Shown here piece after piece: positions 1 to 63,033 of a stretch of DNA of 63,033 nt. The stretch is from Falciphora oryzae (taxonomy: Eukaryota; Ascomycota; Sordariomycetes; Magnaporthales; Magnaporthaceae). The notes beneath the pieces were generated by a model that was not told the DNA's origin, ran no database searches, and saw nothing but the letters and a program-made list of their open reading frames with translations. Location: contig JNVV01000098.1 in NCBI GenBank assembly GCA_000733355.1, positions 1-63,033 of the forward strand. Reading direction: 5' to 3'. Numbering within the stretch: the stretch's first letter is position 1; each line of letters begins with the position of its first letter. The position numbers were made by a program, and so were the translations under genes.

Positions 1-271
1 TTTTTTTTTTTTTAAAAGAAATGCATATTGGGTTGCCGGGTGCTCGTTATCCTTTCGCCGCGTTTCCGTAACGTAATGCCTATGCTCGATGCTTAAACGC
101 GCTTTTAAAATATTTTAAGGATAGCGTTATGCAGTTTTAAAAGCGCTTTAAAATGTTTAAATTTGGCATTAGGTAGGGCTTTTATTAGGCCATTAGCGGG
201 CATTTGCGAGGTTTCGAAATACGTTATTTCGAACGAACTTTTTATATATTCCTAACGCAACTATATATTTT

Positions 272-286
272 AAATATTAACGTACC
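272..286. repeat. Left target-site duplication of the LINE (15 bp)
   Basis: The 15 bases AAATATTAACGTACC occur here and again at 5163-5177, exactly bracketing the LINE. This shows target-primed insertion into copia sequence. Confidence 0.85.
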
Positions 287-1058
287 AGCCGCAGCGGACC
301 AAGCCTGCGAGCAAGGACTGGTAATACAGGCGGAACTATTCAAATGCGAACCGTTTACACCAAACGCCAAAGCCACCCAATGCTTTAATTGCTACGAATG
401 GGGGCACCGACAAAAGTTTTGCAAAAAACCAGGCCGCTGCCCGCACTGCGGAGGACCGAAACACCCAGAAGGAGAAAACCAATGCGACGCCCACCCCGAA
501 CAAAACAGAGCCACACCCAAATGCGCAAACTGCAGCGAGCCGCACCCGGCGTTCAACCGGGGCTGCGAGGTAGCGCAACGGGCGATCGGGAAAGCGAGAG
601 AAGCATATCAAAACCGGCCGAGGAGATTTATGCTAGAAAGATCAGCCCCCAAGCAAACCACCACCACCACCTTCCCCATCTTCCAAACGCGAATACCCCC
701 CGGCACCGGAGGACTACCGAGCCCCAGCAAAAGGCGCAGACAAAACTCAGACACGGACAACGACTCCCCAACCCGGACCCCCGGCCGCCGAAGACCAGGC
801 AGACCCCGCAAAGACTCGCAATCACCCAGGGGCCGGACCGCCACACGACCGCCACCCACAACCAACTACGCCCCCAAAGCGAGCTCCCGGCTAGCCCAAC
901 CCCCAATTTCGACAGACGAACAAGTTCAAACAAAAGCAGCCAAAAGACAAGGACGAGCACCGGCCCCGTTAGAGCCGCCACCCTCATCCGAACCGCTACC
1001 AATCAGAGATAGCACAATCCCGTTCGACGCACAAAAACGCTTATCAAAATCCCCATAG
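287..1058 (+). pseudogene. LINE ORF1 (gag-like, CCHC zinc knuckles), 5'-truncated
   Basis: The reading frame is open from the LINE junction to a TAG at 1056-1058. Near its start it has three Cys/His clusters, beginning CFNCYEWGHRQKFC and followed by CPHCGG and CANC. Together these make the zinc-knuckle array of LINE ORF1 nucleic-acid chaperones. The rest is a basic Pro/Arg/Thr-rich tail. The open frame runs upstream into copia sequence to 204, but the 15-bp target duplication ending at 286 shows that the native N-terminus is absent. It would have bound LINE RNA in the retrotransposition particle. Confidence 0.85.
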
Positions 1059-4000
1059 TAATAACAATCCTATACTGGAATATAGGAAAAGGAAACGGAA
1101 AAAGAGATATACCGCTTTTCAACAAAAAGGAATACGACATAATAGCTATACAAAAACCGGAGCTAAACCGGCACGGAGACCCGAAAAAACCGGCCGGATG
1201 CAATTACGAGCTGGTATACTACCAAACAGACACAAAATCGAACGCAACACTATACGTCCACCAACAACTAGACCCGGCAACGTGGAAAAGCCGGAACGGA
1301 CACGACTAGGCAGCAATTACATTACAAACCCCAATAAGGAACATCAACATCTACTCAATATACTCGCCAAACCCCCAAGCACCAGGAAAATAGCACACCC
1401 CCTTAACCGAAATCGAAGCAACACCGCCTCGGAACCACGCCGTACTAGTAGGGGATTTCAACATGCACCACCCAATATGGGACATACACAATCGGAAAAA
1501 CGCCAGGTCCGAGCTATTACTCGCGCTAGCGCACCGGTAGCGGCTCGAACTAGCGACGCCCTACGGGGAAATAACAAAAAAAAGGTTCGGCGAACGAGAA
1601 AACACCATCGACCACGCGTGGATATCCGATACTTTAGCTATTAAATACGAAGGCAAGGACGACGAGATAAAGGGGTCGGACCACCACCCCCAAATGATCT
1701 CGATCGATTGCGGAACGGAGCCGCTCCGCAAAAGGAAGGCGGAAAAATAGGTATGGAAAAAGGTTAACACCGACCTTAAAAACGACAAAAAAAAAGCGCT
1801 GCAGCTAGCTAGACAATACATCGAAATCGAGGATATAAAAACGCCAGACGACATAAACAACCAGGTGGACACACTGATAGACCAACTGACCCAGATCGCT
1901 AACGAGCTGGCACCGAAACGAAAAGCCACAACAAATTTCAAACCAGCACCGTACTGGAACTCGACGCTTACGAAACTAGCCAAGGAAACGAGGCGGTGCC
2001 AACGCGCACACACACGGCTAAAAACACAAGAAAGCTACGAGGAACTAAAAACAACCGACAAAACCTTTATTAGGGAAAAAAGGAAGGCCTCCAACGCACA
2101 CTGGAGGGAGTTCATTAGGGAGGCGTCAATAAAACAGGACCTTAAGCCTGTTTTTTAAAACGTCGAACGATAGGCGAAACTGCGAAGCCACAAGAGAAGA
2201 GACCCAACCAGGCTACCAGACCTGAACCGGCCCAAAGGAGGAGACCAGGGGCCAGCGAACTCCCACGTAGACAAGGCGACAATCCTGGCAGCCAAGTTCT
2301 ACCCCAGCCCGGAAGCGGACCTGACAGACATCGGGGACACCACGTTCGAAAACCACACTTTCACCAACCCAATTCCAATCGAACACCTAATAAACCCCAA
2401 AAGCGACGAAGTACTAACGGCTTTAAAAAAAACCCGGAATTGGAAAGCCCCGGGAGCAGACAACCTACCGAACGGACTGCTAAAAACGTGCGGGGAACCA
2501 TACTAGGAAGCTATTTCCAAAATAGCCAACGCCAGCTTCGAACTCGAGTACTTCCCGAAGCGCTTCCGGGACGCACTAACGGTGGTACTCCCTAAACCAG
2601 GAAAAAGCACGGAGGATAGAAAGACAGCAAGGGGGTGGCGACCGATCGCACTCCTTTCGTCCATATCCAAAGTTATGGAAGCGATCGTGGGAACACGGAT
2701 CGCTACCAAGGCGGAAAAAAGAGGACTACTACCGGAAAGGCAAATGGGCAACAGAGGGAAACGCAGCACCGAGTTCGCCATCAAACAAATGACAGAAACC
2801 GTAATAACGGCGTGGAACCACAGCGCTACAACCTCGCTGCTGCAGCTCGACCTGTCAGGAGCGTTCGACAACGTCAACCACACCAGACTTTTTAACACTT
2901 TACGAAAACAAGGATTCCCGCCAAAAACAGTCAGGTGGATTAAAAGCTGGCTGACAGGCAGGACGGCCCGGCTCCAGTTCGATGGAAACACGTTTACGCC
3001 CATACAAATAACAGCAGGAGTACCACAAGGCTTACCACTTTCACCCATACTGTTTATCCTATACATCGCGTCGCTTTACGACAAATTGGAAAAAATACCA
3101 GGGATAACGGTAGTCGGCTTCGCCAACGACACCAACCTTTTGGCAGTAGGGGGAACCACGGCGGAAACGGCCCGGCTGCTAAAACGGGCCTGAAACACGT
3201 GCCAAACATAGGCAAAAAAGACAAAAATAACGTTCAACGCGGCCAAAACTGAGCTGCTCCATTTTACTAAGACCCTGGACCGGACCCGGGTCCGCACCGG
3301 AAATACACAAGTGCAACCAACGCTATCGGCGAAATTCCTAGGAGTCTGGCTAAACCACAAGCTAAACTTTAACGCTTACACCAAGTAGGCAAGGGGCAAA
3401 CAAGAAAGATAGCAGCTTACGGTAACAAAACTCGCGGCGGCAACGTGGGGAAGCAGCCTCGCACGCGCGAGGCAGCTGTACGCGGTCGTATGCCGCAATG
3501 CATTGGCTTATAGAGCGGCAGCCTACCACCTACCAACGGAACCCCGAGGTCGGCCCCGGGGCGCAGCCAAAAAGATGGCGAAAAAATAAAGAGCATGTTT
3601 TAAAGTGGTAGCTGGAGCTTACAAAGCAACCTCGCTGGCACACTTCGAAACAGAAACCCACGTGCCGCCTTTGGATTTATATTTAAACGAAAAGGTTATA
3701 AATACGGAAAACAGGTGGGAAGAAACCGGGATAACGCAGCGCATTAACGAAATGACAGCGAAGGTAGCGAACCGTTTCCAAAGACTCGGCTACAAAGAAC
3801 GAAAAAGAAGGCCCCACCCCTAAAGCGGACAAGCGAAAAGAGAGTAGGCAACACGATAGAACCGGCCCGAAACAGCGCCAAAACCGAAACGAACACCCGT
3901 CCCCCACAGAGAGGATTGGAAATCCAAACACAAGCACGCAAAGCGCTAAAACCCCAACGTAACAATGGAATGGAAATTAAAAATGGCCAACATAACGGTA

Positions 4001-4486
4001 ACAGCGAAAAAAGCGAACCGGTACAGGACCGCGTACCTAGCGGATAACCCCCTATTTACGGAAAAGATGGTCAAATACTACGAAGGGATGCCAAAAGCAC
4101 ACAGCTCGGTAGCAATCCAAATTAAAACGGAAAAACTAAGGCTGAACTCGTTCCTATTCAGCAAAGGCGTACCCGACGCGGCGACGCCACTATGCGAATG
4201 TAACAACGGATAAAGGGAAACAACGTGGCACGTATTAACCCAATACGCCCGATAGGACAAGCAGCGGAAAAGCACCAGGCTGGCGCAAGCAAACAGCCGG
4301 AAAGCGTACTTCGAACTGTAGGAAACAGGGGGCACACCGTTTAAAGAAATGGCACGCATAATGTTTCGCACAGGAAGACTATTAGATTTTAAGGCGGCTA
4401 AAAAAGCAGGGAAGGAACGCACAAAGAAAAAGGAGGAAAAGCCACGCTACCGAGCCGAGAACGAACCGAACCAAAGAAAACCATAA
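1055..4486 (+). pseudogene. LINE ORF2 (endonuclease, reverse transcriptase), inactivated
   Basis: The frame begins over the ORF1 stop. Endonuclease motifs are visible: WNIGKGNG near 1076, GDFNMHHPIWD near 1452, TIDHAWIS near 1606 and GSDHHP near 1675. The reverse transcriptase spans about 2400-3200, with LQLDLSGAFDNVNH near 2845 and AGVPQGLPLSPILF near 3017. The catalytic FADD reads FAND at 3120-3131. A C-terminal segment (3965-4300) has CECNNG...TWHVLTQY, like the Cys/His tail of Tad elements. Numerous in-frame stops and short frame breaks make it nonfunctional, and the changes are nearly all RIP-type transitions. Confidence 0.9.
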
Positions 4487-4632
4487 AAAAGCAAACGAAA
4501 ATCAGATGCAAGCCATAAAGGCGAACCCGAACCGCACGCGGAGCAACGGCCTCGGAAGCGGGCACCCACCAAAAGCTAAATCACCCAAAGTCACGAAGCA
4601 AAACGCCGGACCCGGAGGGCCCGCCCGCGGCT

Positions 4633-4878
4633 GGGACCCGGAACAGAGCCGGGCTAACGCACGCGAAAAAGCCACATCAAAACGCTATAACACGAGTACT
4701 AACACAGACGTTTCGCTACGAGGGCGAGACCCGACACCAAGGCGCTGCCCCGGTTGGGACCCGGAGCGGAGCCGGGCTAACTCACGCGGAAAAGCCACAC
4801 CAGAACGCCACAACACAAGTACCAACACAGCCGTTTCGCCACGAGGGCGAAACCCGGCACCGAGGCGCTGCCCCGGCG
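4633..4878 (+). repeat. 123-bp direct tandem duplication in the LINE 3' region
   Basis: Two adjacent copies start at 4633 and 4756, each opening with GGGACCCGGA. The 123-bp period is 41 codons and keeps a frame open through both. The copies differ mainly by transitions. It lies after the ORF2 stop and may be 3' untranslated sequence or a tandemly repeated tail. Confidence 0.8.
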
Positions 4879-5162
4879 CAACACACCCTCATTCCCTTAC
4901 GTACTTTCCTTTTGTTCCACTAATCACAAGGACGCTTTCATAACGGAACCCTTACGAGCAATCGCATGAAAACAAGCAGACGGTACCACTGTTCAACACA
5001 ACAAGACCGTATACGAAGAGCAGACATGGTTTTTACTCCCAGGCTCCGGAGCGGGGGCGACACGCACCCGAGGACGAGTTCAAGGGTTTTTACATGTAAA
5101 TACTACATAGTAGAGGCACCGAGGTCTTTTACAGACATAACGGACGTATGAATATAATAATA

Positions 5163-5177
5163 AAATATTAACGTACC
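5163..5177. repeat. Right target-site duplication of the LINE
   Basis: Exact copy of 272-286. It follows the A-rich LINE tail and returns to copia sequence. Confidence 0.85.
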
Positions 5178-5419
5178 GGAACGCGGTAGCTATCCGGGCG
5201 TTATTTTAAACCATTAGGCGGATCGTTTGCTTATTATTACAAAAATTTTTCCAAAGCTCGCCAAACTTTAATTGCACGTCCCGGAAAAGCCTTTTTAAAG
5301 CTATAGTCTCCTTAGCCACTTTAGCGAGCGTTAAAAGCTTTGCTTTAATAGTTAAAGTTGTTACAGTGCTTTATTTCCTTGCCTTTTAAATAACCGGCCC
5401 TTTAAACAAAAAAATAATA

Positions 5420-6480
5420 AACCCTTTTAAAAAAATGCTTTGTTTTTAAATCATTTGCGTAAAAAGCGTTTCCCGCGATGCTTAAATGCTCAGTTTTCTG
5501 GCCGTAGCCGTATTTAATAGCTAGGAATGTCGTTTTATCCAAATATTTAATAGCTTAATCCGCGGTATCGTAATGCGTAAGCGAGGGGTTGGTTAAATGT
5601 TTGGAAAGCGCCGAAGCTGGTTATGTTGCGTCCGGTCGTATTATAATAGCGGTATAAAGTATTAATCCTATTTTTTCCTAAAAGCTTAGAACCTTTTGCG
5701 CGGTAGCTGTACCCAAATGCTTTAAAAGCTCCCCGGCTGGCATTGGCGTATTTAGGAAGGTAGATTTGTTATTAAGGTTAAAGCGGCGGGCAATTTTGCT
5801 AATATAAGAGTTATATAATAGGGTAATTATGCGTTCCTCCCTATTGCGCGTAATCCTAATGCCTAAAAACCATTCCAAAGGTCCTTCGCGCATTTCGTAC
5901 TTATTTTTAAGCCTTTTAAGCATTTAGCGCGCTTTGCTCGCGTGCTTTTTACGGTAAAAAAGCACGATATCGTCGACGTAAAAAAGCAAGAAAATATAGC
6001 GTGCCTCGTTTATAAAAAAGCAGGGCTCGTTTGCAGCCGCTTTTAGGCCAAATTCCTGCAGGGTTTTAGCTAGCTCCCTGTACCAAAGTAACGGAAAGTC
6101 CCTTATCCCGTATAGGGTTTTTTTTAAACGGGCAACGTATTTAGGCTTCGCAAATCCGGGTGGGAGTTTAACGTAAACTAGGTCGTAATTTGGACCGAGC
6201 TTTGCGTATAAAAACGCGTTGCTTACATCCATTTGTAAAATTTCTAAATCGAAATAGGCTATAATCGCCATTATAATTCGGAACGTTCGCGCAGCTAGTA
6301 TCGCCGCGTAGGTGCTTTTTAGGGAGTTTAAGGGTTGCTAATCACTTTTAACAATTGCTTTTGCTTTAAATTTATTAAAGTATCCGTTTTTATCGAATTT
6401 ATAAGTAAAAACCCACTTGATATCGAGCGTTCGGCTAAAAGCATCAGATTTCGGTAGTTCAATCCAAATGCCTCTTTTTA
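5420..6480 (-). pseudogene. Copia reverse transcriptase (RVT_2) and start of RNase H, inactivated
   Basis: Minus-strand frames encode the RVT_2 core. They include MDVSNAFLYAKL near 6230 and YVKLPPGF near 6170. The catalytic FYVDDIVLF is near 5960 and LEWFLGIRI near 5870. Farther left are a tail resembling the copia LLY...TRPD...LSKHL segment and an IAGNAFYANDL stretch (about 5430-5640). Stops and frame changes separate the pieces. The catalytic YVDD survives. It belongs to the interrupted copia element and is not a separate gene. Confidence 0.8.
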
Positions 6481-7290
6481 TAAACCCCGTTATTTCCGCT
6501 AATGCAGCTTTTTTAAATTAGGGTCCCAACGGGTGCTTGTTAAGCTTTTTCTAGGACTTTAAGACGCTTTATAATGCGTTTTTGTATATTTTTTTACCTG
6601 CCTAGTACTTAAGCCTGTCCGCCGTTTTAAGGGTTAAAGCCGCGACGATTTCGTAAAAGGGGCGGTAGCCTTTTTAACTTTCTACTACCGCTTTTTAATA
6701 ATTAGGCAAAAACGTGCAGAAAAAGTTATCCCACTGTTATTTAAGCTTTTTTTTTTATTAGGCCGATCCGCGGGTTCCTTACCGTTTAGCGTAGCGAATA
6801 CGTAATTAATAAGGTTTTTTTGTTATTTAGCCTTTCTTTTTAAAGATTGTTCCTCCCTTAGCTTTTATTTTTTCGCCGCTTTAAAAGCCCTTTCAGATTG
6901 CTAGGCGGTTGGCATTTGGAAAGTAGGTCGCGCCTACGCCAGTGCTCGCGAAGCATTTGTTTGTTATTGTAGCACGGGCGGGAAAAGTTACTATTATTCC
7001 TTAACAATTGGTAATAGTTAATCGGTTCGAACCATCGTATTTCGGATTTCCGGGCCTTCGTCGGGCTTTGGAATATTCGGTTAGTGCTCCCGCGCATCCG
7101 AATATTGTAAAAAGGAACGCGTTATAAAAAGCGAACGCTAACGCCCCCTTAGCGCTTTATTTTCGTTACCCCCCAAATCGGTAAGGCCACCCCCTATTTC
7201 GCCGGGGCCGTTATTAAAGTCGTTTTCCGGCTCCCAACCGCGTACCGGCTCCTTTGTTTAGCTGCTTTTTAAAGCATTTGGAATCGAGAT
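6481..7290 (-). other. Degraded copia linker between RT and integrase
   Basis: AT-rich sequence between recognisable RT and integrase segments, with many stops in all frames. The only longer open stretch (6858-7097) has no recognisable domain. In copia elements this interval is the variable spacer that precedes RT. Confidence 0.5.
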
Positions 7291-8847
7291 TTTTTGCGCG
7301 GTTTGGCGTCGTACGTTTACGGCGTTTTCCGCGACTTTTTAAGCCAACCGTACAACCTCTTTTGCGGGAGGTTAGTCGTTAACGATTTCTTTTGGCACCT
7401 TTATCCCCGAATTTTAACCCGGATGCTCGGTTACGGTGGTGGTTGCTTTTAGCGCTTCCGTTTCCAAAAAGCCAAATGCATTTGCAAATCCTTTTCGGAA
7501 CCGGAAAAGCTCGTCCTGCTCGTTTATTATTAAAAGCATTTCGTATATTTCCGGAGCAATAAAAGGGCTTTTTTCCAATCTTTTAAAAAAGGTTCCTTTA
7601 TTAAAACGCACGTCGCGGGATACTAAAATGCGTGCCTTGTTCGGTACCCAGATCCTGTAAATATGAGAGGCTTTATAGCCAATTAGGTATCCGACGTGCC
7701 CGCGCGGCTGCATTTTAAATTCTATGCGCATGTTGTTTTTCGTTCGTTAAAAATCGAAAACGTATGCTCGGCACCCGTAAACGTAAATGCCGTCCCAATC
7801 AAGGCATAAATCCGCCTCCGGCCCCTTAACGAGCTCTGGGGTGTAGTAACGGAAATAGCCTTTAAACCAAACGAGCATAACCCCGTTGGGAAAACGTATG
7901 CCTTTAGAAGATAAGGGGTTTATATTTTTAAACCAAATAGCCGCGTAAACGGCCTTTGGCTAAAAATTTTCCGGGAGGTTGGCACTTTATCGCATGCGTA
8001 TCGAACGTATAACGACGTTTTGCCCTACTCGCTTTATTTTGCTATTAAATTCGTAAGTATCCGGCGGAAGGTTCTTTAATTCGATACCTATGGATTCGCA
8101 CCACTTTTGGTACCAAGTCTTTCCTTTGTTAGCAATTAGGGTTGGCTTATTATCGTATTTAAAAATAGCTACTCGGAAGCTGTACTAACGGGTTATCCAA
8201 GCTTCCCAATTGATTAATAGGGGCGTAAGCTCGTTTGCACTTTTCCCTAATATCGTATATCCCCAAAGCTTCCCGCTAAAATCGTCCTTTAGCAGTAAAA
8301 GGACCTTTTAGCTGTCGCCGCTTAATAGGAAGTGGAACAGATTTAACCAAACCTTTTAAAAGGGCTTAGGCGCTGGGTCCATTTTGCGTTTGGAAATTAC
8401 AGCTTTTGCATGGGTTATCGCGCAATCCTCGCACTCGATTTACCGTATCCCTTTAATTCGCACGTTCCTCGCGCTCCAGGTAAATGCTTCGAATGCTTGC
8501 TGCCTTAGGTGCCTATTTCTTAAGTGCTAAAGGTGCGTGTTATTTTCTTTTAGTTAGTGTAATCGATTGAAAGGCGCCAGTTGGGAATATCGCGCTTCCT
8601 TTTGAAATAGCTATCAAAAACGGACATTACAAGCTTTAGGACAGCTTATTCGGGTGCGTATAAAGCTTAGGAATAAAAAAAAGGAAGCTTGTATTCGAAA
8701 AAAACGATATTATTTCGGCGCTTTAATTATTTAGCGATAAGGTTCGTTTTTATAGTTCCAAATCGTAAAGTACAATCGAGGCCGCAAAACCATATCCCTA
8801 CCGCTAAAAGCCTTGCTTTAAAAATAATATTAACATAAAAACCGTTA
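7291..8847 (-). pseudogene. Copia integrase region, inactivated
   Basis: The frame at 7414-7731 holds the copia post-integrase motif, beginning near PRGHVGYLIGYK, with YRIWVPNKARILVSRDV after it. Upstream frames near 8050-8160 encode an integrase-core-like WYQKWCESIGIELKNLPP. The block 8727-8847 is the C-terminal side of the copia protease/pre-integrase region (NGFYVNIIF...). It is continuous with 10710-10912 once the Fot1-like element is removed. Several stops are present. Confidence 0.75.
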
Positions 8848-8890
8848 ACGTGGTTCATCAGCGAGCGGCACACATCACCGAGCGGCACAC
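8848..8890 (+). repeat. Left terminal inverted repeat of the Fot1-like element
   Basis: Begins ACGTGGTTCATCAGCGAG and contains a short sub-repeat, CGAGCGGCACAC, twice. The reverse complement at the right end matches over 43 bases with one difference. Confidence 0.9.
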
Positions 8891-8983
8891 CCACACCCGA
8901 CCTCCGGTCAATTAACGTGCATACCAACCCAACAACGCCAGGAATCCATTCAAACTACTTAGAACTGTATACATCGGACATTT

Positions 8984-10609
8984 CTACTTTTCCTGACAGG
9001 TGCGCGCATTATGTCCGGTTTTGCCGCAAGTGCCACATCGCCGACGAGTTGTCGTCGCCCTCCTTTTTTGAACACCATGGTCGCGCATTTCTTGCTGTAG
9101 CTGTCCATCCAGTTCCTGTTGGTCCAAAACATCTCGTACTTCGTCGATGGTAAGTGACCCTCCAAGTCGGACACGTGTTTTTTTGGCCCTCCGGCGTTTG
9201 CTTAGTGCTTCGTTCGCCCTTCGTAGCCTGGAGCATTCTTCTTCCAAAAGGTTGACCCGATGCATGATTGCTTTAGCCCCTTTCGCAAACTGGTCCACAG
9301 CCGCTAGCATGGATGTCGGAGAGCTGCTTTGGTGATTGGAGATCCGAGTTTTGATGTGTTCGGATTGCGAAGTTGCTTCTTTAGCTGTCCGGGGCGTTTT
9401 GGAAGTCCAAGGTTCGGGGTCGTTTAGGGGCGTCTTTGGGGGAGTTGGAGTCCGTAGCCTCACATCCAGCTTTTCCAGAACCGAGTCCGGATTAAAAGGA
9501 GCAAGGCCAGCCCCTCGAAAGCCTCCTCGGATGTTTTCTTTGATCATAGAGGCAAAAAATGCCGCTTTGAACGCCGAAAGGAACTCGACTTTAGTTACGT
9601 GGTTAACGTGCGACCTCATCAAATCCTCGATTTGTCGACCGTACGCCTTTTTCATTGGGCTGAAGCACCCAACGTCAAGCGGTTGAAGGAAGTGAGACGA
9701 ATGCGGAGGCATGCAAAGCGTAATGATGTTGTGTTCCTGGCAGTAGAGCTCGAAATCCGTCGAGTGGTGGCTTTCGTGGCCGTCTAGCACTAACAAACGA
9801 TGGGAGCTTTTCGTGCGCGATGCAGTGTGTTTGTCGAAGTGCTGGATCCATTCCAGGCCGAGCTCGTTCGTAGTCCACCCGTTGGAACTCGTTGCGATAA
9901 CCCAATTGCGTGGGAGGTCGGTTTCCGAGTACCAATTAGCTAGGTGGTACTGCCCTTTGACGATGATGAAAGGGGGGATCGCCCAACCGCAACAGTTAAC
10001 CCCTTGGATAACTGTAGCCCATTCCCGATTGCCAGGTTGGACCAGCTTTGCTTTGCCACGGCCCTCCGATGTTGTAATGACCATAACGGCCGCGATCATG
10101 CCCATAAGGAAGCCGGTTTCGTCGAAGTTGTAGATGTCGTCATCTAGGATGCCATATTTGGCCACAGTGTTCCGCACAAGGTCGAACCATGCAGAAACAA
10201 GCTTGGGATCTTCGCACTTGGCCCTTTGGTAATCGTACTTTCGAATCCAACGCGTGCCGAGCTCTGTGCGGCGTTTGACGAACCTTTCGACCCAGCATTT
10301 ACCGACGGTGCCCGCGTTGCGTTCGGCGAGCAGTCGGTTGGCCATATCTTCAACACCAGAAGGCCGGGGAGGAAATGCGCGAGAATCTAGCTCAAGTATG
10401 TACTTGACAAGCGCCTCCTCTTCGGATTCCGTCAATTTCCGGGATTTGGGCATTGTGTCGCGTCGAGCAGGTCGGCCGCGCTTCCGATACGCGAGACTGC
10501 CAAACGCGACGTCGTAAAGCTTTGCAGCAGTCCGGATGCTTAGATTTGGATCTTTTTGCAAAGCTTGAAGGGCAAGAATTAGCCGACTTTCTTTATTTTG
10601 TTCTGCCAT
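8984..10609 (-). CDS. Fot1/pogo-family DDE transposase
   Basis: This 541-residue protein would cut and rejoin the element at TA sites. The first in-frame Met with a complete HTH domain is at 10609; the open frame continues 92 codons upstream through the inverted repeat and copia sequence, so that part is not native. Domains in order are an N-terminal psq-type HTH (about 8-45), a CENP-B/Tc5 HTH (about 55-125) and the DDE_1 catalytic core. The core has NFDETGF for the first Asp, LVLDGHESHHS for the second and QPLDVGCFSPMKKAYG for the third. A coiled coil (about 430-460) and an unusual C-terminal CCHC knuckle (CGTCGKTGHNARTC) follow. Every catalytic motif is present, so the protein may be active. 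Confidence 0.93.
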   Translation of the reverse strand: MAEQNKESRLILALQALQKDPNLSIRTAAKLYDVAFGSLAYRKRGRPARRDTMPKSRKLTESEEEALVKYILELDSRAFPPRPSGVEDMANRLLAERNAGTVGKCWVERFVKRRTELGTRWIRKYDYQRAKCEDPKLVSAWFDLVRNTVAKYGILDDDIYNFDETGFLMGMIAAVMVITTSEGRGKAKLVQPGNREWATVIQGVNCCGWAIPPFIIVKGQYHLANWYSETDLPRNWVIATSSNGWTTNELGLEWIQHFDKHTASRTKSSHRLLVLDGHESHHSTDFELYCQEHNIITLCMPPHSSHFLQPLDVGCFSPMKKAYGRQIEDLMRSHVNHVTKVEFLSAFKAAFFASMIKENIRGGFRGAGLAPFNPDSVLEKLDVRLRTPTPPKTPLNDPEPWTSKTPRTAKEATSQSEHIKTRISNHQSSSPTSMLAAVDQFAKGAKAIMHRVNLLEEECSRLRRANEALSKRRRAKKTRVRLGGSLTIDEVRDVLDQQELDGQLQQEMRDHGVQKRRATTTRRRCGTCGKTGHNARTCQEK

Positions 10610-10664
10610 GTTTGTGGGTGGAGGAATTGATCGCGAAAGTTTGTGTGTCGCGTCGACGCGTTTG

Positions 10665-10707
10665 GTGTGCCGCTTGGTGATGTGTGCCGCTCGCTGATGA
10701 ACCACGT
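10665..10707 (-). repeat. Right terminal inverted repeat of the Fot1-like element
   Basis: Inverted copy of 8848-8890, ending ...GATGAACCACGT and followed by the TA duplication. Confidence 0.9.
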
Positions 10708-10709
10708 TA

Positions 10710-10912
10710 ACGAAAACGACGTTACTAAGCCTTAGGTCCTTATCGCCATATATGGACCCTTTAAAAATACGTAATCCTCTGCTTAAAATCGGGAAACTTT
10801 GGGTGCCGTATTTGACGGTTTTTAAACCGTTGCTCGGTACGAAAGACCTTGAGTTTAGCTTATTAAGCGAGTTAACCAGGTGCATCGCACCGCAATTGTT
10901 TAAAGGCGTACT
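10710..10912 (-). pseudogene. Copia protease segment
   Basis: The minus-strand frame reads from a Gly-Ala-Met-His start, resembling the region after the copia protease DSGA motif, into VPSNGLKTVKYGT and then LRLSNVVFV. It is cut by the Fot1-like insertion and resumes at 8847. This block is open, which makes the transposase ORF look longer than it is. Confidence 0.65.
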
Positions 10913-10917
10913 GTTCT

Positions 10918-11212
10918 TGTCACACGGAAGAACCCGTGGACCTAACTAGTCGGCATCACGAGTCGGCCTCACGGAGGGTCGAAGACCCGCATAGGCGGTC
11001 AACGGCCCTAAGGCCAAGCGGTGAAGGTCGGAAGGCAGTGTGAATCATGTACTCGATACTTCGCATGGATCACAAAGGGTCTATATAAACCCTGCCATCT
11101 CCTATGTCCTTCACGAAAGATTCCTTCCTCCTCAAGCATCTCTTGAGCCCATAGAAAGATTATCTGCAATCTAGAGATTCTTTCTCCAAGCCGTCTTTGA
11201 CCCCTTGTTACA
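10918..11212 (+). mobile_element. Solo LTR of gypsy family B (295 bp)
   Basis: Starts TGTCACACGG, ends TTGTTACA, and is flanked on both sides by GTTCT (10913-10917 and 11213-11217), a perfect 5-bp target duplication. It closely matches the LTRs at 44297-44592, 51014-51309 and 34606-34900. It contains a TATA-like stretch and the AGAAAGATTAT segment discussed as a self-primer. LTR-LTR recombination removed the internal sequence. Confidence 0.93.
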
Positions 11213-11217
11213 GTTCT

Positions 11218-12620
11218 AGTGGACGCTATGCGTAGGGCTAATCGTTGTGTACACCGAAAGCGCGCTCGTACCTTCGAAAATAGCCGCGTTAATATGGCTC
11301 GGCACAAGCTAATTTAGGGTGCTTCCTACGCTTTGCTGCTGCTTTCCCTATAGGGAGTTAGCAAATCGAAGGATTTGGAAAAAAGTTTTTTTAAAGCCCT
11401 TTCACTGGGGCTTTTTAAACGCCTTTTTAATCGCTTTAACCTCCTGTTTGGTAAAGGGCTTGGTGCGCGGCGCGGACCCTATTAGGGCGTGCTATAAAAT
11501 CCAGCACTTTTCGGGCTCCCAAAAGTGATTTTTGTAGTTCGCGGGGCAATTATATATCTTTTTATTTCCTTAAGGCTTTTCGGTGCGTTACGAGCTCCCG
11601 TTCCGCTATCCCGGGTACTCGTTAGTGCTTGTAGCACTTCCGTCCAAAATGGTATAAACCGGGTTCTTTTTGCCCCCTGGCCTTTTAATCGCATCCCTAT
11701 ATTGGAAAAAGCCGAACTAATTGACGAGGTTTTCGAATGTAGCGCTGCTTAAACCGATTGCGATATCTTTAGCTTAGCGTTTGGCTTAGGAGGTTTGGAA
11801 GCGTTTAACCGCCTCGAAAAAATCAAAAGCACCGTTATTGCCGACGATATAAAGGATTTAATAAATTTGTACCTGCCCTAAAGCCAAACGGTATTTGCTA
11901 AACCATTTGTCGGCGTCGGTAATGCTTTTAGCTTTTTTAAAGGTATTAGTGTATTACGCGATCGCCTAATCGCTCGAAAAGGTCGCGTTAGGGGCGAAAA
12001 TTAGCTGCAGGCATTTAACGATCTTTCGGAGGGTGTACCACCCTTTAAGGTTCGCCTTTTATATAGCCTTAGTAAGTACGGAGCGCTCGACGGAGGTCGA
12101 TACCCATTTGTTAAATGCCATTAGCTGCTTATCGGGGACCGCAAACTCGTTGCGTTTCGTCTATGCTTCGTACTTACTCGCAAAGCGTTCCGCAAACTCG
12201 GTTTCCGTAGCGAACACCAGCTCGTCGGGATTGGGGTTATTTCGTACCTTACTACCTTCCGCTTGCCATTTTTTAACGCGCCTGCCCTTTTTTTTTGGTT
12301 AAGCATCTTCCAAAAGAGCTTTCGTATCCCTAGCTCCTAGAGCACCGTATCTTTATTTTGTTGCCTTAATTGCTCGAAAGTAAACGGAACGCCGTATGAA
12401 TGCTCGATATTTGGTTGCAGGTTAGGGTCGACCTTATGCCAGACTGCGAGCATTTGTACGTTTTGCCGGAAGACCGTAATCCATGCGTGCTACTAATGCT
12501 TATCCTACAAAATCCCCGTAGGGATTAGACTCGCATCGTTATCAGATATGGTAAATACTTTTAAAGCAGGTGGGACGTCTTAAAGGGTGCTTAAAAAGCG
12601 CTTAGGGTAAGCGAAGGAAA
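11218..12620 (-). pseudogene. Copia gag region, inactivated
   Basis: Minus-strand frames show a coherent copia-type Gag, for example FAVPDKQLMAFNKWV, then LKGWYTLRKIVKCLQLIF, then a FFEAVKRF segment. They are interrupted by several TAG/TAA codons at likely Trp/Gln positions. It lies upstream of the protease segment in element order, as expected for gag. The 5' LTR beyond about 12.6 kb was not identified. Confidence 0.6.
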
Positions 12621-12941
12621 ACGGGTGCTGATAATAGAGATCCGAACGGGGCGGTGGCGATAGCTTTAACGTTAGGGGTCGGTAGGCCTGTAAGCAGGAA
12701 ATGGGTGTTTTATACGGGCCTGCCGCGCATTAGAAAAAATTGCTAAATGCTTGATAAAGGAATAAAATGGAAGTAGAAGGGGTAATTGCAATGCAACCTT
12801 TAAAATGCGTAAAAGGGGGTCAAAAACGCCGGGCTTATAACTATTGCAAAGTAAAGGTGCATGCAATAAACCGTTTGAATTGGCTACTACCTTTAAGGAA
12901 CTAGTAGGAAAGGTCTGTTAAGGGTGGGAAACCTTTGAGCT
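12621..12941. other. AT-rich junction between the copia remnant and the gene island
   Basis: No convincing coding or structural feature. Base composition shifts from AT-rich RIP-like sequence to GC-balanced sequence near 12.9 kb. The copia 5' LTR may lie here but no terminal repeat pair is visible. Confidence 0.4.
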
Positions 12942-15071
12942 TTATATACACGGGTGCGCGGTAAGGATATCGAGCCCTCGTCGGCCTCGGCCGGTGCGTG
13001 ACACGCACCGGCCGAGGCCGACGAGGGTTTTTAACGGGCACCGGGGTCTTGTAACACGGCTTTGCCGATAGATCCCCCGCAGAGACCCGCTCCTTTGCGA
13101 CAGCAAGTATACCTGTACGTTTTTGGACCCGAACAAGTATCCGTACGACTTGCCGTGATACTGGTGTGGGTACGCGCCAAGCCTCCAGCCTTCTTCGAAG
13201 GCCGCCAGCAGCCGCACCGCGTCGAAGTCTCCAGGGTTCTGTTGATGTTGCTGCGCTTCGGATGTGGCACTTGCGGTCCAAGTTCCGAAGACAACGTTTC
13301 CATTAAGGGCCCGCATCCTGAGAGAATCCTGGGCGATGGCCAGCATATCGCCCACGCTGTCGGCGTGAGATGGTTGAAGATTGGGCCTCGGCCACGATAA
13401 CTCATGCGAGACCCACGGCTTATTACCAAGCGTCAAATCCTCGTTCTGCGTTACCGGGCCATAGAACAGTATACCGCATGGCTCGCCTTGTGACTCCATG
13501 ATCCTCATCGAACGCCGGGTAGTCATTCCGATAGGCCCCGCGAAGCCCCTCGGTCGGTTGTTGCGAGCATCTGGGTCGATGAGAGGGTTCCCTGTGGTGA
13601 CGAAGCTCTGCCCGCCCAGTGCTTGGTAGTTCCGTTGCGGTAACGCAAGCCACCGCCTCCACCGCGGATGGCCGGGCTCGCGGCTCGGGACCAAGTCGGC
13701 GTACTCCACCGGCAGCGGGATATTGGGAACCACCTCGTCGCGGTACGTGGGATCGTACTGGATAATAGCACCCTCCAAGTTCTGGCCCAAGTCGTAATTC
13801 GCCGCCACATAGCGGAGCAGCGAAATTTGCCGCTCGACGTCCAATGCGTAGAGGCTCAGCAAGCCTTCGAAGGAACCAAGTCCGAACGCCGGCACCATTT
13901 GGGGCGAGGGGTCCAGTAAAAACGAGCGACAGCGCCGCCGACCGAAGTTGATGAAATTCAACATCTCCTTCTTTTCGGCGTCGGTGGCGGTCGCAAAGAG
14001 CTGGGCCTGTTGGCCGAAGAGCATAATCCACTTCATAAAGAAAGACGGGTCCTCGTTGTGTTCAAGTTCCGCTTTGTGACGGGCCGCAAAGGCAACCAGA
14101 AAGCCGCAGATGTTGTCGACGCTCCTGAACGACGGGCCGCACTGACTCGCGGTACTGCCTATTGCGATTAGGACCAATCTGTCGAATGCGATCCTTGTTG
14201 ATGCCGAGTTCATAGATCCCGTACTCCTGGTGGGTTTGCCGTAGCACTTCAGATGCTGGAGCTGAACAGACTAGGTGAGGCCCCTGGCGGCTGGGTTGAG
14301 ATTTTGTATCCCGAGAGTCATAACCCCTCCTTTCGAAACCAGTGGATCGTTCTGCTCGACGTACGTCGGCACGGTGCCAAGGACGGGCAGGTCTGGGTAT
14401 ATGTGCCAGGAGCACAGCCCAACCAGCACGGCGGGACTTGCGACGGACTGCGCGATTCCCTGCACAAGTTTGTCGATGGTCAACATGGACTCGATCCAGG
14501 TGTCCACTACCGTGTCGTACATTCGGTCCTCGGAGCGGAATGCCAGGCCGAGGTTTTCGACGATGTGCAGCAACTGCGTTTGCTGCAATCTCCTGGCGTT
14601 ATCGCAGTTCGCAGCCACTACCGATAGAGTTAGGTCAGTGCCGACACATCCAGAGTCGCCGTCAATGGCCTCGTTGTTGGGCTTAGTGTATCATACTGCT
14701 CTAGCACTCGCATCCCATACCGCTAGCCTCTCGCGTGATATCTCGATCCGGGCGAGAAACACAGTCGACTCCAGGAACGTTTCTTCCTTTAGTTTGCCGA
14801 GAAGTTCGGCCTGTCTTGTCCGTACCAGCTCTTCCCACCTCGCAAGCCTCGCCTCATCGTGATTTGAGGGCTACCCTCGAGTGGTGGCTGTGGAGGTCTC
14901 AACTTGGGCACTCACCACGTTCGACTGGCTACGGTACAGTGCTGTACTATAAGAACGGTTAGACAGGTTTGTGATGATTCGAGGCGATCTATCCACTCGG
15001 CGCTGTGAAAGACCACTACTTGGATTAGGGCGGGTAAAAATGATTGGTCGTCGGTAGATGTGCTCCAGCAT
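12942..15071 (-). pseudogene. Broken member of a large conserved fungal family of unknown function
   Basis: The start is the Met at 15071 (MLEHIYRRPIIFTRP). Intron 1 is 14871-14915 (GTGAGT...TAG, 45 nt). Intron 2 is probably 14618-14696 (GTATGA, CTAAC branch, TAG), and splicing it gives ...ASARA-WLRTA, a motif I recall from this family. Immediately afterwards one base is missing near 14603, so the frame must shift to continue as DNARRLQQTQLL. A TAG at 14271-14273 replaces what is usually Trp in the WSLPLAHLRYYG-type motif (here followed by SVQLQHLKCYGKP). The rest of the frame, to 12942, is open. The C-terminus runs through a 26-bp perfect palindrome and may not be native. No function is known to me, and the two lesions indicate a pseudogene. 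Confidence 0.75.
12975..13027. repeat. Perfect 26-bp inverted repeat with a one-base spacer
   Basis: The arms 12975-13000 and 13002-13027 are exact reverse complements and very GC-rich, followed by a T run. The structure lies at the 3' end of the pseudogene frame. Confidence 0.95.
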
Positions 15072-15093
15072 GAAGGCGGTTAGTTTGTATGAC

Positions 15094-15780
15094 TCACCAT
15101 GACGAGGGCTTCCCGAAGAAAGAAAGTTCGGGGACTGGAGGGCCTAATTCCAACCAGGTGTCCTTGTGCGTTTTATCGCGTGAACGATAGGCTGCGCGGT
15201 TTGCCAGCGCGGTGCAGGGCGGACCGTACACGGTTCTGGCAAACAGAGCCGCGCGAAAATCTTGCGCGTGCGATGCCAACTGCCGGACGAACTTGGGCAA
15301 AAACGTGGCAACAAACAGGGGCGCGTGCGGTCAGGCAAATCTTGCGCGTGCGTGTTTATTAGGCAGCTTGCGTGCCCAAGCAGACCAATCTTGCGCCGTG
15401 CGTATCATTGGGGTGCGGTCGACCGAGGAGCCGCGTGTGTGGCGGGGGACGGCGGCGGCCTGGCCGGCTATTCGTCCGAAATATCTAACTGCCTACCGGC
15501 CAGCAGTCTTTTTGTGCGTTCGGAATCGTTTCGTCGCGTATCGTGCGTCTGCGAAGTGAAAGCGATAGGGAAGTCAAAGGGCGGTCTGGTGGTGCGAGAT
15601 TGGAGCAACGGATGGTCGAAAAATTGGCGCACGCGAGGCGCGCCCTGGGCTGCGAGGGGTGCAGGACCTTCCCGCGGCTGGCAATAGGTACCCCCATACT
15701 ATTGCGAGCCTTTTCTGTACCTCTAGCCCAGTTGCGTCGCCGTCGTCGTTGTTGAAAGGACGCTGGCAAACGCAGGCAAA
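15094..15780 (+). repeat. Dispersed repeat R1, upstream of the HET gene
   Basis: The segment starting GAAAGTTCGG and containing ATAGGCTGCGCGGTTTGCCA, TCTTGCGCGTGCG blocks and GGCGGGGGACGGCGGCGGCC recurs in the same order and orientation at 19760-20480. Short open frames on both strands are not shared as proteins between the copies, so I treat it as noncoding. The space from 15072 to the HET start otherwise holds only the likely promoter. Confidence 0.8.
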
Positions 15781-16099
15781 ACAGCGCTAAATGGCTTGTT
15801 AGAGCCCACATAGCGATTCCGGCTCATTTTGGTGGCCCCAACACCAGAAATGGCCGTGCTCCCTTAACACCTACTAACAGCGGGTGGAAGGGAAAATTTT
15901 TCGGGGGGAAGGTGGTCGAGGACATATATGGTCAGTTGCCCTACCGATTTCCCCTTCCCCAGCCATGCTCTCCTGGGGTTTGCCCCCACAACTCCTAGAG
16001 TTCCATCGTCTCCAGCTTCCGCGACCTCCGCGCCTTCAGCCCCTTGGCCTTGAGACCTTAGAAGTTATCGTCTACTGTGGCAGGCTTCCGCTGTGCGAT

Positions 16100-18700
16100 A
16101 TGTCGTCTATCCGGTACAATTATCGAAGCATCGACCGCGCGGCCGATACAATTCGTCTGCTCAGCCTAAAGGCGGGATCCGACGGTGGCGCCGTCTGCTG
16201 CTCGCTATTCGAAGCCACCATCAACGAGGAATGCGTGTCCTACGAGGCCTTGTCCTACGTTTGGGGTGATACTTCCAACATGTTCGACATATTCATCCAC
16301 GGTTCGAGGTACCAAGTTACGGCAAATCTGTACCAGGCCCTGTTGGCTTTGAGGCTGCCCGAGCGGGATCGGATCCTATGGATCGACGCAATTTGCATCA
16401 ACCAGGACGACCTGGACGAGCGGGGACACCAGGTTCGTCGCATGAGGCTCATATACCAGTACGCCGAAAATGTCGTCATCTGGCTGGGCCCCGGCAACCA
16501 TCGGACCGACATGGTCCTCGACTGGATGGATTGTCTCGATAAGAGAGTGAGAGCCCGACCGAACTACCGGCCGCATTCGCCGGTCGCTTGGGAAGAAACC
16601 TATCTCCAAGTTTGTCAAGACGACGAGCTCAAATTTCCCGCATTCGGCGACACGCATCAAGCGGCGCTTCAAAACGGCCTCCTGGGGCGCGACTGGTTCC
16701 GCAGAGTGTGGGTCCTGCAGGAAGCTGCGAGCGCCCGAGCCGCGCGCATCCACTGCGGTGGCAAATCCGTCCCCTCGAGGACGTTTGCGATGGTCCCGCT
16801 GCTGGCTGGGATGACTGTCCCCAAGTATGTCGACGCAATCCTCGACATCATGCCGGGCCCCCGAGGCTCCCCCTGGCGCGAGAGCGAGCACAAGTTTGAG
16901 GCGCTCCTGCAGCAATTCGGCGACAAGGAGGCGACGGACCCGAAAGACAGACTGTACGCCTTGATCGGTATGTCGGCAGACGCCTATAACAACCGTCAGT
17001 TTGAAGCGGACTACAATTGGTCCGTCGACGAGGCGATACGAGCCGCGACCAGGTTCATGTTCTGCTCGCATAGCCCATCTGCTGCGCTGGCTGAGATGGA
17101 GTGGGAGATGCGATGCTGGGATATAGGAATGGATGAATTTCTCTACGGTCTTGCGACAATACCAAATAAGCTTCTCGATTGGGCAACGGAGCACGGTCAC
17201 ATCAGGCTCATCCAGTCTCTTCTATCCGGTGGCCGCCTTCAACCGGCCGAACCCCTTTCAGACACCGGCCCTCGCCCCCGCACTCTCTTAGAGTTTATGG
17301 TGTTTGCTCAAATATCAGAAGGCGTTGCGGGGAAATTACTGAGGGAAATCCGTCTGTCGGTCGATGAGATGAGTATTACTGGGCAGGACGCTCGCTTGTT
17401 AGCCGCATTTTCGGAGCTTTTTGGCCACCGGACCTTGGTGGTATCGGGGTTTCAGTTCGTGGTTCCTTCTCGGGAAAAGGGGGTCCGGTTCTACTCGGGC
17501 GATAAAACAGCAACTAAGCTGCACGGCCGCCGGATGACTCTGGAGCTGGCTGCAGCTGGCGGATACGCCGAGTACCTCCAGCTCTTTCTAGACACTCTCG
17601 GGGATCACCCGACGCCGATAGGGTGGGAGTGTGAGCGGGAGCGACGGCCGGCGCAGGAGCGAGAGGAGTGGGAGTGGAAGCAACGGTTGAGGCAAAAGTG
17701 GGAGGAGTGGGAGCGGAAGCCACGGTCGAGGCAGGAGCGGGAGAAGTTGGAGCGGGAGGAGTGGGAGCGGAAGCCACGGTCGGAGCAGGAGCGGGAGGAG
17801 TGGGAGCTGAAGCTATGGCTGGAGCAGGAGCGGGAGGAGTGGGAGTGGGAGCAACGGCTGGGGCAGGAGCGGAAGGAGTGGGAGCAACGGCTGGGGCAGG
17901 AGCGGAAGGAGTGGGAGCAACGGCTGGGGCAGGAGCGGGAGGAGCGGGAGCGGAAGCTATGGCTGGAGCAGGAGCGGGAGGAGCGGGAGCGGGAGGAGCG
18001 GAAGTGGAAGCTATGGCTGAAGCAGGAGCGGGAGGAGTGGGAGTGGAAGCAACGGCTGGGGCGGAAGTGGGAGGAGTGGGAGCGGAAGCTACGGTCGGAG
18101 CAGGAGCGGGAAGAGTTGGAGCGGAAGCCATGGCTGGAGCAGAGGCGGAAGAAGCTGGAGTGGAAGCTGAAGAAGCCGGAGTGGAAGCTGAAGCTATGGC
18201 TGGAGCAGGAGCGGGAGGAGTGGGAGTGGGAGCTATGGCTGGAGCAGGAGCGGGAGGAGTGGGAATGGAAGCAACGGCTGGGGCAGAAGTGGGAGGAGTG
18301 GGAGCGGAAGCGACGGCTGAAGCAGGAGCGGGCGCCACATCAACATCTTTACGAATCATTCGCCAACGCTCTCAGCCTCGCGGCAGCGCGTGGTCACACC
18401 GAGGCTGTGCGCACGCTTGTTCGTTCGAGCTTGTGGCGGTCTTTTCCCCGGCGGAATCCGGTCGGCGGCCTCGTTTCCATCGCGCTAATTAACGCTGCGG
18501 CCAACGGGCACGAGTTAATCGCAGATTTACTAGTTGATCATGGACTTGATTGCGACGAGGAGGTACAAGATATCATGTGGCTGCCTGAGCAGAAACGATT
18601 CGTTACTTACGACGAATTCTGCAAGTGCGACAACTATAAGGAGTTTGAGGCAGGCGTAATCAGCGCGAATAAGGCTCGTGGGAAGGTGGAGATCCTGTAA
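16100..18700 (+). CDS. HET-domain protein with ankyrin-like repeats split by a charged coil
   Basis: HET-domain proteins mediate vegetative incompatibility and cell death in ascomycetes. The start at 16100 (MSSIRYNYRSID) sits just before the HET domain; the open frame extends to 15884 but that part looks non-homologous. The protein has 866 residues. HET motifs are YEALSYVWGD (about 48-57), LWIDAICINQ (93-102) and WFRRVWVLQE (199-208), followed by DPKDRLYALIG. Ankyrin-like helices occur at about 470-505 and 750-815. Between them lie about 235 residues of Glu/Trp/Arg/Gln repeats of 11-13 residues, predicted to be a coiled coil or single alpha helix. No intron is needed. Whether the coil-bearing allele is functional is unknown. 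Confidence 0.88.
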   Translation: MSSIRYNYRSIDRAADTIRLLSLKAGSDGGAVCCSLFEATINEECVSYEALSYVWGDTSNMFDIFIHGSRYQVTANLYQALLALRLPERDRILWIDAICINQDDLDERGHQVRRMRLIYQYAENVVIWLGPGNHRTDMVLDWMDCLDKRVRARPNYRPHSPVAWEETYLQVCQDDELKFPAFGDTHQAALQNGLLGRDWFRRVWVLQEAASARAARIHCGGKSVPSRTFAMVPLLAGMTVPKYVDAILDIMPGPRGSPWRESEHKFEALLQQFGDKEATDPKDRLYALIGMSADAYNNRQFEADYNWSVDEAIRAATRFMFCSHSPSAALAEMEWEMRCWDIGMDEFLYGLATIPNKLLDWATEHGHIRLIQSLLSGGRLQPAEPLSDTGPRPRTLLEFMVFAQISEGVAGKLLREIRLSVDEMSITGQDARLLAAFSELFGHRTLVVSGFQFVVPSREKGVRFYSGDKTATKLHGRRMTLELAAAGGYAEYLQLFLDTLGDHPTPIGWECERERRPAQEREEWEWKQRLRQKWEEWERKPRSRQEREKLEREEWERKPRSEQEREEWELKLWLEQEREEWEWEQRLGQERKEWEQRLGQERKEWEQRLGQEREERERKLWLEQEREEREREERKWKLWLKQEREEWEWKQRLGRKWEEWERKLRSEQEREELERKPWLEQRRKKLEWKLKKPEWKLKLWLEQEREEWEWELWLEQEREEWEWKQRLGQKWEEWERKRRLKQERAPHQHLYESFANALSLAAARGHTEAVRTLVRSSLWRSFPRRNPVGGLVSIALINAAANGHELIADLLVDHGLDCDEEVQDIMWLPEQKRFVTYDEFCKCDNYKEFEAGVISANKARGKVEIL
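17630..18335 (+). repeat. In-frame minisatellite inside the HET gene
   Basis: Imperfect 33-39-bp units (for example GAGTGGGAGCAACGGCTGGG repeated at 33-bp spacing near 17877-17945) encode EWEQRLGQERK-like peptides. The strand is almost free of T, so several other frames, including a 281-codon antisense frame, are open by composition alone. Confidence 0.93.
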
Positions 18701-18716
18701 TCATAGAGTTGGTGGA

Positions 18717-18750
18717 TAAAGAGAAAGAGAGAGGGAGAGGGAGAGAGAGG
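18717..18750 (+). repeat. GA-rich microsatellite
   Basis: Purine-only GA/GGGA repeat just after the HET stop codon. A shorter version (GGGCGAGAGAGAG) precedes the second 190-bp repeat near 19420. Confidence 0.8.
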
Positions 18751-18938
18751 TTATTTAACGTTAGAAAGTCGGGCTTTACCAGTCCCTGCCTCCCAGGGGG
18801 CATACGACGTGCTAGCGCTACCTAAGCTTGACATTAGGCCACGGCGATGCCATCGAGGCGGCTAACAAAGTAAACCCGAGGGCACACGGAGGTCGGGCCG
18901 CGTTCCGGCGCTCCTTATTGATAAGCGGGCGATCGGCA
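18744..18938 (+). repeat. Direct repeat U, copy 1
   Basis: Shares the order TATTTAACGT, TTTACCAG, GGGCATA(C/T)GACGTGCTAG, GCGCTACCTAAGCTT and GGCGCTCCTT with 19430-19621. Copy 2 is more T-rich. Function unknown. Confidence 0.8.
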
Positions 18939-18982
18939 GGCGCGTAGGCCGGGAGGAAGGTGTCGGGCGCTGGCGCGCGGTT

Positions 18983-19032
18983 GGGGTATAGGGGGTTTGG
19001 GGGGAAGGGTAGGGGAAGGGAAGGGGAAGGGG
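18983..19032 (+). other. Potential G-quadruplex tract
   Basis: Eight runs of three to six G within 50 bases, separated by one to four other bases, in the intergenic space between the two U repeats. Confidence 0.7.
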
Positions 19033-19429
19033 CACCTGTGCCGGTGCTGCCGCCGTGGATGCCTTCCTGGCCCTGGTCGGGCTCTGTCAGGTGCAGGACA
19101 TTCCGCAAAGGGGACGGCGTATTTGGGTGCGCTGTAGAGTGCGCGGGGGACCGGGGTGGCAGCGTTGCGCTCCTCCGGGCGGGAGGGCCGCCGAGGAGGG
19201 CTACCCTGTTGGCCAGGGGAGCCGTTGGCAACGGCACGTTGCCGTCGCCAGCGCTTTTGGCGGGCGTAGGATTGGTGTTAAGTCGCTGAGATGGCGGGTG
19301 TTGAGGAAATGTATGCAATTTGGCAGTGTGCACTAACAGCACCATGGTAAGAATTGATAGATTCGAGGAAGGTCGTGAACCTCCCCCAAACCTTTCATCG
19401 GGCTGATCGAAATTGTCGATGGGCGAGAG

Positions 19430-19621
19430 AGAGTATATTTAACGTCATTATATCGGGATTTACCAGTCTCTGTCTCCTAAGGGGCATATGACGTGCTAGC
19501 GCTACCTAAGCTTAACACTAGGCTACATGTTGCTATTAAGGCGGCTAGCAGATTAAACCCGAAGGCACACGGAAGTCGGGCCGCATTCCGGCGCTCCTTG
19601 TTAGTGAGCGGGCAATTGGCA
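19430..19621 (+). repeat. Direct repeat U, copy 2
   Basis: Second copy of the repeat at 18744-18938, diverged mostly by C/T and G/A changes. Confidence 0.8.
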
Positions 19622-19759
19622 AAAGGGTGAATAAACGCCAGGGCGCTGTAAGCGCTGCTGTTGGTGGTAGTGAAAGCTGTCGGCCGGCAAAGTGCCGGAA
19701 AAAGAGTAAGGCCGGGTGTGGCGGAAGGGACCTCGGGTCCCCCCCTGGGCCCGGCCAAA

Positions 19760-20480
19760 AAAAGAAAGTTCGGGGGCTGGAGGGCCTAATTCCAACCCTA
19801 TGTGCTCCTTGTGTGTTTTTCTGCGTATCGAACGATAGGCTGCGCGGTTTGCCAACGTGGTGCACGGCGTTTCGTACTACTTCACGGTTGGCAAACAGAG
19901 CCGCGGCAGGATTTTGCGCGTGCGATGCCACTTATACTTCAGTATAGTCACCGCGTGGCAACAAACAGAGGCGCGAGCGTCAAGCCAATCTTGCGCGTGC
20001 GTGCTTAAGCAAAAGCTTAAACAGGCGAATCTTGCGCCGTGCGTATCGTTGGGATGCGGTCGACCGAGGAGGAGTCGCGTGTGTGTACGACCGAAAGGGT
20101 CGCGTATGTGTACGACCGAAAGGTCGCGTGTGTATACGACCGAAGGGTCGCATGTGTGGCGGGGGACGGCGGCGGCCGGGCCGGCTATTCGTCTAATGTG
20201 TTTTAACTGCTTGCCGACTTGCAGTCTTTTTGTGCATTTCAAAATCGTTTCGGCTCGGTGCGCGAGGCGAAAGCGAAAAGGAAGTCGAAATGCGGTTTGG
20301 TGATGCGCAGAGGTTGGAGCGCCCGATTGTCGAAGGTTCTAGCGCGCGCCCTGGGCGATAGGGTGCAGGCCTTCCCCTCGACTGGCAATAGGCACCCGCT
20401 TACCTTTGCCAGCCATTCTCTGCTCTTTTGGCCCAGTTGCGTTGCCGACGTCGTTGTTAAAAGGAGTCGGAAAACGCGGG
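19760..20480 (+). repeat. Dispersed repeat R2, downstream of the HET gene
   Basis: Colinear with R1 (15094-15780), from the GAAAGTTCGGGGGCTGGAGG block to the GTCGTTGTTAAAAGGA block. It is cut off at 20480 by a family B LTR. It carries an extra tandem array at 20073-20157. Confidence 0.8.
20073..20157 (+). repeat. Tandem array of about 25 bp in R2
   Basis: Roughly three and a half copies of GTCGCGTGTGTGTACGACCG-type units. R1 has a single equivalent unit, so the array expanded in R2. Confidence 0.85.
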
Positions 20481-20765
20481 TGTAACAAGGGGTTAAAGAC
20501 GGCTTGGAGAAGGATCTCTATATTGCAGATAATCTTTCTATGGGCTCAAAAGATGCTTGAGGAAAAAGGCATCTCTTATGGAAGACATAGGAGATGGTAG
20601 GGTTTATATAAACCACCTTGTGATCCGTGCGAAGTATCGAGTACGTAATTCACACTGCCCTTCCGGCCTTCGGCCTTTGGGCCTCGGGGCCGTTAGGCAC
20701 CTATACCGGTTCCCGGACCTTTTGTGGGGCCGATTAGGTGAGTCCACAGGTTCTTCCGTGTGACA
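20481..20765 (-). mobile_element. Family B LTR (285-bp subtype) with mismatched flanks
   Basis: Reads TGTAACAAGG...CCGTGTGACA on the plus strand, so the LTR is on the minus strand. It belongs to the 285-bp subtype, like 36564-36848. The flanks are GCGGG on the left (in R2) and ATATC on the right (inside family B RNase H sequence), so there is no target duplication. Both ends are exact, which suggests recombination between two insertions. Confidence 0.88.
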
Positions 20766-21292
20766 ATATCGGAGGCGAAACGAAAGCGACTTTAAAAGCT
20801 TCGAAAGCCTGTTCCATTTCGGGGGTCCATCACTATTAGCTTTTAAATAGGGCATTGGCCGTCGTTATAAGCCTAACGATTCCTAAAAACCCTTTAATAA
20901 ACCTCCTGTAAAAGTTGGCAAAGCCGACGAACGATTGGGAGTCCTTAAGGCAGTTAGGGGCCTTCCATTAAATAATAGCATTAACCTTGTCCTTGGACAT
21001 AGCGATGCCTTCGGGTCCTATTATGTAACCAAAGAATTCGACTTCGTGTACCCCCTAAACGCATTTGCGAGGGGCTACGGCCAGGTTATGTTTGGTAAAG
21101 CGGCGAAGCACCTCCTTTACCAAACTATCGTGTTGTTTTTTAGTTTTTGCGTATATGAAAAGGTCATCCAAATACACAAGGAGGCCGGCATCGATAAGGT
21201 CCATAAAAATATAGTTTATTATACTTTAGAAGGTGGCGGGGGCGTTAATAAGGCCTATAGGCATAACCGTAAACTCGAAAACGCCGTATTTG
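20766..21292 (-). pseudogene. Family B RT/RNase H fragment left of element A
   Basis: Matches copy 2 near 48400-48890 in reverse orientation. It joins directly to 27902 when element A and its ATTTG duplication are removed. Confidence 0.8.
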
Positions 21293-21797
21293 TGTAACAG
21301 ACTGTGGCCCCCTAAGGGAAAGGGTCACGCCTGTAGGGAAAGGGGATCTCAGAGGTTCAGCGGTTTATCAGTGCGAGGCTCGACAAGTGTATAATGATGA
21401 GAAATAGAAAAAACGATTGCTTGCCCTCCAAACCCCCTTTACAGGAGGTCCTTCGGGCCCTTCTTATACACAGTCCTTCGGCTGCCGTCGGCCTGCCGTC
21501 GGCATGCCTTCTTCCCCGCGGCGCCCGTACGGGTCTGGATATGCTCCGTCCCGAATCAACGCTTCGGGGTTTAGATGTGTCATGTAGGGATCCCTCTGTA
21601 CCAGCGTGTCACAACCCCTTGGATCTGACTCTCCTAAAACAGCACGTCGCATGCGCCACCCTATTGGCTGGCGGATATCGTGCTTGCGGTCGCGTTGGGT
21701 TGGCGGGTGCTAATCGCTAAAGCCGTTGGCGGGCGAGGGCGTGAGCGTGGCTGGCTGATATCGCGCCCGCGGGCGCGTTGGGTCGGCGGGTGTTACA
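21293..21797 (-). repeat. 3' LTR of element A
   Basis: On the minus strand it reads TGTAACACCC...CTGTTACA. It is less RIP-mutated than the 5' LTR. Confidence 0.93.
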
Positions 21798-21970
21798 ACT
21801 ATCCCCCCTTTAAAGAGGCTGTCCTCGGTTTCCAACCTTCCCTTCTTTTTCCTGGTGCAACGACAAGTTTTCGTGGATTCGTAAGGGCGTTGACCGTCTT
21901 TTCCTTCGCCTAGGGGTGGGCGCTGGTCTTTAGTAAAACCTTTGGAAAAGGATAACCAACTTGGCGATCC

Positions 21971-24900
21971 TTAGGGGTCCTTTCTTTCACTGTTTGGCTT
22001 TACGTCCTGGAGCTTACGGATCCTTTGGTCCTTTCGGTTCCGGGCCTTTTGAAAGGCTCGTACTTTCGTAGGGGCGCTTTGGAGGTGCTCCTCCGGCTCC
22101 CAGGTGTTATACTTTGCCGGCCAGTCCTTCCATTTGATTAGGTAGTACTTTTTGCCTTTAATGTGGCCTTCGTTTCGCACTTTTTCGACTTCCCATTCTT
22201 TTTGGTCGTTTTCGTACTTTGGTATAGGTAGCGGTACTTCGTTTCCTTGCTTTCTGGCAGTATACCGTTTGAGGTACTGCATAGGGAAAACGTCGTGCAA
22301 ACGGCGGTGGTGCTCGGGAAGTGCTAATCGGTAGGCCTGCTGACCGATGCGTTCGGTGATCCGAAAAGGGCCGATCCATCTGGGTGCTAACTTTTTATTT
22401 TTTAACCGCAGATTTTTCGTGGATAACTTTACTAAATTTCCAATTGCGAATTGTATAGGGGTGTGGTTTTTGTTGTAATATTTAGCTGACCGCTCCTGTG
22501 CTTGCAGTAACGTTTTTTTTAGCTTTTTGCGTAGTGCGTGGAGTCGTTCGATGCGGTTTTTCGCTGCGGGTACCTTCCCTTTAGGGATATCGTCCGCGAT
22601 ATTAATCCGCATTTCGCAATCCGATCCGTATAGGAAGTAAAAAGGCGAGTGTCTTGTGGTAAAATTCCGGCTGTTGTTGTAGGCGTACGCTGCTAACGGT
22701 AATAGTGATGCTTAGGAATTTTCCGAACCGGCGCAGTAATTGCGAAGGTAGTTCTCGATTACACGATTTAGGATTTCCGTTTGCCCGTCCGTTTGAGGAT
22801 GGTAGGCGGTCGATATGCGTCTTTTAATAATTTGGTGCTTGCATATCTCCTTCCAAAAGGTACTGGTGATACGGCTATCCCGGTCGCTAACGATGCTTTT
22901 GGGAGTGCCGAACACGCATTCGATACGTTTGAAAAACAGCTTTGCGAATTGCCTAGCGCTTGTGTCAGCTCGTGTAGGTATAAGGATTACGTATTTGGTT
23001 AACCGGCACACGACGACGAAAATCGCGTTAAAGACCTGACCGCTCGCCGTCCTGCTTTTAAGTAGGCCGGTTACCCAATCCAGAGAAATCTTTTTTATAG
23101 GCTGCCCGTTTTTTGGCGGCGGCAGGGGTTTAAGTTTGCCGTAGGGCTTATGGCGATGAATCGCCTTCTTTTGGCACTAAGGGCACGATGTTACGTATGT
23201 AGTAATATCCCTTTTAACCCCATCTTACCAAAAGAAGCGCTGGATTAAATCTAAGGTTTTGGCTACGCTTTAATGATTAGCTCCCGGGAAATCGTGAAAT
23301 TGTTTTAGGATTTCGGTCCTTAAGGCCTCGTTTGTAAGGACGTAGACCTGGCTTCCCCGGAAGATTAATTCGTTACCGTTAGCTAGGTGGAAGTACGATG
23401 CTCTTCGTTGCCGAGGCGTCGTTTTAGTATGTCGGTGCGGTGCGGTATATTTCACGTCAGGTACTGGCAGGCGGGGTTTTTTGACTTCTGTTAGCCTTTT
23501 GAGCAAATTCATGCTCGCCGGATCCCGCTTTTGTACGTCCCCAATCCATTTTCTTAGCGGCGTTGGGATCTCCTTAGGGGAGTCCGCTCGTACGCTGCTC
23601 TCAAGCTAATCCAAGGCGGTACGTGCCTTCTGGCGAGTGACAGATTGCACCTGCAGGGCATGGATAACCCTCAGGGCGTCTGGATCGTCGGCTAACGTAA
23701 GTTGTGCTAAACGCACGCTGTCCCGTTTGCTTCGCCGGTTAGAAACCAAGTTTTTGGGGGATCGCTTGTTGGGTGCGCTCTTTGCGCTTACTGGCTGGGG
23801 AGGCTTATTGGGCGTCACTCCCTCGGCAGTGTCCTTTGCTGCGTGCGGTTTATGATCCGATACGTTTTGTTTCCGACTTATTTTATTAAATAACGTCGGC
23901 AAAAGCTTTTCGATGAGAGTCTCCTGTCTTTCCTCCCGACCGTCCATATAGTCCGGTCGGCGAGATGGAGCGTTCGCCGGGTTTAGGGACCCTGGCCGGT
24001 ATTTGATCTCGAAGTCGTACGGCGCCAGCTGTAGTAGCCAGCGTGCCTAACGTCCGTTTAAGCGCTCCTGCTTCATGAAAGCCTTTAGGTTTTTATGATC
24101 CGAAAACACCTCCGTGGCTTGCGCCCCTTCGAGGTAATGTCGCTAATGGCGAAAACTTCCTACTATTGCGAAAAGTTCCTTATCGTACGTAGGGTACCGG
24201 ATTTCGGCTCCTTTAAACTTTTGGGACCAGTAAGTTATATGGTGCTACTAGCCGTCGTGCTTTTGTAACAAAATGCCTGCTATGGCAAAATTGGAAGCAT
24301 CCGTTTCTATCCGTAAAGGTAGAAGCGGGTTGTAATGCCGTAGCACTGGTGCAGTAGTGAAGGCGTTAATTAGGTCTTCGAACGCCTGCTGCTGGGGTTC
24401 TTGCCAATGGTGGCCTATTTGGCCTGGCTTGCGTCCGTTTTTTATCCCGTGCAAAAGGTCGTGCAAAGGTTTCGCTATGCGGGAAAAGCCGTGGATAAAC
24501 CGTCGGTAGAAGTTGCAAAACCCGACGAAAATTTGGATATCCCTATACGTGCGAGGTGGGTGGTCGATCCATTCGCGGACGACCTGGACTCGCGCGGGAT
24601 CCATTTTAAGCCTTTCGGTATTTACGATGAAACCTAGGAACTTAAGTTTTTGCTAGAAAAAGGTGCATTTTTTCGGGTTGGCATAAAGCTCGAACGCACG
24701 AAGTCGATCCAGGACCAACTTTAGGTGGTGCTGGTGTTCCTTTTCGCTGTTGGAATAAATGAGGATATCGTCCAAATAGACGATAACGAAATCGTTTATT
24801 AGGCCTCGCAAGGCCCGGTTGATATAGCTTTGGAACGATGCTGGGGCGTTGGTAAGCCCGAAAGGTAGCACGAGGTATTCGTAATGCCCGTACTTGGTGC

Positions 24901-26090
24901 GGAACGCGGTTTTCTACTCGTCGCCCTCTTTAATGCGAAGTTGATAATAGGCATTAACGAGGTCGATTTTGGAAAAGCATTTGGCACCGTTTAACCGGTC
25001 GAGCATTTCCTTAATAAGCGGAAGTGGTGCTTTATTCTTGATGGTGATGTCGTTCAGCCTTCGGTAATCGACGTATAAGCGTAGCGTGCCGTCCTTTTTC
25101 GGAACGAAAATGACAGGGGCTCTTGCCGGTGATTGTGATTCCCGAATAATGCCTTGTGCGAGGGCATCGGCGAGATACTTTCGAAGGGCTGCGGATTCGG
25201 CTGGGGATAAGTGATAAATCTGCTTCTACGGGGGCTTTTTGCCCGGGATTAAATCGATGGCATGGTCGCTATAGCCATGCTTTGGAAGCATTTTTCCTTT
25301 GCGGACGTCGAATACGTCGGAGTGGCTCGTCCGGAAGTTTATAGGGACGTTTCCTAAATCCGGCGGTTCGTTTGGAGGGTTTTCGAACGGGTCGTCCTCT
25401 TCCGTGCTAATGGAAGGGTTGAAGCGGATGGAGCAAACAAGTACACGATCTTTAATTTAAAGGCTTTTTCGGAAATGATACGCGGACAGTTGATAAATGC
25501 GCGGGCGTTGGTTAAAACGCTAGGTGCTTTTGGCTAGGTGAAGGTCTATAGCCAATTCTTTTATTAATGGCATGCTTATAAGGATAGGGGCGTTTGCCAA
25601 GCTTCGTTCGATAGCTAAGAACGGCCGGATAACCTTTACCGTAATGCCGTACTGGTTATGAAGGCTTAATCGTAAGTGATAAATACCGTAGGTTTTTACG
25701 CTTTGATTGCTTGCGGCGGCTAGGGTAAGGGATTGGTGGTTGTGTTTGGGACGGTTGCACGGCTAGTATCCTAGGGATTTGCAAAAGGTGATGGAGATTG
25801 TATTCACTTCGGCGTGCGTGTTTAGGCCGACTTCGACCTTGACCTTTGGACCGCCGTTGGGAGCGCTAACGATCCCCTTGGTGACGAGCGCAGGGGCTGT
25901 GCGAATTTGGTCGTTACGGAACGCCGGTGCGGGGATAACCGGGTTTCCTTTTAGTTTTTCTGGCGCTTATCGCTCGGTTCTTTTCCGTCCTCCTCCTTTT
26001 TGCGTTTTAAGGAGTTGATTTTGGCCTTTCCGTCCGGAAGGGGCTCGCTATTTTTAGGAGGCTTAGTAGCGGAAAAGGGGCTTTTGCAAT
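21971..26090 (-). pseudogene. Element A pol: protease, RT, RNase H, integrase, chromodomain
   Basis: The chromodomain at about 22050-22200 has KYYLIKWKDWPAKYNTWEPE, and chromodomains steer integration to modified histones. The integrase core (22712-23011) has IVSDRDSRITSTFW and AYHPQTDGQTEILN. The region near 23160-23230 corresponds to the H2C2 zinc-binding part. RNase H lies at about 23960-24500 and RT at about 24620-25250, with [10 protein letters not shown] and the catalytic [10 protein letters not shown] near 24770-24800. Protease-like sequence lies at about 25400-26000. Frames are broken by stops such as TAG at a Trp position (24913-24917 area), so the polyprotein is dead. Confidence 0.88.
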
Positions 26091-27380
26091 CTTTCGCTAT
26101 ATGGTTGGGTTTGCCGCATTTTATGCATGCGTTTTTATCCTAGCGCCGTTGGCGTTCGGTGGGTGAAAGCGTCGTGCGTCCGTTGCTTTTGGGGCGTTGG
26201 TTGCGCCCTTTCTGTCTGCTTTGGGGTTTGTGTTTCCCGTTTTTGTTCGACTCCTTCTGGTCCTTTTTATGGGAGGGCCTTTGGGAGTCCTTTTTCTTTT
26301 CGTACGGGGCGCGGGCGCCCGTACTTAAGGTATCCCAAATAATTTGGGCTGTGGCGACGAGGTCCTTTAAGGTTTTTGCTTTGTGGTGCATCCTACGGGT
26401 GATTTGGACCTTTAAAACAGGGACCAAACGAACTACGTAGCCGTTAATATCCGCTGCCTGCTTTGCGTTGCCGTATATGCGTCGGTATCGCGCTGCGAAA
26501 ACGCCGGGGTCTTCGTTGTTTTTTTGCATAAGTTGTTGCAAATCGTTAGTAGCTTTAAAGAGTAAGGAATCTTTTCGCAGTGTGGTGCTGCGGAGCCACC
26601 GCATGAACTTGCGCTAATGTAGGCTTAAAATGGGGTTAGCTTTGCGCGAGCCGTTATAGGCGGAGTTGAGGTCGCTGTCGAAGGTTCCGATTACGGCTGC
26701 AATGCGTAATTTGGCCGTAGTAAAGCCGTTAAAGTTGGCTTCGAACAGTAGGTTGAGTTTGTTTTCCTAGTGGTCGAAGTCCTGTATTGAGCTTGGAAGC
26801 TTTAGTTCGGGCATCTTCCATAGGATCTTGTGGCTGCCTTTGTCCTTATCGTACGAAGGAAAGGTGTCGTCTTCCTCGTCGGTCTCCTTTGCTGGTGAGT
26901 GGTGTGATGGTGCCCCAGATGTCGATTAGCTGCCGGGCCTGCCTGACGGGCGGTTGACCTTTTGGCTATGCTGCTGAGGGGTCGAAACTCGAGTACGCTG
27001 CTGGGGTTGAGGGTGATCCGGATCGTCCGAATCGTTTGGGAGGCTAAGGGCTTTGCGAACTGCCTTTCGTTCCATTAGGGCTTTTTGGAACTGTGACAGG
27101 AGCTTGGTAGGGACGTAATCGCGCGAGATATAGTAGGCAAGCTGTGAGCGGGTGTAGGAAGCAACGCTGTGGATGCTAAACTCGGGGTAACCGCGAGGGT
27201 TATCGGGAGTAGGTTGCTCGCGTCCTGGGGGCAGGGTGGACGTTCCTGTCCCTGGACCCTCGTTTTAGCCTAAATCCTCGTTCTGGCCTGAATTTTCGTT
27301 CTGGCCTGGGTCGTCGACCTTAACGAACTCTCCAGGGTCGAATATCGTGGCTGATAAGTGCTAAAGGTCTAAGCAGGAAA
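26091..27380 (-). pseudogene. Element A gag with CCHC knuckle
   Basis: The minus strand near 26095-26140 encodes CIKCGKPNHIAKDC, a retroviral-type zinc knuckle. The frame at 26140-26604 continues the Gag C-terminal half. The N-terminal part to 27380 is more degraded, with stops. Confidence 0.75.
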
Positions 27381-27388
27381 AGCAATCG
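27380..27388 (-). promoter_or_regulatory. Candidate self-complementary primer-binding site of element A
   Basis: On the minus strand, CGATTGCTT lies three bases inside the 5' LTR. It is complementary to AAGCAATCG inside the same LTR (27513-27521). In the solo LTR that segment is 41 bases past a TATAAG box. Self-priming is known for Tf1/sushi elements; here it is inferred. Confidence 0.5.
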
Positions 27389-27391
27389 AGT

Positions 27392-27896
27392 TGTAACAGA
27401 TTGTGGCCCCCTAAGGGAAAGGGTCACGCCTGTAGGGAAAGGGGATCTTAGAGGTTCAGCGGTTTATTAGTGCGAGGTTTGACAAGTGTATAATGATGAG
27501 AAATAGAAAAAACGATTGCTTGCCTTCCAAACCCCTTTTATAGGAGGTCCTTCGGGCCCTTTTTATATACAGTCCTTCGGCTGCCGTCGGCCTGCCGTTG
27601 GCATGCTTTTTTTCCCGCGGCGCCCGTACGGGTTTGGATATGTTCCGTCCCGAATTAACGCTTTGGGGTTTAGATGTGTTATGTAGGGATCCCTTTGTAC
27701 CAGCGTGTTATAACCCTTTGGATTTGACTCTCCTAAAATAGCACGTCGTATGCGCCACCCTATTGGCTGGCGGATATCGTGCTTGCGGTTGCGTTGGGTT
27801 GGCGGGTGCTAATCGCTAAAGCCGTTGGCGGGCGAGGGCGTGAGCGTGGCTGGCTGATATCGCGCCCGCGGGCGCGTTGGGTCGGCGGGTGTTACA
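27392..27896 (-). repeat. 5' LTR of element A
   Basis: 505 bp, paired with 21293-21797. It shows more T substitutions than its partner. Confidence 0.93.
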
Positions 27897-27901
27897 ATTT
27901 G

Positions 27902-29117
27902 CAATAGAAGGCCGTAAACCATTCGTGCCCTTTCTTTATCCGAATTAGGTTAAACCCGGTTTTAAAGTCGATTTTCGTTTTCTATTTGGCATTCCGAAAT
28001 CGATTTTGGAGCTCCGTAATAAACGGGATAAAGCACCGAATCGGAATCGTTTTAGCGTTTACGTCCCTATAGTTAACCACCACCCTTAAAGGATCGAAAG
28101 GGTTTTTTTTTTCTGCGAATATAAAGGGCGAACTATTAGCAGTTTTCCATGGCCTCGCCCGACCGATTCGTACCTGCTTTTCCAACTACGGCTTTAGGAC
28201 ATCCAATTCCCTTTAGTTTATTAAGTACAAAAAACCATGGGCTAATTAAGCTCCTTTTTTAAAGTGAATTTCGTAGTCCCAAAGCTAATAATCGGGAAAA
28301 CGGGTAGCAGCCGCTTCCGTTATAATAAGGAGAAATTCCCTAAATTCCGGTGGCACCGATTCGAGGCCGTCCGAATCTGCTTTGGTTACTTCCTTAAAGG
28401 AAGGGATATCGTGCCCGTATTTAATAGCGGCAATAATCGCGGGCTCGACTGTTTTTATGTTTTCTCGAAAGCGTAAGCCTTTGGGCGGCCGTAAATCTTA
28501 TGGCTTTCGGGCCCGGGGCTTATTGCATTTCCGGCATTTGTCCAAATCCATCCGGATATCCCGAAGGTTGCGATCTAGTAATTTTAGCGGTGGGTGTTGC
28601 CTTTGCTATACGAAAGGCAGGATAATATCGCAATCTGGATTCGTAGGACTAATTTCCAACGTTTCCGTAAAATAGTGCGTTTTGTACCGGAGGGTAACGT
28701 CGACAACTAATTGCTTTCCAGCCTTTGGTTCGATTTTCCTTAAAAAGGAGGTCATTACGCGAGGGATAGCTTTGTTAACCAGGTAACCTGGAAGTTATTT
28801 GGCTATTTTATTCGATATAACCTTCGTATCGCTGCCTCCGTTTAAAAGGACCCGGACAGGTATTTCCTTCGATCCCTTCGCCCGTATGTACATGCGAAGG
28901 ATTGGCCTTGCGAATTCCCTATCCGTTAAGGGCCTTCGTGCAATAGCGACGGTTAATGGTTGTTAATAGTCATCGTCTGATTCCGAATCCGATAGTTTAA
29001 AAATTCGTGGTTCGCTCGGGGCTTTTAAAGTGAAGCCAGCGATTTTAGCCTTTTTGGCTTATGGCTGTTCCTCCTATTCGTCCGTTACAGGGCGTTTAAA
29101 AATGGATTTGGCACCGG
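27902..29117 (-). pseudogene. Family B RT and protease fragment between elements A and C
   Basis: Colinear in reverse with copy 1 from about 40990 back to 39780. It includes the protease region and the linker with CRKCNK-like Cys residues. It ends in ...TTGGCACCGG at 29117, where the element C LTR begins. Confidence 0.8.
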
Positions 29118-29352
29118 TGTCACGGCACCAACGAGGGCGAAGAGGCCGGGCTGCAACAAACCCTCCTGGTTGAATTGGCTATCTAGAGTTAAGGAACAAA
29201 AAAGGAAGAGTTGTGCGTTGCACCTGTTCGAATCGATTGCCTTAGGTAGGGCAATTGGGCCGGGCTCCACTCGTTGCACGGATCTGCCAGGCGCCCGTGC
29301 AACCAGTGGGTCTTCCTGGCGCCGAGCCCAACCAAAGCTACATGCCATAACA
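29118..29352 (-). repeat. 3' LTR of element C
   Basis: 235 bp with near-perfect terminal inverted bases. It is less AT-rich than the internal region. Its partner LTR is missing. Confidence 0.75.
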
Positions 29353-29699
29353 TTACCCCCCCCCCCCTCCCTCCCGCGCGGTATCGAGCGCGGAAAAAAG
29401 AAAATTCTCACAGTCCCAATTTCTTAGCCCCTTTCTTCCTCCTAAAGGAGTATCGGGCACCCTCCTCGCCACTTTCTTTGGCCGCCGGTCGATCGTTAGC
29501 CTTATACGCGGGGTCCTTTATCCCTGCCGCATAGGCTGCTTCCCAATCCTCCAGTCTTTGTGGGGGACCCGGCTGTTCGGGGTAATCCGAATGGTACTCC
29601 CTTAATTTAGCCGGGGCGCTTTTAAAGTTGTATGCCGGGTACCAGGTTTTATCGGGCTCCTAACCCCTCCAATCCACCTGATACTGCAATTTCCCGTAG

Positions 29700-32600
29700 T
29701 GCAATCGTAATAACTTCATTCGAAAAACTTCCCACTCGTCCTCGTTTTCGATGCGTTCGGGTGCCGGCTTCGGGGGTTCCTAGCCCGGCAGCGGGTTGTT
29801 TTTACATAGCCTTAAGCGATTTGCGCGGAACACCCTCGCTCCCCTCCATCCCTCGGGCATGTTAAACTCGTAAAAATGCCCCTTTTTTGCAGTAATTTTA
29901 AAATGCTCCTTTGTTAAAGGGAAATCCAACTTTTCCAAAGGCCTATCGGTTAATCTTAATTTGCGGAATATATAAACTTTATCCCCCATTTCGAAGTCGG
30001 GTTTACGGCGGTGCTTGTTGGCTTGCTTTATCATACGGTCCTGGCTTTATTACAACAGCCTCCGTGCTATTTAATAATACTTTTAGATCCTTTATGCCAA
30101 CGCCTATGCCTTTTGGCGAAAAATCTTTTCGGCCGCTGCCATTCCTTGGAACTTTTTCGTTTAGCGCTCCTAATCGAAATAGCATAAAGGTGCATATCCA
30201 ATCGTTACCTTAAATAGGGAAAGCCCTCCGAAAGCCTTATATGGTAAAAATGCTTATGCTTAATCCAAAGCCGGGATAGCGTCGTTCTAATCGTCCTAAA
30301 AATAGTTCACGAACATTTTTAACCTTTGGTCCAAATAAGCGTTTATAATTTCTGTTTAACCGGCTAATTGGGCATACCCGGAGCTGGAAAGTCGCTAATC
30401 GATATTAAAAATCGCTAACAGCTCCTATATAAACGACGAAATAAACTGTGGTCCTTTATCCGATCCGATTGTTGCTAAAAATCCCCAAATTCGCCACGGT
30501 TTTTCGTAAAACATTTTTACCGCATTTTTTGCCGTAACTGTTTGTTAGTAAAGCACCACCCATAATTTTTTAGAAAAAGCGTCCATAATAATAAAGGCAT
30601 TATTATGTCCCTTTTTGCTAATAGGCATAAATTTAAAGTCGATAATTAGGTGTTAACCAGGTTTTTAAGGAACCGGGATAAAATGTAACAGCTTTAGCGT
30701 TTTATTTTTTAGTTGCTTAAATAAATGGCAGGGGCAATTGTCCACGTATTGGTCCACGTTTGCGGTTATACCGGGCCACCAATACGTTTTAGCAACCAGC
30801 CTCCTAGTTTTATTGCGGCCCGGGTATGCGGAAAGCAATCGATTATAGGCTTCCCGTACCAAATGCGTTACCAGCTCGGGGTCCTCGGCTTTAAAAATCA
30901 CCAATTTCCTATATCGCAATAAATAGCCTTCTTTGGTTAATATTTAACCGGGCGATTGGTCCTTCGCCTTTTATCGTTCGGCAGCCAAAAAGGGGGCCTT
31001 TTTATTCAATTTTAATACGCGTTCGGCCAGTATTAAAATAAACAATAGTAGCGGCTAGCTATTTGCCGTCGCCGGCTTTTCCGGAATTTCGGGACTTTCG
31101 TCGGCGTCTAATTCGAATATGCCCTTAACACCTTACGGCCGGAACATGCGTATAATCCTTTTAACGTTTCGCTTCTCCTTTTATATAGCTAGTTCCTCGG
31201 TTTTCCTCGTTAAAGCATCGGTTGCGGCGTTTTCCAAGCCCGGGCGGTATGTTATTTCGAAATTATAATCGGCTAAAGCATCCGCCTACCCAGCTTAACG
31301 TATATTTAAAAACCTTTTTTTAAAAAAATATTCGAAAGCTTTATAATCCGTTACCACCAGGAACTTTTTAAACAAGCCTACTAATTCAGGTCTTTAAGTT
31401 TTTAAAGCTTTAACCACTGCTAGCATTTCCTTATTATACGCCCTGTAATTAAACTCGGCGCTATCCATCGTTTCGGAAAAAAAGGCTATAGGGTGCCATT
31501 TATCGTCCTCGCAAAATTGGCTCAGCATTTCGGCGATAACCCCGTCGGAGGCGTTTATTTCCATTCAGGTATTTTTAACCGGATCGAAATGCCGCAATGT
31601 TAAAAACAATAACAGCCGTTTTTTTAGTTCTTTAAAAGCCGTTTGTTAATTTGGTCCCCAAATAAACGGCGCGCCTTTTTTGGTTAAAGCCGTTAAAAGG
31701 CGGGCGATCCGGTTATATTTAAAGACGAACTTTTGGTAAAAATTGCAAAAACTAAAAAACGATTGTATCCCTTTCACGGTACTCGGGCTTTTCCAGTTTC
31801 TAACGGCAGCGACTTTTTCGGGATCCGTTTATATACCTTCGGTGCCGATAATAAAGCTTAGGAATTTGGTTTTGGTTACGTGGAATTCGCACTTTTTAAA
31901 GTTAGTTTGCAAACCTGCCTTTTAAAGTCGCTTAAGCACTCGGCGGACGTAAATTTTATGCTTTTTAAAATTGTTAAACCAAATTAGGATATCGTCGATA
32001 TAAGCCGAATAAAAGTTATTTAAATATTCTATAAAAATCGAATTAATAAAGCGTTAAAAAATCGCTAGGCCGTTAGTAAACCCAAAAGGAAAAACTTTAT
32101 AACGGAAGGTTTTATACCTGGTCCGGAAAGTGGTTAAATCCTTGGTACCTGCGGCTATCCGGATCCGGTAAAAGGTTTAGCGTATATCGATTTTCGTAAA
32201 CACCTTTGCTTTAGCAATACGGGCTATCGTTTCCTCGATTAATAGCAAAGGGTAAACTTTTTTTTAGTTAATGCGTTTAGCTTCTGGTAATCCATATAAA
32301 AACGGAATCCGCCCCCGGCCTTTTTAGCGAATAAGATAGGTGCTGCTTAAAAGGCAGTGCTGGTTTTCAGGAAGCCTTTATGGAAGTTTTTTTTAAAATA
32401 TTGCTTACAGGCTTCCATTTCCTCCAGCGTTATTTTATATAAAGGGCTATATTTTAAAATGTTAGGATCTTTTTTAAATTCGATTTGGTGGTCCACCCCT
32501 AAACGCTTTAGCGGCAGCTCGTCGGAATCCGCCTTATTAAAGCTTCGAAGTAGGTCGTGGTATTCGGGTGGGATTTGGTCCTATGCCTTTTATCGAAGCT

Positions 32601-33400
32601 CCTTTTTATCGTACGGCAGTTGGTCCTTCAAACTTTCCTTTTTATCCTGGATAAAACGGTCGATTTTATAAAGGTTGGTAACGAAAGCTTCGCTATCGGG
32701 GTCGGCAGCTACCTTGTAAAAACCCACAGCCCCTAAGTAGGCTATATCAACCCGGTGCTTATACCAACTAATCGAATCCTTCCGTAGCGTGTACGTACTT
32801 TATGCGTTTCGAAATAGTAGCGACGCTTTTTTAAGCTTTTTTTCGAAAGCTTCGGGGGCTAAGCGTATTTGTTGGGGTATTCCGGCTAGCTCCCGTTCCA
32901 TTTTACCAACTTTTTCGTCCTATTTTACGAAACGGGGGCGTGGTTAAAGCAAAAGGCGTGGCGCCGCTATTAACGGGGGAGCCTTTTGTACCATAAAGGT
33001 TTTGCGGTCCTGTTCCTCCTCGGCCTGCTTTTCCAATTATCGGATACGGGTACGTACTTTTTAGATATAACTATATCGACCGTCCCTTTTTCGCTTATTT
33101 TCGGCCTCCATACGGCGGTCGCGCTTTTACACCTTTTTATCCCAAATTGGGTTGGTAGGAAAGGGAATGGCAGCGTTTATTTGGATATCGTAAGCAGCTA
33201 GTATCTTTAATTGGTCCTTTAAAAACAACAAAATCCCGTTGCGATAATTTAGCATTAAATCGTACTCCGCGAAAAACTTCCTACTTATAATAACCTCCTG
33301 CTTTATATTAAGCACTATTATAAGTTGGTTTTTAAACGTGCGGCTTTACAAACGCAAATAAACTGTTATTACTACTTTCACTAACTATATCCCTTTTCCC
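29700..33400 (-). pseudogene. Element C pol, inactivated
   Basis: The integrase C-terminal region (29780-30034) includes FEMGDKVYIFRKLR. The integrase zinc-binding region (30665-30919) includes HLVREAYN, KTYWWPGI and VDNCPCHLFKQ. RNase H (about 31000-31700) and RT (about 31740-32700) are recognisable only in short frames. The protease region lies near 33127-33315. There are many stops. The domain order is standard Ty3/gypsy. No chromodomain is visible at its end. Confidence 0.75.
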
Positions 33401-33679
33401 TAATATCCTCCAACTGGCTTCGGGGTAAAGTTAGTAATTATTTCCGCTTTTAAATACTTTTTTATTTTTTTAGCCAATAGCAAGTTAATAAAAATGTATC
33501 CATTCGCTTTTATATCAAACAACGCTAAAGCATTAAAAAAAAGTCCATAAAGTGTTATTAAGCATTTTAATATAAAGGAGGGTTTTCCTAAATATTTAAA
33601 TAAAAAGTCCAAAAACTTTTCTAATATATCCAATATTGCTAAACTTATCCCTAAAAAAAAGTCCAATTGCCTTAAAGCT

Positions 33680-34605
33680 AAACGTTTCCCGAATCATCCT
33701 TTTCGAAGGCTTCGCGAACGGATTATTGCTATTGGAAGCGCTCCATAATCGCGGCGATGCGGGTTTCGCGCTCGCTATTGCTGGGCTTTTTGAGGCAATC
33801 GCGTAAAGTGTAACCGATCTCGTTGCAAATAAAATAACGACCTTCGGCAACCCTTTTGCGCATTTTGTCGGGGGTAAAGCGTATCGGGGTGGTAACCGCC
33901 GGTATCGGTCGAAGGTTTCTGGACCGAAAACGGGCGGGGTTGCTGCGTTTGTTAGTGCCTTCCGGGGCCTGCTTAGGTTTATTAGCGCGATTTTGCTAAT
34001 TTTTCTTCCACTACCACGCGATTTCCTATGCGGTTTTGGAAAACTTTTCGAAACCGATAGTAAAATCCAAATAGGCTATAGTTATTTAGGTTTTTATGCC
34101 CGGGAATAAACGCTCGTTAAACTCCTTTTTCTAATTTCCTTTAACCATACGGCACTCGCCGGCCAAACGGACGAAATCTTTTTTAAATTTATTAAAATCC
34201 TCGCTTAGCTTTATAGCGAACTTTTTCCACTCCGCGTAAGCGCGCTCCTTAATATCGGGGTCGAAATGCTTTTGCTAAAAATATCGCATTAATTCCTAAT
34301 ATCTGGTAATCTAATCCGGGTAATCGTTTCGCAAATATAGTTGCAGCACTTTGGCAGCAGCCCCTGCGAAACGAAATTTAACGTAATAAAACTTCTCCTC
34401 ATCCAACGTATACACGTAACTGTCAACAGTCACTTTTTTTTAACACGCTAGTGCCAAATCTCGAATTCCATATCGTTTTTGGACGGGTCGGTATGGAACA
34501 CAAAAGGGTCCTTTATACGGGGTTTGGTTCGCAAAAATGCGCTAATTGCTTGGCTGTATCCCAATCCCTCCGTATCTAAAATGCCCTAGCGCTAACCGCA
34601 TTAGC
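33680..34605 (-). pseudogene. Element C gag, truncated
   Basis: Minus-strand frames give a coherent Gag, including DEEKFYYVKFRFAGAAAKVL and ERAYAEWKKFAIKLSEDF, and a decayed knuckle reading CNEIGYTLRDC, in which the usual second Cys is lost. The frame is cut at 34605 by a family B LTR. Confidence 0.7.
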
Positions 34606-34900
34606 TGTAACAAGGGGTCAAAGACGGCTTGGAGAAAGAATCTCTAGATTGCAGATAATCTTTCTATGGGCTCAAGAGATGCTTGAGGAGGAAGGAATCT
34701 TTCGTGAAGGACATAGGAGATGGCAGGGTTTATATAGACCCTTTGTGATCCGTGCGAAGTATCGAGTACATGATTCACACTGCTTTCCGACCTTCACCGC
34801 TTGGCCTTAGGGCCGTTGACCGCCTATGCGGGTCTTCGACCCTCCGTGAGGCCGACTCGTGATGCCGACTAGTTAGGTCCACGGGTTCTTCCGTGTGACA
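34606..34900 (-). mobile_element. Family B LTR (295-bp subtype) joining element C to family B gag
   Basis: The LTR ends are exact, but the flanks are TTAGC on the left (element C gag) and CGATT on the right (family B gag). The absence of a target duplication suggests LTR-LTR recombination between separate insertions, which would also explain the lost 5' end of element C. Confidence 0.88.
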
Positions 34901-36040
34901 CGATTCCTTCGAATGCCAATTTGGTGGTAGTTTAAATGTTTTTTTTATCGGCGCCCTTTTTATCGTTAGCCTTTTTTCCGGAACGGGAGCTTGAGGATGG
35001 ATTTGGGTTTCTGTTTTTGGAGCCCTTGCCGCGGCGACGGCCCACATTCGAGCGCTCCGGAGTCGAAACGGGCTCGTTTTTTCCCTTATCTTTCGGGGTT
35101 AGCCCCGGGTTTTAAAGCATAACCTCGTGGATTTTGCCGGCCTCCTAAATTGCAGTAAGGAATTTTTCGTCCGTATTAGGGACTTTTCCGCAACGGGAAT
35201 ATACCAATTTGGTAATTTCCTTTGGAAGGGTGCGGGAAATGTGCTTCCTAAATATAACGCCGGACCATTAAACCGCTTCGTTAAGGTTAAAAAGCTTAAT
35301 AAAATACTAAACGGTATCTCTTTTATATTTAAACTCCCGCATTTTTTTAGCGTTACGGTAGTGTTCGGTGGCGTCCTGGAAGCGTTCCTATAAGGCCGTT
35401 AAATAAGCCCGCCAGTTGTTTTCGAACTGCGCGTTTCGAAAGGACCGAAAGCGTTAATAGTGCCGAACTTGTGCGTTTTCCGTAAATAGCGACCCGATTT
35501 AATTAATTTTAACTGTATCGTTAGGAAAGCTTTCGACGTAGGTTTTTATATAGGAGGTAACGCGAAACCACTATAGCTTAAATTTAGCCAGGTTTTTGCC
35601 GTCGTAACTAGGTGGCTTATTAAGCTGGACTGGGTTAATAACGGCCGTAGGGATTAGACCACGCGGGCGAGCAGTTCCCTATTGGATAGCTTTAATAAGG
35701 TCCCGCAAATCGGGGTCCTTGGAGGCCCGTCTGTTATTTTCGGAGGCATCGTTTTCCGAGGAGGAATTCGAAGGTTTTAAAGGTTTCCAAGGAATACCAA
35801 TATGCTTAGGAGGTTCGTTAGGTGGCCCCTGGGGAGGCCCCTAAACGAGTCCTCTGAAGCTTCCGGAATGCCTGGGACCTACCGTAACGGCCTTATATTG
35901 TTGTTGGGCAGCGAAAGCAATAGCCCGAATTTGTTGCCGTCGCAGGTTATCGAACGATAGGGGGTTTTAAAAGCCTTAGCGTGATAATGCCGACGTTTTA
36001 AGCGCCGATTAGGGCAATGGTTTCTCCGTGGAAGGGACGG
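34901..36040 (-). pseudogene. Family B gag fragment
   Basis: Reverse-orientation match to copy 1 from about 39650 back to 38100. It lacks the MITE that sits in copy 1 at 39178. It resumes at 36550-36563 after the solo A LTR and then stops at the 5' LTR of copy 1. Confidence 0.8.
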
Positions 36041-36045
36041 GTTCT

Positions 36046-36549
36046 TGTAACACCCGCCGACCCAACGCGCCCGCGGGCGCGATATCAGCCAGCCACGCTC
36101 ACGCCCTCGCCCGCCAACGGCTTTGGCGATTAGCACCCGCCAACCCAACGCGACCGCAAGCACGATATCCGCCAGCCAATAGGGTGGCGCATGCGACGTG
36201 CTGTTTTAGGAGAGTCAGATCCAAGGGGTTGTGACACGCTGGTACAGATGGATCCCTACATGACACATTTAAACCCCGAAGCGTTGATTCGGGACGGAGC
36301 ATATCCAGACCCGTACGGGCGCCGCGGGGAAGAAGGCATGCCGACGGCAGGCCGACGGCAGCCGAAGGACTGTGTATAAGAAGGGCCTGAAGGACCTTTT
36401 GTAAAGGGGGTTTGGAGGGCAAGCAATCGTTTTTCTGTTTCTCATTATTATACACTTGTCGAGCCTCGCACTGATAAACCGCTGAACCTTTGAGATCTCC
36501 TTTCCCTACAGGCGTGACCCCTCCCCCTAGGAGGCCACAGTCTGTTACA
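36046..36549 (+). mobile_element. Solo LTR of gypsy family A
   Basis: 504 bp, TGTAACACCC...CTGTTACA, with a perfect GTTCT duplication (36041-36045 and 36550-36554). It carries a TATAAG box at 36375-36380 and the AAGCAATCG segment at 36421-36429. Confidence 0.93.
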
Positions 36550-36563
36550 GTTCTTCCCTTTCT

Positions 36564-36848
36564 TATCACACGGAAGAACCTGTGGACTTACCTAATCGGC
36601 CCCACAGAAGGTCTGGGAACCGGTATAGGTGCCCAACGGCCCCGAGGCCCAAAGGCCGAAAGCCGGAGGGGCAGTGTGAATCATGTACTTAATACTTCGT
36701 ACGGATCACAAGGTGGTTTATATAAACCCTGCCATTTCCTATATCTTCCATAAGAGATTCCTTCTTCCTCAAGCATCTTTTGAGCCTATAAAAAGATTAT
36801 TTGCAATATAAAGATCCTTTTCCAAACCGTTTTTAACCCTTTGTTACA
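36564..36848 (+). repeat. 5' LTR of family B copy 1
   Basis: Starts TATCACACGG (TG changed to TA) and ends TTGTTACA. It has TTTATATAAACC near 36718 and TAAAAAGATTAT at 36789-36800. Confidence 0.92.
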
Positions 36849-36849
36849 A

Positions 36850-36861
36850 ATAATCTTTTTA
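36850..36861 (+). promoter_or_regulatory. Candidate self-primer binding site, copy 1
   Basis: ATAATCTTTTTA is the exact reverse complement of TAAAAAGATTAT at 36789-36800 in the same LTR. Copy 2 keeps complementarity with different bases. Confidence 0.55.
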
Positions 36862-39177
36862 CGCTTTGCCCCCTAACGGAAGCCTTACTATCTTTCCTCC
36901 TAAGCTTTAGAAAGGCCCTATTAATCGGCACCCCCAAGCCCCAACTGTTGCGTTCTTTAGCGAATAAAACCCTGGGGCCATACCACAAACATTTTAACTG
37001 TTACCGGTGTTTTCGAACGGGTAAAAGCGAAAAAAATATACAAAAGGGTCGTTTTACCCTTTCAATCACCCTGGAAAAACCACGGGACTCCAAAAAAGGC
37101 CGGAAATTCTCCCTTGCACCTTTGGGATTTTACGCTGCCCAGGAATACAAGGAACCGGACCCCCTTATTTCGTTTGTAACGATATCTCCTTCCCTACCAA
37201 GCGACTTTAGCATGCCGGCTATAGAATCCCTTTCTTTGCCTAGCGATTCCGGTATGCCTGCCGATACCATACCGGCCCAATTTAAAAAAGCGGCCGGAAA
37301 AGCCCCCGAAAGCTCCTCCCGGTTTGTACCGAAAGAACGTTAGGATATACCTATGCTTAACGATTAAAAGGCACTTATCCTTTATTCGGTACCCCCCTTT
37401 AGCATAGCTTTCGAACAACAAACCCTTATATCCGTAGGACGCTTTTACGACCCTCCGGGCTGGATAACCGAAATCCAATAGGAATTTATTAGTACGCACG
37501 AAGCAATTTCGGCCCTATCCCGAAATGTGAGCTAGGAAATCCTCGCCGATCGGAAACAAATCCGCGAAATTAGGACCTATTACGACTACATCACCCACGC
37601 GTACAATACCGTCGTTTCTTTATATAAAGAAAGCCTAATCGCTTCCGCCGACCAACAAAAGGCATTCCGGTAACGGATTATCGGAAAAAGCTAAGCATTT
37701 GCATAATAAATTTGGGCTACGATTGCTACTTTAGCTAAAAAGTAACAAACCCGTTCGGAGGCCCTAATTTAGCTCCGGAACGTTACTCGGGCCCAACAAA
37801 ACCACTTGCAAAACTTACAAGCACGACTTTCCACTTTCGAAAAGGGAGTTATTAATTGGGCCGTTGATAAGGATGCCTAAATCCAAGATCTCCTAACCAA
37901 GGAGCATATTTCGCCCGAGGCCCTTACCGAAGCCGAGCGACGTATATTGGCCTAAACTTACCAGTTTGTTAAGGACGCCGTACGGGAAAGCCGGCGATTT
38001 ACGGCATAAAAAAGGCGGCCTAGATCAGCTACGGTACTTTCGGCCCTTTAAAAGTCGTCCTTTCCACCGGGCTCACGTTAAAGCACTTTAGAAAGGGAAA
38101 AACCCGTCCCTTCCACGGAAAAACCATTGCCCTAATCGGCGCTTAAAACGTCGGGATCATTACGCCAGGGCTTTTAGGACCCCCTATCGTCCGATAACCT
38201 CCGACGGCAACAAATTCGGGCTATTGCTTTCGCGGCCCAACAACAATACAAAGCCGCCACGGCAGGTCCCAAGCATTTAAAAAGCCTCGAAGGACTCGTT
38301 TAGGGGCCTCCCCAAAGGCCACTTAACGAACCTCCTAAGCATATTGCTATTCCTTCGGAACCTTTAAAACCTTCGGACTCCTCCTCGGAAAACGATGCTT
38401 CCGAAAATAACAGACGGGCCTCCAAAGACCCCGATTTGCGGGACTTTATTAAAGCCATCCAATAAGGAACTGCTCGCCCGCGTAGTCCGATTCTTACGGC
38501 CGTTATCAACCCAATCCAGCTTAATAAACCACCTAATTACGACGGCAAAAACCTGGCTAAATTTAAACCATAATGGCTTCGCGTTACCTCCTATATGGAA
38601 ACCTTCGTCGAAAGCTTTCCTAACGATACAATTAAAATCAACTGGGTCGGGTCGCTACTTACGAAAAACGCACAAGTTTGGCACCATTAACGCCTTCGGT
38701 CCTTTCGAAGTGCGCAGCTCGAAAACAACTGGCGGGCCTATTCGGCGGCCCTACAGGAACGCTTCCGGGACGCTACCGAACACCACCGCAACGCCAAAAA
38801 AATGCGGGAGCTTAAATACAAAAGAGATACCGTTCAGTACCTTACTAAGCTCCTTAACCTTAATAAAGCGGTCCAATAGTCCGGCGTCATGTTCAAGAAG
38901 TACATTTCCCGCACCCTTCCAAAGGAAATTACTAAATTGGTATATTCCCGTTGCGGAAAAGTTCCTAATACGGACGAAAAATTTCTTGCCGCAATCCAAA
39001 AGGCCGGCAAAATCCACAAAATTATGCTCCAAAACCCGGGGCTAACCCCAAAGGATAAGGGAAAAAACGAGCCCGCTTCAATTCCGGAGCGCTCGAATAT
39101 AGGCCGTCGCCGCGGCAAAGGCTCCAAAAACAGGAACCCAAATCCATCCTCAAGCTCCCGTTCCGGAAAGAAGGCTA

Positions 39178-39569
39178 ACGTGGTTCATCAGTGAGTGGCG
39201 CATATCAGCGAGTGGCGCACTTCAAAATCCCATACTAAACGCCGTTTTCAACCCCCCGGTTAAATCCACCAATCTTTTATAAAATTCCATGAAAATTTAA
39301 TATGTTATATTTAATAACATAACCGATTTTATAATTATTTTTCCAGNNNNNNNNNNNNNNNNNNNNNNNNNNNNNNNNNNNNNNNNNNNNNNNNNNNNNN
39401 CTGGAAAAATAATTATAAAATCGGTTATGTTATTAAATATAACATATTAAATTTTCATGGAATTTTATAAAAGATTGGTGGATTTAACCGGGGGGTTGAA
39501 AACGGCGTTTAGTATGGGATTTTGAAGTGCGCCACTCGCTGATATGCGCCACTCACTGATGAACCACGT
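39178..39569. mobile_element. Palindromic MITE with Fot1-like inverted repeats around an assembly gap
   Basis: The arms 39178-39346 and 39401-39569 (169 bp each) are reverse complements. They begin ACGTGGTTCATCAGTGAG, close to the inverted repeat of the intact Fot1-like element. TA duplications flank it (39176-39177 and 39570-39571). The empty site is visible in copy 2 at 46930. It has no coding capacity and is probably mobilised in trans by a Fot1-like transposase. Confidence 0.9.
39347..39400. other. Assembly gap (54 N)
   Basis: A run of N exactly at the centre of the long inverted repeat. Its true length is unknown. Confidence 1.
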
Positions 39570-40002
39570 TAACGATAAAAAGGCCGCCGACAAAAAGAAC
39601 AACATTTGGACTACCACCAAATTGGCACTTAAAAGAATTGAACAACGCGATATCGACGCACGAAAATTGGCTAAAGCCGACTGCTAGCGCTGCGGAAAAA
39701 AAAGGCACCATACGTTAAAATGCTACGCCAAAAAGGACACCAACGGCAGAAAACTCCCTCCTACACCAGCAAAAACGGCCGGTGCCAAATCTATTCTTAA
39801 ACGCCCTGCAACGAACGAATAGGAAAAACAGCCACAAGCTAAAAAGGCTAAAATCGCTAGCCTCACCTCAAAAGCCCCGAGCGAACCACGAATTTTTAAA
39901 CTATTAAATTCAGAATCGGACGATAACTGTTAACAATCATCAACCGTTGCTACTGCACGAAAGCCCTTAACGGATAAGGAACTCGCAAAGCCAATCCTTC
40001 GC

Positions 40003-43000
40003 ATGTATATACGGGCGAAAGGATTAAAGGAAATACCTGTCCGGGTCCTTTTAAACGGAGGCAGCGATACAAAGGTCATATCGGATAAAATAGCCAAACA
40101 ACTCCCAAGTTACCTAGTTAACAAAGCTATCCCTCGCGTAATAACCTCCTTTTTAAGGAAAATCGAACCAGAGGCTGGAAAGCAACTAGTTATCGACGTT
40201 ACCCTCCGGCACAAAACGCACTATTTTACGGAAACGTTCGAAGTTAATCCTACGGATCCAAATTGCGATATTATCCTGCCCTTCGCATAGCAAAAGCAAC
40301 ACCCACCGCTAGGGTTGCTAGATCGCGACCTTCGGAATATCTGGATAGATTCGGATAAATGCCGGAAATGCAACAAACCCCAGGCCCGAAAGCCACAGGA
40401 TTTACGGCCGCCTAAAGGCTTACGCCTTCGGGAAAACATAAAAACAGTCGAGCCTGCGATTATTACCGCTATTAAATACGGGCACGGTATCTCTTCCTTT
40501 AAAGAAATAACCAAAGCAAATTCGGACGGCTTCAAATCGGTGCCACCGGAATTTAAGGAATTTCTCCCTATTATAACGGAAGCGGCTACCACCCGTTTTC
40601 CCAATCATTAGCCCTAAAACCACGAAATTCACCTTAAAAAAGGAGCTCAATTAACCCATAGCCCTTTGTATACAATAAACCAAAAGGAATTGGATGTCCT
40701 AAAACCGTAGCTAGAAAAGCAAATACGAATCGGTCGGGCGAGGCCATACAAAACTGCTAACAGTTCGCCCTTTATGTTCGCAAAAAAAAGACCCCCTCGA
40801 TCCCTTAAAGGTAGTAATCGATTACAGGAACGTAAACGCCAAAACGATTCCGATTCGGTGCCTTATCCCGCTTATTACGAAGCTACAAAATCGACTTCGG
40901 AATGCCAAATAGAAAACGAAAATCGACCTCAAAACCGGGTTTAACTTAATTCGGATAAAAAAAAGGCACGAATGGCTTACGGCCTTCCGCTGCAAATACG
41001 GCGTTTTCGAATTTACGGTTATACCAATAGGCCTTATTAACGCCCCCGCCACCTTCTAAAACATAATAAACCACATCTTTATAAACCTTATCGATACCGG
41101 GCTCCTCGTGTATTTAGATAACCTCCTAATATACGCAAAAACCAAAGAACAACACGATAATTTGGTAAAAAAAAGTGCTTCGCCGCTTTACCAAACACAA
41201 CCTAGCCGTAGCCCCTCGCAAATGCGTTTAAGGGGTACACGAAATCGAATTCCTTAGTTATATAATAAAACCCGAAAGCATCGCTATGTCCAAGGACAAA
41301 GTTAATGCTATTATCCAATGGAAGGCCCCCAACTGCCTTAAAAACTCCCAATCGTTCGTCGGCTTTGCTAACTTTTACAAAAGGTTTATTAAAAGGTTTT
41401 TAAAAATCGTTAAGCTTATAACGACGGCCAACGCCCTGCCTAAAAGCCAATGGCGATGGACCCCCGAAATGGAACAGGCCTTCGAAGCCCTCAAAATCGC
41501 TTTCGTTTCGCCTCCGATACTCTGGCATTTCGACCCATCTCTTCCAGCACAAATTGAAATGGACGCTTCGGACTTTGCCCTTAAAGGGGTATTATCCCAA
41601 AGGGACCCCGAAACCAATAAACTGCACCCCGTTGCCTTTCATTCACGCAAAATGTCGCCCGCCGAAATCAACTATGAAATCCACGATAAGTAACTTTTGG
41701 CGGTCGTCGACTGTTTCGCTAGGTGGAAGCATTACCTCAAAGGGGCAAAGCACCGGATAAAGGTTTATACGGATCACCGGAACCTCGAATACTTCCTAAC
41801 AGACAAAATCCTCAATCGAAAGCAAGCCAAATAGGCATAACAATTAGCTGGTTATTGGTTTATAATCAACTACCGGCTAAAAAAGCAAAATGAAAAGGCC
41901 GATATGCTGTCGAAATTACCCCAGCACAAGCTTAAAAAAGGGGGGAGTGAAAATCAGCCGATTACGACGATCCTGCAAAAAAAACACTTCCTAGCAAAAA
42001 TTTCGGCCCTGGAAAAACAAGGAAATAACCCCATGGAAAAAGCTTTGCCGCAAAGAGCACCTTTTTTCCTCCTATCCCCAAACCGGCTTTGCAGTATTCC
42101 AGTTCTAAAGTGGGCTACGGAATTTACTAACAAAATTAAACAAGCTGGTATATCGGATTCTGAATACCAAAGCCGCCTCCAAAAGCCCGAAAAGGGTAAA
42201 AAAGTTGAGGATAGCCTCCTTTATTATAAGGAAAAATTGTAGGTGCCAACGGAGGCCCTGCAAAAGGAAGTCCTCGAGTCCGAACATAACACAAAAATCG
42301 CTGGATATATAGGTATGGATAAAACACTCGAGTTAATTACTCGGCACTTTTAATGGCCCAATATCGAGGCAAAAGTCCGGGAATACGTAAGGGGATGCCT
42401 GGAGTGCCAACGCAATAAGGCCCCAAAGCATGCCCCCTTTGGACCCCTACAACCTATGGAGCTGCATTACCAGCCCTGGAAGACGGTGGCCATGGACTTC
42501 ATCACGGACCTCCCTTTAAGCGATGGGTGCGATTCAATCTGGGTAATGGTAGACCCCTTTACCAAGATGGCGCATTTCGTCCCCCTCAAAGTCGAGGGTA
42601 AGAAGTCGGATGACCTTATCCGCATCTTCGCCAAAGAATACTGGCGACTGCACGGTGTGCCTCTGGATATTATCTCTGATAGAGATTCCAGATTTACAAG
42701 CCACCTGTGGAAAGACTTCCTCCGTCTGGTGGGCATAAAGCCAAGAATGAGCACTGCCTTTCATCCCCAGACGGATGGACAAACCGAAAGGCTTAACTAA
42801 AGCCTGGAGGCCTACTTTAGGTTTTTCGTAAATTACGAAATAACCAATTGGGTCGAGTTATTACCTACGGCGGAATTTGCTTATAATAATATATCTTCGG
42901 CAAATACCTCCATTACTCCCTTTTTCGCCAACTACGGGTACCACCCAGCTTCCAATAATCCCCTTTTCCTAGGACGAGTACGCAATCTAGCAAGCCAATT

Positions 43001-43540
43001 TTACCGGCATTAGATAACCCAGGTGCATGAAAAAGCCAAATAACACCTCGAGAAAGCCCGGGAACGAATAAAGCATTAGGCCGACAAAAGGAAAAGCCCC
43101 TCGCCGGTCTTTACCGAAACACAGTTCGTTATGTTAAACGCCCGGCATATAAAAACCCGTCGCCCCGCCAAAAAACTCGATGCCAAAATGCTCGGGCCTT
43201 TCCAAATCTTTAAGGTTATTTCTCCTACGGCGGTACGACTGGCCCTGCCTAAAACCTGGAAAATCCATAACGCTTTCCACGTGTCCCTTATCGAACCCTA
43301 CCGCTTTAGCATTTAAGCACGACCTAACCCTAACCAGGTATTGCGGTAAGCCCTTTCGGTTATAGGAGATTTCGTTATAAAAAAGGTTATAGATTTTATA
43401 AATATAAGCGGGAAGGTTCGTTATTTTGTCCGATGAGAAAATTACTTACGCAAAAAGGATTGGACGTGGGAACCCTGGGAGCATTTCGATACCGACGGAT
43501 TTAAGCAACACGTTGTTGCCTTTTATCGGCTCAACCCCGA
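40003..43540 (+). pseudogene. Family B copy 1 pol
   Basis: The protease (40003-40290) has VLLNGGSDTKVIS, where Asn replaces the catalytic Asp kept in copy 2. RT (about 40640-41280) retains YLDNLLIYAKTKEQ. RNase H is at 41286-41920 ([34 protein letters not shown]). Integrase (42240-42900) has MDFITDLPLSDG, IISDRDSRFTSHLW and TAFHPQTDGQTERLN. The end (about 43380-43510) is chromodomain-like but shifted. The integrase block is strikingly less mutated than its surroundings. Stops elsewhere abolish function. Confidence 0.85.
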
Positions 43541-43641
43541 TAAGTTTAAAAACCCCCGCGTGCTATAAGATATAGGCATAGCCGCATCCTTTAAGCGGGT
43601 TTTAAAAGGTTTCGAAACGCGCCTTAGGAAGAGGAGGATAG

Positions 43642-43926
43642 TGTCACACGGAAAAACCTATGGACTTACCGAATCGGCCCTACAAAAGGTCCGGGAACCG
43701 GTATAGGTGCCCAACGACCCCGAGGCCCAAAGGCCGAAGGCCGGAGGGGCAGTGTAAATCATGTACTTAATACTTCGCACGGATTACAGGGTGGTTTATA
43801 TAAACCCTGCTATCTCCTATGTCCTCCATGAAAGATTCCTTTTTCCTTAAGCATCTCTTGAGCCTATAGAAAGATTATCTGCAATATAAAGATCCTTCTC
43901 TAAGCCGTCTTTGACCCCTTGTTATA
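43642..43926 (+). repeat. 3' LTR of family B copy 1
   Basis: 285 bp, TGTCACACGG...TTGTTATA. It retains TAGAAAGATTAT, unlike the 5' LTR. Confidence 0.92.
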
Positions 43927-44296
43927 CATTTCGAATTTGGTATAGAATTAAATAAATATTTAACCGGATTCCATTCGGTATGTTTTCAATTTCGCTAAAG
44001 CTTAGGCCTTTTTGTAAAGCTTGTTAAAAATGGTGCTAAAGTGGAAAATAAATGCTTTTAGGTCTTATAAACTATTGGAGCCCCCGATTTTGTAATACGA
44101 TCGTACCACATCCTAAATGTTTAAAGCCAAACTAAATTATACGTATTTGAATTGGTCGCGGTAGTTCCCGATAAAATCTTTATCGCGGGCGAGTTTGTAT
44201 TCGATCGCGTTTTTCCACGCGTTAAAGCTTCCTCCGTCGCTAGTATAAAGTGTCGGGTTTTTAAAAAGGAATCGTTTAAACGCGTTAAACGCTATA
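43927..44296 (-). pseudogene. Gag-like remnant of another retroelement (E), left piece
   Basis: The minus strand reads a coherent GGSFNAWKNAIEYKLARDKD followed by FIGNYRDQFKYV, then stops. It continues across the copy 2 insertion at 51310, upstream in element order. I read it as a copia-type Gag, with modest confidence. Confidence 0.5.
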
Positions 44297-44592
44297 TGTC
44301 ACACGGAAGAACCCGTGGACCTAACTAGTCGGCATCACGAGTCGGCCTCACGGAGGGTCGAAGACCCGCATAGGCGGTCAACGGCCCTAAGGCTAAGCGG
44401 TGAAGGTCGAAAGGCAGTGTGAATTATGTACTCGATACTTCGCACGGATCACAAAGGGTTTATATAAACCCTGCCATCTCCTATGTCCTTCACGAAAGAT
44501 TCCTTCCTCCTTAAGCATCTTTTAAGCCCATAGAAAGATTATCTGCAATCTAGAGATTCTTTTCTCCAAGCCGTCTTTGACCCCTTGTTATA
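44297..44592 (+). repeat. 5' LTR of family B copy 2
   Basis: TGTCACACGG...TTGTTATA. TATATAAA lies at 44461-44468 and the TAGAAAGATTAT segment at 44531-44542. Confidence 0.95.
44461..44468 (+). promoter_or_regulatory. TATA box of the family B LTR
   Basis: TATATAAA is conserved in all family B LTRs (with small changes), about 70 bases before the self-complementary segment, where transcription would have to start if self-priming operates. Confidence 0.55.
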
Positions 44593-44593
44593 A

Positions 44594-44605
44594 ATAATCT
44601 TTCTA
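44594..44605 (+). promoter_or_regulatory. Candidate self-primer binding site, copy 2
   Basis: ATAATCTTTCTA, one base inside the LTR, is a 12-nt exact reverse complement of LTR bases 44531-44542. No tRNA 3'-end match was obvious. Confidence 0.55.
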
Positions 44606-44699
44606 CGCTCTGCCCCCTAACGGAAGCCTTACTATCTTTCCTCTTAAGCTTTGGAGAGGCCCTGTCAGTCGGTACCCCTAAACCCCAACTGTTGCCTTT

Positions 44700-47310
44700 T
44701 TTAGCGAATAAAACCCTGGGGCTACACCACAAACACTTGACTGTCACCGGTGTTTTCGAACGGGTGAAAGCGAAAAAAATATACAAGAGGGTCGTTTCAC
44801 CTTTTCAATCGCCCTGGCGAAGTCACGGGGCTCTAAAAAAGGCCGGAAAATCTCCTTTGTACCCTTAGGACTTTACGCTGCCCAGGAATACAGGGAACCG
44901 GACCCCCTCATTTCGTCTGCAACGATATCTCCTTCCCTACCAAGCGATTTTGGCATGCCGGCCGTGGAATCAACGGAATCCCCCTTTTTGCCTAGCAATT
45001 CCGGTATACCTGCCGATACCATGCCGGCCCAATTTGGGAAAGCGGCCGGAAAAGCCCCCGAAGGCCCCTCCCGGTTTGCACTGGAAAAACGTCAAAATAC
45101 TCCTATGCTCGACGATTAGGGGGCATTTATCTTTTATTCGGCACCCCCCTTCGACATAGCCCTCGAACAACAAGCTTTTGTATTTGTGGGACGCTTTTAA
45201 AACCCCCCGGGCTGGATAACCCAAATCCAGCGGGAATTTATTAGTACGCACGAAGCAATTTCGGCCCTATCCCGAGGTGTGAGCTAGGAAATCCTCGCCG
45301 ATCGGGAACAAATCCGCGAAATTAGGACCCATTACGACCGCATCACCTACGCGTACCATACCGTCGTTTCTTTATATAAAAAAGGCCTAATCGCTTCCGC
45401 CGATTAACAAAAGGCATTCCGGCAACGGATTATCGGAAAAAGCCAGGCATTTGCATAACAAATTTAGGCCACGGTCGCCACTTTAGCCGAAGAGCAACAA
45501 ATCCGTTCGGAGGCCCTAATTCAGCTCCGGGACGTTACTCGGGCCCAACAAAACCACTTGCAGGACCTACAAGCACGACTTTCCACCTTCGAGGAGGGAG
45601 TTACTAACTGGGCCGTTAATAAAGATGCCCAAATCCAGGATCTCCTAATTAAAAAGCACGTATCGCTCGAAGCCCTTACTAATGCCAAACGGCGCATATT
45701 AGCCCAAACGCATCAACTCGTTAGGGACGCCGTACGGGAAAGCCGGCGACTTGCGGCACAAAAAAAGCGGCCTAGATCAGCTACGGTACTTTCGGCCCTT
45801 TAAAAGTCGTCCCTTCCACCGGGCTCACGTTAAAGCACTCCAAAAAAGGAAAAACCCGTCCCTTTTACGGAAAAACCGCTACCCCAATCGGCGTTTAAAA
45901 CGTCGGCATCATCACGCCAGGGTTTTCAAAACCCCCTATCATCCGATAACCTCCGACGGTAACAAATTCGGGCTATTGCCTCCGCTGCCCAACAACAGTA
46001 CAAGGCTGCAACGGCAAATCCCAGGCACTCCGGAAGCTTCGAAAAACTTCTTTAGGGGCCTCCCCAAAGGCCACCTAACGAACCTCCCGAGCATATTGCT
46101 ATTCCTTCGGAACTTTCAAAACCTTTAAACACCTCCTCGGAAAACGATGCCCCCGAAAATAACGGACGGGCCTCCAAAAACCCCGATTTGCGGGACCTTA
46201 TTAAAGCCATCCAATAAGGAACTGCTCGCCCGCGTAATCCGATCCCTACGGCCGTTATTAACCCAGTCTAGCTTAATAAGCCACCTAATTACGACGGCAA
46301 AAACTTGGCTAAATTTAGGCTATAATAGCTTCGCGTTATTTCCTATATGGAAACCTACGTCGAAAGTTTTCCTAACGATATAATTAAAATTAACTGGGCC
46401 GGGTCCCTATTTACGAAAAACGCACAAATTTGGCACCATTAACGCTTTCGGTCCCTTCGAAGCGCGCAGCTCGAAAACAACTGGCGGGCCTATTTGGCGG
46501 CACTATAAAAACGCTTCCGGGACGCCACCGAACACCACCGCAACGCTAAAAAAATGCGGGAGTTTAAATACAAAGGAAATACCGTTTAATACCTTACTAA
46601 GCTCCTTGACTTTAACGAAACGGTCTAATAATCCGGCGTTATATTTAGGGAGCACATTTCCCGCACTTTTCCAAAGGAAATTACCAAATTGGTATATTCC
46701 CGTTACGGAAAAGTCCCTAATACGGACGAAAAATTCCTTGCTGCAATCCAGGAGGCCGGCAAAATCTACGAGGTTATGCTTTAAAACCTTAGGCTAACCC
46801 CGAAGGATAAGGGAAAAAACGAGCCCGTTTCGATTTCGGAGCGCTCGAACGCGGGCCGTCGCCAAAGCAAAGGCTTTAAAAATAAAAGCTAAAATCTATC
46901 CTTAAGCTTCCGTTTTAAAAAAAAAAGGCTAACGATAAGGCTGATAAAAAAAGTAACGTTTGGATTACGACCAAACTGGTACTCGAAGGGGTTAAATAAC
47001 GCGATATCGACGCACAAAAGTTAGCCAAAGCCGACTGCTGGCGCTGCGGAAAAAAAGGGCACCATACGTTAAAATGCTACGCCAAAAAGGACATTAACGG
47101 CAAAAAACTTCCTTTTGCACCTGCAAAAACGGCCGGAGCCAAATCCATCTTTAAACGCCCTGTAACGGACGAATAAAAGGAACAGCTACAAACCAAAAAG
47201 GCCAAAATCGCCGGCTTCGTTTCGAAAGCTTAGGAAGGAAACGCCTTTACCAAATCCCAAATCTTCGAGCTGTTAAATTCGGAATCGAACGATGACTGTT
47301 AACAACTATC
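44700..47310 (+). pseudogene. Family B copy 2 gag with CCHC knuckle
   Basis: Gag frames are interrupted by stops. An open helical stretch at 45558-45803 includes LQARLSTFEEGVTNWAV. The zinc knuckle near 47034-47085 reads CWRCGKKGHHTLKCYAKKD and is intact. The MITE target site is empty at 46930-46931 (GCTAACGATAA). Confidence 0.8.
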
Positions 47311-47339
47311 GACCATCGCTGCTGCCCGAAGGCCCCTAA

Positions 47340-50300
47340 CGGATAAAGAGCTCGCAAAGCCGATCCTCCGTATATATATACGGGTAAAGGGATCGAAGGA
47401 GATACCTATTCGGGTCCTTTTGGACGGAGGTAGCGATACGAAGGTTATTTTAAATAAAATAGCCAAGCAGCTTCCAGGGCATTTGGTCGATAGGGCTATT
47501 CCCCGCATTATAACTACCTTTTTAGGGGCGGTCGAACCAAAAGCCGGAAAGCAACTAGTGGTCGACGTTACCCTCCGGCACAAAACGCACTATTTTACAG
47601 AAACGTTCGAAGTTAGTCCTACGGATCTAAATTGCGACGTTATCCTACCTTTCGCATAGCAAAAGCAATACCCACCGTTGGGCTTATTAAATCGCGACCT
47701 TCGGGATATCCGCATAAATTCGGACAAATGCCGGAAATGCAACAAGCCCCGGGCCCGGAAGCCATAAAACTTACGGCCCCTAAAAGGCTTACGCTTTCGG
47801 GAGGATATAAAAACGGTCGAACCCGCAGTTATTGCGGCCATTAAATACGGGCATAGTATTCCTTCCCCTAAGGAAGTGGCCAAAGCAGATTCGGACGGCC
47901 TCGAATCGGTACCAAAGGAGTTTAAGGAGTTCCTTCCTATTATAACGGAAGCGGCCGCTACCCGTTTTCCCGATTATCAGCCCTGGGACCACGAAATTCA
48001 CCTAAAAGAAGGAGCCCAATTAACCTATAACCCCCTATACTAAATGAGCCAAAGGGAGCTGGACGTTTTAAAACCTTAGCTGGAAAAGCATATGCGAACC
48101 GGCAAAGTTAGGCCATGCAAAATTGCTAACAGTTCGCCTTTTATGTTCGCATAAAAGAAAAACCCCTTTAATCCTTTAAAGGTGGTGGTCGACTATAGGG
48201 ACGTTAACGCTAAAACGATCCCGATTCGGTGCCCTATCCCGTTTATTACGGAGCTCCAAAATCGATTTCAGAATGCTAAATGGAAAACGAAAATCAACCT
48301 CAAAACCGGGTTTAACCTAATCCGGATAAAAAAAAAGGCACGAATGGCTTACGGCCTTCCGCTGCAAATACGGCGTTTTCGAATTCACGGTTATGCCTAT
48401 AGGCTTTATTAACGCCCCCGCCACCTTCCAAAGCATAATGAACTATATTTTTATGGACCTTATCAATGCCGGGCTCCTTGTATATCTAAATAACCTCTTA
48501 ATATACGCCGAAACTAAGGAACAATACGATAACTTGGTAAAGGAGGTGCTTCGCCGCCTTACCAAACATAATTTAGCCGTAGCCCCTCGCAAATGCGTTT
48601 AGGGGGTGCACGAAGTCGAATTCTTTGGTTATATAATAGGACCCAATGGCATTGCAATATCCAAGGATAAAATGGACGCTATTATGCAATAAAAAGCCCC
48701 CAAAAGCCTTAAGGACTCCCAATCTTTTATTGGCTTCGCCAACTTTTACAGGAGGTTTATTAAAGGGTTTTCCGGAATCGTTAGGCCTATAACGACGGCC
48801 AACGCCCTACTTAAAAACCAATAGCGATGGACCCCAAAATGGACCAGGCTTTCGAGGCTTTTAAAATCGCTTTCGTTTCGCTTCCGATACTCCGGCATTT
48901 CGATCCGTTTCTCCCAGCGCAAATCGAGGTAAACGCTTCGGACTTTGCCCTTGGAAGGGTGCTATCCCAAAAGGACCCCGAAACCAACAAATTGCACCCC
49001 ATTGCCTTCCATTCGCGCAAAATGTCACCCGCCGAAATCAATTATAAAATCCACGATAAGGAACTTTTGGCGGTCGTCGATTATTTCGCTAGGTGGAAGC
49101 ATTACTTCGAAAGGGCAAAGCACCGGATAGAGGTTTATACGGATTACCGGAACCTCGAATATTTCCTAACGGCCAAAATCTTTAATCGAAGGCAAACCAA
49201 ATGGGCACAACAGCTGGCTGGTTATTGGTTTATAATCAACTACCGGCCAGGAAAGCAAAATGAAAAAGCCGATATGCTATCGAAATTACCCTAACACAAG
49301 CCTAAAAAAGGAGGGAGTGAGGATTAGCCGATTACGACGATCCTGTAAAAAAAACACTTGCCAGTAAGAATTTCGGCCTTAGAAGGATAAAGAGATAACT
49401 TTATGGAAGAAGCTTTGCCGCAAAAAGCACCTTCTTTCCTCCTATCCCTAAGCCGGCTTTGCAATATTCCAATCCTAAAGTGGGCTACGGAATTTACTAA
49501 CAAAGTTAAGCAAGCTAGTATATCGGATCCCGAATACCAGGGTCGCTTCCAAAAGCCCGAAAAGGGTGAAAAAAATCGAGGATGGCCTCCTTTATTATAA
49601 GGAAAGATTGTAAGTACTAACGGAAGCCCTGTAAAAGGAAGTCCTCGAGTCCGAATATGATATAAAAGTCGCTGGACATATAGGTATAGATAAAACCCTC
49701 GAGTTAATTACTCGGCACTTTTAGTAGCCCAATATTAAAGCAAAAGTCCGGGAATACGTAAGGGGATGCCTGGAGTGCCAACGCAATAAGGCCCTAAGGC
49801 ATGCCCTTTTTGAACCCCTACAACCTATGGAGCTGCATTACCAGCCCTGGAAAACGGTGGCTATAGATTTTATTACGGACCTCCCTTTAAGCGATAGGTG
49901 CGATTCAATCTGGGTAATGGTAGACCCCTTTACTAAGATGGCGCATTTCGTCCTCCTCAAAATCGAGGGTAAAAAAACGGATGACTTTATCCGCATTTTC
50001 GCTAAAAAAATACTAGCGATTGCACGGTATGCCTTTGGATATTATCTTTGATAGAGATTTTAGATTTACGAGCCATTTGTAGAAAGATTTCCTCCGTTTG
50101 GTAAGCATTAAGCCAAAAATGAGCACTGCTTTCCATCTTTAAACGGAGGGATAAACCGAAAGGCTTAACCAAAGCCTGGAGGCCTACTTTAGGTTTTTCG
50201 TAAATTACGAAATAACTAATTGGGTCGAGCTGTTACCTACGGCGGAATTTGCCTATAATAATATATTTTCGGCAAGTACCTCCATTACTCCCTTTTTCGC

Positions 50301-50900
50301 CAACTACGGGTATTACCCAGCTTCCAATAATCCCCCTTTCCCAGGACGAATACGCAATCTAGCAAGCCAATTTTACCGGCATTAAATAACCCAAGTATAC
50401 GAAAAAGCCAAACAATACTTCGAAAAAGCCCGGGAACGAATAAAGCATTGGGCCGACAAAAGGAGAAGCCTTTCGCCGGTCCTTACCAAAGGATAGTTCG
50501 TTATATTAAACGCCTGGCACATAAAAACCCGTCGCCCCGCTAAAAAATTCAATGCCAAAATGCTCGGGCCCTTCCGGATCCTTAAGGTTATCTTTCCTAC
50601 GGCGGTACGATTGGCCCTGCTTAAAACTTGGAAAATCTATAACGCTTTCCACGTATCCCTTATCGAACCCTACCGCTTTAGCATTTAGGCACGACCTAAC
50701 CCTAACCAGGTATTACGGGAAGCCCTTTCGGTTATAGGAAATTTCGTTGTAAAGAAAGTTATGGATTCCATAAATACAAGCGGGAAAGTTCGTTACCTTA
50801 TCCAATGGGAGGATTACCTACGCAAAAAGGACTGGACGTGGGAACCTTGGAAGCATTTCGATACCGACGGATCTAAGTAGCACGTTATTGCTTTTCATCG
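47340..50900 (+). pseudogene. Family B copy 2 pol
   Basis: The protease has VLLDGGSDTKV near 47410. RT (about 48000-48640) has VYLNNLLIYAETKEQY, with the catalytic Asp-Asp mutated to Asn-Asn. RNase H (48720-49290) has IEVNASDFALGRVLSQ. Integrase is at 49610-50300 (IDFITDLPLSD). The chromodomain (about 50740-50880) has VRYLIQWEDYLRKKDWTWEP, which is the clearest evidence that family B is a chromovirus. Confidence 0.85.
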
Positions 50901-51013
50901 GCTTAACCCCGACAAGCCTAGGGACCCCCGCGTACTATAAAACATAGGCACGGCCGCATCCCTTAAACGGGCCTCGGAAGGTCTCGAAACGCGCCCTAGG
51001 AAAAGGAGGATAG

Positions 51014-51309
51014 TGTTACACGGAAGAACCCGTGGACCTAACTAGTCGGCATCACGAATCGGCCTTACGGAAGGTCGAAGACCCGCATAGGCGGTTAACG
51101 GCCCTAAAGCTAAGCGGTGAAGGTCGGAAGGCAGTGTGAATCATGTACTCGATACTTCGCACGGATTACAAAGGGTTTATATAAACCCTGCCATCTCCTA
51201 TGTCCTTCACGAAAGATTCCTTCCTCCTCAAGCATCTTTTAAGCCCATAGAAAGATTATCTGCAATCTAGAGATTCTTTTCTCCAAGCCGTCTTTAACCC
51301 CTTGTTACA
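51014..51309 (+). repeat. 3' LTR of family B copy 2
   Basis: 296 bp, TGTTACACGG...TTGTTACA. Confidence 0.95.
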
Positions 51310-51850
51310 CTATATAAGCTACTAAAAGCTGGTTTTTCTATTCCGCTATCACTTTTAAAGTGTTTTTGCGATAAACGACGAAAAGCTTGTTAGTATTAGC
51401 TTAAAACTCCTGTTGCTGTTACTCGGTTGCAGCTAGTCGTTTTTAAAAGGTCGCGATGTGTAACAGCCCCGTGTGGGTTGTGTGCGCTGCCCTTCTTTAA
51501 TAAGCTGTGCAGACGGGCGATCCAAGCAGCAGCTTAGATTGAAGACCTTTTGGTTATTGGCTTAGTGGTATAAGGCCCGCGCCGCTGTGTTACACGATGG
51601 TTTTAAAAAAAATGTTTTGGGGGAAGGGTGTTAGCGCGCCGGACGTAGCAAAAGTTAAACCCCCGTTACCGTCCCCGGCGTTTGGGGTTACCATTATTAT
51701 AATCCCTTAATAAGGGAAAAAATCTTTTAAAAATGTAATAAACCGGACTACAGGTTAGTCGCCGGTAGGGGTTATAGTAATGTTATTTTGGAAAATAAGG
51801 AAGAGGATGAAAGGAACTATAAGGAAGGTTGTAAGGCTCCTATATATACA
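51310..51850 (-). pseudogene. Gag-like remnant of retroelement E, right piece
   Basis: Minus-strand sequence 51310-51458 continues the frame of 43927-44296 (KLFVVYRKNTLKVIAE). It is interrupted by the 146-bp insertion at 51459-51604 and then becomes unreadable. A TATATATA stretch near 51841 could belong to its LTR. Confidence 0.45.
51459..51604. mobile_element. 146-bp LTR-like insertion with 5-bp target duplication
   Basis: Begins TGTAACAGC and ends GCTGTGTTACA. It is flanked on both sides by CGATG (51454-51458 and 51605-51609). This is the signature of a very short solo LTR or a TRIM. It contains TGGCTTAGTGG, a perfect RNA polymerase III A-box consensus, but no B box. Confidence 0.75.
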
Positions 51851-51857
51851 CGAGTTG

Positions 51858-51905
51858 GCTCAGGGGCCACCCCTGAGCTACCACTTCCGTGCCCTAAGCA
51901 CGGAA
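51858..51905. repeat. Two adjacent short hairpins
   Basis: GCTCAGGGG/CCCCTGAGC (51858-51878, 3-nt loop) is followed by TTCCGTGC/GCACGGAA (51885-51905, 5-nt loop). Confidence 0.7.
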
Positions 51906-51910
51906 CTATG

Positions 51911-52292
51911 ACAATCCCATATTAAACGCAATTTTCAACATCGTTGCTAACTCGACCAATTTTGATCCAAATTCGATGCAATTTTGTACATAACGTTTTA
52001 ACTATATACCTGATTTTATAAAATTATCTTCAATTTTATAACCCTAACCCGGGTGAGATATTAATAAATTTGCTAATTTAACTCCTGCATTTTCAATATC
52101 TCACCCGGGTTAGGGTTATAAAATTGAAGATAATTTCATAAAATCAGGTATATAATTAAAACGTTATGTACAAAATTGCACCGAATTTGGATCAAAATTG
52201 GTCGAGTTAGCAAGGGTGTCGAAAACTGCGTTCAATATGAGATTTTAAAGTGCGCGACTCGCTTGTGTGCGCGGCTCGCTTGTGAACCACAT
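51911..52292. mobile_element. Fold-back MITE relative with a truncated left end
   Basis: Its arms are inverted around an unpaired centre near 52060-52090. The left arm opens AATCCCATATTAAACGC, matching the inner arm of the 39178 MITE. The right end, ...TTGTGAACCACAT then TA, matches the terminal inverted repeat with changes. The left terminal repeat (about 45 bp) is absent. The arms contain CTAACCCGGGTGAGATATT. Confidence 0.75.
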
Positions 52293-52647
52293 TACGTGGA
52301 AAGATTAAAGTGCGCGCGCGTTACAAAGTCGAAGGATTGGCCTTCATCAAAGATCTCTTGCAAACAAAAAAATAAAGGAAAGATACAGGCGTATTGTCCA
52401 GGACTGTGACGGTTCCGCCACGAGCCAAACGTCCAGTGGCACCCACAACTGTGGGGTAGGCGCAAGCGCCCCCGGTTTTCTTTCTTTCTCGTCCAAGCCA
52501 CGGCAAGCGGGAGCACCGCCGACGCGATCAGCCACAGACCTCAGACCTCCTTACTTGCCCCACGCACGAGGTCAAGCCCGCTATTCCGCTTGCTCTACGC
52601 AAGAACTGTGTCAAAAAGGACGGCATTTTCATCTATTCGGTTTAATG
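52293..52647. other. Intergenic, boundary of the repeat nest and gene region
   Basis: GC rises and RIP-like decay ends near 52.3 kb. No gene recognised. It is the 3' flank of the metalloprotease. Confidence 0.5.
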
Positions 52648-53867
52648 TCAGCTCGACAGCCAGGTGCCGTTGGACCGGGAAAAAAAAAAGTTACATACCA
52701 CAGCTCCCGGCACAGGAACAGCACTGTACTTCGCCCTTTCATCCCTCGGGTATACCTCACTCGGCGCCACAAAACTGCGGACCGGCCTCCCGTGGTATTC
52801 GGTCATGGAATCGTCATAAAATGCCTGCACCTCGTCCAGATCCTGCTGCTGCACGTGCCACATGCTCGAGTCGTCGTAGTAATTCATAACGCTGCTCGGG
52901 TTCCGGTTTTTCCATGTGACAGACCATTCCGCTTCCCGTTCCGAAAATTCGTGCCGCAAGCCGAGGATGTGGCCGATTTCGTGCGCGAGAACGTTGGCTT
53001 GGTTGCCGATGTGGTTCGAGGTGAAGGCCAAAGCGTAGATCGATAGTGTGCGGCGTTCAGAGGCGTCGTCATTGGGGAGGAAGGCGGAGGCAAGCACGCC
53101 CGACCCGTCATTGTCACGGTACACGACGCAGAAGCTGGCCCCGTCGTTGCGATGCACTTGTCTGAGGCGGACGCCGACGTTTTTCCACATGGCGATGGCT
53201 TCTGTGAGCTTGGCGGTGGCGTATACGGCGTCGTCTGCGGTCGGAAACGTTTCGGAGCAAATGACGAATGTGAGGACCTGCCCGCGCCGCCATCGGGGGA
53301 CGTCGTTAACGAACCCGACCTGGGCCCCGAACGGTGAACCGTTGTTGGGGCCCCGGGTGCCGCAGCGGCACGCGTGCGAGCCGTAGGACTCGAGCAGCGG
53401 GCGGGCTGCCCCGAGGCCGAGTCTTGGCGTGTACGGGGTGACGGTGATGGTGAAGCGTGCCGCCGGTCCACCCCCGGGGCTTTCGGCACCCTCGAGGTCC
53501 AGTTCACGGGGATAATGCGTGTCCCCAGAATAAGGCTCTGCTCCGCCAGCGGCCTGGGCCACATTGGCCTCGATGCCGACCTCTTGTGTGTTCTTGCGGT
53601 CCTGGGTCTCCCGAGCTCCCTTGATCTCGTCGCCGCTGTCGGAGAACGGGCTGGTCAGGGCGGACAGGCCATCGCCGAGCGCGGTTTCGCTGGTTGTCGC
53701 CGCGTCCTCGGACGGGTCGCGCGACGAGAAGCTGCGGGCTTCGTTGATTGCGGTGCCGTCGTTGGCGGCAAGGTCGGTGGGTGGACCCGAACGGTGGGGA
53801 TTGCATGGGTTGGCGGCGATGGTGGCGAAGAACGCATCGGCCCGGTCGCCGTCGCAGGTGAGTGGAC
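52648..53867 (-). CDS. Metzincin-type zinc metalloprotease, 5' exon unresolved
   Basis: The protein contains HEIGHILGLRHE (52948-52983), the zinc-binding motif of metzincins with three His ligands and the catalytic Glu. It is followed by a Met-turn, SVMNYYDDSSM, as in astacin/matrixin-like enzymes. It would hydrolyse peptide bonds. No signal peptide is visible in this exon. The frame has no ATG; the GTG at 53562 is not a credible nuclear start. A branch site CTAAC with an acceptor ending TTTAG just upstream of 53867 shows that an upstream exon must exist. One phase-compatible donor is GTGAGG at 54222, at the end of the flotillin-like fragment. The C-terminus after residue 250 is unfamiliar. 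Confidence 0.75.
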
Positions 53868-54222
53868 CTAAAGGGTGGGAGCGCGGGTTAGCGAACGAAA
53901 TAATGGTTCCACCGCAATGACCGCCCGGGGGAAAAGGACAAGCGGGGAAACGTGTGCTTTATTCGAACCTGCTATCGTTATGATCCCTGTTTTCTGCTCG
54001 GCGTATCCGTTTGTGTTTTGTTCGGATTCTGCGGGTTTGCTCCGTCTCTCTTTCATCTTTCATCGAAACACGGTCGGGACGGGGGTTTTTCGGGGGTTCG
54101 TTTTCGGCTCGAACTTTGGATCCCATTCCAAAATCGATCCCAAATTCCCCCCGATCAACTGTCCATACGTCATCTGTTAGTTTGCTGTCCCTACCCAATA
54201 CGCAATACGTGCAATGCCTCAC

Positions 54223-54610
54223 CTTGTACCCAAGGTGGTTGTGCCAGCGGCGTCTGCTGCGACGTGCCGCCGTTGCCGCCGCCCCTGTTGCCGCCGTCGG
54301 CGAGCAGCATGGCGTACTTCATGAGAGCGCCGCCGCGGTCCTTGCGCACGTGCTCGTCGCCGTCCGAGTGCTCATGGTCGGCACCCCCGACGGCGACGCC
54401 GCCAGTGGCAGGTTCGGTGCCTTTGCCCTCGGCATTGGCGCCGCGTTGGTTGGCGTCCGGGCCGGTGGTGAAGGCGACTGACAGCAGGACCTGCAGCTTC
54501 TCCTTGGTCATGGCTTGCAAGTTCGTGGCGTAGTCGTGCGGATGCACGCTGAAGCGCATGCAGCGCATGCAGCGCTCCGCCTCGGTGATGCGGACGCTCT
54601 TGATGCCCAT
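54223..54610 (-). pseudogene. Flotillin-like (SPFH) fragment
   Basis: The frame encodes GIKSVRITEAE, then MRFSVHPHDYATNLQAMTKE, TTGPDANQRGANAEGKG and GALMKYAMLLADGG. These match consecutive parts of fungal flotillins, membrane-raft scaffold proteins. The part normally before KCQRFSV is partly deleted, the lipid-associated N-terminus is missing, and the C-terminal coiled coil is absent. It ends at a GTGAGG donor. It may be a decayed flotillin or a captured exon of the neighbouring metalloprotease gene; phases allow the latter but nothing proves it. Confidence 0.55.
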
Positions 54611-54844
54611 GTCTGCTGCGCGTTGGCGGCTTGGGACTAGGCTGCTGGCATGGAGACCTCATTCTGTGAGGCCGAGGCTTGGTCTTCTCCCCGTCGGGTG
54701 ACTCTTCTTGACCTGAATTTGGATTTACCGCAGCAGCACCTACAACCGGCGGAGGGTCGGTCATTTTGTTGGCTAACCACGTCCGGCCGCAAGCCACAAC
54801 CAACGCAGCGAACCGCCTGAATTGAGTTCCATAACGAATGTAAG

Positions 54845-54990
54845 GTGTGGACCTGCCCGCGCCGCCACCGGGGGGCGTACATAGGCGCCGAGGCCTGCTG
54901 GGCACACACACCCAAACGGCGCCTACTGGACACACTACCAAACGACGCCTGCTGGACACACATACCCAGACGACGCCTCCTGGGCCGCGA
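54845..54990 (+). repeat. Metalloprotease-like scrap followed by a short tandem array
   Basis: GACCTGCCCGCGCCGCCA at 54848 also occurs at 53274, inside the metalloprotease, and the similarity covers about 40 bases. About three units of a GCCTGCTGGACACACATACCC-like repeat follow (54890-54980). It looks like a gene fragment that gained a tandem repeat. Confidence 0.55.
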
Positions 54991-56240
54991 CGTCGAGACC
55001 ATCCGGCCCCCGGTTTCAGCCCCTCAATTTGTGCTTCGAGCAGAGATGGCGCTCTAGGCTATCACAACAACGACAAAGCCCGCAGGTATCCCTGGTTCGC
55101 TCGCGCACGAGGGCGGGGATGGCTCGGCGCCACTACATGCAGGCAGGCGAGAGATTTCTGTCACGAAAGGCGAACTCGCACGTCCAATTGGCATCTCGCA
55201 ACACAAGAGACGGCTTGCCGTGTGGAACAAGACCCCCGAGAGACGAGACCCAGCTGCGGCCCCATCACCAGCATGGGCGCTAGATGGAACAGTTGAGTGG
55301 ACTGGGCTCTTGAGCCATGCCCGATCGGGCGCTGAACCTGAGACCCTCGAACCACTCACAGACAGACAATAAAATCCTGAACTGCACGTGCGTTCCCCAA
55401 GGCATCGAGCCCCTGAAATGATTCGGTGTTCGCTCTCGGGCAGCAATAGCCCCTATTCCCCCTCCCGTCGTCTTTGGTGACGATGGACGTGAGATCAAAC
55501 ACACCACCACTCGCTCTACATCCCCTCCTCCCCATCTCCGCCATCCATCCACTCACCCACTTCTCTTCCCTGGACGACACAGGGAGGGCAGGCAGGAAAG
55601 CTAGCTAGCGTGCCTGATGCCGAGATCTGGCACCAGGCTCGGGTGAGGGAGCGAGCTCAGGTTCGACATCGGGCCGGCCCAGGCCCTCTGTCAGCCATGA
55701 CAGAATGGGCAAACAAAAAATGCCGTCGAATAAAGAACCAGAGAACAGCCACAATACAAAGTGTTTAGGGAAAGTGATGGTGCTGTGATGACATGAGAAT
55801 CACTTGAGCCAGCTGGAGGTGGTTCATCAGTCGTAGGACGGAGTTGAGGCCCAATTCCTACCGCGATACAGGTTCTGTAGCGCCTACGACTCCCCCTATG
55901 CTTGCAACCCCTCCAGTGCTACCAGACAGTCGCATACAGAAGAGCTCGCACAGCATTGAAGTAATTGATGCACCTGCATATCCGCACCAAGTCGACGGCA
56001 GTCATAGGTTCAGCTGCAGCGGGCGGGCATTGGCTCCAGCCTGCTGTTTGCAGACCTCACAAGCAGCCCCAATTAGCCGCGCACATATAAATGCGCTTCA
56101 ACTATCCCCTCCTCCTGCGATCTCTCCACCCTCCGCTCCCCCCCCCCCCCATTATCCTTTCCCGCATCCACTCTTTTCATCCTCCCAACCGCTACTGGCC
56201 TCATTATAATCAGCGACACGCACCGGATCCGAGCAAAAAA
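54991..56240. other. Intergenic space and gasdermin-like gene promoter region
   Basis: Short open frames on both strands lack recognisable domains. ACATATAAATGCG near 56083 is a possible TATA element, and a C-only run lies at about 56140-56151. Both precede the gasdermin-like start. Confidence 0.4.
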
Positions 56241-57074
56241 ATGAGTACCGCACAGAATCCGACCTTCTTCCTTGCGCCGAACTGGCACTTCCCGCCCGGC
56301 GGACGCATCGCCATCGGCAACATCATCCGCGACCCGCTGCAGCCGCACCGTCCGCTGTCGAAGCTAGACGCCGCCGCCCTGGAGACCGAATCGGTCCCGG
56401 ACACGAACTGGCGCCTCTCGGTCGGGACGGCCATCAACGTCAACGCGAGCGTCTGGGCCACGTTCTTGGAGAAGATCAGACTCGGCGCCGGGGTCTCCCG
56501 CGGGCGCCTCCACAGCGGAAGCTACACCATGCGGGAGCTGGAGACGGTCTGCATGAAGAGCGACCCGACCGACGACGAGATCCGGCTGCGGTGCAACGAG
56601 GCGAGCGTGCGCGAGTTCATGCGCGCGGACAGCGTCCTCCGCCACCCCGTCTACATGGTCTCGGGCATCAAGATCGCGAGGGGCTTCGCCCTCAGGGCCC
56701 AGGTGGGGGCGCGGACGGGCGGCGCGCTCGGGCTCGGCGGCGAGGTCGCACCCGCGGCGCGGCTCGTGGCCGAGGCCCAGGCGTCCAGCGAGCGGTCCGT
56801 GTCGAACGAGTTCGAGGCCGGAGGCGACATCGTCTTCGCGTACGAGCTGCTAAAGATCAAGCCCAAGGGGTGGGGCCGGGAGGTGGAGTTCGAGGTTGAG
56901 GAGTACCGCCATCGTAGGGCCTTCCTCGGCGAGGAGGAGCGGGTCCCGGACGAGGAGGTCGAGGGCGAGATGGACGTCGTAGGCCCCGAAGATCTGGAGG
57001 ACGCGCACGTCGTTGATCTGCCGGGGGTGTGCATCGCGTATAGTGACGAAACTGATGACGAAACTGCAAAATGA
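56241..57074 (+). CDS. Fungal gasdermin-like pore-forming cell-death protein
   Basis: The 277-residue protein starts at ATG 56241 (AAAAAAATGAG context); the open frame upstream is not homologous. It has the hallmarks of fungal gasdermins (RCD-1/HET-Q1 family): FFLAPNWHFPPGG near the start, IGNIIRDPLQPHRPL (25-39), TNWRLSV (56-62), the TMRELETV region (96-103), HPVYMVSGIKIARGFAL (135-151), NEFEAGGDIVFAYELLKIKP (189-208), KGW and EEYRHRRAFLG. A strongly acidic tail of about 48 residues follows Phe228-Leu229. In this family the N-terminal part oligomerises in membranes after a protease removes a C-terminal piece of about 5 kDa. The convergent neighbour encodes a subtilisin-like protease, as expected. 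No stops or RIP signs. Family assignment is from memory of motifs. Confidence 0.85.
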   Translation: MSTAQNPTFFLAPNWHFPPGGRIAIGNIIRDPLQPHRPLSKLDAAALETESVPDTNWRLSVGTAINVNASVWATFLEKIRLGAGVSRGRLHSGSYTMRELETVCMKSDPTDDEIRLRCNEASVREFMRADSVLRHPVYMVSGIKIARGFALRAQVGARTGGALGLGGEVAPAARLVAEAQASSERSVSNEFEAGGDIVFAYELLKIKPKGWGREVEFEVEEYRHRRAFLGEEERVPDEEVEGEMDVVGPEDLEDAHVVDLPGVCIAYSDETDDETAK

Positions 57075-57317
57075 AAGGGTTTAAATGTATTCAAGTCCTA
57101 TTCTTAGGGAAGGCTAGTCATCCGGTCACTCCCTAGACGGTAGCATAAATTGTGGATGGCTCGTTGTGCTGGCCGACGAGGAGCTGGGGAGTTAGCCAGT
57201 TAGGCTACTTCGCCGACCCTACCAAACACTATGGAACATGTTATAAGCGCTTGAAACCAGAAAGGCTATCTATGCGTTGGGCTTCCTACTGCCCATGTTA
57301 AACAGTTCATCGTAGGA

Positions 57318-60090
57318 TCACTCTCTTTTGGGTAACTCTGCCAAAACCCCTTGGATGCGTTTTTTTGCAGTTTCTGTGTCCTCGAAAAAAGGAAACGGCG
57401 ATATATAACGGGGCCTGGCATTCTGATCCTGACCCCTGGTCATCATCCCGAAAACAACCAACATACCCCGTTTCGTGCGAATATCCTGCTTTTCGGTATC
57501 AGACAGTTGGCAATCAACAAAGGATATGATGGTGGCCGCAATGGCCGCCATGATGGGCGTGGCGACAGAACAGCCCGACTTGTCGAGCGACCCCACGGTC
57601 CAGCCGCAGCGGACGTCGCAAGCCAGGGTGCCGTACATCTCGTCCCTGCTATGCGACCAGGCGTTGGGGCAGAACGGCTGGTAGGGCGCACCGTCGGCGC
57701 GGGTGCCGCGGACCGAAATGACGGCTTCGGAGAAGGCGGGAAACATTTCGTTCCGGTTTTGGCCGTGGTTATTTGCGGCGGCGAAAAAGATGCGTTTGCC
57801 GTCGTTAATGGCGCTTGCGATTTCGGATTTCTCGGCATCAAAGCCGAAGGACATGGAAATGATGTCCACTTCCCGTTCCTCGACGGCGCGACGGATGGCA
57901 TCCGCAATTGCTGCCCTAGCATCCAAAAGACCGCTCTCGTCCTTCGCGATGCGTATGACGTGGAGCTCGGCGGTTTCGGGGAGCAGGCGGAGGAGGAGCG
58001 CGGCGAGAGCGGTGCCGTGACGCTCGCGGTCTTGGTCAACCGGCCCGCTCGACCCTTCAGCCATATCGAGCCAACCGCGCTTCACGCGCTTCACGTGCCC
58101 GAAGCCCGGCCCGCTGAAAAAGTCGTGATCGAGGTCGCAACCCGTGTCGAGGATCGCGACGCGGACCGGCTTGGCAGTTGCGTGGCCGCGCGACAGCTTA
58201 TCCAGCTTCTTTTTAATGGCGTCGAATGCTTCCAGCCACGAGGCGCTGTCGGTTATCTTGCGAGTGACTGTCAGTTCTTGCTCTTCCCCATCACGGGAAT
58301 CAATCACTTCTCGTCCTCGCCACTTTCTGAGGGACTGTACGCACGGATCTTTGAGCAGCAAGGAAGGAGTTAGGTGCCGAAACAGGCCGAAGGGTGATCG
58401 AGGATGACGGCGGGGAGACGGAGACAGAGGGGATGCTGAACTGGTGAGAGCGGGGAGCCGTTCTCGCCTCGGCAGGAGGCTGGGACTTCGGGGGCCTGAG
58501 GAGACTGAGTGGTTTCACCACGCCCCGGTACATGTCCGCCCAGAACAAGGCGCCGTTGTGCTCCTCGGGCGGCCCGTAGTGATCGGCGGTATAGAGGTCG
58601 AGGCATTTGGAAAAAATCTTGACACTGATAGGATCCAAAAGCAGCTCCTTGCAATCTTCCTCCTCCCGGCTTAGCGCGTTAAACAGAGTCGCGTCGTCGT
58701 CATCCGGCTCCTTGTCGGCGTCTTTGATCTCGATCTTCCGCCCGAAGAAGAGCTCATACAGAAGGACGCCGAGGTGGAGTACGCAGGATTGTGCACGCGA
58801 TTGCACCGACTCGGGCTGCAAAATGTCCCCACCCAACGTGCAGGAAGCGTACAGCTTGGCCTGCATCGGAGCTCCGCCGCCGCCGCCGCCGCCGTCGGTC
58901 CTCGTGATGAGGATGGCGTCCGAGTTCCACGGGTCCCGCAGGAGGGGGCTGCCCAGGAGACACAGGAGTGATCTTGCCACGATTTCGGCGAGTTCCACCC
59001 TCTCCGGCCTTTCCAGTTTCTTGGGTCCCCCTTCTCCCCCCGGCACCTCGGCACCTGGAAACAAAAGCTGGCGGAGGGTTTTCGTAGGAGCAATGGCGTG
59101 CTTCGACAAGCGATTGGAGTCCAGCCGTTCCCAGGATTTGTCGCGTCCTAGCTTGATGCGAAGAGGCGTCTTTATCCGATGTTTGTTTTTCAGCTCGGAG
59201 CAGATGCTGTCTTTGCGCTCCAGGTGCTGGTGCCTGTCTGCCGCGCCGAGCCATTGGACGTGATGCCACTTGATCTTATCTGCGGTGCTCCCGCCACACA
59301 AAGATATGATGGTATCAATTTCGATCTTCTCGTGGAAACCCGTCAGATGAACCATGGCCAGATGGGGAGGATGGCACGGTCCATTTGACGAGGCAACTAG
59401 CTCCGTGAGGGCTTGAGCGCTGTCTCGAATTCTGCGGAAGCGGCGCAGCTCACCAGCCTCGTCCGGCGCAAAGTCACTGGAAGCGTTCTGGGGCTGCGAG
59501 GGACTCTGGAAAATCTCCGTCATCGGCTGCTCCAAATCGATTGACGGGGAGTCGAAAACGCTCCTCATCGCGTCATTGAAGCGGCGAAACTCTTCTGCTG
59601 CCCTGCTGTATGAGGCTGCTCTGCTGTATGAGGCTGCCTCGCTGTATGAGGCCGCCTCGCTGTATGAGGCTGCCTCGTACCGGATCCAGCGCGATGGCTC
59701 CAAAGAGTCTCTCAATTTCTCCAGTTTGGGCCGGCTTCCTGTCGCGGTAGCGGCGGCGGCGGCGGGGGGATTCGGGATCGACTCATCGATCAGGGTCTCG
59801 AGAAAAGCGAGGATCTGCCGTAGCGCGACTGTCGCCTCGTCCAAGGCGTCCTTGTCGGGGAGGTCGCACTCGGCGCTCTCGGTCGTGAAGCTGCGCGACA
59901 GCTGCTGGGTTTGGAATCTTAGCAGCACCACGGAATTGGCCAAACGAACCTCCGGCCGACTCGTCTTTAGGGTAGGGCCCTCCTGGGAGGTAGGAGGGGT
60001 GTTGGTGATTTGAGGAGGCGGCGGCAGTGAGTCGATGAAAGCGGAGCGGACAGCCAAAAACAGCTGCGCATCTTCATCTGCTAGTCGCAT
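57318..60090 (-). CDS. DUF7580-like N-domain plus subtilisin-like (S8) protease, HET-Q2-like
   Basis: Likely activator of the gasdermin-like neighbour. The start is the Met at 60090 (MRLADEDAQLF). Exon 1 (58384-60090, 569 codons) carries an N-terminal region with five EAASYS-like repeats (about residues 139-163). It then has a fungal DUF7580-like segment with LCLLGSPLLRDPW, KLYASCTLGG, LHLGVLLYELFFGRKIE and ADMYRGVVKPLSLL. Exon 2 (57318-58334, 338 residues) is an S8 domain with Asp632 in VAILDTG, His675 in ERHGTAL and Ser825 in GCSVATP, plus AAANNHG for the oxyanion Asn. The frames overlap by one base shift; a 49-nt GT...CAG intron (58335-58383) joins them in phase, giving 907 residues. The donor GTTTCG is weak, so a frameshift is the alternative. 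The two genes are convergent. Confidence 0.85.
58335..58383 (-). other. Proposed 49-nt intron of the protease gene
   Basis: GTTTCG at the 5' end, TACAG at the 3' end, CTAAC near the donor. Its removal puts the N-terminal frame and the protease frame in register. The branch site is unusually close to the donor. Confidence 0.5.
59603..59678 (-). repeat. 18-bp coding tandem repeat
   Basis: Four to five units containing TGTATGAGGC encode EAASYS/RAASYS hexapeptides in the protease N-terminal region. Confidence 0.9.
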
Positions 60091-61020
60091 GGTACGAAGA
60101 CGGGATGTTGTGTACGAGGTAGTCGTTGTTCTGAGGTGGGTGGGAAGGCATGTGCTGATCGACCGGACTGGCGGCCTGTGAGTCGAACACTTTGTCGAGT
60201 GGCAAACCCGACGATTACGACGGTGAGGCAGCGGCGGTTGGTGGTGATCGTCACGGTTCGACCTGGACCGAAAGGACGAAGAGAACAAACAAGTCGGCAC
60301 TTGTTCCCGTCCGGAGGGCTAAATGGCTCTAGCGTTGGCTACAGCGCTGTGCCATAACAATGATTGGGGGGACGTCGGCATTTGGCGACAGCGTCAAGTT
60401 ATTACCCATCAGCGCGCCCGCCAGGTACTGCCGATCAGGCCCTTATGCAGCAGTGATTGATGGATGGCGCTACGGCTGGCGTGCCCAGGCAACGCTGCTT
60501 GGCCAGTAGATCTTTGACACGTCATGGTCGTGGTGGTTCAGCTCTCGTCGGATTGGCGGCCACTTCCTCTGGCCCATGACCCCGCCTTTGACGGGATGGA
60601 TGGACTCAACAGTTCCACGATGGAGCGGTTGACCAAGGACAGGTACGAACCGCCTTTATCCATACCGGCTGGAATCCGAACGGTGTCCGTTGATGATTGC
60701 GGGGTTTGGGGAAGGTTCGTGTTTGGGTGCGCTAGTATTCAGGTTATGGCTCAAGGGTAAAAAGTGGCGTTCCATCACCGAACTGTCTGCATCATGTAGT
60801 GCTGTGTGCTTTCCTAGATGCTCTGTTAAGTGCTTTCGTTGGAACTTTCCAAGGTGCTCTGCTTTTTCAAGTGCTTTCCTGGGTGCGCTGTGTGCTCAAG
60901 TATTGTCCTAGCTACCTACCCAGTTGGTGCACTCTACCCTTAAGATACCCCACCTCCGCTCATCGTGCTTGATCTTCGTCACCATCAATTCACCCACCAG
61001 GCTCATCCTTCACCGTCGCC
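60091..61020. other. Shared divergent promoter region
   Basis: 930 bp between the divergent starts at 60090 and 61021. It holds GTGCTTTCC/GTGCTCTG word repeats at about 60800-60905. No ORF with recognisable homology. Confidence 0.45.
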
Positions 61021-63033
61021 ATGGACCCTTCAAACGCGCCCGGCCCGACCCAGGGCTCAAGTCGACCAATCTACGACGCCGCAGAGCTGTGCTTCCAACT
61101 ATTTGAACAACTCCTGAAGAAAGCGACCACCACGGACAAGGAAAGACTCGCAGCCGAGGACCTGCATGGACGCTTTCGGCAGTGGGCTGCTTACCTCGGC
61201 GCCTTTGCAGTACCCAAGGCTTCCTTGGACGCAAGACTGGCCTTCCACGACGATATCAGGGACATGGTTCTCGAGCTGCTCTCCATGGTCCAGTCGAACC
61301 TGCGCTGGGGTGAGCCGTCCTCGTCGCCGTGGTTATGACCGGAGTTGGGTCACTGACCGATCACGCAGCATGGGACAACCATGATGAAGCAGCAGATTGC
61401 GCAGAGGATGCTCCCGGCCTCGCTGCCGTCCAGACCGCAATCAACTGCCTCCTCGTCCAGGCCGTGGCGATACGACGCTCCGCTCGCCGAATTAGCAGTT
61501 TGGGCCTGGGCACGTCCGATGCGCAGGCCGAGGAGGCTTGCGTCTTGCTCATGCGACATCGCTACCCCAAGGCGCCCAGGAGCCTGTGCATTCAATTGGG
61601 CGCTTCGATCTGCAGACGCGGAACGTCTCTGCGATACCTGCAGCACCACAATAAGAAACTCGCATATCGGGGAGGTAGGCACGACGATGCGGTTCCCAGC
61701 GCCGAGGGGGGTCTGCCGCCCCCCAACACTGCGGACCCAGAGCCGCTGCCAGGCCCCGATCCGCGGGCCGGCGCCCAGGGGGCTGCCTCGTCTCCGGAAA
61801 CACTACCTTCCCAGGTGCATCCCTCCGCCATCCGCCGCTTCAACCAGCCTAAGAGCAAGCCGACCTCATCCATCATCAGCAGAGGCACCGCCGCCCGAAT
61901 GGACGGCTTCTGCTACCCCCCACTGCCAAAACCACAACAGGCTGGCAGGACGCCTTACTCGTGCACCATTTGCGGCGACCCTTTCAAATCGTCCACCTTG
62001 ACTGAGAAGGAGTGGAGGTATGTCGAGCGCCAAGGGTCCCATCAAGTCATCTCGCATCTCATCACCTCTCATCTCCCGTCAAACCATCAACACGAGCCAG
62101 TCTGACCAACCCGGCCTACAGAACGCATGTCAACCAAGACCTCGAGCCATACGTCTGCGTCTCCGAGTCCTGCAGCGATCCCATCCAGTACTTCATCCGC
62201 AAGCAGGACTGGATGAATCACATGATCCAGCGGCACACGCATAACTGGGCGGAGAAGGTCCACACGGCGAGGTGGTACTGCGACGTCTGCCCCGAAGAGC
62301 CCCAGCCGCTCGAAGAGTTCGAAGAGCTGGCGTCGTTTGCCGAGCACCTGAGGACAAAGCACGGCGACAAGCTCTCCAAGTCACAGCAGCTGGGCCGAGC
62401 AAGACGCAACCGAAGAACCGCCACCCGGGACCCCTTCGTGTGTCCCCTCTGCGACTGCGTGCCCGCCGGCGATATCCAGGCCCGCATCAAGGAGAAGCCG
62501 TACTCTCTGCTCGCGGAGCACATCGCGAGACACCTCGAGTCCCTGGCGTTCCTGTCCCTGTCGCACCTGGAAGACGAGGATGACGGAGGCCGGCACAGCG
62601 AGTCCTTGCCCTCAGCAAGCAAGAAGAGAGACCAAGACGGACCAGCCACGACCTCGACTCGTGAGGATGCGGATGACGCGTTCGAGGACATTCCCCCGAC
62701 GGAGATCAGGGGAAATAAAAGGAAAGTGGATAACCAGGACTTCGAGGAGCCCGAGGAAATGGAAAACCCAGTCGTCTGGCCGCGTGAATTGACTCGACAA
62801 TTCTCCGGCTCTGATTTGACGCTAGAGAGATTCGCTGCTGCACTTGCCGGAGCCTACCGGGCTAGCGGCCAAGTTGAAGACGGGCACGAGGCCGTCGTTA
62901 AGCTGCTGCTCGAAAAAGGGGCCGACGTCGATTCGAAAGATCCGAACAGGCAAACGCCGCTGTTAATGGCTGCGGAGAACGGGTACGAGGCCGCTGTTAA
63001 GCTGCTGCTCGAAAAAGGGGCCGACGTCGATTC
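61021..63033 (+). CDS. C2H2 zinc-finger and ankyrin-repeat protein, truncated by the window edge
   Basis: Exon 1 is 61021-61309. Intron 1 is 61310-61368 (GTGAGC...CTGAC...CAG, 59 nt). Exon 2 is 61369-62017. Intron 2 is 62018-62121 (GTATGT...CTGAC...CTACAG, 104 nt). Exon 3 runs from 62122 to the edge, and all phases agree. The N-terminus (CFQLFEQLL...GRFRQWAAYLGAFA...SLDARL) is the helical domain common in fungal ankyrin and NLR-like proteins. Zinc-finger-like pairs follow: YSCTICGDPF, YVCVSESC with HMIQRH, WYCDVCPEE with HLRTKH, and FVCPLCDC with HIARH. An acidic, Lys/Arg-rich linker leads into ankyrin repeats of the VKLLLEKGADVDSKD type. It is probably a nuclear or cytoplasmic regulator or immune-like receptor; the function is not established. 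Confidence 0.82.
62888..63033 (+). repeat. Nearly identical 99-bp ankyrin units at the right edge
   Basis: The second unit begins at 62987, exactly 99 bases after the first. 45 of its 47 visible bases match, so the array is homogenised at the DNA level. It continues beyond the window. Confidence 0.9.

Follow-up and report, generated by a model that had tools for sequence, protein, structure and literature searches.

A gasdermin gene paired with a subtilisin-like protease gene in Falciphora oryzae, a probable protease-gated cell-death module whose pairing recurs across the genome

Results

The gasdermin gene

The window, that is, the whole stretch of 63,033 nucleotides analysed here, contains two convergent genes. 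The gasdermin gene (56241..57074, plus strand) is a single exon encoding 277 amino acids. On the minus strand, the frame of the S8 protease ends with a stop at 57318, and the gap between this stop and the end of the gasdermin frame at 57074 is 243 bp (57075..57317). Hence the tail-to-tail arrangement at this distance, given in a preliminary description of the locus, is correct.

The product of 56241–57074 is, as judged by homology over the pore-forming core, a fungal gasdermin. The single 277-residue sequence matches the solved gasdermins in PDB only weakly, RCD-1 having an E-value of 0.064. However, the profile A1, formed by this protein and seven relatives from the same genome (eight full-length, one-frame sequences, hand-picked), matches RCD-1 with E 3.9e-19, the HET-Q1 pore with E 2.8e-15, and the bacterial gasdermin 8sl0 with E 1.9e-4, over profile positions 8–210. 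With the cut-off at E 1, this profile matches eight PDB sequences, every one of which bears the name gasdermin or RCD-1. The profile thus bears out the gasdermin assignment of the preliminary description, and its match to the solved structures places the core at about residues 8–209 (approximately 56262..56867, plus strand). The Pfam search yielded no match for the 277-residue protein and no gasdermin match for any of the eight A1 members. The structure of 56241–57071 predicted without an alignment has pLDDT 31. The search of the genome itself, with E-values of at most 1 accepted, produced 16 further gasdermin rows; the weakest two were later dropped.

Just past the core lies the segment RRAFLGEEE (residues 225–233, 56913..56939, plus strand) with a predicted cleavage after F228 or L229, followed by a short acidic C-terminal tail (residues 229–277, 56925..57071, plus strand), which is presumed inhibitory by its role in HET-Q1. 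For comparison, the C-termini of 16 gasdermins of this genome were collected, and 15 were retained after exclusion of L025, the motifs being picked by eye. A hydrophobic pair immediately after the core is seen in ten of these 15 readable sequences and is absent in five, and acidic residues outnumber basic ones in the tails of 14. HET-Q1 is cut at F238 (PMC10989679). By analogy, the most likely cut in the tail of the gasdermin considered here is predicted near F228/L229.

The protease gene and its predicted splicing

The S8 subtilisin-like domain (PF00082, E 8.7e-15) is encoded by the putative second exon of the protease gene (57318..58256, minus strand in the best splice model), and the frame is open over 347 amino acids. 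The catalytic triad is intact, the codons, all on the minus strand, being Asp at 58146..58148 (VAILDTG), His at 58017..58019 (RERHGT) and Ser at 57567..57569 (SGCSVATP). In the alignment with the subtilisin BPN' chain, His and Ser are in register, and the Asp column contains Gly in the BPN' chain, which we take to be an engineered variant. Thus both proteins of the pair are recognized by profiles, the gasdermin by A1 and the protease by PF00082, and the S8 protease with the complete Asp/His/Ser triad has been described correctly.

The putative first exon (58345..60090, minus strand) is an open frame in which an N-terminal region is followed by a DUF7580 domain (58504..59439, minus strand; PF24476, E 5.3e-33), which agrees with the suggestion of a DUF7580-like domain ahead of the protease. 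The N-terminal region contains a tandem repeat of 4.5 copies of an 18 bp unit (59597..59677, minus strand), coding for EAASYS-like units. A HeLo/4HB domain at the N-terminus was considered and rejected, as residues 1–205 have no Pfam match.

The two exons are in different reading frames and do not form one open frame. Among candidate introns of 45–200 nucleotides at the junction, 31 models keep both conserved flanks. The best-scoring one, an 88-nucleotide intron (58257..58344, minus strand, GTGCGT...ACTGAC...CAAG), has the score of 7, the next best alternative having 6, as scored against a general splice consensus. It has a donor, a branch-like site and an acceptor, which are only moderately good, and the resulting protein is 894 amino acids long. 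The 907-residue protein proposed initially corresponds to a possible splice model, but this model is not among the 12 best-scoring ones listed and is outscored by the 894-residue one; a large protein combining DUF7580 and S8 is plausible.

The fusion itself is supported by the paralogues, since in three of them (L012, L018, L029) DUF7580 and the front of the S8 domain are in one unbroken frame. The spacing between the domains is 91 amino acids in the best splice model, compared to 82 and 81 in two of the unbroken paralogous frames. The S8 protease is apparently spliced to the DUF7580 domain.

The DUF7580 domain

The DUF7580 domain was analysed using two sets of sequences, A2, consisting of nine hand-picked domains, and A3, consisting of 19 domains from the same genome that span at least 150 profile positions. 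In PDB searches with the DUF7580 profiles up to E 10, MLKL accounts for nine of ten and six of six matches, and it is the sole kinase matched. With E-values of 0.01–0.34, each of these matches is weak by itself, and there is much redundancy among the MLKL entries. Comparison by hhalign of the DUF7580 profile with a profile of 11 kinases from the same genome yields E 3.7e-4 with a probability of just 36%, against 0.049–0.47 for the reversed and five shuffled controls and 0.61 for the gasdermin control. None of the nine DUF7580 domains is matched by the Pfam kinase families up to E 10, and neither the HRD nor the DFG catalytic motif was seen by eye in the nine A2 sequences or in the hhalign consensus. 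The structure of 58501–59439 predicted without an alignment has pLDDT 34. A weakly supported possibility is that DUF7580 is a degenerate pseudokinase akin to MLKL and acts as a sensor or a clamp.

Linkage and covariation of the partners

Conservation of the gene pair was considered among the paralogues of this one 50-Mb genome. Four whole-genome protein searches with the threshold E ≤ 0.03 yielded 20 gasdermin places; two others, C2:1606078 (E 0.066) and C10:524063 (E 0.34), were too weak to be counted. There are 53 S8 places in the genome. An S8 place is found within 10 kb of 17 of the 20 gasdermin places and only of two of the 79 kinase matches that served as a control, while 2.2% is expected by area (binomial p about 7e-26; the S8 rows were merged by hand, and the kinase rows were left unmerged). 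Two of the three gasdermin places with no S8 within 10 kb are short pieces. The two-gene arrangement suggested for the locus thus recurs many times, and the pairing of gasdermins with S8 proteases is not due to chance. The number of pairs becomes 18 when C58:113650 is added; it is outside the set of 20, as it came to light solely in a locus that had been retrieved because of its S8. DUF7580 is present within 3 kb of 15 of the 18 gasdermin-paired S8 places and, conversely, a gasdermin accompanies 15 of the 16 S8 places having DUF7580.

The partners also covary. The distances between gasdermins correlate with those between the S8 domains with r 0.76 (n=18, p 1e-4), with L024 and L025 excluded as weak. 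The correlation is 0.78 (n=17) when L029 alone, whose locus was found via its S8, is dropped, and 0.54 (n=13, p 0.0004) in a reduced set where L018, L019, L026 and L031, close relatives of other loci, are removed as well. In the full set the DUF7580 distances correlate both with the gasdermin (r 0.65, n=15) and with the S8 distances (r 0.60, n=16), whereas in the reduced set (n=10) this co-divergence is gone, with r −0.13 for S8 and −0.02 for the gasdermin.

Discussion

A proposed protease-gated gasdermin and its alternatives

We propose, with a probability of about 0.77, that the gene pair is a protease-gated gasdermin module. The short acidic tail would keep the 277-residue gasdermin inactive. 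In the partner of roughly 900 amino acids, the N-terminal region and DUF7580 would sense some trigger or hold the S8 enzyme shut; since both genes are present together in one genome, the protease is presumably off under normal conditions. Once triggered, it would cut the gasdermin near F228/L229, shedding 48–49 residues, and the freed core would oligomerise into membrane pores and kill the cell, probably as a defence. In HET-Q1/HET-Q2 and in a TPR-CHAT pair, this kind of mechanism has been described (PMC10989679, PMC12881547).

If the two genes were merely chance neighbours, the S8 protease would act on some other substrate. S8 proteases are indeed numerous, but their presence near most gasdermins and near hardly any control matches, as well as the covariation of the distances, makes this scarcely credible, and the explanation was discarded based on the former comparison. 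It is also quite improbable that the pair is decaying, in the sense that the shift of frame truly separates DUF7580 from S8 and the sensor–protease fusion is no longer made. The three paralogues with the unbroken frame have no intron at this junction, and the splice sites here are moderate. On the other hand, the frames of both domains are open, the triad is intact, and an in-frame intron with all three types of sites exists. Some pairs of this genome may nevertheless be decaying, as the paralogue L018 has Pro in the column of the catalytic Ser.

The remaining alternative is a true allorecognition (het) locus, with an incompatible allele or idiomorph in other strains, so that upon fusion the protease of one strain cuts the gasdermin of the other. 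Among het loci, het-Q1/het-Q2 and rcd-1 involve gasdermins (PMC12881547), a HET-domain protein is encoded on the same 63-kb contig, and one of the paralogous pairs adjoins another HET frame. However, both partners are here in cis and convergent, rather than being alternatives at one locus as the idiomorphic het-Q genes are, and it hardly seems plausible that each of 17 such pairs in one genome is a het locus. We consider allorecognition unlikely and have rejected it as the main reading because of the cis arrangement, which is a better fit to a sensor-gated module than to a het-Q-type locus.

A bolder extension of the protease-gated module, which we offer tentatively and regard as doubtful on balance, is that DUF7580 is an MLKL-type pseudokinase and works as an interchangeable sensor of the proteases that activate gasdermins. 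A necroptosis-style switch and a pyroptosis-style pore would then be combined in one two-gene module, multiplied to some 15 copies, with the sensor swapped or rapidly diversified and the protease and gasdermin staying matched. If DUF7580 is truly an MLKL-like pseudokinase, the switch logic of necroptosis would be linked to the pore of pyroptosis. The stimuli activating these fungal sensors are called a major open question in a review (PMC12881547, Fig. 6 legend). The 17 pairs in one genome, most with DUF7580 near the protease, form a ready panel for the analysis of protease–gasdermin specificity and of the role of the sensor.

Comparison with known systems

Two-gene protease–gasdermin clusters of ascomycetes, termed Q2-like (Q2L), were reportedly described by Clave et al. 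in 2022. In such clusters an S8 protease with a fused sensor-like domain is encoded no more than 10 kb from the gasdermin, and here the distance is 243 bp. The sensor parts named in reviews are WD40, ANK, TPR and NLR, whereas in this genome DUF7580 is the domain seen near most paired S8 places.

The HET-Q1/HET-Q2 system of Podospora anserina is similar in several respects. HET-Q1 has 278 amino acids, compared to 277 here, its pore structure 9uv9 is matched by the A1 profile, and an S8 subtilisin-like protease cuts off its short C-terminal part (PMC10989679), as is predicted for the gasdermin considered here. On the other hand, HET-Q2 has 388 amino acids (PMC10989679), unlike the protease of about 900 amino acids with DUF7580, and het-Q1 and het-Q2 are idiomorphs (PMC12881547), unlike the two genes in cis. 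RCD-1 of Neurospora crassa is the best PDB relative by profile, but it works when two alleles pair, with no cleavage involved (PMC12881547), while here a protease is linked. MLKL resembles DUF7580 at the level of weak profile matches, but the pseudokinase of MLKL governs a membrane killer made of four helices (PMC12881547), whereas DUF7580 appears to be fused to a protease.

The review mentions fusions of such proteases to "predicted kinase-like domains" (PMC12881547, Fig. 6 legend), and hence the gene pair belongs to a known kind: most likely, the locus is of the published Q2-like type of protease-gated gasdermins.

The gasdermin gene

The frame at 56241–57074 (forward strand) encodes a protein of 277 aa, taken for a fungal gasdermin in the preliminary description. 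It matches no Pfam family, and for the eight members of alignment A1, that is, the 277-aa protein and its seven full-length relatives from the same genome, the sole Pfam row is unrelated and non-significant (E 0.15). Alone, the protein has RCD-1-1 as the top PDB match (E 0.064), and the search of its own genome yields 17 rows at E ≤ 1, the query itself among them. The A1 profile reaches RCD-1-1 at 3.9e-19, RCD-1-2 at 6.7e-19 and the HET-Q1 pore at 2.8e-15, followed by 7n51 (1.1e-4), 8sl0 (1.9e-4) and 7n50 (0.005). Here, 8sl0 is annotated as a bacterial gasdermin in the PDB match list, and 7n50 and 7n51 are bacterial as well. As every one of the eight PDB sequences that the profile matches at E ≤ 1 is a gasdermin or RCD-1, the identification holds: by transitive sequence homology, the protein is a gasdermin.

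A hydrophobic pair, recognised by eye, follows the core in ten of the 15 readable gasdermins of this genome, including that of the window; the remaining five have just one hydrophobic residue there or a less strict form of the pair. Downstream of this site, 14 of the 15 carry an acidic tail of 38–68 residues, the exception being the L018 paralogue, read in one frame that is possibly not the true exon. In the window gasdermin, the 47 residues past RRAFLG contain 19 D+E and 2 K+R. HET-Q1 is cleaved at F238 and sheds 40 residues, according to PMC10989679. By analogy, the protease would cut the window gasdermin after F228 or L229, shedding 48–49 residues. With the two genes in cis, the protease has to be inactive at rest, and DUF7580 together with the N-terminal region would form a natural gate on it; the trigger and the outcome of the module are inferred.

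The protease gene

On the reverse strand, the S8 frame (57321–58361; PF00082, E 8.7e-15) is preceded by a frame matching DUF7580 (58372–60090; E 5.3e-33). The catalytic Asp, His and Ser are all in place, and both the intact triad and the N-terminal position of DUF7580 noted initially are upheld. Judging from the reading frames, the two must be joined by splicing. Introns of 45–200 nt that keep both conserved flanks were considered, and the 31 candidates were scored against a splice consensus. The top one (88 nt, 58344–58257; score 7, runner-up 6) gives a predicted product of 894 aa, with the Asp motif spaced 91 residues from the DUF7580 end. The length of 907 aa proposed earlier, with a spacing of 104, is still a possible model, although not the best-scoring one. 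In the paralogues with an unbroken frame this spacing is 82 (L018) and 81 (L012); in L029, DUF7580 and S8 likewise share a single frame. An 18-bp tandem repeat (59597–59677, reverse strand; 4.5 copies, EAASYS-like units) lies between the protease N-terminus and DUF7580, and its length may differ among strains.

Among the 18 paired S8 domains (loci L011–L031), 12 are split into two frames with the break, probably an intron, near profile position 84–127, four are matched in the C-terminal half alone, and two (the window and L027) are unsplit. The paired S8 of L018 (C41:303001–313000) has Pro in the catalytic Ser column, perhaps a sign that the enzyme is dead or the pair decaying.

Gasdermin–protease pairs in the genome

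The paralogue, pairing and distance results all come from one genome. Four whole-genome searches with single gasdermins (E ≤ 0.03) yielded 20 gasdermin places. For 17 of these, an S8 place lies no more than 10 kb away, as against 2 of 79 kinase rows in the control. Hence the gene pair postulated for the window recurs beyond chance. The three places without S8 are C70, C59 and C9:353140, the latter two being short pieces.

With one more pair, known only from a locus fetched via its S8, 18 pairs were tabulated: nine convergent (including the window), six tandem with the protease first, one tandem with the protease second, and two divergent. DUF7580 lies within 3 kb of S8 in 15 of them, being absent at C4, C17:545757 and C52, and a gasdermin is present at 15 of the 16 S8 places with DUF7580. 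At the same time, S8 is lacking within 3 kb of 13 among the 29 DUF7580 places, and therefore this domain also occurs in other settings.

Some loci are clustered. Three gasdermin–S8–DUF7580 sets and two lone DUF7580 places are found in C58:70787–123040, and two sets occupy about 12 kb in C2:43822–55869. At L021 (C70:9001–19000), where no S8 lies within 10 kb of the gasdermin, a frame with FHA and kinase domains is about 3 kb off. A HET-domain frame (L014:1624–2811, reverse strand; PF06985, E 7.2e-35) adjoins the C17:545757 pair.

Co-divergence of the partners

Gasdermin and S8 distances correlate over 18 loci (r 0.76, permutation p 1e-4), in the reduced set without close relatives (r 0.54, n=13, p 0.0004), there for the C-terminal S8 half alone (r 0.52, n=13, p 0.0005), and over the ten reduced loci with DUF7580 (r 0.49, p 0.003). 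DUF7580 distances at these ten loci show no correlation with S8 (r -0.13) or gasdermin (r -0.02) of the same locus. The contrast would fit an enzyme and a substrate that stay matched while the sensor is swapped or diverges fast, but it is only suggestive, because the number of loci is small and each of the three distances is close to saturation (DUF7580 0.72–1.04; gasdermin 0.70–0.99; S8 0.72–0.94).

Nature of DUF7580

Against the whole PDB (E ≤ 10), the profile of nine DUF7580 copies from this genome yields MLKL in nine of ten rows (E 0.0098–0.2), the tenth being dCTP pyrophosphatase (E 1.5), and that of 19 copies in all six (E 0.016–0.34). None of the MLKL matches is significant singly, nor are they independent, as the entries are largely versions of one protein. 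The hhalign comparison of 19 DUF7580 copies with 11 kinases of the same genome gave E 3.7e-4 at a probability of 36%, with 152 columns running co-linearly along the C-lobe, compared to E values of 0.049–0.47 for the reversed and five shuffled kinase alignments and 0.61 for the gasdermin alignment. No Pfam kinase family matched any of the nine copies at E ≤ 10, and neither HRD nor DFG motifs were seen. On balance, the profile comparisons favour DUF7580 being a degenerate kinase-like domain.

Other features of the contig

A HET-domain protein with weak ankyrin-repeat matches (15884–18700, forward strand; PF06985, E 1.8e-31) is likely another incompatibility or immunity gene. The contig also contains a frame for a DDE transposase that has a Tc5-type DNA-binding domain (8984–10885, reverse strand; PF03184, E 4.3e-31), a frame with zinc metallopeptidase matches (52648–53562, reverse strand; Reprolysin_4, E 1.5e-7; Matrixin, 7.1e-7), and a frame with terminal ankyrin repeats running past the contig end (62012–63031, forward strand).

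Comparison with known systems

According to the literature, about 80% of gasdermin genes in fungi lie in clusters with a protease gene of some kind, and about 60% with an S8 gene (PMC10989679, PMC10197012). Since the reported mean is five gasdermins per genome, with some genomes exceeding 20 (PMC10989679), the ~20 places found here are at the high end of the known range and not an outlier. The literature searched had no mention of DUF7580 by name. The overall architecture is already known, as a 2025 review reports fusions of protease domains with "predicted kinase-like domains" (PMC12881547, Fig. 6 legend). Gasdermins neighboured by NLRs that carry an S8 or CHAT domain have been mentioned (PMC9815663), and a CHAT protease is a het gene in Aspergillus fumigatus (PMC11138114). 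Finally, het-Q1 and het-Q2 are idiomorphs (PMC12881547), whereas the window locus carries both genes of the pair together.
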